A stretch of 39,741 nt of DNA from Lachnospiraceae bacterium (GTDB lineage Bacteria > Bacillota > Clostridia > Lachnospirales > Lachnospiraceae), in the NCBI GenBank assembly GCA_017938485.1, contig JAGBBM010000082.1, positions 1 through 39,741 of the forward strand, in the 5' to 3' direction. The notes beneath the pieces are model-generated. The model ran no database searches, was not told where the DNA came from, and worked only from the letters and a program-made list of their open reading frames with translations. Position 1 is the first letter of the stretch, and every line of letters starts with the position of its first letter. Made by a program: the position numbers and the translations under genes. Positions 1 through 39,741 of this stretch are shown piece after piece.

Positions 1-1
1 G

Positions 2-1267
2 AAGTATTTTACAGAGGTGTTCAAAAGATACGATGACTTAAATGCCAGTGTTCAGGAAAATGTTTCTGCTATAAGAGTTGTAAAGGCTTATGTAAGAGAA
101 GATTATGAGAATAAGAAGTTTGGTAAAGCCAGCTACAATGTTTATAAGCTCTTTTTAAAGGCGGAAAATGTTCTTGCTTTAAATGGACCAGTCATGATGC
201 TTACAGTGTATTCTTGTATTATGCTTATAAGCTGGTTTGGAGCTCATATGATAGTGGGTGGAGACTTAACCACAGGAGAGCTTACAAGCCTTCTTGCTTA
301 CTGTATGAATATACTTATGAATCTTATGATGCTTTCTATGATATTTGTTATGATGTCTATGAGTATGCCTAGCGCAAAAAGAGTTGCAGAGGTTTTGAAT
401 GAGAAGGCTGACATTGTTAATCCGGAAAATCCTATTATGGAAGTTAAGGATGGAAGCATTGATTTCAAAAATGTGGAATTTGCTTATAAGAACTATCGCA
501 GAATAGAAAACGAACGAGGTCAGGAAACCGAAACTGTAGAGATAAATGATAGAAAACCTGTACTTAAAGATATTAATTTAAGCATAAAGCCGGGAGAGAC
601 TATAGGTATCTTGGGCGGAACAGGAAGCTCCAAATCAAGCCTGGTAAATCTTATCAGCAGACTCTATGATGTAACCGCTGGTGAGGTATTAGTCGGTGGT
701 TGCAATGTAAAGGAATATGATTTAGAGGTACTTCGTAATGAGGTGTCTGTAGTACTTCAGAAAAATGTACTTTTCAGTGGAAGTATATATGACAATTTAA
801 GATGGGGAGATGCTAGTGCTAGCGATGACGAGTGTCAGAGGGCATGTAAGCTTGCCTGCGCTCATGAGTTTATTATGGCTTTCCCTGATGGCTATGACAC
901 TAAAATTGAACAGGGCGGTACCAATGTATCAGGTGGACAAAGACAAAGACTATGTATTGCCAGAGCTCTTCTTAAGAAACCTAAGATTCTTATATTGGAT
1001 GATAGTACCAGTGCGGTGGACACAGCTACCGATGCAAAAATAAGAAAAGCTTTTGCTGAGGAAATTCCTGATACTACTAAGATTATTATTGCTCAGAGAA
1101 TTAACAGTATTCAGTTTGCGGACAGAATTATTGTTATGGATGAGGGAAGAATAAACGGCATAGGAACTCACGAGGAATTACTCGTATCAAACGAGATATA
1201 TAAGGATGTATATGAATCACAGACTGGTGGTAGTGGTGATTTTGACCAGCAGGGAGGTGAGGACTAA
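2..1267 (+). CDS. ABC exporter subunit with degenerate ATP site (5' partial)
   Basis: Permease-ATPase fusion subunit of a type IV (multidrug/lipid-type) ABC exporter. The reading frame is open from base 2, so the true start and most of the first membrane helices lie outside the window. What remains is the end of the membrane domain (about 120 residues) followed by a complete ATPase domain. Counting from the GTG codon at 17, the Walker A is GGTGSSKS (residues 200-207, the last Gly replaced by Ser), the signature is VSGGQ, Walker B is LILDD with Asp329 where the catalytic Glu normally sits, and the switch His is replaced by Gln360. That pattern is the non-catalytic half of heterodimeric exporters such as BmrC/BmrD or TM287/288. 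The stop codon overlaps the next ATG (TAATG), so the two halves are translationally coupled. Substrate cannot be told from sequence. Confidence 0.93.
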   Translation, partial: KYFTEVFKRYDDLNASVQENVSAIRVVKAYVREDYENKKFGKASYNVYKLFLKAENVLALNGPVMMLTVYSCIMLISWFGAHMIVGGDLTTGELTSLLAYCMNILMNLMMLSMIFVMMSMSMPSAKRVAEVLNEKADIVNPENPIMEVKDGSIDFKNVEFAYKNYRRIENERGQETETVEINDRKPVLKDINLSIKPGETIGILGGTGSSKSSLVNLISRLYDVTAGEVLVGGCNVKEYDLEVLRNEVSVVLQKNVLFSGSIYDNLRWGDASASDDECQRACKLACAHEFIMAFPDGYDTKIEQGGTNVSGGQRQRLCIARALLKKPKILILDDSTSAVDTATDAKIRKAFAEEIPDTTKIIIAQRINSIQFADRIIVMDEGRINGIGTHEELLVSNEIYKDVYESQTGGSGDFDQQGGED

Positions 1268-3192
1268 TGGCACAGGCAAAAACAGTTAGAGGTCCAATGG
1301 GTCCTAGAGGCGGTGCAAGAGGACCAAAACCTAAGGTGGAAAATCCTGGCGTTATATTTAAACGCATAATGAGTTATGTGGGAAGAAAGTATAAGTACCA
1401 ATGCATAGTAGTTCTCCTTTGTATATTTGTTAGTGTATTTTCAAATATACAGGGAACGTTATTTTCCATGACTCTTATTGATGATTATATTATTCCTATG
1501 GTTGAGAGTGGAAGCAATGATTACTCAGGGCTTTTAAAGGCAATTATTAGAGTAGCCATATTCTATGGACTTGGTATACTTGCTTCATATACTCACGCAA
1601 GAATTATGGCAGTGGTTACCCAGGGCACCATGAAAGATCTTCGTATAGATATGTTCAACCATATGGAGAGCTTGCCAATCAAGTATTTTGATACTCATGC
1701 CCACGGAGATATTATGTCTATGTATACTAATGACATAGATACTTTAAGACAGATGATAAGCCAGAGTATACCACAGTTCATTAATAGCATTATCACAGTA
1801 GTAAGTGTTCTTATAAGTATGATAGTTTTAAATGTACCACTTACAATTCTCACTCTTGTTATGGTAGGAGTTATGCTTTTAGTTAGTGGTAAGGTTGTTG
1901 GAAACAGTGGAAGATACTTTGTTAAGCAACAAAAGGCTTTGGGTGAAGTAAACGGATTTATAGAAGAGATGATGGAAGGCCAGAAAGTAGTAAAGGTATT
2001 CTGTCATGAGGAAGAGGCTAAGGAGCAGTTTAACAAGTTAAATGATGAGTTATATGAAAGCTCACGAAATGCTAATACCTTTGTAAATATGATGGGTCCT
2101 ATAAATGGTCAGCTGGGACATTTAAGTTATGTGCTTTGCGCAATACTAGGAGGTATACTTGCCCTTAATAAGGTGGGGGGATTTACTCTTGGTGGCTTGG
2201 TAAGCTTCCTTTCCTTTAATAAGAATTTCAGTATGCCAATTAATCAGATAAGTCAACAGATGAATGCTGTAGTTATGGGTCTTGCCGGAGCGGATAGAAT
2301 TTTCAAACTTCTTGATGAAAAACCAGAAGTGGATGATGGATATGTTACTCTTGTTAATGCCAAGATGGTGGATGGAAAGATAGAAGAGACTTCTGAACGT
2401 ACAGGTATGTGGGCATGGAAACATTATCATCAGGCTGATGGTACCACAACTTATGTGGAGCTCACAGGAGATGTGGTTTTTGACGATGTGGATTTTGGAT
2501 ACACAGATGAGAAGATGGTTCTTCACAATATAGATCTTTTTGCTACACCGGGACAAAAGATTGCCTTTGTAGGTTCAACTGGTGCAGGAAAGACAACTAT
2601 AACTAATCTTATAAACAGATTTTACGACATTCAGGATGGTAAGATTAGATATGATGGTATCAATATCAACAAGATTAAAAAAGCAGATCTTAGACGTTCG
2701 TTGGGTATAGTTTTGCAGGATACACACCTTTTTACGGCTACAGTAAAAGAAAACATCAGATATGGAAGACTTGATGCTACTGACGAAGAAGTGATTGCAG
2801 CAGCCAAGCTTGCCAATGCAGATGGATTTATAAGAATGCTTCCAGATGGATACGACACTATGCTTACTGGAGATGGAGCCAACCTAAGTCAGGGACAGCG
2901 TCAGCTTCTTGCCATAGCTAGGGCAGCCATAGCAGACCCACCGGTTCTTATACTTGATGAGGCAACCAGCTCCATCGATACAAGAACAGAGAAAATTGTT
3001 CAAAGTGGTATGGATAAGCTCATGAAGGGTCGAACCACCTTTGTAATTGCTCACAGATTATCCACTGTAAAAAATAGCGATTGTATAATGGTTCTTGAGC
3101 AGGGAAGAATTATAGAGCGAGGGCCACATGATGAACTCATTGATATGAAGGGCAAGTATTATCAGTTATATACTGGTAATGCAGTGGGTTAA
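1267..3192 (+). CDS. ABC exporter subunit with consensus ATP site
   Basis: Partner half-transporter of 641 aa, full length for the family. It has a short Gly/Pro/Arg-rich N-terminal tail (residues 8-24), a six-helix membrane domain (roughly 40-340) and an ATPase domain. Walker A is GSTGAGKT (436-443), the signature is the variant LSQGQ (540-544), Walker B ends in the catalytic Glu565, and the switch residue is His596. It therefore supplies the hydrolysing site, completed by the VSGGQ of the upstream subunit, while its own LSQGQ faces the degenerate site. A segment of about 45 residues between the membrane domain and the ATPase (about 355-400) is longer than in minimal homologues. The start ATG shares a base with the stop of the upstream gene. 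A strong terminator follows. The role is drug, lipid or peptide export; the substrate is unknown. Confidence 0.94.
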   Translation: MAQAKTVRGPMGPRGGARGPKPKVENPGVIFKRIMSYVGRKYKYQCIVVLLCIFVSVFSNIQGTLFSMTLIDDYIIPMVESGSNDYSGLLKAIIRVAIFYGLGILASYTHARIMAVVTQGTMKDLRIDMFNHMESLPIKYFDTHAHGDIMSMYTNDIDTLRQMISQSIPQFINSIITVVSVLISMIVLNVPLTILTLVMVGVMLLVSGKVVGNSGRYFVKQQKALGEVNGFIEEMMEGQKVVKVFCHEEEAKEQFNKLNDELYESSRNANTFVNMMGPINGQLGHLSYVLCAILGGILALNKVGGFTLGGLVSFLSFNKNFSMPINQISQQMNAVVMGLAGADRIFKLLDEKPEVDDGYVTLVNAKMVDGKIEETSERTGMWAWKHYHQADGTTTYVELTGDVVFDDVDFGYTDEKMVLHNIDLFATPGQKIAFVGSTGAGKTTITNLINRFYDIQDGKIRYDGININKIKKADLRRSLGIVLQDTHLFTATVKENIRYGRLDATDEEVIAAAKLANADGFIRMLPDGYDTMLTGDGANLSQGQRQLLAIARAAIADPPVLILDEATSSIDTRTEKIVQSGMDKLMKGRTTFVIAHRLSTVKNSDCIMVLEQGRIIERGPHDELIDMKGKYYQLYTGNAVG

Positions 3193-3225
3193 AAACCAAA
3201 TTTTTCTCATTGACGAATCAAAAAA

Positions 3226-3270
3226 AAGAAACTACAATATTTAAGGAAACTTAAGTATTGTAGTTTTTTT
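3226..3270 (+). terminator. Rho-independent terminator after the ABC exporter
   Basis: Stem 3229-3245 pairs with 3250-3266 over 17 positions with one G-T wobble and a GAAA tetraloop, followed by a run of T to 3270. It closes the exporter operon. Confidence 0.9.
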
Positions 3271-3297
3271 GTTTTACTGGTTTGGAGTATGAATTAA

Positions 3298-3879
3298 ATG
3301 AGAAAAAAATCCCACATTTCACTTGCAAAAGGAATAATTCATGGTCTTGATATGGAAGATAGAATCAAGCATAGATTTACATTCTATCTTGGAAGCATAT
3401 GGCCAGATTGTATTCCTTCATTTTTGGTAAAAAGACATTGTATTGATGAAACCTTTGAAATCTTTTGTAAAAAGATGAATCGATTTGTGAATAAGTATAA
3501 GCTTCATAAAGATATGGGTTTTGTGTCCACTATGAGAATGGGGGTCATAACACACTATGTTGCTGATTACTTTACTTTTCCACACAATTCTCACTATGAT
3601 GGTGGCTTTAAAGAACACTGCATATATGAGGAAGCCCTTAAACATAAGATGTATAGCTATATCCATGAGGTTAGAAGCACCACAGAGGATAGAAAGCCTA
3701 ACGCCATGACAGATGTTGACCAGATTTCCTCATACATCAAGAAGAAACATTCGGAGTATATGGGCGTTAAGGGCAATACAGATTCTGACTGTGGATATTC
3801 TTTTGCTGCCTGTTTAAAGGTTGTATATTCTCTTCTTGAGATTGCAAGAGAGAGCAAGTTGCAACCTGCATATACATAG
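3298..3879 (+). CDS. Zinc-dependent phospholipase C-like protein
   Basis: A 193-aa protein of the Zn_dep_PLPC type (the all-helical fold of Bacillus cereus phospholipase C and its many uncharacterised relatives). Visible family traits are His6 near the N-terminus, GSIWPD (about residues 32-37), HYVADYFTFPHN (about 82-93) and a further His soon after in FKEHC, which together give the His/Asp ligand set of the metal site. No signal peptide is visible, unlike secreted phospholipases, so it is probably cytoplasmic and may act on something other than extracellular lipid. Start: ATG at 3298 with GGAG at 3284-3287. It sits alone between the exporter terminator and a small Cys-containing gene. The family assignment is good; the substrate is unknown. 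Confidence 0.8.
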   Translation: MRKKSHISLAKGIIHGLDMEDRIKHRFTFYLGSIWPDCIPSFLVKRHCIDETFEIFCKKMNRFVNKYKLHKDMGFVSTMRMGVITHYVADYFTFPHNSHYDGGFKEHCIYEEALKHKMYSYIHEVRSTTEDRKPNAMTDVDQISSYIKKKHSEYMGVKGNTDSDCGYSFAACLKVVYSLLEIARESKLQPAYT

Positions 3880-3975
3880 TTGCATAGATTTTTTCTTTGA
3901 AGAGCATACTATATCTATATTATGGGTATACTGATATCTGATAATATAATATGTTCTAAATTAGGAGGAGATACT

Positions 3976-4164
3976 ATGCGTAGTTCAACAGAGGTTTACA
4001 AAGAGGTTGCAGAAAGATGTCATGCATACAATAAGAAGAGTTCAAAGGATGCAATGACTAATGTAGCAGATGGTTCAAAGAGCTGTCTCAACTGTAAGCA
4101 TTTTGCTGATGATGAGCACTGTGTTTTAGATCTTTATGACCCAATAGTTAAAAATTTAAAGTAA
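3976..4164 (+). CDS. Small Cys-containing protein, unknown function
   Basis: A 62-aa protein. The start is set by a strong AGGAGGAG at 3963-3970 five bases before ATG 3976; an ATG at 3922 in the same frame has no ribosome site. The C-terminal half carries a CxxC followed by His and another Cys (CLNCKHFADDEHC), which could bind a metal such as zinc; only three Cys plus His fall within the cluster, with one more Cys near residue 14. There is no membrane segment. I do not recognise a named family. A terminator follows directly. Confidence 0.7.
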   Translation: MRSSTEVYKEVAERCHAYNKKSSKDAMTNVADGSKSCLNCKHFADDEHCVLDLYDPIVKNLK

Positions 4165-4188
4165 TATTTGACTTCAGATGAAACAAAA

Positions 4189-4219
4189 GCGGATGTCGGT
4201 TAAGTTGACATCCGTTTTT
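4189..4219 (+). terminator. Rho-independent terminator
   Basis: Stem CGGATGTC (4190-4197) pairs with GACATCCG (4207-4214), followed by TTTTT. It ends the small Cys-protein gene. Confidence 0.8.
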
Positions 4220-4290
4220 ATATTGTTTTTTAAGGATTTTTATGGTATATTGACATAGTTTGAAATGATAAAATAGGGAAGGACTGTAAA

Positions 4291-5301
4291 ATGGGAAGAG
4301 TAAAGTATTATTTTAGTCGACTTATGCGTATGAATTATGGTGCTATGTTTAAGGCTGTAGGCGAGGTACATAAGCGTAGCGGTAAAAATAGAGTGATTAT
4401 ATTCTTTGATATGATTGGCTGTTCTATAAAGTATCAAGCAGGGTATATGGATTACAAGGTGTTTTTCTTTGAGAATCTCACTAAGAAGCAGAGAGCATCC
4501 TTTGTAACTAGGGGTGTCAATAATGCTTATATCAAAAAACTTAACGACCCTACTTATAATCATTTCTTTAGAAATAAAAAAGAATTTAATGAAAAGTTTA
4601 GAGAATATTTAAACAGAGATTTTATAGATTTGGATGTGGCTTCTTATGAGGAGTTTCTTGATTTTATAGAAGCAAATCCTACCTTTATGGCAAAGCCAAA
4701 GGATGGACAGTGCGGCAAGGATATAGAGAAGATAACAATAGACAATAATACTGTTAAGACAGAGCTTTATAATAAGCTTAAAGAAAACAAGCAGCTTCTT
4801 CTGGAAACCTATGTGGTGCAGCATCCAGAGATTAGCCGCTTATTCCCTAAGTCAGTAAATACAATTCGTATGGTTACTATGAGGGTAAATGGTAAGACTA
4901 CCATAGCATACAGAGTAATCAGAATCGGTAATGGAGATAACGTGGTAGATAACTTTAACCACGGTGGTATGTTCTCTGTCGTTGACGAAAATGGTAAGAT
5001 AACTAAGCCAGCTATAGACAAGGCGGGCAATGTATATGAGACTCATCCTGTAACTGGAACAGAGATTATGGGATTTCAGATTCCTCGCTTTGAGGAGGCA
5101 AAAGCTCTTGTTATGAAGATGAGTGAGGTTATTCCTGAGATTGGTTATACAGGCTGGGATATATGTATCACTGAAAAGGGACCTGTAGTTATAGAGGGTA
5201 ACGAATTCCCTGGATATGACGTATATCAGTCAAAGATACATTTAGATGAGGACAACATGGGTCTTAAGCCTATGTTTGATAAGATTATAAAGGGAGCTTA
5301 A
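4291..5301 (+). CDS. ATP-grasp family ligase, sugar-transfer-associated type
   Basis: A 336-aa protein with the ATP-grasp pattern. The central part has an ATP-binding Lys in FMAKPKDGQCGKDI (about residues 131-144), and the C-terminal part has the metal-binding segment PVVIEGNEFPGYD (about 302-314) with the expected Glu and Asn. NTIRMVTMRVNG in the middle also fits the 'sugar-transfer associated ATP-grasp' group (PF14397 type, related to alpha-L-glutamate ligases). Such enzymes join a carboxylate to an amine through an acyl-phosphate. It starts at ATG 4291 behind AGGGAAGG and stops three bases before the MurT-like gene, so it is the first gene of a three-gene operon. That context points to cell-wall precursor or wall-polymer modification, for example adding an amino acid. 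This is inference; the substrate is unknown. Confidence 0.75.
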   Translation: MGRVKYYFSRLMRMNYGAMFKAVGEVHKRSGKNRVIIFFDMIGCSIKYQAGYMDYKVFFFENLTKKQRASFVTRGVNNAYIKKLNDPTYNHFFRNKKEFNEKFREYLNRDFIDLDVASYEEFLDFIEANPTFMAKPKDGQCGKDIEKITIDNNTVKTELYNKLKENKQLLLETYVVQHPEISRLFPKSVNTIRMVTMRVNGKTTIAYRVIRIGNGDNVVDNFNHGGMFSVVDENGKITKPAIDKAGNVYETHPVTGTEIMGFQIPRFEEAKALVMKMSEVIPEIGYTGWDICITEKGPVVIEGNEFPGYDVYQSKIHLDEDNMGLKPMFDKIIKGA

Positions 5302-5304
5302 TTT

Positions 5305-6675
5305 ATGAAGAAACCTATTTCCTTTTATTTTGGCCTTTGGGCCGCAAAGTTCTTTAACCTGGGACTTAAAATATGTGGAAAAAATATACCGTATATGGTG
5401 GGCAATACTGCTGCAAAGTTCTGTAAGGGTTTTGTGAAGTATATGGATACTCCGGGAACTATTATATCTGTTACAGGTACAAATGGTAAGACTACGGTAG
5501 CATCTATGCTTACTGATATATTTAGACATAACGGATACAAAACTATAAATAATACTGGATATAATACATTTCCAGGTATTATAGGAACTCTGATTAAGAG
5601 TACTACCTGGACTGGTAAGACTAAGTATGATGTGGCTATTCTTGAGATTGATGAGATGACCTCTGACAAGACCTATAGCTATATAACACCAGATTATCTT
5701 ATCTGCTGTAATCTTTTTAGAGATTCTGCAAAGAGAAATGCCCATTCAGAGTTTATCGCTGATATTATGAGAGGTGCCATACCGAAGGAAACTAAGCTTA
5801 TACTTAATGGTGACGACATTATATCATCAGGACTTAGAACTAATCAGGAAGCTTATTATTTTGGTATAGACAAGACTGCCCAGGATGTAAGTACACCTCC
5901 AAACATAGCGAGAGACATAGTTTACTGTCCTAAGTGTGGAGGCAATCTCAAGTATGATTTCTTTAGATATCATCATATAGGAAGATGTGAGTGTGAAGCT
6001 TGCGATTACACATCTCCTAAGGTGGACTATGATGTAATTTCCTTTGATGAGGAGAAGATGGTTATGAAAACTCCTACTGGAAATGAGGAGTATAAACTTT
6101 TGCATAGCGCTATATTTAATGTATACAATATGGCTTCCGCTATTACCCTTCTTCATCAATTTGGAATGGATTACAATCAGATAAAATCCTCTATGGAAGC
6201 TATCAAGCTTGATACAACAAGATATGACAAGAAAGTGGTTGCTGGTATAGAGTACGAAAACCTTCTTGCCAAGGGCATGAATGCAGTTGCCTGTTCTAGA
6301 GTTTTTGACAGTCTTAGCAAGGATGTTGTACCTATGTCGGTGGTAGTTCTTATAGATGACTTACACGACAATCTTTACTCCAGTGAATTTATAAACTGGA
6401 TATATGATATGGATTGTGAGTTCCTTGGGGCAGACCATATCAAGCAGATTATATTCTGTGGCAAAAGATGCTATGATTACAAGCTTAGATGCTTGTTGGC
6501 GGGAGTTCCAGAGGATAGAATTTACACCTCCTTTGTAGAGCAGGAGGGGGCAAACTATCTTAAGCTTGATGGTATTGAAAAGGTAGTTTTACTTCACGAG
6601 GTATATCTTTACGATCAATCTATTGAATTGGAGAAAAAGATTATAGATAAAATCCAAAAGGAGGCAGGCAAGTAA
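5305..6675 (+). CDS. murT: MurT-like Mur ligase (lipid II amidation type)
   Basis: A 456-aa protein with MurT architecture. The Mur ligase P-loop GTNGKTT is at residues 58-64. A zinc-ribbon insert has CPKC (208/211) and a CECEAC cluster (228, 230, 233), which is diagnostic for MurT rather than MurC-F. The C-terminal domain is of the DUF1727 type, with the conserved acidic segment WIYDMDCEFL (365-374) corresponding to the region that provides the Asp of the GatD catalytic triad. In MurT/GatD the D-Glu alpha-carboxylate of lipid II is activated and amidated to D-isoglutamine. The C-terminal domain is divergent: the usual LLVKNPAG is LLAKGMNA here. Start ATG 5305 lies three bases after the ATP-grasp stop, and its stop overlaps the next start (TAATG). 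The chemistry may differ from canonical MurT because the partner lacks its catalytic residues. Confidence 0.85.
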   Translation: MKKPISFYFGLWAAKFFNLGLKICGKNIPYMVGNTAAKFCKGFVKYMDTPGTIISVTGTNGKTTVASMLTDIFRHNGYKTINNTGYNTFPGIIGTLIKSTTWTGKTKYDVAILEIDEMTSDKTYSYITPDYLICCNLFRDSAKRNAHSEFIADIMRGAIPKETKLILNGDDIISSGLRTNQEAYYFGIDKTAQDVSTPPNIARDIVYCPKCGGNLKYDFFRYHHIGRCECEACDYTSPKVDYDVISFDEEKMVMKTPTGNEEYKLLHSAIFNVYNMASAITLLHQFGMDYNQIKSSMEAIKLDTTRYDKKVVAGIEYENLLAKGMNAVACSRVFDSLSKDVVPMSVVVLIDDLHDNLYSSEFINWIYDMDCEFLGADHIKQIIFCGKRCYDYKLRCLLAGVPEDRIYTSFVEQEGANYLKLDGIEKVVLLHEVYLYDQSIELEKKIIDKIQKEAGK

Positions 6676-7385
6676 TGATAATAGAGATATTATATGGAGA
6701 GGTCTGTAACCTTTTTGGAGATAGTGGCAATATATCTTATCTTAAGGCGTCTCTTCCAGATGCGACCTGGATTAACACAGGTCTTAATGATAAGCCCTAT
6801 TTTGCAGACAATGAAGTGGATATGGTGTACCTTGGAAGTGGTACAGAAAGTATTCAAAAAAGAGTGGTGGAAAAGCTTTTACCTTTTAAGGATAGAATCA
6901 AGACTCTTATTGATGAGGGAAAGATTATTCTTATAACTGGTAATATGACTGACATACTTTGTAAGACTATAGACTATGGAGATGGAAATAAGATTGATGC
7001 TTTAGGGATTGTAGACTTAGATGCAAAGGTTGAGTTTAAGAATCGTCACAATAGCCTGTTCCTTGGAAAGTTTATGGATATGGACATAGTAGGCTTTAAC
7101 AGTAGATTCTCTCACGCTTACGGAGATATATCCGGCAAGGAATTTATGAAGGTGGAGCGAGGAATTGGAATTAACAGAGATTCTAAGCTGGATGGCATAA
7201 GGATAAATAACCTATATGCCACTCACATAATTGGTCCTCTTCTTCCACTTAATCCACCATTTACAAAATACATTATGGGCTTACTTGGAGCAAAGAGTCC
7301 GGAAGTTGCTTTTGAAGAGGCGTCATATGAGGCCTATAATCAAAGACTCAAGGAATATAAGGACCCAAATACACAACTTAACTAG
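6675..7385 (+). CDS. GatD-like glutamine amidotransferase homologue lacking Cys and His
   Basis: A 236-aa protein of the CobB/CobQ-like class I amidotransferase group, placed as GatD by position after MurT and by the N-terminal LYGEVCNLFGDSGNI. Compared from memory with Staphylococcus aureus GatD, the segment GKIILITGNMTDIL aligns without gaps to the nucleophile loop (GMPGLTICGGYQFL). Gly89 (codon 6939-6941) sits where the catalytic Cys belongs. In NLYATHIIGPLLPLN, Ile186 (codon 7230-7232) replaces the catalytic His of YLHGP; a His occurs two residues earlier. The substrate loop GGG-D-EQ is GSGTESIQ here. Glutaminase activity by the classical triad is therefore not expected. It is coupled to murT by a TAATG overlap and is full length with no frameshift, so it looks maintained, not decaying. 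It may be a structural partner, or bind another ligand. Confidence 0.82.
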   Translation: MIIEILYGEVCNLFGDSGNISYLKASLPDATWINTGLNDKPYFADNEVDMVYLGSGTESIQKRVVEKLLPFKDRIKTLIDEGKIILITGNMTDILCKTIDYGDGNKIDALGIVDLDAKVEFKNRHNSLFLGKFMDMDIVGFNSRFSHAYGDISGKEFMKVERGIGINRDSKLDGIRINNLYATHIIGPLLPLNPPFTKYIMGLLGAKSPEVAFEEASYEAYNQRLKEYKDPNTQLN

Positions 7386-7390
7386 ATTTA

Positions 7391-7417
7391 TTGACAATTA
7401 GAAGATAATATTATAAA
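7391..7417 (+). promoter_or_regulatory. Probable sigma-A promoter for ABC-F/trpS
   Basis: TTGACA at 7391-7396 and TATAAA at 7412-7417 with a 15-bp spacer (slightly short) in the 73-bp gap before the ABC-F gene. Confidence 0.5.
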
Positions 7418-7458
7418 AATACATTTAGTAGTATTTCTAACTAAGAAAGGATATTAAT

Positions 7459-9087
7459 ATGATTTGTGCTAGTAATGTAACACTTAGACTTGGAAAAAAG
7501 GCTTTGTTTGAAGATGTAAATATTAAGTTCACTGAGGGTAACTGCTATGGACTTATCGGTGCTAACGGTGCAGGAAAGTCTACTTTCTTGAAGATTCTTT
7601 CCGGTGAGCTTGAGCCAACTAACGGCGAAGTAATTATGAATGCGGGAGAGAGACTTTCAGTTCTTCAGCAGGATCACTTCAAATATGATGACTGTGTAGT
7701 TATGGATACAGTTATCATGGGTAACAAGAGACTTTATGAGGTTATGAAGGAAAAGGATGCCATCTATATGAAGGAAGACTTTTCTGATGAGGATGGTATA
7801 AGAGCATCAGAGCTTGAGGCAGAATTTGCTGAGATGGATGGTTGGAATGCTGAGGCGGATGCAGCAACTCTTCTTAACGGTCTTGGTGTAGAGACAGATA
7901 TACATTACAAGCAGATGAGTGAGCTGGACGGTAATCAGAAGGTAAAGGTACTTCTTGCTCAGGCACTTTTTGGTAATCCTGACGTACTCCTTCTCGACGA
8001 GCCTACCAACCACTTGGATTTGGATGCTATTGCATGGCTTGAGGAGTTCTTAATCAACTTTGACAATACAGTTATCGTTGTATCTCACGATAGATATTTC
8101 CTTAATAAGGTATGTACTCATATCGCAGATATCGATTATGCAAAGATTCAGCTTTACGCTGGTAACTACGACTTCTGGTATGAGTCTAGTCAGCTTATGA
8201 TTAAGCAGATGAAGGAAGCTAACAAGAAGAAGGAAGAAAAGATTAAGGAGTTGCAGGAATTCATTCAGAGATTCTCTGCAAATGCTTCTAAGTCAAAGCA
8301 GGCTACATCTCGTAAGAGAGCTCTTGAAAAGATTGAGCTGGATGAGATTAAGCCATCTAGTAGAAAGTATCCATACATCGATTTTAGACCAAAGAGAGAG
8401 ATTGGAAATGAGGTACTTACAGTATCAAATATCTCTAAGACTGTAGATGGTGTAAAGGTTCTTGATAACATTTCCTTTACTATTGGCCGTGAGGATAAGG
8501 TTGCTTTTGTTGGACCAAATACTATAGCTACAACTACATTATTTAAGATATTAGCTGGTGAGGAAGAGCCAGATGAGGGAACTTACAAGTGGGGAGTTAC
8601 AACTTCCCAGGGATATTTTCCTAAGGACAACACTAAAGAGTTTGATAATGATTTAGTTATTGCAGATTGGCTTGCTCAGTATTCGGATGATAAGGATGCT
8701 ACCTATGTAAGAGGCTTCCTTGGACGTATGCTTTTTGCCGGTGAGGACGGTGTGAAGAAGGTTAAGGTTCTTTCCGGTGGTGAGAAGGTTAGATGTCTTC
8801 TTTCAAAGCTTATGATTATGGGTTCAAACTGTCTCATCCTTGATGAGCCAACCAACCACCTTGATATGGAGTCTATTACAGCATTGAATAATGGACTTAT
8901 TAAGTATCCTGGTGTTGTACTTTTTGCTTGTCAGGATCATCAGTTTGTACAGACAACTGCTAATCGTATTATGGAGCTTACAGCTACAGGACTTATCGAC
9001 AAGCAGACTACTTACGATGAGTACCTTGCTAATGACGAGTTTGCAAGAAAACGTCAGATAATGAATATGGTTAAGGAAGAGGAGTAA
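7459..9087 (+). CDS. ABC-F ATPase, YkpA/YbiT type
   Basis: A 542-aa protein with two ATPase domains in one chain and no membrane segment, joined by the charged ABC-F linker (about residues 250-300, with the conserved RFSANASKSKQATSRK). It closely matches Bacillus YkpA. Domain 1 has Walker A GANGAGKS and LLLDEPTNHLD. Domain 2 has LSGGEK and LILDEPTNHLD but a degenerate Walker A (GPNTIATTT), as in YkpA. Unusually, the second switch region reads ACQDHQF, with Gln492 where relatives have SHDHQF. ABC-F proteins act on ribosomes (translation factors or antibiotic protection); this subgroup is not a classical resistance type. Start ATG 7459 follows AGAAAGG. trpS begins six bases after the stop, so the two are co-transcribed. 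Confidence 0.92.
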   Translation: MICASNVTLRLGKKALFEDVNIKFTEGNCYGLIGANGAGKSTFLKILSGELEPTNGEVIMNAGERLSVLQQDHFKYDDCVVMDTVIMGNKRLYEVMKEKDAIYMKEDFSDEDGIRASELEAEFAEMDGWNAEADAATLLNGLGVETDIHYKQMSELDGNQKVKVLLAQALFGNPDVLLLDEPTNHLDLDAIAWLEEFLINFDNTVIVVSHDRYFLNKVCTHIADIDYAKIQLYAGNYDFWYESSQLMIKQMKEANKKKEEKIKELQEFIQRFSANASKSKQATSRKRALEKIELDEIKPSSRKYPYIDFRPKREIGNEVLTVSNISKTVDGVKVLDNISFTIGREDKVAFVGPNTIATTTLFKILAGEEEPDEGTYKWGVTTSQGYFPKDNTKEFDNDLVIADWLAQYSDDKDATYVRGFLGRMLFAGEDGVKKVKVLSGGEKVRCLLSKLMIMGSNCLILDEPTNHLDMESITALNNGLIKYPGVVLFACQDHQFVQTTANRIMELTATGLIDKQTTYDEYLANDEFARKRQIMNMVKEEE

Positions 9088-9093
9088 TTAATT

Positions 9094-10104
9094 ATGATAG
9101 ATGGTAAGAAGACCATGCTTTCAGGTATGCAGTCTACAGGAATGATAACATTAGGCAATTACCTTGGAGCTCTTAAGAATTGGGTTAACCTTAATGATGA
9201 AGAGGATATTAAGTGTTTTTATGGAATTATGGATTTACATTCCATAACAGTAAGACAGAACCCAGCAGAATTTAGAAAAAATGCAAGAACATTGCTTCTT
9301 CTGTATATCGCAGCAGGACTTGACCCAGAGAAAAACTGCATATTCTATCAGTCACACGTGCCTGCACATTCAGAACTTGGCTGGATACTTGACTGCTATA
9401 CATACATGGGTGAGATGAATCGTATGACTCAGTTTAAGGATAAGGCAGCAAAGCATGCGGACAATATAAACACAGGACTTTTTACATATCCTGTACTTAT
9501 GGCAGCGGATATTCTTCTCTATCAGGCAGATCTTGTTCCTGTTGGAAAGGATCAGATGCAGCACCTTGAGATTACAAGAGATATTGCTAATAGATTTAAT
9601 GGTATATATGGTGACGTATTTACAATACCAGAGGCGTATATCGGCAAGAGTGGAGCCAAGATAATGAGTCTTCAGGACCCAACCAAGAAGATGTCAAAGT
9701 CTGACGAGAATCCAAATGCCAGCATATATCTCCTTGATGACAAGGATACAATTATGAGAAAGTTCAAGCGTGCTGTAACAGACTCAGATAACTGTATAGC
9801 ATACAGTGAGGATAAGCCTGGTATCAAGAACCTTATCGATATATATTGCGCAGTAACCAAGAAAACTCCAGATGAGGCAGTTAAGGATTTCACTGGACTT
9901 GGCTATGGACAGCTTAAGGAGATAGTTGGTGAGGCGGTAGCAGAGGAACTTGCACCACTTTACAGAAGATATGATGAGCTTCTTAAGGATAAGGAATATG
10001 TAGATAGAGCTATAAAGAATAATGCCGAACAGGCATCTTATTATGCAAACAAGACTCTTCGCAAGGTTAAGAAGAAGATTGGATTTACAGAAATGCCTAG
10101 ATAA
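9094..10104 (+). CDS. trpS: Tryptophanyl-tRNA synthetase
   Basis: A 336-aa class I aminoacyl-tRNA synthetase of normal bacterial TrpRS length, charging tRNA-Trp with tryptophan in the cytoplasm. The HIGH-equivalent region is TGMITLGNYLGAL (residues 15-27), followed by FYGIMDLHSIT and the TrpRS-typical PVGKDQMQHLE (149-159). KMSKS is exact at 199-203. Start ATG 9094 has GGAAGAGGAG upstream inside the end of the ABC-F gene. There is no T-box leader here; the gene appears to rely on the ABC-F promoter. A bidirectional hairpin follows. Confidence 0.97.
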   Translation: MIDGKKTMLSGMQSTGMITLGNYLGALKNWVNLNDEEDIKCFYGIMDLHSITVRQNPAEFRKNARTLLLLYIAAGLDPEKNCIFYQSHVPAHSELGWILDCYTYMGEMNRMTQFKDKAAKHADNINTGLFTYPVLMAADILLYQADLVPVGKDQMQHLEITRDIANRFNGIYGDVFTIPEAYIGKSGAKIMSLQDPTKKMSKSDENPNASIYLLDDKDTIMRKFKRAVTDSDNCIAYSEDKPGIKNLIDIYCAVTKKTPDEAVKDFTGLGYGQLKEIVGEAVAEELAPLYRRYDELLKDKEYVDRAIKNNAEQASYYANKTLRKVKKKIGFTEMPR

Positions 10105-10111
10105 ATTTAAG

Positions 10112-10150
10112 CCCCTTGAGTAATTTGATTTTACTCAAGGGACTTATTTT
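10112..10150. terminator. Bidirectional terminator between convergent genes
   Basis: CCCTTGAGTAA (10113-10123) pairs exactly with TTACTCAAGGG (10131-10141) around a 7-nt loop. It lies between the stops of trpS (+) and the minus-strand membrane protein gene. The T-run is weak on both sides, so efficiency is uncertain. Confidence 0.7.
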
Positions 10151-10985
10151 ATATCTCTAAATTGAAATTAAATATATAGTTTATCATTTTTTTAGTATTT
10201 ACTATGTTGCGTTCCTCTGAACCAGGAAAGCAGATGAAGATTTCTTCATAACCCAAATTAAGGCTTTTGGCAAAGTCTGTGTCACTTATGTCTATGGCAT
10301 ATGGGACATCTATGTCTGCATAGTTTTTTGCAGTGACCACCAAATCCGGATATTCTTCAAATATAATATCTTCCACATCCTTTGTGAGAATATCTTCTAT
10401 AGGGTATATAAGATTTGTTGAACTACAATATTCAAGACCGGCTCTGTCTGTAAATATAACATCGTAGAAGTTATCATAACAGTTCATAGGGAAGGTTGAA
10501 TAACTAGGGTCGTCTGCATTGTAGTTTTCGTCATAAGTTTCGAGACTTATATTGATTGAGGTAATGCCCAAAATTCTATCGGACTTGTCAAAGTCATAGT
10601 ATTCTTTGTAATCAAGAAAGGCATCTGTGTTAATCTGCAAATAATTTGGCGAATTGATAACCACATATGAAATTGCGACAGGTCTTGTGTTCTTGTATAT
10701 GGTTAAAGGCACAGATATCAAAAGGAATAAAAGCAGGGCTCCTATTATGAAATGCCACTTATAATAGTAGATAATGTACTTGGCCTTTTCTTTTTTTGAC
10801 ATGCCTTCCATATTCTTTTTTAGGCGGGCAAGCTTCGCCTTGGTTCTATCCTTGAATTTCATTTTTCTTATTTCAAGGTTATCTTCAGTGTTGAGCTCGG
10901 CTTCTGCGTTTTCTTCAAGTTCTGGTTCTGTTTTGGGTTCTAGTATAACGTTGTCTTCAATTGTTTTTGTATCATCTATATTCAT
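10149..10985 (-). CDS. Single-pass membrane protein of unknown function (YYKWH type)
   Basis: A 278-aa protein. A long acidic, low-complexity N-terminus (residues 5-40) is followed by a basic stretch and KEKAKYIIYYYKWHFI, then one membrane helix (about 78-97) and an outside domain of about 180 residues. The YYKWH motif just before a membrane segment recurs in many Lachnospiraceae proteins of unknown function. The outside part is rich in Asp and Tyr and has a pattern loosely like an extracytoplasmic solute-binding fold, but I cannot assign it. The start ATG (10983-10985 on the minus strand) has AAGGAGC upstream. Convergent with trpS, divergent from the hydrolase-like gene. Confidence 0.75.
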   Translation of the reverse strand: MNIDDTKTIEDNVILEPKTEPELEENAEAELNTEDNLEIRKMKFKDRTKAKLARLKKNMEGMSKKEKAKYIIYYYKWHFIIGALLLFLLISVPLTIYKNTRPVAISYVVINSPNYLQINTDAFLDYKEYYDFDKSDRILGITSINISLETYDENYNADDPSYSTFPMNCYDNFYDVIFTDRAGLEYCSSTNLIYPIEDILTKDVEDIIFEEYPDLVVTAKNYADIDVPYAIDISDTDFAKSLNLGYEEIFICFPGSEERNIVNTKKMINYIFNFNLEI

Positions 10986-11086
10986 ATATAGCTCCTTGTT
11001 GATTCTTTCTCGGGGGTTATTGTATCATATTGTCCCATTAATATAAAGGAAAAAACTGTGAAAAATTGTGAAAAAGATAAAAACTA

Positions 11087-11115
11087 TTTACAATTGTTTT
11101 ATTCTTTATTATTAT
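11087..11115 (+). promoter_or_regulatory. Sigma-A type promoter for the hydrolase-like gene
   Basis: TTTACA (11087-11092), 17-bp spacer, TATTAT (11110-11115), 48 bp before the start codon. The rest of the intergenic stretch 10986-11086 is AT-rich with no clear element. Confidence 0.6.
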
Positions 11116-11163
11116 AACTAAATGAATAAAAAGTAAAGACACCTTGGAAATGGAGATAAAAAT

Positions 11164-12228
11164 ATGAAAAATTCTAAATTAAAAAAATTCCTGCATAAGT
11201 TCTTTAAAATCTTCATAATATTTATGATTGGAACAGCAGTTATCAATATTGTGTTATTTTTAGTTATATTCCTTAATCATCAAAATAAATTGAATAAGGA
11301 AGAGGGACTTCTTGTTCCGCCGGGAGAAATGGTTGAGGTAAATGGTCATGATATGCACGTGATAAAAACCGGTAATGAGGATTCACAGTATACCTTGGTA
11401 TTTTTGCATAATTCGGGTATAGTTGATGACTCCGTGGCACTAATTCCTTTATTTGATGAATTAAAAGAAGAGTTTCAGCTTATATATGTTGATAGAAGCG
11501 GTGTTGGCTACAGTGAGGTGAGTGAGAGTCCTAGAGACATAGAGACTATGACTGAAGAAACACGTATGGCGTTGTCAAAGGTGGGCGTTGAAGATAATAT
11601 AATTATCGTTCCCCTTGGAACTGCCGGTATAGAGGCTATACACTGGGCTAATACTTATCCGGATGAGATTGATGGAATTATCGGAATAAATATGAATTAT
11701 CCAGAACAATTTGAGGATATAACAGTGGAAGAATATTGTGGATTCTTTGATTACCTTATGATGGGCTTCACAAAGATAGGTGGAATCAGATTGGTTCCTA
11801 GCGCATATCCAAACAATGATTTCGGCTTATATACAGATGCACAGATGAGAGTGCGAAAGGCTCTTATATCTAGAGGATTTTATACAAAGGATATGTATAA
11901 TGAAGATATGGCAACGATTGATAATGCAGCTAAGGTTACAGCAGAGGGTATGCCGGATGAACAGATGTATCTTATATATTCAAATCCTTTGATGGAACCA
12001 TATGTAAATGAGAGTGAAAGTGTAAACGAACAATATAATGATGCTTTAGAGGAAAATTCTGAGGTTGATTATATAGATGAGTATAACAAACCGGTAAAAG
12101 AGTATTTCTCTGGTATGGATAATGTTGTTATAGATGAGATTTCCGGTCCTGCGAGAGTATATATATATTGTCCTGAGGAAGTGGCAAAGCTCATTAAAGA
12201 TTATGTCAACAACGAAATGTTACAATAA
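11164..12228 (+). CDS. Membrane-anchored alpha/beta-hydrolase-like protein lacking the nucleophile Ser
   Basis: A 354-aa protein. A basic N-terminus and one membrane helix (about 15-37) anchor an outside alpha/beta-hydrolase fold: strand and oxyanion region TLVFLHNSG (77-85), LIYVDRSGVGYSE (106-118), then IIIVPLGTAGIEAIHWA (146-162). That last segment is the nucleophile elbow, normally GHSMGG, but the Ser position is Gly152 (codon 11617-11619). Near the C-terminus the loop that usually carries the catalytic His (GAGHY-like) reads SGPARVYIYCPEEVAKLI, with no His. The chain is intact and full length, so this looks like a pseudo-enzyme rather than a decayed gene. Start: ATG 11164 behind TGGAGAT. 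The role may be binding or sensing at the cell surface. Confidence 0.78.
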   Translation: MKNSKLKKFLHKFFKIFIIFMIGTAVINIVLFLVIFLNHQNKLNKEEGLLVPPGEMVEVNGHDMHVIKTGNEDSQYTLVFLHNSGIVDDSVALIPLFDELKEEFQLIYVDRSGVGYSEVSESPRDIETMTEETRMALSKVGVEDNIIIVPLGTAGIEAIHWANTYPDEIDGIIGINMNYPEQFEDITVEEYCGFFDYLMMGFTKIGGIRLVPSAYPNNDFGLYTDAQMRVRKALISRGFYTKDMYNEDMATIDNAAKVTAEGMPDEQMYLIYSNPLMEPYVNESESVNEQYNDALEENSEVDYIDEYNKPVKEYFSGMDNVVIDEISGPARVYIYCPEEVAKLIKDYVNNEMLQ

Positions 12229-12291
12229 TGTTACAAATTATAAAAATTTAGTAAAAATGCAAAAATGTACAAAGAAAAATTAAAATAATGC

Positions 12292-12320
12292 TTGCAAAAT
12301 TGTTTAATATGTCCTATAAT
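12292..12320 (+). promoter_or_regulatory. Strong promoter of the sugar-importer operon
   Basis: TTGCAA (12292-12297), exact 17-bp spacer, TATAAT (12315-12320). The transcript should start near 12327, giving a 5' leader of about 228 nt. Confidence 0.8.
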
Positions 12321-12325
12321 TACCT

Positions 12326-12548
12326 TAGTCGCGACAGATATGTTGTGACATTATGCAATTTTTTAAGGAACCAACAGTCAAAGACTGATTATGAATAGGT
12401 TCATACAGCATCCTTTTTGGATGGTACATATTAGTCTTGTGTCACCAGTATTGATGATAACGCTCAATAGTTAGCTTTGGTATTGGTCGATGTTTGCTGA
12501 TAAGGAAGTTCGGGAAGGATAGCACAACACACATTATAAAAAGGAGGG
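12326..12548 (+). promoter_or_regulatory. Long structured 5' leader of the sugar-importer operon
   Basis: The gene-free stretch 12229-12555 holds the promoter and this leader. Successive hairpins can be drawn: 12328-12335 with 12342-12349 (8 bp, two G-U); 12375-12379 with 12383-12387; 12390-12395 with 12400-12405; 12409-12413 with 12419-12423 (loop of five U); 12449-12454 with 12464-12469. A competing pairing joins 12444-12450 to 12481-12487. It ends at the ribosome site AAGGAGGG (12541-12548). It matches no riboswitch class I can recognise. Function is inferred: RNA stability or cis-regulation. Confidence 0.5.
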
Positions 12549-12555
12549 TTTTTTT

Positions 12556-13950
12556 GTGAAAAAATTCAAAAAAGCAATGGCTTTATCATTAGCACTTGCA
12601 ATGGGACTTTCTCTCGTAGCTTGTGGCGATGATAAGAAAGACGACAAAGACACTACAGAGGCAGAAAAGGATACTACAGAGACAGCAGGCGATGACACTA
12701 CAGCTCCAGATGATGGCGCTGAGATGATCAACGGTGAAATCAAGATGCCTTCAGCTGATGGAGAGAAGATTTATGTTTACTCATGGAATGATGAGTTAGG
12801 AAACAGAATCGATACTCACTTCAGAAGCAGATATCCTGAGTTATCAGACTTAGTAGTTTACGAGAACCTTAACGTTTCTGGTACTACTGATGAGTATCCT
12901 GCAAAGATCGCTGGTGCTGTTGATTCAGACAAGTACCCATCAATCTTCGCTGCTGATGAGTCTTTAGCATTAAACTTCATGGAGCAGAATTATGTTGCAC
13001 CACTTTCAGAGGCTGGTATTACTGCAGAGATGTATGCTGAGTCAGCTTACGCTTACACTGTAGATTACGGTACTAACGATGCTGGTGAGCTTATGGCTGC
13101 TACATGGCAGGCAACTCCTGGTATCCTTTGCTACAACGTAGCAATCGCTGAGGAAGTTCTTGGAACTAAGGATGAGGCAGAAGTTCAGGCTATGCTTTCA
13201 GACTGGGATGGTTTCTTCGAAGTAGCTCAGAAGATGAAGGATGCTGGATACTACATGGTATCAGGTCCAGACGAAGTTAAGTATCCATTACTTGCTCAGA
13301 AGACTTCACCATGGGTTGTTGATGGTAAGCTTAATGTTGATAACGGTATGACTAAGGATATGTTAGAGCTTTCAAAGAAGATCTACGATGAGGGTTACTC
13401 AGCAAACGCTGCTCAGTGGTCATCAGAGTGGACAGCTAACATGTCAAACGGAACAGTATTCTGTTTCTTCGGAACTACTTGGTATATGTCAGATACAGTA
13501 TTCGTAACTGAGGACGTATTATATCGTGGATGTACTGGTCCTACTGGTTACTACTGGGGTGGTTCATACTTCCTTCTTGGAAAGGACTGTCCAAACAAGG
13601 AGTTAGCAGGTCTTGTAATTTATACACTTACTTGTGATGAGGAGGCTATGTATGACCTCTACGCAATCGATGGCGATTTCCCTAACAACTCAATCGCTGT
13701 AGAGAAGCTTATCGCTGATGGCGTTGGTGCTATTGAGAAGCTTGATGGAACTAATCCATGTGCTGCATTCCACGAGGGTGCTCAGAAGATCGACCTTAGC
13801 AACTCAACTGCTTTCGATAGCCAGATCAACAACTGTTTATCAACAGTTTCTGGTATGTACAACACTGGTGAGCTTTCATCTGTAGAGGATGCTATTGCAG
13901 AGCTTAAGGCTCAGGTAGCTGGTTCTCTTACAGCAATCACAGTAGAGTAA
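12556..13950 (+). CDS. Sugar ABC transporter solute-binding lipoprotein
   Basis: A 464-aa extracellular solute-binding protein of the carbohydrate (family 1, MalE-like) type. It has a lipoprotein signal peptide with lipobox LVAC and Cys23 as the anchor, then a low-complexity Asp/Lys/Thr linker (about residues 24-55) that tethers the binding domain to the membrane. The start is GTG 12556, set by AAGGAGGG at 12541-12548; this non-ATG start follows a T-run. Codon choice (many TTC, AAC, GCT) differs from the neighbours and suggests very high expression. It heads an operon with two permease genes. The particular sugar cannot be read from sequence. Confidence 0.93.
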   Translation: MKKFKKAMALSLALAMGLSLVACGDDKKDDKDTTEAEKDTTETAGDDTTAPDDGAEMINGEIKMPSADGEKIYVYSWNDELGNRIDTHFRSRYPELSDLVVYENLNVSGTTDEYPAKIAGAVDSDKYPSIFAADESLALNFMEQNYVAPLSEAGITAEMYAESAYAYTVDYGTNDAGELMAATWQATPGILCYNVAIAEEVLGTKDEAEVQAMLSDWDGFFEVAQKMKDAGYYMVSGPDEVKYPLLAQKTSPWVVDGKLNVDNGMTKDMLELSKKIYDEGYSANAAQWSSEWTANMSNGTVFCFFGTTWYMSDTVFVTEDVLYRGCTGPTGYYWGGSYFLLGKDCPNKELAGLVIYTLTCDEEAMYDLYAIDGDFPNNSIAVEKLIADGVGAIEKLDGTNPCAAFHEGAQKIDLSNSTAFDSQINNCLSTVSGMYNTGELSSVEDAIAELKAQVAGSLTAITVE

Positions 13951-13988
13951 TAATTAGTATACTATTAATTTAGATTATACTTATATGG

Positions 13989-14016
13989 TTATGCACCGGA
14001 TTCGTCCGGTGCATAA
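13989..14016 (+). terminator. UUCG-capped hairpin after the binding-protein gene
   Basis: A perfect 12-bp stem (13989-14000 with 14005-14016) closed by a TTCG tetraloop. It is followed by TTTAAAAAAA, not a good T-run, so it probably acts as a 3'-end stabiliser or partial terminator that leaves binding-protein mRNA in excess over permease mRNA. Confidence 0.75.
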
Positions 14017-14037
14017 TTTAAAAAAATATTTAACCCT

Positions 14038-14100
14038 GTTAGGCATTTTATAAGCTGTATTGTCTTTTTTTAGGTGAGTACAGCTTATAAAATGTCTGAC
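14038..14100. repeat. 22-bp inverted repeat between binding-protein and permease genes
   Basis: Arm 14038-14059 pairs with 14079-14100 over 22 positions, all complementary if G-U pairs are allowed, around a 19-nt loop that contains a run of seven T. It is too long for an ordinary terminator and sits 57 bp before the permease start. It could be an RNase III processing site or a small repeat element. Confidence 0.75.
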
Positions 14101-14156
14101 GGAAGAAACGTGAAAATATTTTTTTGATAAAACAAAAAGGTTGGGGAAGTGAAAAT

Positions 14157-15134
14157 ATGAAAAAAAAGACAGTTGAATATGGAAAATATGGATATATATT
14201 CATAGCTCCATTCTTCATAGTATTCTTATTATTCCAGTTATACCCATTGATTTATACTTTCTATTTAAGTTTTGTTGAGTACAGAGTAGACTCTACATAT
14301 GAGTGGACTGAGCCACACTTCTATGGCTTTAAGAACTATCTTCAGGTTCTTACTGCAAAGGACTTCCGTAACGGTGGTGCTATAGTTTGGTTTGACACTA
14401 TTCCTATGAACTCAATCAAACAGACAGTTATTATCTGGGTAATTAACTTTATCCCACAGATTCTTTTAGCTTTACTTCTTGCTGCATGGTTTACAGATAC
14501 AGTAGTTAAGCTTAAGGGTCAGGGTGCATTCAAGGTAATGATGTTCCTTCCAAATATCATTACTGCATCATCTATCGCTATCTTATTCTATAACCTCTTT
14601 GGTAATAATGGACCAATTACGTTGTTCTTCAAGAAGTTACATGTTATTAAACAGGATTATAGCTACTTAGATGATAGATTTGGTACAGTTGCATTGATTG
14701 GTTTCATGCAATTCTGGATGTGGTATGGTAATACAATGATAGTCCTTATTGCAGGTATCCTTGGTATCAACCCATCACTTTACGAGGCGGCTATGGTTGA
14801 CGGCGCAAATGGTAAGCAGCAGTTCTTCAGCATTACATTACCTTTGTTAAAGCCAATCATTCAGTTTACATTAGTAACATCTGCAATAGGTGGTTTACAG
14901 ATGTACGATATCCCATCATTGTTCAATGTTAACAACGGTCAGGGTCTCCCTGGACGTGCGTCACATACAGTTACAATGATGATCAGAGAGATCGCATTCC
15001 AGCAGCAGCCAGACTATGGTTATGCAGCTGCATTATCTGTAATATTGTTCCTCTTCACACTTGTTATAAGCTTAGTATTCTTTGCTGCAACAAGAGACAG
15101 AGAACCAAAGCAGAAACATGCAGTAATAAGATAG
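14157..15134 (+). CDS. Sugar ABC transporter permease, MalF/UgpA type
   Basis: A 325-aa inner-membrane permease with about six membrane helices, the first starting at about residue 14 (YIFIAPFFIVFLLF). The cytoplasmic EAA loop, which docks onto the ATPase, is present as YEAAMVDGANGKQQFFSI, followed by LPLLKPII. Start chosen at ATG 14157 because GGGGAAG lies at 14142-14148; an upstream in-frame TTG at 14124 has no ribosome site. Its partner permease follows 15 bp later. No ATPase gene is in the operon. Confidence 0.93.
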   Translation: MKKKTVEYGKYGYIFIAPFFIVFLLFQLYPLIYTFYLSFVEYRVDSTYEWTEPHFYGFKNYLQVLTAKDFRNGGAIVWFDTIPMNSIKQTVIIWVINFIPQILLALLLAAWFTDTVVKLKGQGAFKVMMFLPNIITASSIAILFYNLFGNNGPITLFFKKLHVIKQDYSYLDDRFGTVALIGFMQFWMWYGNTMIVLIAGILGINPSLYEAAMVDGANGKQQFFSITLPLLKPIIQFTLVTSAIGGLQMYDIPSLFNVNNGQGLPGRASHTVTMMIREIAFQQQPDYGYAAALSVILFLFTLVISLVFFAATRDREPKQKHAVIR

Positions 15135-15149
15135 GGGGGTGTGTGAATA

Positions 15150-16028
15150 ATGGCTAAAAGTACAATTGGAATTGATGAAAGTTATTCAGCAAAGATTCGT
15201 GCGACTAAGATTTTCCGTACCGTTGTTTGCATAATCCTTTGTATCGTGAGTGTATTCCCATTCTATATTATGATTGTTAATGCTACATTACCATCATCTA
15301 GAATTCAGCAGGGTATTGCACTTATCCCAGGTGGCGAGCTTGTTGCTAACTTCACTGGTATGCTTAAGGAGACTGCCGGAACAGCTACTAACGTTTGGGA
15401 GGCTATGTTACACAGCTGTATGATTGCTATCCCAGCAACTGTTCTTCAGGTTTACTTTGCGACATTTACAGCGTATGGTCTTACTGTTTATCAGTTTAAG
15501 CTCAGAAATCTTGCATGGTCATTTATCATGGCAATCATGATGATTCCTGCACAGGTATCAATCATTGGTTTCATGGATTTCATGAAGAAACTTGGTGTAT
15601 ATGGAAGTTATATTCCACTTATTGTTCCTGCTCTTGCAGCACCATCAACAGTTTACTTTATGAAGCAGTATATGACTGGTGCACTTTCTGTTGAGATTAT
15701 TGAGGCGGCCAGAATTGATGGTTCAGGTGAGTTTGCTACTTTCAACAAGATAGCATTACCACTTATGAAGCCAGCCATGGCTACTCAGGCTATATTCGCT
15801 TTCATTGCATCATGGAATAACTTATATACTCCTACAATGATGATTACAGATACTGAGAAGTATACTCTTCCAATGTTCGTTCAGGGTCTTAGATCTGATG
15901 CGATTAGAGTTAACTACGGTTATGTATACGTAGGTCTTACATTGACTGTATTACCTCTTTTGGTTGTATACTTTGCATTATCAAAGTACATTATCGCCGG
16001 TGTTGCACTCGGTGGTGTTAAGGAGTAA
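15150..16028 (+). CDS. Sugar ABC transporter permease, MalG/UgpE type
   Basis: A 292-aa permease with about six membrane helices and the EAA loop IEAARIDGSGEFATFNKIALPLMKP (about residues 185-209). It forms the transmembrane heterodimer with the preceding permease. Start ATG 15150 has AGGGGGG upstream. The last gene of the operon; a classic terminator follows. The missing ATPase is presumably a shared MsmK/MsmX-type protein encoded elsewhere. Confidence 0.93.
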   Translation: MAKSTIGIDESYSAKIRATKIFRTVVCIILCIVSVFPFYIMIVNATLPSSRIQQGIALIPGGELVANFTGMLKETAGTATNVWEAMLHSCMIAIPATVLQVYFATFTAYGLTVYQFKLRNLAWSFIMAIMMIPAQVSIIGFMDFMKKLGVYGSYIPLIVPALAAPSTVYFMKQYMTGALSVEIIEAARIDGSGEFATFNKIALPLMKPAMATQAIFAFIASWNNLYTPTMMITDTEKYTLPMFVQGLRSDAIRVNYGYVYVGLTLTVLPLLVVYFALSKYIIAGVALGGVKE

Positions 16029-16047
16029 TTCCTAATATATTTTTTAA

Positions 16048-16078
16048 AAACCGACTTGGGTTCCAAGTCGGTTTTTTT
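16048..16078 (+). terminator. Rho-independent terminator of the sugar-importer operon
   Basis: AAACCGACTTGG (16048-16059) pairs perfectly with CCAAGTCGGTTT (16063-16074) around a 3-nt loop, followed by seven T. Confidence 0.95.
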
Positions 16079-16111
16079 ATTTGCTTTATTGTGTTAAATG
16101 TGTGAAAGTAC

Positions 16112-16140
16112 TTGACGTTTTATACAAACGAAAGTAAAAT
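16112..16140 (+). promoter_or_regulatory. Promoter for the PrsA-like lipoprotein gene
   Basis: TTGACG (16112-16117), 17-bp spacer, TAAAAT (16135-16140), 34 bp before the start codon. Confidence 0.7.
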
Positions 16141-16174
16141 ATAACAGTATTTTATTAACACTTTGGAGGAAGAT

Positions 16175-17242
16175 ATGAAAAGACTAGTTAGATATAAAAA
16201 ATATTTGGTGATAACCCTTTGCTTGTGTATGATATTAAGCTTAGTTGGATGTAAAAAAAAGGAAGAAGAAGGATATAAAGATTCTTCAACAACCAAGGTT
16301 ATGGTGGTAGGTGACTATGATGTATATTTAGATGAAGTGATTATGTACTCTATGCAGGTATTCTTTTTACAGGGAGCAGATTCACAAAGTTGGTCAGAAG
16401 GCGTTGAGAAAAACAACAGAGAAACTGTTATTTCCCTAGTAAGAGAGAATAAGATATTATATGATGTGGCAGTTAACAACGATGTAACTTTAAATGAAGC
16501 TGATTTAGAGTATGTTCAGACTACTATTGATGGATTTAAGAGTAAGTTTAGTCAGGATATTTTGGATAAGTATGGTATAACTGACGAGACTATTCAGAGA
16601 GTGTTTGAGGAACAGGCGATTATTACTAAGTTTGAAAATGACACTAGAAATGATATGGCTCAGACTATGTACAGTGATTTTACAGAAGTGTATGCTGACT
16701 ATAATTTCTATTCTATGTATTATATGCTTTTCCCTACTGTTCAGGTTGGTGATGACGGTAATCCGGTTCTTAATGATGACGGTACCTATGCATATGTTTC
16801 AGAAAGTGAAAAGGAAGAGATATATGCTAATGCCAGTGCAGCAGTGGAAGATATAAGAGCGGGTAAGTCTTATGAGGAAGTGGCTACTACCTATGGTGTA
16901 ACAGATTATTCATCAAGTAGAATTAGTTATGCTGGAGCTAACAATGATGAGGAACTTGATGCACAGATTGGTGCTCTTAATGCTGGAGAGTGTACAGAGG
17001 TTTTTGAGGATACATTAGGATATGTTGTAGTTGTTATGGTATCCCCTAACGATGAAGAGATAAAGGATGATTATGTTACAACATTGGTTAACAGTAGTCT
17101 TTCAGACGAGTTTGAGGCATTAAAGAAGATGTGGCTTGGAACTATAGCTATAAATGAAACAGAGGATATGGAAGGAACTGTTTGGGACGATTTTGATTTC
17201 AAGGGTCTTTTGATAGATTTAGAGGAAGCTGGAATTGTATAG
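16175..17242 (+). CDS. PrsA/SurA-like foldase lipoprotein
   Basis: A 355-aa predicted lipoprotein: basic N-terminus, hydrophobic core and lipobox LVGC with Cys26. An N-terminal helical SurA-like chaperone part is followed by a region resembling a parvulin-type peptidyl-prolyl isomerase (about residues 190-300: KSYEEVATTYG, AQIGALNAGECTEVFEDTLGYVVVVM). Such proteins help secreted proteins fold outside the membrane. The parvulin part is diverged and I cannot confirm isomerase active-site residues, so it may be chaperone only. Start ATG 16175 with TTTGGAGGAAG just upstream; an upstream in-frame TTG at 16163 overlaps the ribosome site. It is a single-gene unit with its own promoter and terminator. 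Confidence 0.78.
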   Translation: MKRLVRYKKYLVITLCLCMILSLVGCKKKEEEGYKDSSTTKVMVVGDYDVYLDEVIMYSMQVFFLQGADSQSWSEGVEKNNRETVISLVRENKILYDVAVNNDVTLNEADLEYVQTTIDGFKSKFSQDILDKYGITDETIQRVFEEQAIITKFENDTRNDMAQTMYSDFTEVYADYNFYSMYYMLFPTVQVGDDGNPVLNDDGTYAYVSESEKEEIYANASAAVEDIRAGKSYEEVATTYGVTDYSSSRISYAGANNDEELDAQIGALNAGECTEVFEDTLGYVVVVMVSPNDEEIKDDYVTTLVNSSLSDEFEALKKMWLGTIAINETEDMEGTVWDDFDFKGLLIDLEEAGIV

Positions 17243-17266
17243 ATTGCATTTTAGATGTAGCGAAGA

Positions 17267-17298
17267 AAGAATGGACTAAAATAGTCCATTCTTTTTTT
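17267..17298 (+). terminator. Rho-independent terminator
   Basis: AAGAATGGACTA (17267-17278) pairs with TAGTCCATTCTT (17282-17293) around a 3-nt loop, with T-run to 17298. Confidence 0.93.
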
Positions 17299-17377
17299 AT
17301 AAAAAAATAAAGGATTTTTTCTTTTTTTAGAGAATAATGTAATTGTGATGGTAAAAAATAAGAAAGGAGCGTTTCCC

Positions 17378-18382
17378 TTGAATTTAAGAGAGATTTTTGA
17401 ACAAAGAGAACACGAGATATATAGAGATTGTGCATCCTTTAGTGATGAGACAAAGGGACGCGCCAAAACTGAAGATAAGTGTGATATAAGAACAGATTTT
17501 CAAAGAGACAGGGATAGAATTATTCACTGTAAATCTTTTAGAAGAATGAAACATAAAACCCAGGTGTTTTTGGCACCGGGAGGAGATCATTATAGAACGA
17601 GACTCACCCACACCCTAGAGGTATCACAGATTGCCAGGACTATTGCAAGGGCATTAAGACTCAATGAGGACTTAACAGAGGCTATTGCTTTAGGTCATGA
17701 TCTTGGACATACACCATTTGGTCATGCAGGAGAAAGAGCTTTGTCAAAATATACATCGAAACCATTTAATCACAATGAGCAAAGCGTAAGAGTTGTGGAA
17801 GTACTCGAAAAAAATGGTGCTGGGCTTAATCTTACATGGGAGGTAAGGAATGGTATTCTTAACCATAAAACCAGCTGTAAACCATCTACCTTAGAAGGAG
17901 AAATCGTAAGAATATCCGACAAGATAGCCTATGTTAACCATGATATTGATGACGGTATCAGAGCCGGTATACTTAGTGAAGAGTGCCTTCCAATTGAATG
18001 TACATCTGTTTTAGGACACAGTACTAGAGACCGTATCAACACTATAATTCATGCAATTGTGTCCTACAGTATGGATAAAGATATTATAGCTCTACCTGAG
18101 GAACAGGATATGGCTCTTACAGCCCTTAGAAAATATATGTTTAAGGATTTGTACACTAATCCAGCTGCCAAAAGCGAAGAGGCAAAAGCTGAGCGAGTTA
18201 TTGGTATGTTATTTGAAGAGTATATTGAAAATGTGGACAAACTTCCTAAAGAGTACATAGAATTTTTATTTATGGGTATGGATAGGGAAACTGTGGTGTG
18301 TGATTATATTGCAGGTATGACAGATAATTACGCAGTTGAAAAAGCAAAAGAAATATTTATTCCTAAGTTTTGGCAAATATAG
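17378..18382 (+). CDS. dgt: dGTPase-like HD-domain dNTP triphosphohydrolase
   Basis: A 334-aa protein that hydrolyses dNTPs to nucleoside plus triphosphate, cytoplasmic. N-terminal FQRDRDRIIHCKSFRRMKHKTQVF and RTRLTHTLEV are family hallmarks. The HD metal site is visible as His78, His107-Asp108 (GHDLGHTPFGH) and a downstream Asp in ISDKIAYVNHD. Start chosen as TTG 17378 because AAAGGAG at 17364-17369 is correctly spaced and homologues begin at this Asn-Leu-Arg-Glu motif; ATG 17348 and GTG 17345 in the same frame have no ribosome site. It is the first gene of the dgt-dnaG-rpoD group, the common clostridial layout. Confidence 0.93.
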   Translation: MNLREIFEQREHEIYRDCASFSDETKGRAKTEDKCDIRTDFQRDRDRIIHCKSFRRMKHKTQVFLAPGGDHYRTRLTHTLEVSQIARTIARALRLNEDLTEAIALGHDLGHTPFGHAGERALSKYTSKPFNHNEQSVRVVEVLEKNGAGLNLTWEVRNGILNHKTSCKPSTLEGEIVRISDKIAYVNHDIDDGIRAGILSEECLPIECTSVLGHSTRDRINTIIHAIVSYSMDKDIIALPEEQDMALTALRKYMFKDLYTNPAAKSEEAKAERVIGMLFEEYIENVDKLPKEYIEFLFMGMDRETVVCDYIAGMTDNYAVEKAKEIFIPKFWQI

Positions 18383-18409
18383 AGCTTAAGGATGTAGGAG
18401 GAATTTGCA

Positions 18410-20185
18410 TTGTATTATTCTGATGAAACAATAGAGGAAGTCAGAAGTAAAAATGATATAGTTGATGTTATTGGCGGATATATTAGTCTTAAGAAAAAGG
18501 GAAATACCTATTCTGCCTGCTGTCCATTTCATCATGAAAAGACACCTTCTTTTCATGTGAGCAAGGATAAGCAGATGTATCACTGCTTTGGATGTGGTGT
18601 AGGCGGAAATGTCTATACATTTATTATGGAATATGAGAATTATTCCTTCCCTGAAGCGGTGAAACTTTTAGCAGATAGAAGTGGAACACCTCTTCCTGAA
18701 AAAGAAATGTCTAATGAGCAAAGGCAGAGGGAAAATTACAGAACCCTTCTTAAAGATATGAATAGAACCGCAGCAGCGTATTTTCATTATCTGCTTCTTA
18801 AAACTGAACATGGAAAAAAAGCAATGGACTATTTGCTTGGCAGAGGTCTTACAGAGGAGACTATAGTCAAGTTTGCAATGGGTTATTCTGATATATATGA
18901 GAATGATTTGTATAAGTATCTAAAAGGGAAAGGATACACGGATAATCAGCTTAAGGATTCTGGACTTGTTGATATATATGAAGGCAAGGGTGGTGTAGAC
19001 AAGTTTTGGAATAGAGTTATGGTTCCAATACTTGATATAAACGGAAAGGTTATAGGCTTTGGCGGTCGAGTTCTAGGAGACGGTCTACCAAAGTATATAA
19101 ATACAAGAGAAACTCTGGTATTTGATAAGAGCCATAATCTTTTTGCCATGCATCTGGCCAGAAGGTCAAAACGTAGAGGAATTATAATATGTGAGGGTTA
19201 TATGGATGTTATAGCCCTACATCAAGCCGGTTTTGATAATGCAGTTGCCTCACTTGGTACTGCCTTTACTATTGGTCAGGCAGAGATAATTAAGAGATAT
19301 ACTGATGAGGTGTATCTTGCCTATGATAGCGATGGTGCAGGTACCAAGGCTACACTAAAAAATATTGCTATCTTAAGAGAGGTTGGTCTGGTAAGCAGAG
19401 TTATTGATATGAAGCCTTATAAGGACCCGGACGAATTTATTCAGGCTATGGGCAAGGATGCCTTTGAAGAACGCCTAAAGAATGCTATGACGGGAATTGT
19501 GTTTGAGATAGATACAATATCCAAGGACTACAATATGCAGGACCCTGAAGATAAGATTAAGTTTTCTAAGGATGTAGCAAAAAGGCTTGCAGCTATAGAA
19601 GAGGTTGTGGCAAGACATAGTTATATTGACACTGTGGCAGCCAAATATATGCTAGATAAGGATGGCCTAAAGGAATTGGTTTCCAAGTATGGGGCATCTG
19701 GCTTTGTAAACAATAATGTCTATGAAGAAAAAACAACGGTAAGTCCTACTGTAAAAAAGCAGGATGATAACAATAAACCACAAAAGCTTCTTCTTACATG
19801 GTTGGTTAATGATACGGAGCTATTTGGCGTATTAGACGGAATTATAGATGAACAGGATTTCTTTGGCGAGGGATACAAACAAGTTGCTCAGGCCCTGTTT
19901 AAACAGTATAGGGATAATGGTTCGGTGAATCCGGCAGCTATAGTTAATCAGTTCGACGACATAGAAGGCCAGCGCTTAGTGGCAGACATATTGCAGACTG
20001 AACTTTCTATTGATATGAATATAGAAGAAAAAGAGCGTGCCATAAATGATGTAGTAAAAAAGACCAAGCTTGATAGAATTGATTATGAGCTTACAAAAAA
20101 TCCAGAGGATATGGCTAAATTTCAAGAGCTTATTATGATGAAGGCAAAGGTCTCAAAACTGCATATTTCTTTGAAAAATGGATAA
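18410..20185 (+). CDS. dnaG: DNA primase
   Basis: A 591-aa primase making RNA primers at the replication fork. The zinc finger is exact: Cys38-x2-His41-x17-Cys59-x2-Cys62. The TOPRIM domain has the catalytic Glu262 in EGYMDV and Asp306/Asp308 in DSDGAG; a C-terminal helicase-binding domain (about 450-591) follows. Start TTG 18410 is fixed by TAGGAGGAA at 18395-18403 and matches where primases begin (MYYSDETIEEVR). It follows dgt by 27 bp and precedes rpoD by 30 bp. Confidence 0.97.
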   Translation: MYYSDETIEEVRSKNDIVDVIGGYISLKKKGNTYSACCPFHHEKTPSFHVSKDKQMYHCFGCGVGGNVYTFIMEYENYSFPEAVKLLADRSGTPLPEKEMSNEQRQRENYRTLLKDMNRTAAAYFHYLLLKTEHGKKAMDYLLGRGLTEETIVKFAMGYSDIYENDLYKYLKGKGYTDNQLKDSGLVDIYEGKGGVDKFWNRVMVPILDINGKVIGFGGRVLGDGLPKYINTRETLVFDKSHNLFAMHLARRSKRRGIIICEGYMDVIALHQAGFDNAVASLGTAFTIGQAEIIKRYTDEVYLAYDSDGAGTKATLKNIAILREVGLVSRVIDMKPYKDPDEFIQAMGKDAFEERLKNAMTGIVFEIDTISKDYNMQDPEDKIKFSKDVAKRLAAIEEVVARHSYIDTVAAKYMLDKDGLKELVSKYGASGFVNNNVYEEKTTVSPTVKKQDDNNKPQKLLLTWLVNDTELFGVLDGIIDEQDFFGEGYKQVAQALFKQYRDNGSVNPAAIVNQFDDIEGQRLVADILQTELSIDMNIEEKERAINDVVKKTKLDRIDYELTKNPEDMAKFQELIMMKAKVSKLHISLKNG

Positions 20186-20215
20186 AATATAAACACATTG
20201 GAGGATTATATAAAA

Positions 20216-21385
20216 ATGAAAGAAAACAAGACAAATGAACAGCCAGCAGCAGATAATATTGAGGAGATATTTATGACAAAGCTCAATGAGCTTTTAGAGT
20301 TGGCGAAGAAGAAAAAGAACGTAATAGAGGATACAGAGATTATTAACCATTTTAGCAACTGTAAGGAAGTTGAACTCAATACAGAGAGGATGGTTGCTAT
20401 ATTTGAGTATTTAGAGGCAAATGACGTTGACGTTCTCACCATTACTGAGGAAGAGGATGATGAACCAGACGATTTGATACTTGACTCAGATGAATTAGAT
20501 GTTGATGTTGACGTTGAGCACATTGACTTTAGCGCACCAGATGGTGTGAGTATTGATGACCCTGTTAGAATGTACCTTAAGGAAATTGGTAAGGTGCCAC
20601 TTCTTAGTGCAGAGGAAGAAATTGAACTTGCCAAGAAGATGGAATTAGGGGATGAGAATGCAAAAAAGAGACTTGCAGAGGCAAATCTTAGACTTGTAGT
20701 AAGTATTGCAAAAAGATATGTAGGTAGAGGAATGAACTTCCTTGATCTTATTCAGGAAGGAAACCTTGGTCTTATTAAGGCAGTAGAAAAGTTCGACTAT
20801 AGAAAAGGTTACAAGTTTAGTACCTATGCAACATGGTGGATTAGACAGGCTATTACCAGAGCTATTGCAGATCAGGCAAGAACTATTCGTATTCCTGTTC
20901 ATATGGTTGAAACCATCAATAAGCTTATTAGAGTATCAAGACAGTTACTTCAGGAGTTAGGTAGAGAGCCTCTTCCTGAGGAAATCGCTGAGGAGATGGA
21001 TATTCCTGTAGAGCGAGTTAGAGAGATTCTTAAGATTTCACAGGAGCCAGTTTCTTTGGAAACACCAATTGGTGAAGAGGAAGATAGCCATCTTGGAGAC
21101 TTCATCCAGGATGAAAATGTACCAGTTCCTGCTGAAGCAGCAGCTTCAACACTTTTAAAGGAACAGTTGTCTGAGGTTCTTGGCACTCTTACAGAGAGAG
21201 AGCAGAAAGTATTAAGACTTAGATTTGGTATGGATGATGAAAGAGCAAGAACTCTTGAGGAAGTAGGTAAGGAGTTTAAGGTTACAAGAGAACGTATCAG
21301 ACAGATTGAAGCTAAGGCCTTAAGAAAGCTTAGACATCCAAGCAGAAGCAGAAAACTCAAAGATTATCTTGATGAGGATAACTAG
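20216..21385 (+). CDS. rpoD: RNA polymerase primary sigma factor (sigma-70/SigA)
   Basis: A 389-aa housekeeping sigma factor. It has an N-terminal region 1.1, an acidic stretch (about residues 79-105), region 1.2 [16 protein letters not shown], region 2 with [19 protein letters not shown] and [10 protein letters not shown] (recognising -10), region 3 and region 4 with the helix-turn-helix [22 protein letters not shown] (recognising -35). Start ATG 20216 has TTGGAGGA at 20198-20205; an in-frame TTG inside that ribosome site is not the start. The promoters seen in this window (TTGACA-17-TATAAT) fit this factor. Confidence 0.97.
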
Positions 21386-21405
21386 AATTATTGAGGTTTT
21401 GTGTT

Positions 21406-22110
21406 ATGACAGATATTAAATTATCAAAGCGCATGCAGGCTGTTGCCGATATGGTGGATGAATCTAAAATCGTGGACATAGGTTGCGATCACGCATTTGT
21501 TTCCATGTATATGATTCAAGCAAAAAAGGCAGACAGAGTTATTGCAATGGATGTAAAAAAAGGACCTCTGGATATAGCAAAGAATAATATCTTTGATTAT
21601 GGTATGGCTGATCTTATAGATGTTAGATTATCCAACGGCTTTGATAAGCTTAGTGTTGGAGAAGCTGACTGTGCTATTATTGCAGGTATGGGTGGCGGAC
21701 TAATGGTAGATATTCTTACGAGAGGAAAGCCTCATATAGATGCAGGAATTCACTTAGTATTGCAACCTCAGTCGGAACCATGGAAGGTTAGAGAACATCT
21801 TTGTTCTATAGGATATGAGATAGTCAAAGAGGATATGGTTGAAGAGGATGACAAGTTTTATGTTATTATAAAGGCTATACCCGCTATAGAGGATATAAAA
21901 ACATATTCAATGGTGGAGCTTACCTATGGAAGAATTCTACTAAAGGTTAAACATCCAGTGCTTATAAGATATATACAAAAAAATCGAGATAAAAATATAG
22001 AATTATTTAATAAATTAGAGCATATACATACAGATAAGTCTTTTTCTAGGCAAAACAATCTTAAAGAGGAGATATTGTTTGACGAGGAAGCGTTAAAGCT
22101 TTTGGCGTAG
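21406..22110 (+). CDS. trmK: tRNA (adenine22-N1)-methyltransferase
   Basis: A 234-aa SAM-dependent methyltransferase that modifies A22 of tRNA. The N-terminal LSKRMQAVADMV, SAM motif VDIGCDHAFVSMYM (about residues 24-37), AMDVKKGPLDIAKNNI, the family-specific IIAGMGGGLMVDIL and VLQPQSEPWKVREHL are all present. Start ATG 21406 with TTGAGG nine bases upstream. It follows rpoD closely and precedes the Nif3-like gene, as in most Firmicutes. Confidence 0.93.
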   Translation: MTDIKLSKRMQAVADMVDESKIVDIGCDHAFVSMYMIQAKKADRVIAMDVKKGPLDIAKNNIFDYGMADLIDVRLSNGFDKLSVGEADCAIIAGMGGGLMVDILTRGKPHIDAGIHLVLQPQSEPWKVREHLCSIGYEIVKEDMVEEDDKFYVIIKAIPAIEDIKTYSMVELTYGRILLKVKHPVLIRYIQKNRDKNIELFNKLEHIHTDKSFSRQNNLKEEILFDEEALKLLA

Positions 22111-22140
22111 CTATGTATATGGATTTTAGGAGGGTGATAT

Positions 22141-22914
22141 ATGCTGTGTCAGGACATCATTAAGCTTCTTGAAGTTCAAGCGCCACCAGAATATGCCATG
22201 GAATGGGATAACGTAGGACTTTTGGTGGGAAGAAGAGATAAGGAAGTAAAGAAAGTACTTATAGCGGTAGATGCAACTGTTGATGTGTGTCAGATGGCTA
22301 TTGATAATAATGTAGACATGATTATAACACATCATCCTATGATTTTTTCCAAGATTAAAAAAGTAAATAGTGATACAGTTCTTGGTGGTAAAATACTCGC
22401 TCTTATTGAGGCTGGTATAGTTTGTTATGCTATGCATACAAACTATGATACTAAGGGTGGTATGGCAAAAAATGCTGCCAGTATGCTTGGTATGAAAAAT
22501 CTTGAGGTGTTGGAAGAAACCCTAAATGGTGAGGGTATTGGAGAGATTGGACTTCTTGATAGTGCAATTACAGTTAAGGAGTTAGCTCTTAAGGTAAAAG
22601 ATATATTTGATTTGAAAAATGTGATATTGTACGGAAATCCCGATAAAATTGTGGAGAAAGTTGCCGTGTGTCCGGGCTCTGGAAAGAGTGTTATATCTGT
22701 TGCAGAGAAAAAAGGCGTTGAGTGCCTTATTACAGGAGATATAGGACATCATGATGGCATAGATGCAGTGGAGATGGGACTTAACATCATAGATGCTTCT
22801 CATTATGGAATAGAGAAAATATTTATGGATTATATGTACGACTATCTTAAGGAGTATTGCCCAGATATAGAAATTGAGATAGCTGATGTGGGAATGCCTT
22901 TTGTGGTTGTGTAA
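22141..22914 (+). CDS. Nif3-like dinuclear metal-centre protein
   Basis: A 257-aa protein of the Nif3/YqfO (DUF34) family, short form without the PII-like insert. Metal ligands are visible as ITHHP (His64-His65), the Asp in YAMHTNYD, and the C-terminal ASHYGIEK His and Glu; GDIGHHD is also characteristic. It is annotated in some databases as GTP cyclohydrolase I type 2, but the real role is not settled. Start ATG 22141 with AGGAGGGTG upstream. Paired with trmK in a conserved order. Confidence 0.92.
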   Translation: MLCQDIIKLLEVQAPPEYAMEWDNVGLLVGRRDKEVKKVLIAVDATVDVCQMAIDNNVDMIITHHPMIFSKIKKVNSDTVLGGKILALIEAGIVCYAMHTNYDTKGGMAKNAASMLGMKNLEVLEETLNGEGIGEIGLLDSAITVKELALKVKDIFDLKNVILYGNPDKIVEKVAVCPGSGKSVISVAEKKGVECLITGDIGHHDGIDAVEMGLNIIDASHYGIEKIFMDYMYDYLKEYCPDIEIEIADVGMPFVVV

Positions 22915-22931
22915 AAAAAGGGGGTTATACT

Positions 22932-24593
22932 ATGGACAAAATTCAAATTGTTATGGATGACAAAACTTACGAGATGGAAAGATTTTCAACCATATCTGAG
23001 TTTATTGATACTTTTTATCCTTCGGATAAGTATAAGTATGTTCTCGCTACAAAGAATTCTAAACTATGTGAATTAGGGGTCATAATGGATAAGGATTGTG
23101 AGATTACATTGATTGCAAAAGATACAGTTATGGGTATGGATACATATAGAAGAAGTCTCACATTGCTTATGGTAGCCTCTTTTGCGGATGTTTTGGGCAG
23201 CAAATTTAACCATAGAATTAGCGTTATGTATTCTATGGGAAGAGGTTATTTTTGTAAGCTTATATCCGATACAGAAACAGTTACAAAAGAGCTTTTAGAC
23301 AAAGTAAAAGCTAGGATGGAAGAACTTGTTTCGATGAATGTAGAAATTATTAAAGAGTCTGTGGGAACAGATGAGGCTATTAATCGTTTTGCCAAGCAGG
23401 GAATGGCGGACAAAGAAAAGTTGTTTAAATTCCGAAGAGTTTCCAAGGCAAATCTCTACAGCCTCAATGGTTGCGAGGACTATTTTTATGGATATATGGT
23501 ACCGTCAACAGGTTATCTTACCTGCTTTGATTTGATTCCTTATGATGAGGGTTTTGTTCTTATGGCACCTAAGCGTGATAAACCTGATGAGCTGCCGGAG
23601 TTTGTGCCACAGGAGAAGTTATTCAATGTGTTGAAAACATCTGATGAGTGGGGAAATACCTTAGATGTAAACAATGTAGGAGATTTAAATGAGTGTATCA
23701 CTAACGGTGATATCAGAGAACTTATGCTTGTACAAGAGGCTCTCCAGGAAAAGCAGATTGCTCATATTGCAGATATGATACTTGAGGGAGATAAAAAGAT
23801 TGTTCTTATTGCTGGGCCTAGCTCCTCGGGCAAGACAACATTTTCTCATAGATTGAGTGTACAGTTGCGTGCCCATGGATTAAGACCATATCCTCTTGCA
23901 CTAGATAACTATTTTGTGGATAGAGAGTTTACTCCTCGTGACGAAAATGGTAATTATGATTTTGAGTGTATTGAAGCTATGGACTTAAAATTATTTAATT
24001 CAGATATGGCTAAGCTTCTTGCGGGGGAGGAAATTGAGATACCTACCTTTAATTTTACGACAGGTAAGAAGGAATATAAGGGCAAGAAGATGAAACTCAA
24101 CAAGGGAGATGTACTTGTAGTAGAGGGTATCCATGGACTTAATCCGCTTATGACAAGCGAGCTTCCTAATGACAGTAAATTCAAGGTATATATAAGTGCT
24201 CTAACTCAGCTTAATATTGATGAGCATAACAGAATTCCTACTACAGACGGACGTTTGATAAGAAGAATAGTAAGAGATGCCAGAACAAGGGGCAACAACG
24301 CGCAGGCAACTATTGCTATGTGGCCATCTGTAAGACGTGGAGAAGAAAAGTACATCTTCCCATTCCAGGAGGAAGCAGATGTGATGTTTAACTCTGCACT
24401 TATATATGAGCTTAGCGTGATTAAACAATATGCGGAGCCTCTTCTTTTTGCTGTACCAAGAGATTCTTATGAGTATTTGGAGGCTAAAAGATTATTAAAA
24501 TTCCTTGATTATTTCCTTGGCTTGGAAGAGAGAAATATACCAAAGAATTCCATACTTAGAGAGTTTGTTGGAGGAGGTTGTTTTGACCTTTAA
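22932..24593 (+). CDS. Nucleoside (uridine-type) kinase with ThrRS-like N-terminal domain
   Basis: A 553-aa fusion. Residues 1-65 resemble a TGS-type domain, residues about 70-200 resemble the second additional (editing-like) domain of threonyl-tRNA synthetases, and the C-terminal half is a P-loop uridine kinase/phosphoribulokinase fold. Walker A is GPSSSGKT (295-302), followed by LALDNYFVDREFTPRDENGNYDFE and VVEGIHGLNP. It phosphorylates nucleosides; the role of the N-terminal part is unknown. Start ATG 22932 with AAGGGGG upstream. Last gene of the dgt-dnaG-rpoD cluster; no clear terminator follows. Confidence 0.88.
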   Translation: MDKIQIVMDDKTYEMERFSTISEFIDTFYPSDKYKYVLATKNSKLCELGVIMDKDCEITLIAKDTVMGMDTYRRSLTLLMVASFADVLGSKFNHRISVMYSMGRGYFCKLISDTETVTKELLDKVKARMEELVSMNVEIIKESVGTDEAINRFAKQGMADKEKLFKFRRVSKANLYSLNGCEDYFYGYMVPSTGYLTCFDLIPYDEGFVLMAPKRDKPDELPEFVPQEKLFNVLKTSDEWGNTLDVNNVGDLNECITNGDIRELMLVQEALQEKQIAHIADMILEGDKKIVLIAGPSSSGKTTFSHRLSVQLRAHGLRPYPLALDNYFVDREFTPRDENGNYDFECIEAMDLKLFNSDMAKLLAGEEIEIPTFNFTTGKKEYKGKKMKLNKGDVLVVEGIHGLNPLMTSELPNDSKFKVYISALTQLNIDEHNRIPTTDGRLIRRIVRDARTRGNNAQATIAMWPSVRRGEEKYIFPFQEEADVMFNSALIYELSVIKQYAEPLLFAVPRDSYEYLEAKRLLKFLDYFLGLEERNIPKNSILREFVGGGCFDL

Positions 24594-24641
24594 AAGTAGG
24601 TTAAAAATTGGTATTTTTTAATAAAAATTGATAGATATTTC

Positions 24642-24670
24642 GTGACATTTTATCAATGATGTTGTATAAT
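24642..24670 (+). promoter_or_regulatory. Sigma-A promoter upstream of the unknown gene
   Basis: GTGACA (24642-24647), 17-bp spacer, TATAAT (24665-24670). The leader RNA would be about 108 nt. Confidence 0.75.
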
Positions 24671-24684
24671 TATAGTATATTAAT

Positions 24685-24718
24685 AAGACCAGCGTGATTG
24701 GGGGATCGTGCTGGTCTT
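24685..24718 (+). promoter_or_regulatory. Leader hairpin with a UGGGGG loop
   Basis: Arm 24685-24698 pairs with 24705-24718 (14 bp, two G-U) around loop TGGGGG. It starts about 8 nt after the predicted transcription start and lies 51 bases before the ribosome site. There is no adequate T-run for a terminator (GGTCTTTCG follows). It may be an mRNA-stabilising 5' hairpin or a regulatory structure. Confidence 0.6.
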
Positions 24719-24784
24719 TCGTTCCACTATAAAGAGGATTTTAACTTGTTGACTGTGTGTATATGGGCGAAAGGAGGAGGGCCT

Positions 24785-25501
24785 ATGAGTAATAGTAGCA
24801 AGATTAATTTGTTGCAGATGCAACACTATTTTGAGGAACAAATTGACAATATTCACACTATAAGTGATTTGGAACTTAGTGAGAATGATTATCGAAGTCT
24901 GAGTGCTAAATTAAGTGCATTTAGTTTTTTTAGTGGCAGCGAGAATGATATTGAAGAGTATATATTATCTATAGTTGTTTATAGTACATACACTCTTATA
25001 TATGGGCATAATATTGACGATTTTGAGACTGTTATTCGTATGTTGCTTAAAAAGAGCCAGTATGCAGAAAGACTTAGACTTATTATGTATCGAGATGCAT
25101 TTTATAACTATGGGCTTAATTTGTTTGAGTGTGACCAAACAGATTTAAGAAAAATGTGTCAGGAGATTACGGCAATTCATGCGGGGATACCTAATGCAGA
25201 CAAAAATGCATTTTTTGAGCTTATGAGTGATTGTCTGGAGATAAGTGAAGTTGATTGTTTATATGACAAGATATATGAACATCTTCCAAAGAGAACAAAG
25301 TTTATTTTTGATCTTATGAGGGAGGAAGTAAGACGGAATTTATTGTTTGAGATGAGAACTATGGTAAGCGAAGTTGTGGACGGAATTTATAGAAGAGATG
25401 AGCTTATAGCTAGACATAAGAGACTTTCTATAAGTCTTATTGACAGATGTATAATGTGGAGTGAAAACCACAACCAACAGATTAGATATGGTATAAATTA
25501 A
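24785..25501 (+). CDS. Unknown 238-aa helical protein
   Basis: I do not recognise a family. The protein is 238 aa, hydrophilic and apparently almost all helical, with no signal peptide or membrane helix; Tyr, Leu and Glu are frequent, and the C-terminal half (LMREEVRRNLLFEMRTMVSEVVDGIYRR) looks amphipathic. The start ATG 24785 is set by AAAGGAGGAG at 24770-24779; the in-frame codons upstream run through the leader hairpin and are not coding. It has its own promoter. Its stop codon lies only about 4 bp from the 3' end of rnpB on the other strand, so its transcript should run antisense into RNase P RNA. Confidence 0.75.
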   Translation: MSNSSKINLLQMQHYFEEQIDNIHTISDLELSENDYRSLSAKLSAFSFFSGSENDIEEYILSIVVYSTYTLIYGHNIDDFETVIRMLLKKSQYAERLRLIMYRDAFYNYGLNLFECDQTDLRKMCQEITAIHAGIPNADKNAFFELMSDCLEISEVDCLYDKIYEHLPKRTKFIFDLMREEVRRNLLFEMRTMVSEVVDGIYRRDELIARHKRLSISLIDRCIMWSENHNQQIRYGIN

Positions 25502-25505
25502 AGTG

Positions 25506-25844
25506 GTAAGCCAGACTATAAGCCGGGTTATGTCGAGAGTGATTATCTATCTAGACCTTGTGTTACCACAAGGCTCAAGCGACCTACCTAAAGACCCAGC
25601 GGGCAACTGCATTGTCTTTTAATTTGGTCTTGCTTCGGATGGGGTTTACAGAGCCAGCCCTGTTACCAGGACTGCGGTGAGCTCTTACCTCGCCTTTCCA
25701 CCCTTACCAGCAGAAGCTGGCGGTATATTTCTGTTGCACTAGCCTGGGAGTCACCTCCACCGGACGTTATCCGGCATCCTGCCCTTTGAAGCCCGGACTT
25801 TCCTCACCTGCCCTAAGGCAGCCGCAACCACTCGTCTGACTTAC
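25506..25844 (-). ncRNA. rnpB: RNase P RNA (bacterial type A)
   Basis: Read on the minus strand, the hallmarks appear in order: GAGGAAAGTCCGGGC near the 5' end, ACAGAAATATACCGCC, AAGGGTGGAAAGGCGAG with GGTAAGAGCTCACC, and the 3' GGTAGGTCGCTTGAG. The ends pair as helix P1: GTAAGTCAGAC at the 5' end with GTCTGGCTTAC at the 3' end. The length of about 340 nt is normal. It is the ribozyme subunit that trims pre-tRNA 5' ends. Exact ends are estimates from P1. Confidence 0.95.
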
Positions 25845-25852
25845 ACGGGTTA

Positions 25853-25881
25853 AGATTAACACATTTAAAGAATTCTTTCAA
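25853..25881 (-). promoter_or_regulatory. rnpB promoter
   Basis: On the minus strand: TTGAAA (25876-25881), 17-bp spacer, TAATCT (25853-25858), about 9-10 bp before the predicted 5' end of rnpB. The divergent nitroreductase promoter must lie in the same short stretch; TATTAT at 25889-25894 is a possible -10 for it. Confidence 0.75.
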
Positions 25882-25912
25882 GAAAAACTATTATACAAAA
25901 AGGAGATATAGG

Positions 25913-26455
25913 ATGAACGCAGTAGAGTGTATAAAAACTAGAAGAAGTGTTAGAAGATATACAGAAGACCTTATTACAAAGGAAGAACTTAATGAGATTA
26001 TAGATATTGCCCGTATGGCACCAACTTGGAAAAACACTCAAACTATACGTTATATGGTTGTACAGGATAAGGCTATTATAGACAAGCTTGCAGCGGATTG
26101 TATGTTAGATTTTGAGCATAACATAAAGACTATGAGCAAGTGTAACACAGTTGTTCTTGTGAATCAGATAAATGGTCGATGTGGATATGAAAGAGATGGT
26201 AGCTTTTCTACAAGCAAGGGTACTGGTTGGGAGATGTTTGACGCAGGTATTGCTGCTCAGACTTTCTGCCTTGCAGCTCATGAAAAGGGAATTGGAAGTT
26301 GCATTATGGGAGTGTTTGATGATGCAAAGGTTGCGGAGCTTGTGAACCTTCCAGAAGGTCAGACTGTTACTGCTATTATCACTATAGGCAAACCTAAATT
26401 TGCCCCAGAACCTACACCACGTAAAGAAGTAGAAGAACTCGTAACCTATCTATAA
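25913..26455 (+). CDS. Nitroreductase-family FMN flavoprotein
   Basis: A 180-aa protein with the nitroreductase fold: N-terminal IKTRRSVRRYTEDLITKEELNEII, with the Arg-Arg-Ser that contacts FMN phosphate (residues 9-12), APTWKNTQTIRYMVV, and C-terminal GIGSCIMGVFDD and ITIGKPKFAPEPTPRK. These use NAD(P)H to reduce nitro compounds, quinones or related acceptors; the true substrate is unknown. Start ATG 25913 with AAGGAGATAT upstream. It is divergent from rnpB and followed by a long palindrome. Confidence 0.9.
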   Translation: MNAVECIKTRRSVRRYTEDLITKEELNEIIDIARMAPTWKNTQTIRYMVVQDKAIIDKLAADCMLDFEHNIKTMSKCNTVVLVNQINGRCGYERDGSFSTSKGTGWEMFDAGIAAQTFCLAAHEKGIGSCIMGVFDDAKVAELVNLPEGQTVTAIITIGKPKFAPEPTPRKEVEELVTYL

Positions 26456-26470
26456 GAAAGAATATATTAT

Positions 26471-26679
26471 GATGGCTGTTGTGTAAGTATGATACAGATA
26501 TTATACATTGAAAACCGTTTGCGAATGTCGGCACTTAGTGATGATTAACAAATACAGCATACACATTTATGTGTAATGATGTATTTGTTAATCAGAACTT
26601 AGTACCGCTACATGAGCAACCGAGCGAGAGCGTGTTTGACAATGTGTAATATCTGTAGCATACGTATATAACAGCCATC
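26471..26679. repeat. 209-bp imperfect palindrome (MITE-like or long-hairpin element)
   Basis: Outer arms 26471-26510 and 26640-26679 are complementary at 35 of 40 positions, with exact 10-bp ends GATGGCTGTT/AACAGCCATC. Inner arms 26529-26566 and 26569-26607 pair well, including a perfect 15-bp run (26542-26556 with 26580-26594) and a tip ACACAT/ATGTGT with a 2-nt loop. Between them is an asymmetric part (26511-26528 against 26608-26639) whose right side has an extra GC-richer segment. It has no ORF. No clear target-site duplication is visible. It begins 15 bp after the nitroreductase stop. Confidence 0.85.
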
Positions 26680-26691
26680 TTTCATTTTCAC

Positions 26692-26720
26692 TTGAATTTG
26701 TGCAAAAAAGAATGTATTAT
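26692..26720 (+). promoter_or_regulatory. Promoter for the coiled-coil gene operon
   Basis: TTGAAT (26692-26697), 17-bp spacer, TATTAT (26715-26720), just outside the palindrome. Confidence 0.65.
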
Positions 26721-26775
26721 AGTAAATTGATAAAGTATTTTAACTTAAGATTTTTATTGATATGGAGATACAGGT

Positions 26776-27540
26776 ATGGAAAAGGGTAGAAGCGAACAGA
26801 TAATTGATAGATTGGTGGATATGATTGAAAATGGCCAGAGTATGCCTTTATCTGCCGGCAAGGTAGCTATTAATAAGGAAGAAGCCGTTCTTATGCTTAG
26901 AGAGCTTAACAGCATTGTCAATGGTGAATTGAAGATATATAGAGAGTTTAACGACAGAAGAGGCAGAATCATCAGTGAGGCAAGAAAAGAAGCAGCGGAT
27001 ATCATATATGAAGCAGAGCAGACAGCAAGTAGAATTCGAGTTACAAAACGTATTAGTACAGGTGGCTCGGCTTTTAGAGCAGGAGCTTTGGCTGAAGAGG
27101 AAAGAGAAGCTGTTAGAACTGCCACAGACATATATGCAGCATCTTTAATTTACACAGATGAGATGTTGACTGAGGTAAATGATGTGGTGGCTCAGGCTTA
27201 CGATATGATTACTAATCAGTACAGCAGAATGATTGCATTGTTAGAGGAAAAGTCCAAGATAATATCAGACAACAAGGCAGAACTTATGACTAGCTTAAAA
27301 GAGCTTAGCAGAGAAGAAAGATATTCTCAGATATTAGAACTTGGTCAGCTACTTTCTTATGAACTCTATAATGAGAGACTTAAGGCTAGAGGCTTAGAAC
27401 CAGAAAAAGAAGCTAAGACTATAGCTACCTATGATGATACCACTGGTGTAAAAAGAGTAATTGAAGATGCCACAGTACAGGAAGAAGATTCCCAGCTTCC
27501 AGGTATAAAGATTGCTGATGCTCCATCGGAGGAAATATAA
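26776..27540 (+). CDS. Coiled-coil protein, DivIVA-like / 'V-ATPase subunit H-like'
   Basis: A 254-aa soluble, mostly helical protein. The N-terminus (IDRLVDMIENGQSMPLSAGKVAINKEEAVLMLRELN) and the following coiled coil with KEAADIIYEAEQTA resemble clostridial proteins often labelled 'ATPase' or 'vacuolar H+-ATPase subunit H', which are better described as DivIVA-like scaffolds of unknown role. No ATPase motif is present, so that label is not supported here. A charged, disordered C-terminus follows (about 205-254). Start ATG 26776 with GGAG at 26764-26767. Stop overlaps the next start (TAATG). Confidence 0.75.
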   Translation: MEKGRSEQIIDRLVDMIENGQSMPLSAGKVAINKEEAVLMLRELNSIVNGELKIYREFNDRRGRIISEARKEAADIIYEAEQTASRIRVTKRISTGGSAFRAGALAEEEREAVRTATDIYAASLIYTDEMLTEVNDVVAQAYDMITNQYSRMIALLEEKSKIISDNKAELMTSLKELSREERYSQILELGQLLSYELYNERLKARGLEPEKEAKTIATYDDTTGVKRVIEDATVQEEDSQLPGIKIADAPSEEI

Positions 27541-27965
27541 TGGAAAAATATAAGTTTTATGAGAGAAGTATAAATTATTACGAGACAGATAAGATGAGTG
27601 TGGTACATCACTCAAATTATGCAAGATTTTTAGAGGAATGTCGTGTAGATATGCTGAGATATTATGAGATGCCTCTAGAGATGTTTGAAGAAAAGGGGTA
27701 TGTTATACCAGTTCTCGATTTATACAGTGAATTTAAAGAAAGTATAAAATTTGGTGAGACTGTAAAGATAGTTCCTCGTATCGATAAGGTTACGCCTGTA
27801 AAGTTTTTTATATCATATATGATATATGACGAGACCATGACAAGAGTAAAACATATTGCAAAGTCTTCTCATTGTTTTTTAAATGCAGATTTTAAACCGG
27901 TTAGTTTAAAGAAGGTTGAGCCGGAATTGTACAATAGATTTTTATCCCTCGTGGAGGCAGAATAA
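27540..27965 (+). CDS. Acyl-CoA thioesterase, YbgC/FadM hotdog type
   Basis: A 141-aa single hotdog domain. The family signature is clear near the N-terminus: INYYETDKMSVVHHSNYARFLEECRVDML, where the Asp of YETD is the usual catalytic acid. These enzymes hydrolyse short-chain or aromatic acyl-CoA thioesters in the cytoplasm. Start ATG 27540 shares a base with the upstream stop, so it is translationally coupled to the coiled-coil gene. metF follows 14 bp later. Confidence 0.88.
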   Translation: MEKYKFYERSINYYETDKMSVVHHSNYARFLEECRVDMLRYYEMPLEMFEEKGYVIPVLDLYSEFKESIKFGETVKIVPRIDKVTPVKFFISYMIYDETMTRVKHIAKSSHCFLNADFKPVSLKKVEPELYNRFLSLVEAE

Positions 27966-27979
27966 TTGAGGTAAACGAT

Positions 27980-28837
27980 ATGATAAATGAAAAGTATAAC
28001 AATAAAACAGTATTTTCTTGTGAGGTCTTTCCTCCTAAAAGAAACGACGACATTTATGAGATTTATAAGACATTAGATTCTTTGAAATTATTGAAACCAG
28101 ACTTTATAAGTGTTACCTATGGTGCAGGTGGAAGCAATAGTAAAAAGACGGCTACTATTGCAGCTTACATCCAGAATATTTGTGAAGTAGAGGCTTTGGC
28201 TCATATGACTGCAGTAGGTATGACTGAGGATATGCTTAAAAGTCTTTTGTTTGAGTTAAAGAAAAAAGGTATTCAAAATGTTTTAGCTCTTCGTGGAGAT
28301 AGACCTAAAACTATGACTGAAGAGGAATTTAATAATCGTACATATAGATATGCATCTGACCTTATACCAGAGATTAGAAAGCAGGGAGAAATGTTTATTG
28401 CAGGAGCCTGTTATCCTGAGGTTCATCCTGAATCAAAGAATCAAGAGGAAGATATTAAATATCTAAAGAGCAAGGTAGATATGGGTATGGATTCTCTTAT
28501 GACTCAAATGTTCTTTTCTAATGATGTGTTCTATGATTTTATGGAAAAAATTAGAAAAGCAGGTATCAATGTTCCTGTTCATGCAGGTATTATGCCTATA
28601 ACTGCAGCGAATCAGCTTGGAACAAGTGTTAAGCTTTCCGGTTCTTCTGTACCAAATGAACTTAGCTCTATCATTGCTAAGTATGGAGAAAATCCAGATG
28701 ATATGAAGAAAGCTGGTATAGAGTATGCCATCAACCAGATTAATGACCTAAAGAAAAATGGTGTAGATGGAATTCACATCTACACCATGAATAAAGCCGA
28801 TATTACTATGGCTATATACGAAGGAACCTTCGCTTAA
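27980..28837 (+). CDS. metF: Methylenetetrahydrofolate reductase
   Basis: A 285-aa (beta/alpha)8 flavoenzyme reducing 5,10-methylene-THF to 5-methyl-THF for methionine synthesis. Family motifs are FSCEVFPPKR (N-terminal catalytic Glu), SVTYGAGGS, NVLALRGDRPK, GACYPEVHPES, MTQMFFSNDVF, HAGIMPI and the C-terminal GIHIYTMNKA. Length fits the short bacterial form. Start ATG 27980 with TTGAGG upstream. Third gene of the operon from 26776. Its stop overlaps the stop of the convergent cyclase gene. Confidence 0.95.
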   Translation: MINEKYNNKTVFSCEVFPPKRNDDIYEIYKTLDSLKLLKPDFISVTYGAGGSNSKKTATIAAYIQNICEVEALAHMTAVGMTEDMLKSLLFELKKKGIQNVLALRGDRPKTMTEEEFNNRTYRYASDLIPEIRKQGEMFIAGACYPEVHPESKNQEEDIKYLKSKVDMGMDSLMTQMFFSNDVFYDFMEKIRKAGINVPVHAGIMPITAANQLGTSVKLSGSSVPNELSSIIAKYGENPDDMKKAGIEYAINQINDLKKNGVDGIHIYTMNKADITMAIYEGTFA

Positions 28838-31170
28838 GGTTTCACGACACTAGTTCGTTTATTCTTTTTGTTTTCATAAAGTGCTTCATCTGCATGGTGG
28901 AGCACTTCTTCTATGTTCAGAGTAGGAGAACATGTAAATGTTGATACACCTAAACTTATGTCGATATAATATGGTTTGTCACAAGTATCATTTAATTCCT
29001 GTGAAAGTTTAGTTATAGTATTTCGTATAGCGGTAGGCTTTTGAGTGTCATCCAAGAATGCAAAGGCCACAAACTCGTCACCACCAATACGTCCAATAAT
29101 ATCATCATCAGTGAAACTATTAACAAGAATCTCTGAAATACTCTTTATGGCAAAGTCTCCATTTTTATGTCCAAATATATCATTTACCTGCTTAAGGTTA
29201 TCCATATCTGCAAATACAAACATAGCATGACGTCCCTCGTTGTACTTTGAGTTAACCTGAGAACGTACACTATCCATAAATCCGCGTCGGTTGTTTATGC
29301 CTGTTAAAGCATCTGTTATGGAAAGTTTGTTCAAAAGCTTATTCTTTTCGTTTAACTCTGATGCAGATACAGCAAGCTTCTTCTGAGTGGACAACTGTTG
29401 CTTCATAAGAGAAATGAAGTTAAGTGACATAGCAAGCTGTAAGCTTGTTGAGTATATATTTCCAAAATATTCTATATCTATCTCTCCAACAAATAATCCG
29501 TACTGGATGTTATTTGTAAACAGTGGAGTAATGACTAATGTACGTCTTCTGTCATAGGATGTGTAGTTGTTGAAAAATACATCGTTAGAAGATATAAGTC
29601 TGTTATCTCCTGATAGATAAGTTGTTTTTCCTTTGTCGTTGCAAGCTAAAAGGTGAAGACTGTTAGGAATCTTCCATGAACCATTTGGCATGAGCATAAC
29701 AGGGTCTTCGTACAGGTAGATATATGAGCTTTCAAAGTGTGATGAAACCAATTTTTCCATTATTAGGTTAAAGCAGGACTCTTCATCATCACTGTATGCT
29801 AAGGTATCTCTTGTTATATACATAGAAGACCAAACGCTTGATTTGTGTTGTCTGGTTCTGTTGTACAAAGTATTAGATGTGTGGAACATAAGTGCTGTAA
29901 GTATAACGTTGAAGAGAATTGCTATAGCACTTTTTGTGTTGGTATCGTCTGCAAGGAAAACCAAAAGTTTATTTAATTCTCTGATTGAGTGAGTTAACTT
30001 ATCTGCACTGAAATAGTTAACGATAAGTGGGGTATTGAGGAGCTCATTCATGTAGTCGAGAATTTTTTCTCTGTCAAAGTTCAAGTCTCCTGTGATAACT
30101 ATAGGCTCTAATATGAACTTCATCATAGTGTTAAACTTAGATACAAGTTCTGTGTAGTAGAAGTTGCTACTATAGTTGCTAAATAGGTAATCATCTATGG
30201 CTACCATAAGAGCATCGCAGTTATCTGTTTTAGCAAGATTTATACCTTTGTTTACAATGTGTGTAAGTGCATAATCACCACATCCACAAGAACTTCTTAC
30301 TATCAAGCTGGAATTAAGGATACTAGTTTCAGCTTTGCCGTAGTTAACGAGGTTGATTGCCTTAAACACTGATTGGTAACCCATATCCATAATCTTGTTA
30401 TGTACGGTAGTGAGCATAGGCTCAAGTACAATGGAGGCAGGTGAATCATCATAACCGGTAACTAAAATATCCTTGCCTATCTCAAGCCCTTTTGCCTTTA
30501 TTGCAGCATAACCACCAATAGCCATCTGGTCGTTGGCAAATACTATAGCCTCAAGATCAGGATTTCTGTCTAACAAATCTGTTACAATAGCCTCTGTGAA
30601 TTCGGAGAAATCACCATAGACAATTTTATTTTCATCGATAGGAATGTTGTTTTCAGTAAGTACTTCCTTGTAGGTTTCAAGACGTTCTCTTGCATCTGCA
30701 TTTTCTTTACGACCACTAACCATACCGATTTTGGTTTTTCCGTGTTCCTTTATGAGATGTTCTACGGCCTGGCGCATACCTGTTCTGCCTTCAGTGTAAA
30801 GACAAGGATAACCAGGGATTTCTATTTCAATTGTGATAATTGGAATGTCAAAATTCTTGAGAAATGCAATCATGTCGTTTTCAGATAGGAAACTTCCTAT
30901 GGAACCTATAGACACAATAAGAGCATCCAAAGTGTGTTTTGAGGCATAGTAAAAAATTGAATTATACTGGTAATCAAAACGTGCATTTTTTGGGTCGTTA
31001 TAGGATGCATTCATATACATACCTGGAAAAACAACCAAATTAACGTCCAATTCTTTGGCAGCATAATCTACGCCTTTACATACTTCGTATGCGTAGTCGT
31101 TGTCAAGATGACAGGTAAAAAAACCAATGTTTAATCGTTTCTTTGCTTTCTTCAATGTTGATACCCCCAT
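28834..31170 (-). CDS. Soluble diguanylate cyclase with LacI-like ligand-binding domain
   Basis: A 778-aa protein. Residues about 13-290 form a periplasmic-binding-protein-like domain of the LacI/GalR regulatory type (RLNIGFFTCHLDNDYAYEVCKGVDYAA, IVFANDQMAIGGYAA, DILVTGYDDSPAS), but there is no helix-turn-helix, signal peptide or membrane helix, so it is a cytoplasmic sugar-type sensor. A middle region (about 300-610) may hold a GAF-like fold. The C-terminal GGDEF domain is intact (residues 696-700) with ADMDNLKQVNDIFGHKNGD, so it should make cyclic di-GMP; I see no RxxD inhibitory site before it. Start: ATG at 31170 has no ribosome site, whereas TTG at 31155 lies 8 bp after GGGGG (31164-31168) and is the likelier start (773 aa). 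A minus-strand -10 TATAAT is at 31185-31190 with a weak -35 (GTTAAA, 31208-31213). Confidence 0.88.
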   Translation of the reverse strand: MGVSTLKKAKKRLNIGFFTCHLDNDYAYEVCKGVDYAAKELDVNLVVFPGMYMNASYNDPKNARFDYQYNSIFYYASKHTLDALIVSIGSIGSFLSENDMIAFLKNFDIPIITIEIEIPGYPCLYTEGRTGMRQAVEHLIKEHGKTKIGMVSGRKENADARERLETYKEVLTENNIPIDENKIVYGDFSEFTEAIVTDLLDRNPDLEAIVFANDQMAIGGYAAIKAKGLEIGKDILVTGYDDSPASIVLEPMLTTVHNKIMDMGYQSVFKAINLVNYGKAETSILNSSLIVRSSCGCGDYALTHIVNKGINLAKTDNCDALMVAIDDYLFSNYSSNFYYTELVSKFNTMMKFILEPIVITGDLNFDREKILDYMNELLNTPLIVNYFSADKLTHSIRELNKLLVFLADDTNTKSAIAILFNVILTALMFHTSNTLYNRTRQHKSSVWSSMYITRDTLAYSDDEESCFNLIMEKLVSSHFESSYIYLYEDPVMLMPNGSWKIPNSLHLLACNDKGKTTYLSGDNRLISSNDVFFNNYTSYDRRRTLVITPLFTNNIQYGLFVGEIDIEYFGNIYSTSLQLAMSLNFISLMKQQLSTQKKLAVSASELNEKNKLLNKLSITDALTGINNRRGFMDSVRSQVNSKYNEGRHAMFVFADMDNLKQVNDIFGHKNGDFAIKSISEILVNSFTDDDIIGRIGGDEFVAFAFLDDTQKPTAIRNTITKLSQELNDTCDKPYYIDISLGVSTFTCSPTLNIEEVLHHADEALYENKKNKRTSVVKP

Positions 31171-31253
31171 ATCAATACAAAAGTATTATAAATAACTTAA
31201 AGTATATTTTAACACAAAGGCGATTTAATATCAATAAAGGGAAGGAGGAATTT

Positions 31254-31283
31254 ATGACGAAAAAACGCCTTTTTTGTCAATAA
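31254..31283 (+). other. Possible 9-codon micro-ORF upstream of the purM promoter
   Basis: GGAAGGAGG (31240-31248) stands 5 bp before ATG 31254, which opens a short frame (Met-Thr-Lys-Lys-Arg-Leu-Phe-Cys-Gln-stop). It lies between arms AAAGGCG (31216-31222) and CGCCTTTT that could form a terminator-like stem. It ends before the purM promoter, so it is not a purM leader peptide from that promoter. Very tentative. Confidence 0.25.
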
Positions 31284-31313
31284 AAATTAGTTATATTAAT
31301 TCTAATTTGTAGG

Positions 31314-31342
31314 TTTACAAACTGTTCTATTTAAACTATAAT
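31314..31342 (+). promoter_or_regulatory. Promoter of the purM-purN-purD operon
   Basis: TTTACA (31314-31319), 17-bp spacer, TATAAT (31337-31342), 46 bp before purM. No purine riboswitch or PurR-box-like sequence is visible in the short leader. Confidence 0.75.
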
Positions 31343-31388
31343 AATTGAGAATTATTTTTTATTATTACACAAGTAGGAGGAGCTAATA

Positions 31389-32414
31389 ATGGATTACAAA
31401 AACGCTGGCGTTGATATTGAAGCTGGATACAAATCAGTGGAGCTTATGAAGGAGCACATAAAAAAGACTATGAGAGAAGAAGTGCTTACCAACATAGGTG
31501 GTTTTTCAGGTGCATTTTCCCTTGAAAAGTTTAAAGGAATGGAGAAACCAACACTTGTATCAGGTACTGATGGAGTAGGTACTAAGCTTAAACTCGCATT
31601 CATTATGGATAAGCATGATACTATCGGTATTGACTGTGTTGCTATGTGCGTAAATGATATAGCATGTGCTGGTGGCGAGCCTTTATTTTTCCTTGATTAT
31701 ATAGCATGTGGCAAGAACTTCCCAGAGAAGATTGCTACAATTGTAAGTGGTGTTGCAGATGGTTGTGCCCAGAGTGATGCGGCACTTATTGGTGGAGAAA
31801 CTGCGGAGATGCCTGGTTTCTATCCTGAGGATGAATACGATCTTGCTGGTTTTGCAGTAGGTATTGTTGATGAGAAGGACCTTATTACTGGTAAGGATAT
31901 TAAGCCTGGTGATGTGCTTGTCGGTATTGCATCAAGTGGTGTTCACAGTAACGGTTTTTCACTTGTACGTAAGGTGTTTGATATGACTGCAGAGTCACTT
32001 AATACATACTATGATGAACTAGGAAAAACACTTGGAGAGGCTCTTCTTGCTCCGACTAAGATTTATGTTAAGGCTCTTAGAAATGTTAAGGAAGCTGGAG
32101 TTACAATTAAGGGATGTAGCCATATTACAGGTGGTGGCTTCTATGAGAATATTCCACGTATGCTTCCTGATGGAGTTCTCGCATCTGTGAAGAAGGATTC
32201 TTATGAGGTGCCAGCTATCTTTAAGCTTATGGCTAAGACTGGTAACATTGAGGAGCAGATGATGTACAATACATACAATATGGGTATTGGTATGATGCTT
32301 GCTATCGACCCTGCTGATGTGGATAAGACTATTGCAGCAGTAAAGGCTGCTGGCGAGGATGCATTTGTAGTTGGTGAGATTAAGGCAGGAGATAAGGGAG
32401 TAGAATTATGCTAA
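31389..32414 (+). CDS. purM: Phosphoribosylformylglycinamidine cyclo-ligase (AIR synthetase)
   Basis: A 341-aa enzyme converting FGAM to aminoimidazole ribotide, step 5 of purine synthesis. Typical PurM segments: [19 protein letters not shown] at the N-terminus, [15 protein letters not shown] (about residues 57-71), [50 protein letters not shown] and THITGGG-like [14 protein letters not shown]. Start ATG 31389 with AGGAGGAG upstream. It overlaps purN by 7 bp. Confidence 0.97.
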
Positions 32415-32998
32415 GAGTCCTTGTAATGGTATCTGGTGGTGGTACCAATCTTCAGGCTATTATAGATGCTGTGGCAAACGGTGATGTTACTAATACTGAG
32501 ATTGTTGGAGTTATAAGCAATAATTACGATGTCTTTGCTCTTGAAAGAGCCGCAAAGGCTGGCATAGAAGGAGTTGTAGTTTCGCCTAAGGATTATCCTA
32601 GCAGGGCAGACTTCAACAAGGGACTTCTTGATAAGGTTAATAGCTTTAATCCAGACCTTATTGTGTTGGCAGGATTCCTTGTGGTTATACCTGAAGAGAT
32701 GATAGAGGCTTATGAGAATAAGATTATAAACATTCATCCATCTCTTATACCATCATTTTGTGGTACAGGTTATTATGGACTTAAGGTTCATGAGGCTGCT
32801 CTTGAGAGAGGTGTCAAGCTTACTGGCGCAACAGTTCATTATGTAGATAAGGGTACAGATACAGGACCTATTATTATGCAGAAGGCTGTTGAGGTAAAAG
32901 AGGGAGATACTCCTAAGATGCTTCAGCAAAGAGTTATGGAAGAGGCAGAGTGGAAGATTTTACCAGCTGCCATTAACATGATAGCAAATGAAAAATAA
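32408..32998 (+). CDS. purN: Phosphoribosylglycinamide formyltransferase
   Basis: A 196-aa enzyme transferring formyl from 10-formyl-THF to GAR, step 3 of purine synthesis. The catalytic triad is visible: Asn108 and His110 in [12 protein letters not shown], and Asp151 in GTDTGPII. The phosphate loop [11 protein letters not shown] is at residues 9-19. Start ATG 32408 lies inside the end of purM, so translation is coupled. Full length for the family. Confidence 0.96.
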
Positions 32999-33019
32999 CT
33001 TTTATAATTAAAACTAAAT

Positions 33020-33056
33020 GGGCTGTCGCGATATGAGGATTATGTTGTGATAGCCC
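33020..33056 (+). promoter_or_regulatory. Intercistronic hairpin between purN and purD
   Basis: Arm 33020-33035 pairs with 33041-33056 over 16 positions with several G-U pairs and a 5-nt loop. It is followed by TTGCAAT, not a T-run, so it is not a typical terminator. Possible mRNA processing or stability element. Confidence 0.6.
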
Positions 33057-33092
33057 TTGCAATATTCATAATATATTTTAGGAGGAAATAAT

Positions 33093-34364
33093 ATGAAAGT
33101 ACTTATAGTTGGTGGTGGCGGAAGAGAGCATGCCATAGCAGTAAAGTGTAGCCAGAGTAAACGAGTATCAAAGATATATGCTGCACCTGGTAATGCAGGT
33201 ATAGGTGAGATTGCTGAGTGTGTAGACATATCAGTTATGGATGCCACATCACTTGTTAAGTTTGCAAAGGATAATGAGATAGATTTAACTATTATTGCAC
33301 CGGATGACCCTCTTGTTGCCGGTGTTGCTGACGCATTTAAGGAGGCTGGACTTAGAGCTTTTGGCCCACTTAAAAACGCAGCTATTATTGAGGGTTCAAA
33401 GGCATTCTCTAAGGACCTTATGAAAAAGTATAATATCCCTTCAGCTGCATATGAGACATTCGACAATGCTGATGCAGCTATCGCTTATCTTGAGACAGCC
33501 AAGATGCCTATAGTGCTTAAGGCAGATGGTCTTGCTCTTGGAAAGGGTGTTCTTATCTGCAATACTCTTGAGGAGGCAAAGGAGGGTGTTAAGACTCTTA
33601 TGCTTGATAAGCAGTTTGGCTCAGCAGGAGATAGAATTGTTATCGAAGAGTTTATGACAGGTAGAGAGGTATCTGTTCTTTGTTATTGTGACGGAACACA
33701 CATTAAACCTATGGCTTCAGCTCAGGATCATAAGCGTGCAAAGGATGGTGACCAGGGACTTAACACTGGTGGTATGGGAACATTTTCACCAAGCCCATTC
33801 TACACTGAGGAAGTAGATAAGTTTTGTAAGGAAAATATCTACCAGGCTACTATGGATGCTATGAAGGCTGAGGGTAGAGACTTTGTGGGTATACTTTTCT
33901 GTGGTCTTATGCTCACAGAGGATGGCCCAAAGGTTCTTGAGTACAATGCAAGATTTGGTGACCCTGAAGCTCAGGTAGTTCTTCCTCGTATGAAGAATGA
34001 TATTATTGATGTATTAGAAGCTTGTATCGATGGCAAGCTCGATGAGATAGAGCTTGAGTTTGAGGATAAGGCAGCAGTATGTGTAATTCTTGCTTCAGAT
34101 GGTTATCCTGAGCATTATGACAAGGGATTTGTTATAAGTGGTTTGGAAAACTTCAAGGACAAGGAAGATTACTATGTATTCCACGCTGGTACAAAGCTTA
34201 CAGATGAAGGTATTGTTACTAATGGTGGACGTGTTCTTGGTGTAACAGCTAAGGGAGCAACTTTAGTTGAAGCAAGAGCCAATGCATACGAAGCTACTAA
34301 GTGGATTGATTTTGCTAACAAGTATATGCGTAATGATATTGGTAAAGCTATAGATGAGCAGTAA
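33093..34364 (+). CDS. purD: Phosphoribosylamine-glycine ligase
   Basis: A 423-aa ATP-grasp enzyme joining glycine to phosphoribosylamine, step 2 of purine synthesis. N-terminal VLIVGGGGREHAIA, then IAPDDPLVAGVADAF, ATP-binding PIVLKADGLALGKGVLIC, the family signature FGDPEAQVVLPRM (about residues 287-299) and a C-terminal VLGVTAKGATLVEA. Start ATG 33093 behind TAGGAGGAA. Follows purN by 94 bp containing a hairpin. The other purine genes are not in this window. Confidence 0.97.
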   Translation: MKVLIVGGGGREHAIAVKCSQSKRVSKIYAAPGNAGIGEIAECVDISVMDATSLVKFAKDNEIDLTIIAPDDPLVAGVADAFKEAGLRAFGPLKNAAIIEGSKAFSKDLMKKYNIPSAAYETFDNADAAIAYLETAKMPIVLKADGLALGKGVLICNTLEEAKEGVKTLMLDKQFGSAGDRIVIEEFMTGREVSVLCYCDGTHIKPMASAQDHKRAKDGDQGLNTGGMGTFSPSPFYTEEVDKFCKENIYQATMDAMKAEGRDFVGILFCGLMLTEDGPKVLEYNARFGDPEAQVVLPRMKNDIIDVLEACIDGKLDEIELEFEDKAAVCVILASDGYPEHYDKGFVISGLENFKDKEDYYVFHAGTKLTDEGIVTNGGRVLGVTAKGATLVEARANAYEATKWIDFANKYMRNDIGKAIDEQ

Positions 34365-34412
34365 TTACTTATAAGCTCTTGGTGAGCATAGATTTTTGGA
34401 AAGAGGGATAGG

Positions 34413-34808
34413 ATGATAATAAAAATTGATTTTAATAGCAGTGAAGCCATATATATGCAGCTTAGAAATCAAATAGTTATTGGTATTGCCCAGGATAAGA
34501 TAAAAGCTGGGGAATCTTTGCCCTCTGTACGCCAGTTGGCAGATGAGCTAGGTGTAAATATGCACACGGTCAACAAGGCTTACGCATTGCTAAAAAATGA
34601 TGGATATTTGACTTTGGACAGAAGAAAAGGAGCTGTGGTTTGTGTATCGGTGGATACAAAACCGCAAAACCTTGCAACAATGAATGTTGGTATGCGTATG
34701 ATGGTTGCTGAGGCTATCTGCAAAGATATCAGCCTTGCTGAGATGCACCAGATTATTTCAGATATGTATAAAGAATTTGGTGATATTCAAAATGGAGGTA
34801 AATTATGA
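34413..34808 (+). CDS. GntR-family regulator, YtrA type
   Basis: A 131-aa DNA-binding protein with a winged helix (residues about 10-75; helix-turn-helix LPSVRQLADELGVNMHTVNKAYALLKNDGYL) and only a short C-terminal helical part, which is the small YtrA form without a ligand domain. Start ATG 34413 behind AGAGGGATAGG. It overlaps clpC by 4 bp (ATGA), which makes clpC control its most likely job. CtsR, the usual clpC repressor in Bacilli, is not seen next to it. Confidence 0.88.
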   Translation: MIIKIDFNSSEAIYMQLRNQIVIGIAQDKIKAGESLPSVRQLADELGVNMHTVNKAYALLKNDGYLTLDRRKGAVVCVSVDTKPQNLATMNVGMRMMVAEAICKDISLAEMHQIISDMYKEFGDIQNGGKL

Positions 34809-37249
34809 AATTGAGTTTTACAGCCCAGGCCCAGGAAGTGATAGATGTAATGATTGAAACTGCTGTCACCATGAAACATAGTTTTATTGGAACAGAGCAT
34901 CTTCTTTATGCACTTATTACTTGTCCAGTTGGTTCTGCCAATAAAGTTCTAATTGAAAATGGGGCAAATCAAGATACAGTGAGAAAGTATCTTGCCGCCA
35001 GTCAAGATGTTACAAGAAAAAAAATAAAGGTACCTGATGCATATTCTACAAAGCTTGTTCAGATTTTTGAGGCCAGTGAGGTGGAAGCAAATAAGCTGAA
35101 GAGTGAAAAAGTCGGAACAGAGCATATATTATCTGCTATATTGAAGTCTACAGATACAGTGGCTGTAAAGCTACTAAACACTATGTCTCTTAATATACAG
35201 AAAATGTATGTTGATATTATGGTGTCTTGCGGTGTTGATGGAATGGCTGCTAAAAAGGAATTTTCTATACTTAAGGCACCTGCATCAAAGAAGAAATCAC
35301 CAATTCAGACATTGGAACAGTACAGTAAGGATATGACTTTGGCTGCTGCAAATGATAGCCTAGACCCAGTTGTGGGAAGACAGGAAGAGATAGAACGTCT
35401 TATGCAGATTCTCTGTAGACGTATGAAGAATAATCCTTGTATGGTAGGTGAACCAGGTGTAGGAAAAACAGCTGTTGTGGAAGGCTTAGCACAGCTTATT
35501 GCATCTGGAAATGTACCAGAGTTGCTTGCTGATAAACGAATTTTAAATCTGGATTTGTCAGGTATGGTTGCTGGTTCAAAATATAGAGGTGAATTCGAGG
35601 AGAGAATTAAAAGGGTTATTGCAGAAGTAAAGGCTGCTGGCAACATAATTCTTTTTGTTGATGAGCTTCATACTATTATAGGAGCAGGTGGTGCAGAAGG
35701 CGCTATAGACGCATCTAACATCTTAAAACCAGCCCTATCAAGAGGAGAAATTCAGCTTATTGGTGCTACTACAAGAACAGAGTATAGAAAATATATCGAA
35801 AAGGATGCAGCCTTAGAAAGACGTTTTCAGCCAGTGTATGTAGAAGAGCCAACAAAGGAAGAAACACTTGATATTTTAAAAGGCTTAAAATTTAAATATG
35901 AAAATCATCATGGAGTTGATATTGAGGACTCTGCCCTTGTTGCTGCAGTGGATTATTCTATTAGATACATCAATGATAGATTTTTACCAGATAAGGCGAT
36001 TGATTTAATAGATGAGGCAGCGTCTAGAAAGAAGCTTGGACTCTTCTCTAAGGATAAAACTATTATACATGCAGAGGAAGAGTATGATTTGCTTAATGCG
36101 GATTTAGAAGAGGCTTTAGTTAAGGGAGATATTGAAACTGCTTCTGTTATAAAAAAAGACATTGCCAAAATTGTTAGAAAAATAGAGAAGGCTAAGCAGA
36201 AGATAAAGGAAAAAGACAACATAAGTTTATCTATTAATGATGAAGATGTGGCTCAAGTGGTTTCTGTGTGGACTAAGGTTCCTGTTAGTAAGATAAGCGA
36301 AGCGGAATCAATCAGACTTCTTAAGCTTGAAGATACTTTACACAAGAGGGTTGTTGGTCAAAATGAAGCTGTACAGGCAGTTGCTAAGGCAATTAGACGT
36401 GGTAGAGTAGGATTGAAGGATCCTAAACGTCCAATCGGTTCATTCCTTTTCTTAGGCCCAACAGGTGTTGGTAAAACTGAGTTGTCTAAGGCTCTTGCCG
36501 AGGCTATGTTTGGCAATGAAAATTCACTTATCAGAGTAGATATGTCTGAATATATGGAAAAGCACAGTGTTTCAAAGATGATAGGTTCTCCTCCGGGATA
36601 TGTGGGCTTTGATGAAGGTGGCCAGCTTTCTGAGAGAGTTCGTAAGAATCCGTATTCTGTAGTGCTTTTTGATGAGATTGAAAAAGCTCATCCAGATGTG
36701 TTCAATATATTGCTTCAGGTTTTGGATGATGGACATATTACAGACTCTCAGGGTCGTAAGGTGGATTTCAAAAATACCATTATTATTATGACTAGTAATG
36801 CGGGAGCACAGAAAATTATTGACCCTAAGTTATTAGGGTTTTCTGGTGCGAGAGATGAGGATAAAGATCATGACACAATGAAAAACAATGTTATGGAAGA
36901 GGTTAAACGTATGTTTAAGCCTGAGTTTATCAATCGTATTGATGATATAATAGTATTTAGAGCTTTGACTAAGGATGACATTAAGGGAATCAGTGCTATT
37001 ATGCTTCGAGAGCTTAAGACGAGAGTGAAGAAGCAGATGGATATTACAATTAACTATGGGGAAACTCTTAAGAATTATATATTTGATAAGGGCTACGATA
37101 AAAAGTATGGTGCTCGTCCATTGAAGAGAACTATACAAAATGAAATCGAAGATAAGCTTGCAGAGTATATCTTGTCAGGAAAAGTAACAACTGGCGGTAA
37201 GGTAAGCATATCTGTAAAAGATGGTCAGGTAGAGTTTACAACAAAATAG
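34805..37249 (+). CDS. clpC: ClpC-type AAA+ protease ATPase subunit
   Basis: An 814-aa unfoldase that feeds proteins to ClpP. The Clp N-domain repeats are at residues 1-145 (FIGTEHLLYALI and VGTEHILSAIL). AAA domain 1 has Walker A GEPGVGKT (215-222) and a Walker B in ILFVDELHT. A short coiled middle domain (about 410-470) follows. AAA domain 2 has Walker A GPTGVGKT (551-558), VLFDEIEKAHPDVFN, and the ClpP-docking tripeptide Leu-Gly-Phe (677-679). It lacks the long ClpB middle domain, so it is ClpC, not ClpB. The start overlaps the GntR stop. A terminator follows. Confidence 0.93.
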   Translation: MKLSFTAQAQEVIDVMIETAVTMKHSFIGTEHLLYALITCPVGSANKVLIENGANQDTVRKYLAASQDVTRKKIKVPDAYSTKLVQIFEASEVEANKLKSEKVGTEHILSAILKSTDTVAVKLLNTMSLNIQKMYVDIMVSCGVDGMAAKKEFSILKAPASKKKSPIQTLEQYSKDMTLAAANDSLDPVVGRQEEIERLMQILCRRMKNNPCMVGEPGVGKTAVVEGLAQLIASGNVPELLADKRILNLDLSGMVAGSKYRGEFEERIKRVIAEVKAAGNIILFVDELHTIIGAGGAEGAIDASNILKPALSRGEIQLIGATTRTEYRKYIEKDAALERRFQPVYVEEPTKEETLDILKGLKFKYENHHGVDIEDSALVAAVDYSIRYINDRFLPDKAIDLIDEAASRKKLGLFSKDKTIIHAEEEYDLLNADLEEALVKGDIETASVIKKDIAKIVRKIEKAKQKIKEKDNISLSINDEDVAQVVSVWTKVPVSKISEAESIRLLKLEDTLHKRVVGQNEAVQAVAKAIRRGRVGLKDPKRPIGSFLFLGPTGVGKTELSKALAEAMFGNENSLIRVDMSEYMEKHSVSKMIGSPPGYVGFDEGGQLSERVRKNPYSVVLFDEIEKAHPDVFNILLQVLDDGHITDSQGRKVDFKNTIIIMTSNAGAQKIIDPKLLGFSGARDEDKDHDTMKNNVMEEVKRMFKPEFINRIDDIIVFRALTKDDIKGISAIMLRELKTRVKKQMDITINYGETLKNYIFDKGYDKKYGARPLKRTIQNEIEDKLAEYILSGKVTTGGKVSISVKDGQVEFTTK

Positions 37250-37260
37250 TTATTACAAAA

Positions 37261-37290
37261 AGGCCGTGTCTATTCACGGTCTTTTCGTTT
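37261..37290 (+). terminator. Terminator after clpC
   Basis: AGGCCGTG (37261-37268) pairs with CACGGTCT (37275-37282) around a 6-nt loop, followed by TTTCGTTTT. Confidence 0.75.
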
Positions 37291-37409
37291 TATAAAACTT
37301 TGTGGAATTTTATAAATACTTGTAGAAAAAAAGTATGACATATAGTATAATAAAAGCAGATTATTTTACATTTATTTGTTTACTATAAATACACATGGAG
37401 GACAAGGTA

Positions 37410-37820
37410 ATGGCAGTTATTGAGGAGTTAATCCGCGAGGAGGAAACAGGGGCATTAAGTTTTGGTAACTATGAGCTTAGTGGTAAGACTAAGAAGGATG
37501 GTTTTAAGTATAATGGAGATATATACAAGATTAAAACCTTTAAAGAGATAACTAAACTAGAGAAGAATGGTATGTTTGTATATGAATCAGTACCAGGAAC
37601 AACCGTACATAATTTTAGAGCTACAGATAAGGAAGTAGAATTTGTTGCAGAAGGAATCGCAGATTCACAGGTTACTCTTGAGCTTGAGGCAGAAAAAGAG
37701 TATAAGATACATGTGGATGGTGTATATGTTGGCAAGATGAAGACAAACTTAGGTGGTAAGCTTAACATAAGTGTTGAACTTGGAGATAAGGTGTCTGATG
37801 TTCGTATAGAGAAGATATAA
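37410..37820 (+). CDS. Small beta-rich protein of unknown function
   Basis: A 136-aa soluble protein starting MAVIEELIREEETGALSFGNYELS. The second half looks like a beta-sandwich (VTLELEAEKEYKIHVDGVYVGKMKTNLGGKLNISVEL). Close relatives occur widely in Lachnospiraceae and, as I recall, some carry the label 'endosialidase', for which nothing in this sequence gives support. Start chosen at ATG 37410 because GGAGGA at 37397-37402 precedes it; ATG 37395 lies across that ribosome site. A TATAAT at 37346-37351 may be its -10. radA follows 22 bp later. Confidence 0.78.
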   Translation: MAVIEELIREEETGALSFGNYELSGKTKKDGFKYNGDIYKIKTFKEITKLEKNGMFVYESVPGTTVHNFRATDKEVEFVAEGIADSQVTLELEAEKEYKIHVDGVYVGKMKTNLGGKLNISVELGDKVSDVRIEKI

Positions 37821-37842
37821 CCAGATATATAAGGAGATTATT

Positions 37843-39198
37843 GTGGCTAAGGAAAAACAGGTATTTTACTGTAAAGAATGTGGCTACGAATCTGTTAAGT
37901 GGTTAGGACAGTGTCCAGGATGTCACTCTTGGAACACATTTGTCGAAGAGAGGATAACGGTAGGCGCACAAAAACACTCTTCTAATAAGAAGATGGTTGT
38001 TGCGCCTACTAGTATTTTAGATGTAACTACTGCAGATGAGAGTCGTATAAAAACCAATATAAGTGAATTAGATAGAGTATTAGGTGGCGGAATTGTAAAG
38101 GGCTCATTGGTTCTTGTGGGTGGCGACCCTGGAATTGGTAAATCTACTATATTGCTTCAGATGTGTCGTAATCTTGTGGCAAAGGGCGATTCGGTATTGT
38201 ATGTATCAGGGGAGGAGTCTCCATCTCAGATTAAAATGCGAGCTGAGAGATTAGGAGATTTCAGTAAAGATATGATGTTGCTCTGCGACAATGATATGGA
38301 TAACATATCAGCGGCTATACAAAAAAGCAAATCTGATGTAGTGGTTATTGATTCTATTCAGACTGTTCTTGTTGATGAGATAAGCTCTGCACCGGGCACG
38401 GTAACCCAGGTAAGGGAAGTTACAGCCAGACTTATGCAATTAGCTAAAACCTGTGACGTTGCCATATTTATAGTAGGACACGTTACCAAGGAAGGTACTG
38501 TAGCAGGCCCTCGAACCCTTGAACATATGGTAGATTCCGTTTTATACTTTGAGGGAGATAGCAATAATGGTTTTAGGATATTAAGAGGCGTGAAAAATCG
38601 ATTTGGCTCCACCAATGAAATTGGTGTGTTTACTATGACTGATAAAGGCCTTGTGGAAGTTGACAATCCATCTCAGGTAATGCTTAATGGCAGACCTATA
38701 GGAGTGCCTGGTTCGGTTGTTGTTTCTTCATTAGAAGGAACAAGACCAATATTAGTAGAGATTCAGACCTTGGTATGCCAAACTAATTTTAATATGCCAA
38801 GAAGGACATCTGTAGGTGTGGATTATAATAGGGTTAATCTTATTATGGCTGTTTTAGAAAAACGAGCAGGACTTAATTTATGGGGGTATGACGCTTACGT
38901 AAGTGTTGCGGGCGGCATGAGGATAAATGACCCAGCTATAGATTTAGGTGTTGCTTGTGCCATTGCTTCAGGGTTTAAAAATAAACCGGTTGGTGACGAT
39001 ATCATGATTATAGGCGAGATTGGTCTTGCTGGAGAGATAAGAGGAGTATCCAATATCCTGCAGAGAGTGAAAGAGGCAGATAAGATGGGATTTAAAACTT
39101 GCATTATACCTAAATCCAATTATGACAAGGCCATGAATGAACTGGATATAAAGATAGTTTGCGTATCTACTCTTATGGAAGCATTAGGGCAGATATAA
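37843..39198 (+). CDS. radA: DNA repair protein RadA
   Basis: A 451-aa RecA-like helicase that helps branch migration in recombination. The N-terminal zinc finger is Cys10-x2-Cys13 and Cys24-x2-Cys27, Walker A is GGDPGIGKST (93-102), the RadA-specific KNRFG is at 251-255, and a Lon-protease-like C-terminal domain (about 270-451) lacks a need for protease activity. Start is GTG 37843, set by AAGGAG at 37831-37836. Probably co-transcribed with the small gene before it; a long-loop terminator follows. Confidence 0.97.
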   Translation: MAKEKQVFYCKECGYESVKWLGQCPGCHSWNTFVEERITVGAQKHSSNKKMVVAPTSILDVTTADESRIKTNISELDRVLGGGIVKGSLVLVGGDPGIGKSTILLQMCRNLVAKGDSVLYVSGEESPSQIKMRAERLGDFSKDMMLLCDNDMDNISAAIQKSKSDVVVIDSIQTVLVDEISSAPGTVTQVREVTARLMQLAKTCDVAIFIVGHVTKEGTVAGPRTLEHMVDSVLYFEGDSNNGFRILRGVKNRFGSTNEIGVFTMTDKGLVEVDNPSQVMLNGRPIGVPGSVVVSSLEGTRPILVEIQTLVCQTNFNMPRRTSVGVDYNRVNLIMAVLEKRAGLNLWGYDAYVSVAGGMRINDPAIDLGVACAIASGFKNKPVGDDIMIIGEIGLAGEIRGVSNILQRVKEADKMGFKTCIIPKSNYDKAMNELDIKIVCVSTLMEALGQI

Positions 39199-39208
39199 GG
39201 TGCAATAT

Positions 39209-39266
39209 AATGCAGATATACTGAGGAAAGATTATTTTATCAACTTGGTATATCTGTATTATTTTT
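39209..39266 (+). terminator. Terminator after radA
   Basis: Arm 39209-39221 pairs with 39248-39260 over 13 positions (one G-T) around a 26-nt loop, followed by ATTTTT. Confidence 0.65.
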
Positions 39267-39381
39267 GTATTTTGAAGACATAATTTCAATAGGAAAATTA
39301 TTATTGGTATACATAATTTTATAACAAAATGGAGGAAGAAAAAGTTTTTTAAAAAAAGTAAAAATTTCTCGAAAAAAGGTG

Positions 39382-39410
39382 TTGACTTTGTCATATCCCT
39401 GTGGTATATT
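39382..39410 (+). promoter_or_regulatory. Strong promoter P1, probably of an rRNA operon
   Basis: TTGACT (39382-39387), exact 17-bp spacer, TATATT (39405-39410), preceded by A/T tracts like an UP element (39341-39378). The transcript should begin near 39416 with a hairpin CTGTCG/CGACAG (39418-39436). No coding gene lies in 39199-39741. Confidence 0.8.
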
Positions 39411-39519
39411 TTAATAGCTGTCGCGGTAAACGACAGAGAGAAACGAAAAAGTGAATACCGAGAGGATTTATTTTTTTGACTCTAAAATGAACCTTTGACA
39501 AATTAATAACATGTTAACC

Positions 39520-39564
39520 CTGAAAATTCTTTAAGAGATTTTCAGAGGATTTTAAAAAAATCCT
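39520..39564 (+). other. Two adjacent hairpins in the P1 leader
   Basis: CTGAAAAT (39520-39527) pairs with ATTTTCAG (39538-39545), and immediately next to it AGGATTTT (39546-39553) pairs with AAAATCCT (39557-39564). Neither is followed by a T-run. They lie between P1 and P2 and would be part of RNA from P1 only. Confidence 0.55.
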
Positions 39565-39665
39565 TATTCCAAGAATGGAAACACAAACAGTAAGTAAGGG
39601 ACACAAATTATAAGCTAGAGTTTATAATGAAGTCTTGGATCTTAAAACTTTTTTTAGAAAAAGTG

Positions 39666-39694
39666 TTGACGTAATAAAATCAAGATGATATATT
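39666..39694 (+). promoter_or_regulatory. Strong promoter P2, probably of an rRNA operon
   Basis: TTGACG (39666-39671), exact 17-bp spacer, TATATT (39689-39694), preceded by A/T tracts. The context GAAAAAGTGTTGAC closely matches P1. Its leader also starts with a hairpin (TTTGTCC/GGACAAA, 39699-39721) followed by ACGAAAA, as does that of P1. The downstream gene is outside the window. Confidence 0.8.
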
Positions 39695-39741
39695 ATTATT
39701 TGTCCTTAAGAAATGGACAAAACGAAAATAAATAAACAACA

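Follow-up and report, generated by a model that had tools for sequence, protein, structure and literature searches.

The window analysed in this work is the whole 39,741-nucleotide stretch of contig JAGBBM010000082.1 from a Lachnospiraceae bacterium, whose genome (G000) amounts to 2.43 Mb and is 88% complete. It carries the genes of an ATP-grasp protein, of a MurT-like ligase and of a GatD-like subunit without glutaminase residues, which we call GatD' (Table 1). As the original prediction had it, the gatD' frame is intact and translationally coupled to the murT gene, whose stop codon overlaps the gatD' start codon, an ATG, at 6675. GatD' matches Pfam GATase_3 (PF07685) with 32.5 bits, above the gathering score of 27, and stays below the cut-offs of the NCBIfam GatD equivalogs (60.6 versus 400 bits for NF045636 and 57.3 versus 450 bits for NF052463). 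The MurT-like protein matches Pfam MurT_C (64.2 bits, cut-off 25) and Mur_ligase_M (42.3 bits) and is below the cut-off of the NCBIfam equivalog NF052464 (153.9 versus 800 bits). The PDB matches of GatD' at an E-value of 0.01 are four GatD chains, some of them titled cobyric acid synthase, and no solved relative of the ATP-grasp protein was found by sequence at an E-value of 0.1.

Table 1. Genes and diagnostic codons of the MurT-GatD' locus in the window
Feature	Position	Strand	Basis
ATP-grasp_ST protein, 336 aa, ending 3 bases upstream of murT	4291..5301	+	Pfam ATPgrasp_ST, 177.1 bits
MurT-like ligase (P-loop, Cys4 zinc ribbon), 456 aa	5305..6675	+	Pfam MurT_C, Mur_ligase_M
MurT P-loop GTNGKT	5476..5493	+	Sequence
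MurT His147 codon, interface loop, at S. pneumoniae Glu143	5743..5745	+	Alignment
MurT Phe362 codon, at S. aureus MurT Asp349 (third triad residue)	6388..6390	+	Alignment
GatD' (GatD-like, glutaminase residues lost), 236 aa	6675..7385	+	Intact ORF, Pfam GATase_3, PDB alignment
GatD' Glu58 codon	6846..6848	+	Alignment
GatD' Gly89 codon, at S. aureus Cys94	6939..6941	+	Alignment
GatD' Asn90 codon, at oxyanion-hole Gly95	6942..6944	+	Alignment
GatD' Asp93 codon	6951..6953	+	Alignment
GatD' Arg124 codon, at glutamine-capturing Arg128 of S. aureus	7044..7046	+	Alignment
GatD' Ile186 codon, at S. aureus His189	7230..7232	+	Alignment

In the alignment with the solved S. aureus GatD (5n9m/6gs2), Gly89 lies on Cys94 and Ile186 on His189, both catalytic motifs being free of gaps, and the same columns were obtained from the single sequence and from a 65-row profile of relatives. 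The loss of both catalytic residues within a gap-free nucleophile loop, as originally predicted from the sequence, therefore stands, given also the membership in the GatD family. The structure-based comparison that had been proposed as a test places neither Cys96 nor His184 of GatD' in the active site. As candidates for the missing residues both were rejected: Cys96 aligns with the conserved Gly of 'LLG' and His184 with the conserved Tyr of 'TYLHG'; in 12 aligned rows of the same type as the window protein, the two columns have Gly and Tyr almost without exception. Arg124 matches the glutamine-capturing Arg128 in the profile alignment. In the partner, the third triad residue, Asp349, is replaced by Phe362, and the P-loop, the Mg-binding Glu, the acceptor-side Asn and the Cys4 zinc ribbon are kept, which agrees with the P-loop and zinc ribbon originally noted for it.

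The enzymology of the canonical system is quoted here from excerpts of the papers named. The S. aureus triad is formed by Cys94 and His189 of GatD together with Asp349 of MurT, and the D349N and C94S exchanges abolish activity (PMC6113224), while in S. pneumoniae the MurT D355A exchange merely reduces it (PMC6085368). The latter source also describes a MurT interface loop with Glu143. In S. aureus GatD, Gly95 forms the oxyanion hole and the R128A exchange abolishes the glutaminase (PMC5871853).

A second MurT-GatD-like pair lies elsewhere in G000 (C2:8774-10863), with Gly and Val at the Cys and His sites. Thus, the search for another pair that had been suggested was successful in so far as a pair exists; it is dead too, and no canonical GatD was found by genome search in this 88% complete assembly. 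Among 61 genomes (G000 and 60 relatives), 28 contained matches, at 36 places. Of the 30 places read first, 29 held dead copies of types A, B and C (28 in the genus of the window) and the single canonical copy belonged to another family. Type A is the kind found in the window, and types B and C are other dead kinds. A scan of named genomes with the type-A alignment gave 213 relatives, of which 80 were kept; by NCBI name these are 77 Bacillota, 2 Actinomycetota and 1 Bacteroidota, the latter three perhaps being mislabelled MAGs. The corresponding 80 loci (L066-L145) were fetched by patterns, one of them on the Cys site, so that the Cys count is biased in this set while the His and MurT sites are unbiased. 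Loci from whole-genome searches, which are free of this bias, include canonical copies as well as the same dead types. These searches covered 294 genomes of the order and 293 of the class, with matches in 49 (some being longer CobQ-like proteins) and 152, respectively, and 30 loci (four of them repeats) and 28 loci were read. The resulting GatD table has 163 unique rows out of 197, after dropping 34 that were duplicates or shorter than 150 aa. The closest relative found of the window GatD' is 49% identical to it.

Scoring residues 89 and 186 in the homologues, which was another of the checks proposed, extends the loss from one protein, where the original prediction had placed it, to a clade and to both subunits, with linked genes in addition. 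None of the 115 unique type-A rows keeps the Cys (G 100, S 12, N 3) and just one keeps the His (L 54, I 36, V 20, T 2, Q 1, N 1, H 1), and the MurT Asp349 position is Asp in 1 of 105 (L221); canonical rows have Cys, His, Asp349 and the Glu143 of MurT in 35/35 each. At the Glu143 position, 92/105 type-A MurTs have His. The pocket itself has changed to new conserved residues: position 90 is Asn in 114/115 type-A rows and Gly in 35/35 canonical ones, position 58 is Glu in 114/115 versus Asp in 35/35, and position 93 is acidic throughout type A (E 107, D 8) versus Gln in 35/35. The Arg at the S. aureus Arg128 position is kept in 112/115 rows, the P-loop Lys in 98/105 type-A MurTs (6 gapped, 1 other) and the four zinc Cys in 101/105. 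Hence the type-A pocket might still take an amino acid and would be incapable of hydrolysing an amide. Type B (n=8) has Gly at the Cys site, no His, Gly or Asn at Asp349 and a conserved Glu143. Type C (four rows and one C-like) also has Gly and no His, and combines a conserved Asp349 with His at 143.

In a tree of 75 MurT+GatD rows, trait columns included, type A forms one clade (SH-aLRT 100) and a single branch separates types A, B and C from the canonical proteins (SH-aLRT 99). Type-A GatD' is under purifying selection, with dN/dS of 0.03-0.12 in 13 comparisons of close relatives within the genus, a set to which the window protein does not belong. Decay specific to the window is thus rejected by the spread among relatives, the single clade and the purifying selection. 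Moreover, at eight loci, that of Eubacterium ruminantium ATCC 17233 among them, MurT and GatD' are naturally fused in a single open frame of 725-754 aa; these loci represent seven different genes, as L016 and L132 are identical.

The neighbour family found directly downstream of the type-A pair is EctB, the diaminobutyrate:2-oxoglutarate transaminase, which makes 2,4-diaminobutyrate (DAB). It lies directly downstream on the same strand in 24/106 unique type-A pairs versus 0/15 canonical and 0/3 type-C pairs, counted on unique pairs with about 1.5 kb of flank, type B being unrepresented as its flanks are too short. Two sampled downstream proteins reached 562 and 585 bits (NCBIfam cut-off 552). 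In the 30 largest neighbour clusters, no other gene recurs directly next to the pair to the extent that EctB does. In a survey of 79 selected genomes, EctB at 500 bits or more was present in 20/26 type-A and 3/4 type-C genomes and in 0/8 type-B, 0/16 canonical and 0/25 GatD-less ones, which leaves 6/26 type-A genomes without it at that score. In the order sample, 9/14 genomes with type A or C carry EctB versus 2/280 others (Fisher 2.7e-12, uncorrected for kinship, the 280 including 9 with unread GatD matches). A phylogenetic pair test of type A versus EctB on a MurE tree yielded only 3 independent pairs, none contrary, which is too few to give the test any power. Among 19 selected named genomes, EctB reached 500 bits in 11, including E. 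ruminantium, C6A11, MSJ-21, Anaeromassilibacillus senegalensis and MH27-2; it was not found at this score in the type-A Coprococcus catus and Frisingicoccus caecimuris. The G000 EctB lies on C84, outside the window operon, and scores 557.3 bits against the TIGR02407 cut-off of 552.2. Many genomes, G000 included, have two pairs and one EctB.

The mark of the ectoine pathway, EctC beside EctB, is missing from the clostridial EctB loci: no ectoine synthase EctC was found beside EctB at 37 loci of the clostridial set (some counted twice, some with flanks of about 1.5 kb), nor at L335 and L336. The DNPR motif of MurE, which we take as a mark of meso-DAP, is present in 14/18 EctB genomes; of the other four MurEs, those of G087 and G010 are partial frames and those of G065 and G130 have no DNPR. 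DAB as residue 3 of the stem is thereby disfavoured: meso-DAP probably still occupies this position, and DAB is probably placed elsewhere. The motif itself is no mark of the system, as 11/12 EctB-less genomes carry it as well.

The ATP-grasp gene is also linked to EctB. Relatives of the window protein (E <1e-50) occur in 17/23 EctB genomes versus 0/56 others among the 79 compared, with weaker matches (E 6e-23 to 6e-36) in 4 of these 56. They adjoin EctB in the absence of MurT at L153 and L155, lie upstream of MurT at L340 as in the window (by coordinates), and are directly downstream of the pair in 11/106 unique type-A pairs. In addition, a gene of the alanine-racemase family is found near the pair at L131 (over the family cut-off), at L102, L076 and L162 (just under it) and at L138 (by similarity).

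A separate loss of the Cys was found in actinomycetes. G611 is a MAG that bears the name Propionibacteriaceae. In its class, 105/196 genomes have GatD matches, of which 67 were read; by residues counted in the alignment, 60 are canonical with Cys, His and Gln at 93, G611 is type A with Gly and His, and six are Cys-less. Of the six, G710, G730, G803 and G821 (group X) keep the His, whereas in G720 and G795 (group Y) it is Gln, and all six have Glu at 93. Groups X and Y are, as a guess, Microbacteriaceae with type-B walls. EctB at 500 bits or more is present in 3/4 genomes of group X, in 0/2 of group Y and in G611, and no EctC lies within 16 kb at the three group-X EctB loci. Within the same class, EctB at that score also occurs in 12/47 canonical and 0/20 GatD-less genomes; five of the 12 canonical EctB loci were read and EctC is present at 5/5, as expected of ectoine makers.

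The type-A pair has much in common with the isoglutaminyl synthase MurT-GatD of S. aureus and S. pneumoniae: the two-gene unit, the P-loop, the Mg-binding Glu, the acceptor-side Asn, the zinc ribbon, membership in the GatD family, the Arg at position 128 and, following the His site, a G-P..L..N stretch. It differs in the loss of Cys94, His189 and MurT Asp349, in the changes of Gly95 to Asn, of Gln to Glu or Asp at 93 and of MurT Glu143 to His, and in its links to EctB and to the ATP-grasp gene. Triad loss in both subunits, conserved rebuilding of the pocket, purifying selection and these gene links are the observations from which our reading starts. That MurT-GatD' of the EctB-bearing type-A family joins DAB, rather than ammonia, to a wall precursor is our best reading, a proposal for which we think the chances are evenly balanced. 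Of the three options originally offered (free ammonia, another nitrogen donor or another product), the genome context favours another amine donor, namely DAB, and free ammonia is less likely.

We infer the donor (DAB), the amino group it uses, the acceptor (D-Glu of lipid II) and the roles of the pocket residues as follows. The GatD partner, once a glutaminase, would now be the non-hydrolysing subunit of a MurT-type ATP-dependent ligase. MurT would activate a carboxyl of the wall precursor as acyl phosphate (homology points to the alpha-carboxyl of the D-Glu residue of lipid II), and the nucleophile replacing glutamine-derived ammonia would be a diamino acid. Given its link to EctB, the pair most likely uses DAB for this purpose. 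It could be held in, or admitted through, the GatD' pocket (Arg124, Glu58, the acid at 93 and Asn90) together with His147 of the MurT loop. The added residue might be extended or racemised by the upstream ATP-grasp protein or, elsewhere, by the alanine-racemase-like protein. The C94G mutant of GatD retains the ammonia reaction at pH 8.5, which shows that MurT can work with a GatD that is dead as a glutaminase. Besides the EctB-less type-A genomes and the stricter link of the ATP-grasp gene to EctB, further observations count against the DAB reading: type C keeps Asp349 and yet has EctB, EctB is found in 12/47 canonical actinomycetes and is absent from group Y, and there are genomes with two pairs for one EctB, that of G000 being outside the operon. 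The Mur ligases MurC-MurF use ATP to couple an amino acid with a wall-peptide carboxyl, act on UDP precursors and need no GatD partner; the addition proposed for type-A MurT is of the same kind, but with the GatD partner. The loop His of type-A MurT and the Mg-binding His of the Mur ligases presumably occupy different positions within the loop. Such a His is present in the interface loop of MurC-MurF-type ligases and absent from canonical MurT (PMC6085368, excerpt).

Several other explanations have to be weighed against DAB ligation. The pair might still make isoglutamine from free ammonia, with GatD' as a structural activator needed by MurT, which we consider unlikely although it deserves attention. 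The hosts live in the gut and rumen, which are rich in ammonia, the window GatD' has the same Cys-to-Gly change as the C94G mutant, and the natural fusions suggest that the subunit is needed. At pH 8.5, S. aureus MurT paired with GatD C94G uses NH3 to amidate lipid II and MurT alone is inactive, so this reaction needs GatD and not its glutaminase; at pH 7.5, however, neither the wild type nor C94G used NH3 (PMC3266927, excerpt). GatD', unlike that laboratory mutant, is natural and clade-wide, has lost the His and the Asp as well and has a rebuilt pocket, and free ammonia leaves Asn90, Glu58, the acid at 93, His147 of MurT and the links to EctB and ATP-grasp unexplained. Decay of GatD' to a functionless pseudogene product, to which the lost catalytic residues could point, is contradicted by the dN/dS values, the fully supported clade, the conserved new residues and the fusions, and its probability is negligible.

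A different amine, such as glycine, a D-amino acid, a diamine or another diamino acid, could be what is added, DAB then being the donor only in some lineages or serving a linked step. The absence of EctB from six type-A genomes, C. catus and F. caecimuris implies that DAB is not the donor everywhere, and EctB-negative members need another one. Group Y without EctB, the two pairs in many genomes and the alanine-racemase-family genes at five loci also speak for such an amine, while the finding that, in the 30 largest neighbour clusters, no other gene recurs directly beside the pair as often as EctB speaks against it; this explanation seems rather improbable to us. The ATP-grasp protein, in turn, tracks EctB more strictly than MurT-GatD' does and could therefore be the DAB ligase, acting on the wall or on a polysaccharide, with MurT-GatD' elsewhere in the same pathway. 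Its close relatives found exclusively with EctB, its position beside EctB without MurT at two loci and its Pfam name, 'sugar-transfer associated', would fit. Yet in 6/23 EctB genomes MurT-GatD' is present and an ATP-grasp match at 1e-20 is missing, four EctB-less genomes have weaker matches, and downstream of MurT-GatD' EctB is commoner than ATP-grasp (24 versus 11 of 106), which makes this a slim chance.

We may tentatively go further, with the balance against us. MurT with a glutaminase-dead GatD could be the missing ligase of type-B peptidoglycan bridged by DAB or another diamino acid, placing the bridge residue onto the alpha-carboxyl of D-Glu in lipid II. It would have at least two origins, one in gut Clostridia and one in Actinomycetes, through Cys-to-Gly loss and the same Gln-to-Glu change in the pocket, an amidotransferase becoming an amino-acid ligase. 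In the Clavibacter wall (type B2gamma), D-DAB joins D-Glu and D-Ala according to an excerpt of PMC9603630; our proposal likewise has DAB attached to D-Glu as the product, although what is described there is a wall type and not an enzyme, and the word 'ligase' is absent from its text. In the literature searched on DAB, type-B walls, EctB and MurT, largely open-access journal articles, no gene was found named for adding a diamino acid onto D-Glu. The pseudomurein study PMC11915815 treats MurT-GatD trees, and the words 'glutaminase' and 'cysteine' are absent from the portion of its text covered. In the table of a review (PMC11382707), several genera, Roseburia and Coprococcus included, have no entry for the wall type.

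If the proposal is true, it would name an enzyme that attaches a diamino acid to the D-Glu of the wall peptide, and it would predict an undescribed wall chemistry, a new way of building the wall, in gut and rumen Clostridia. Besides, it would show a route from glutamine amidotransferase to amino-acid ligase, in which the glutaminase triad is lost from both genes at once. The label 'glutamine amidotransferase' would then be wrong for such proteins.

Besides type A, to which the GatD-like subunit of the window (GatD') belongs, two more classes of dead GatD, B and C, exist in the window's genus. The new pocket letters of type A are missing from type B (loci L022, L025, L026, L030, L031 and L033, plus others), and so is EctB, the transaminase that makes 2,4-diaminobutyrate. 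Type C (L023, L028 and L029) has N90, E58, His143 and EctB in common with type A, but differs in its GSSGKG P-loop and in retaining Asp349.

Within type A, a GatD' from a termite gut, in a nested position, carries Gly at the Cys site and His at the His site; this His was either regained or retained. The MurT of the tandem second pair in Frisingicoccus caecimuris lacks the zinc ribbon, has an altered loop and carries Asp in place of a conserved acceptor-side Asn. At L103, a GatD' lies directly downstream of EctB without a MurT just ahead of it, and further along there is another GatD' accompanied by its own MurT.

Coordinates of the loci discussed
Feature	Locus	Position	Source
EctB	L336	C12:37785-39014	G134
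EctB	L335	C11:26564-27715	G097
Type-A GatD' with His	L102	1957-2667	termite-gut MAG
Tandem second pair	L092	7709-8857	Frisingicoccus caecimuris
EctB and MurT-less GatD'	L103	5695-6960	
Second MurT-GatD' pair	L035	C2:8774-10863	G000 (window's genome)
MurT-GatD	L279	6724-9673	Leifsonia shinshuensis plasmid

GatD was not found in the EctB-carrying genomes G134 and G097, nor was ectoine synthase (EctC) in the DNA examined around their EctB genes, the gene of G097 reaching the contig end. The plasmid-borne GatD keeps both Cys and His, and its pair adjoins an M15 family peptidase, VanY-like by PLSDB flag. The DNPR motif is absent from the best MurE matches of G065, G130 and G116 (L201, L210 and L208), the first two genomes having very long branches; the third residue added may be different in the three.

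The second GatD' of the window's genome is 44% identical to that of the window and also lacks the catalytic Cys and His. The presence of one EctB for two MurT-GatD' pairs suggests that there are two acceptors, or two donors, or that two steps are involved.
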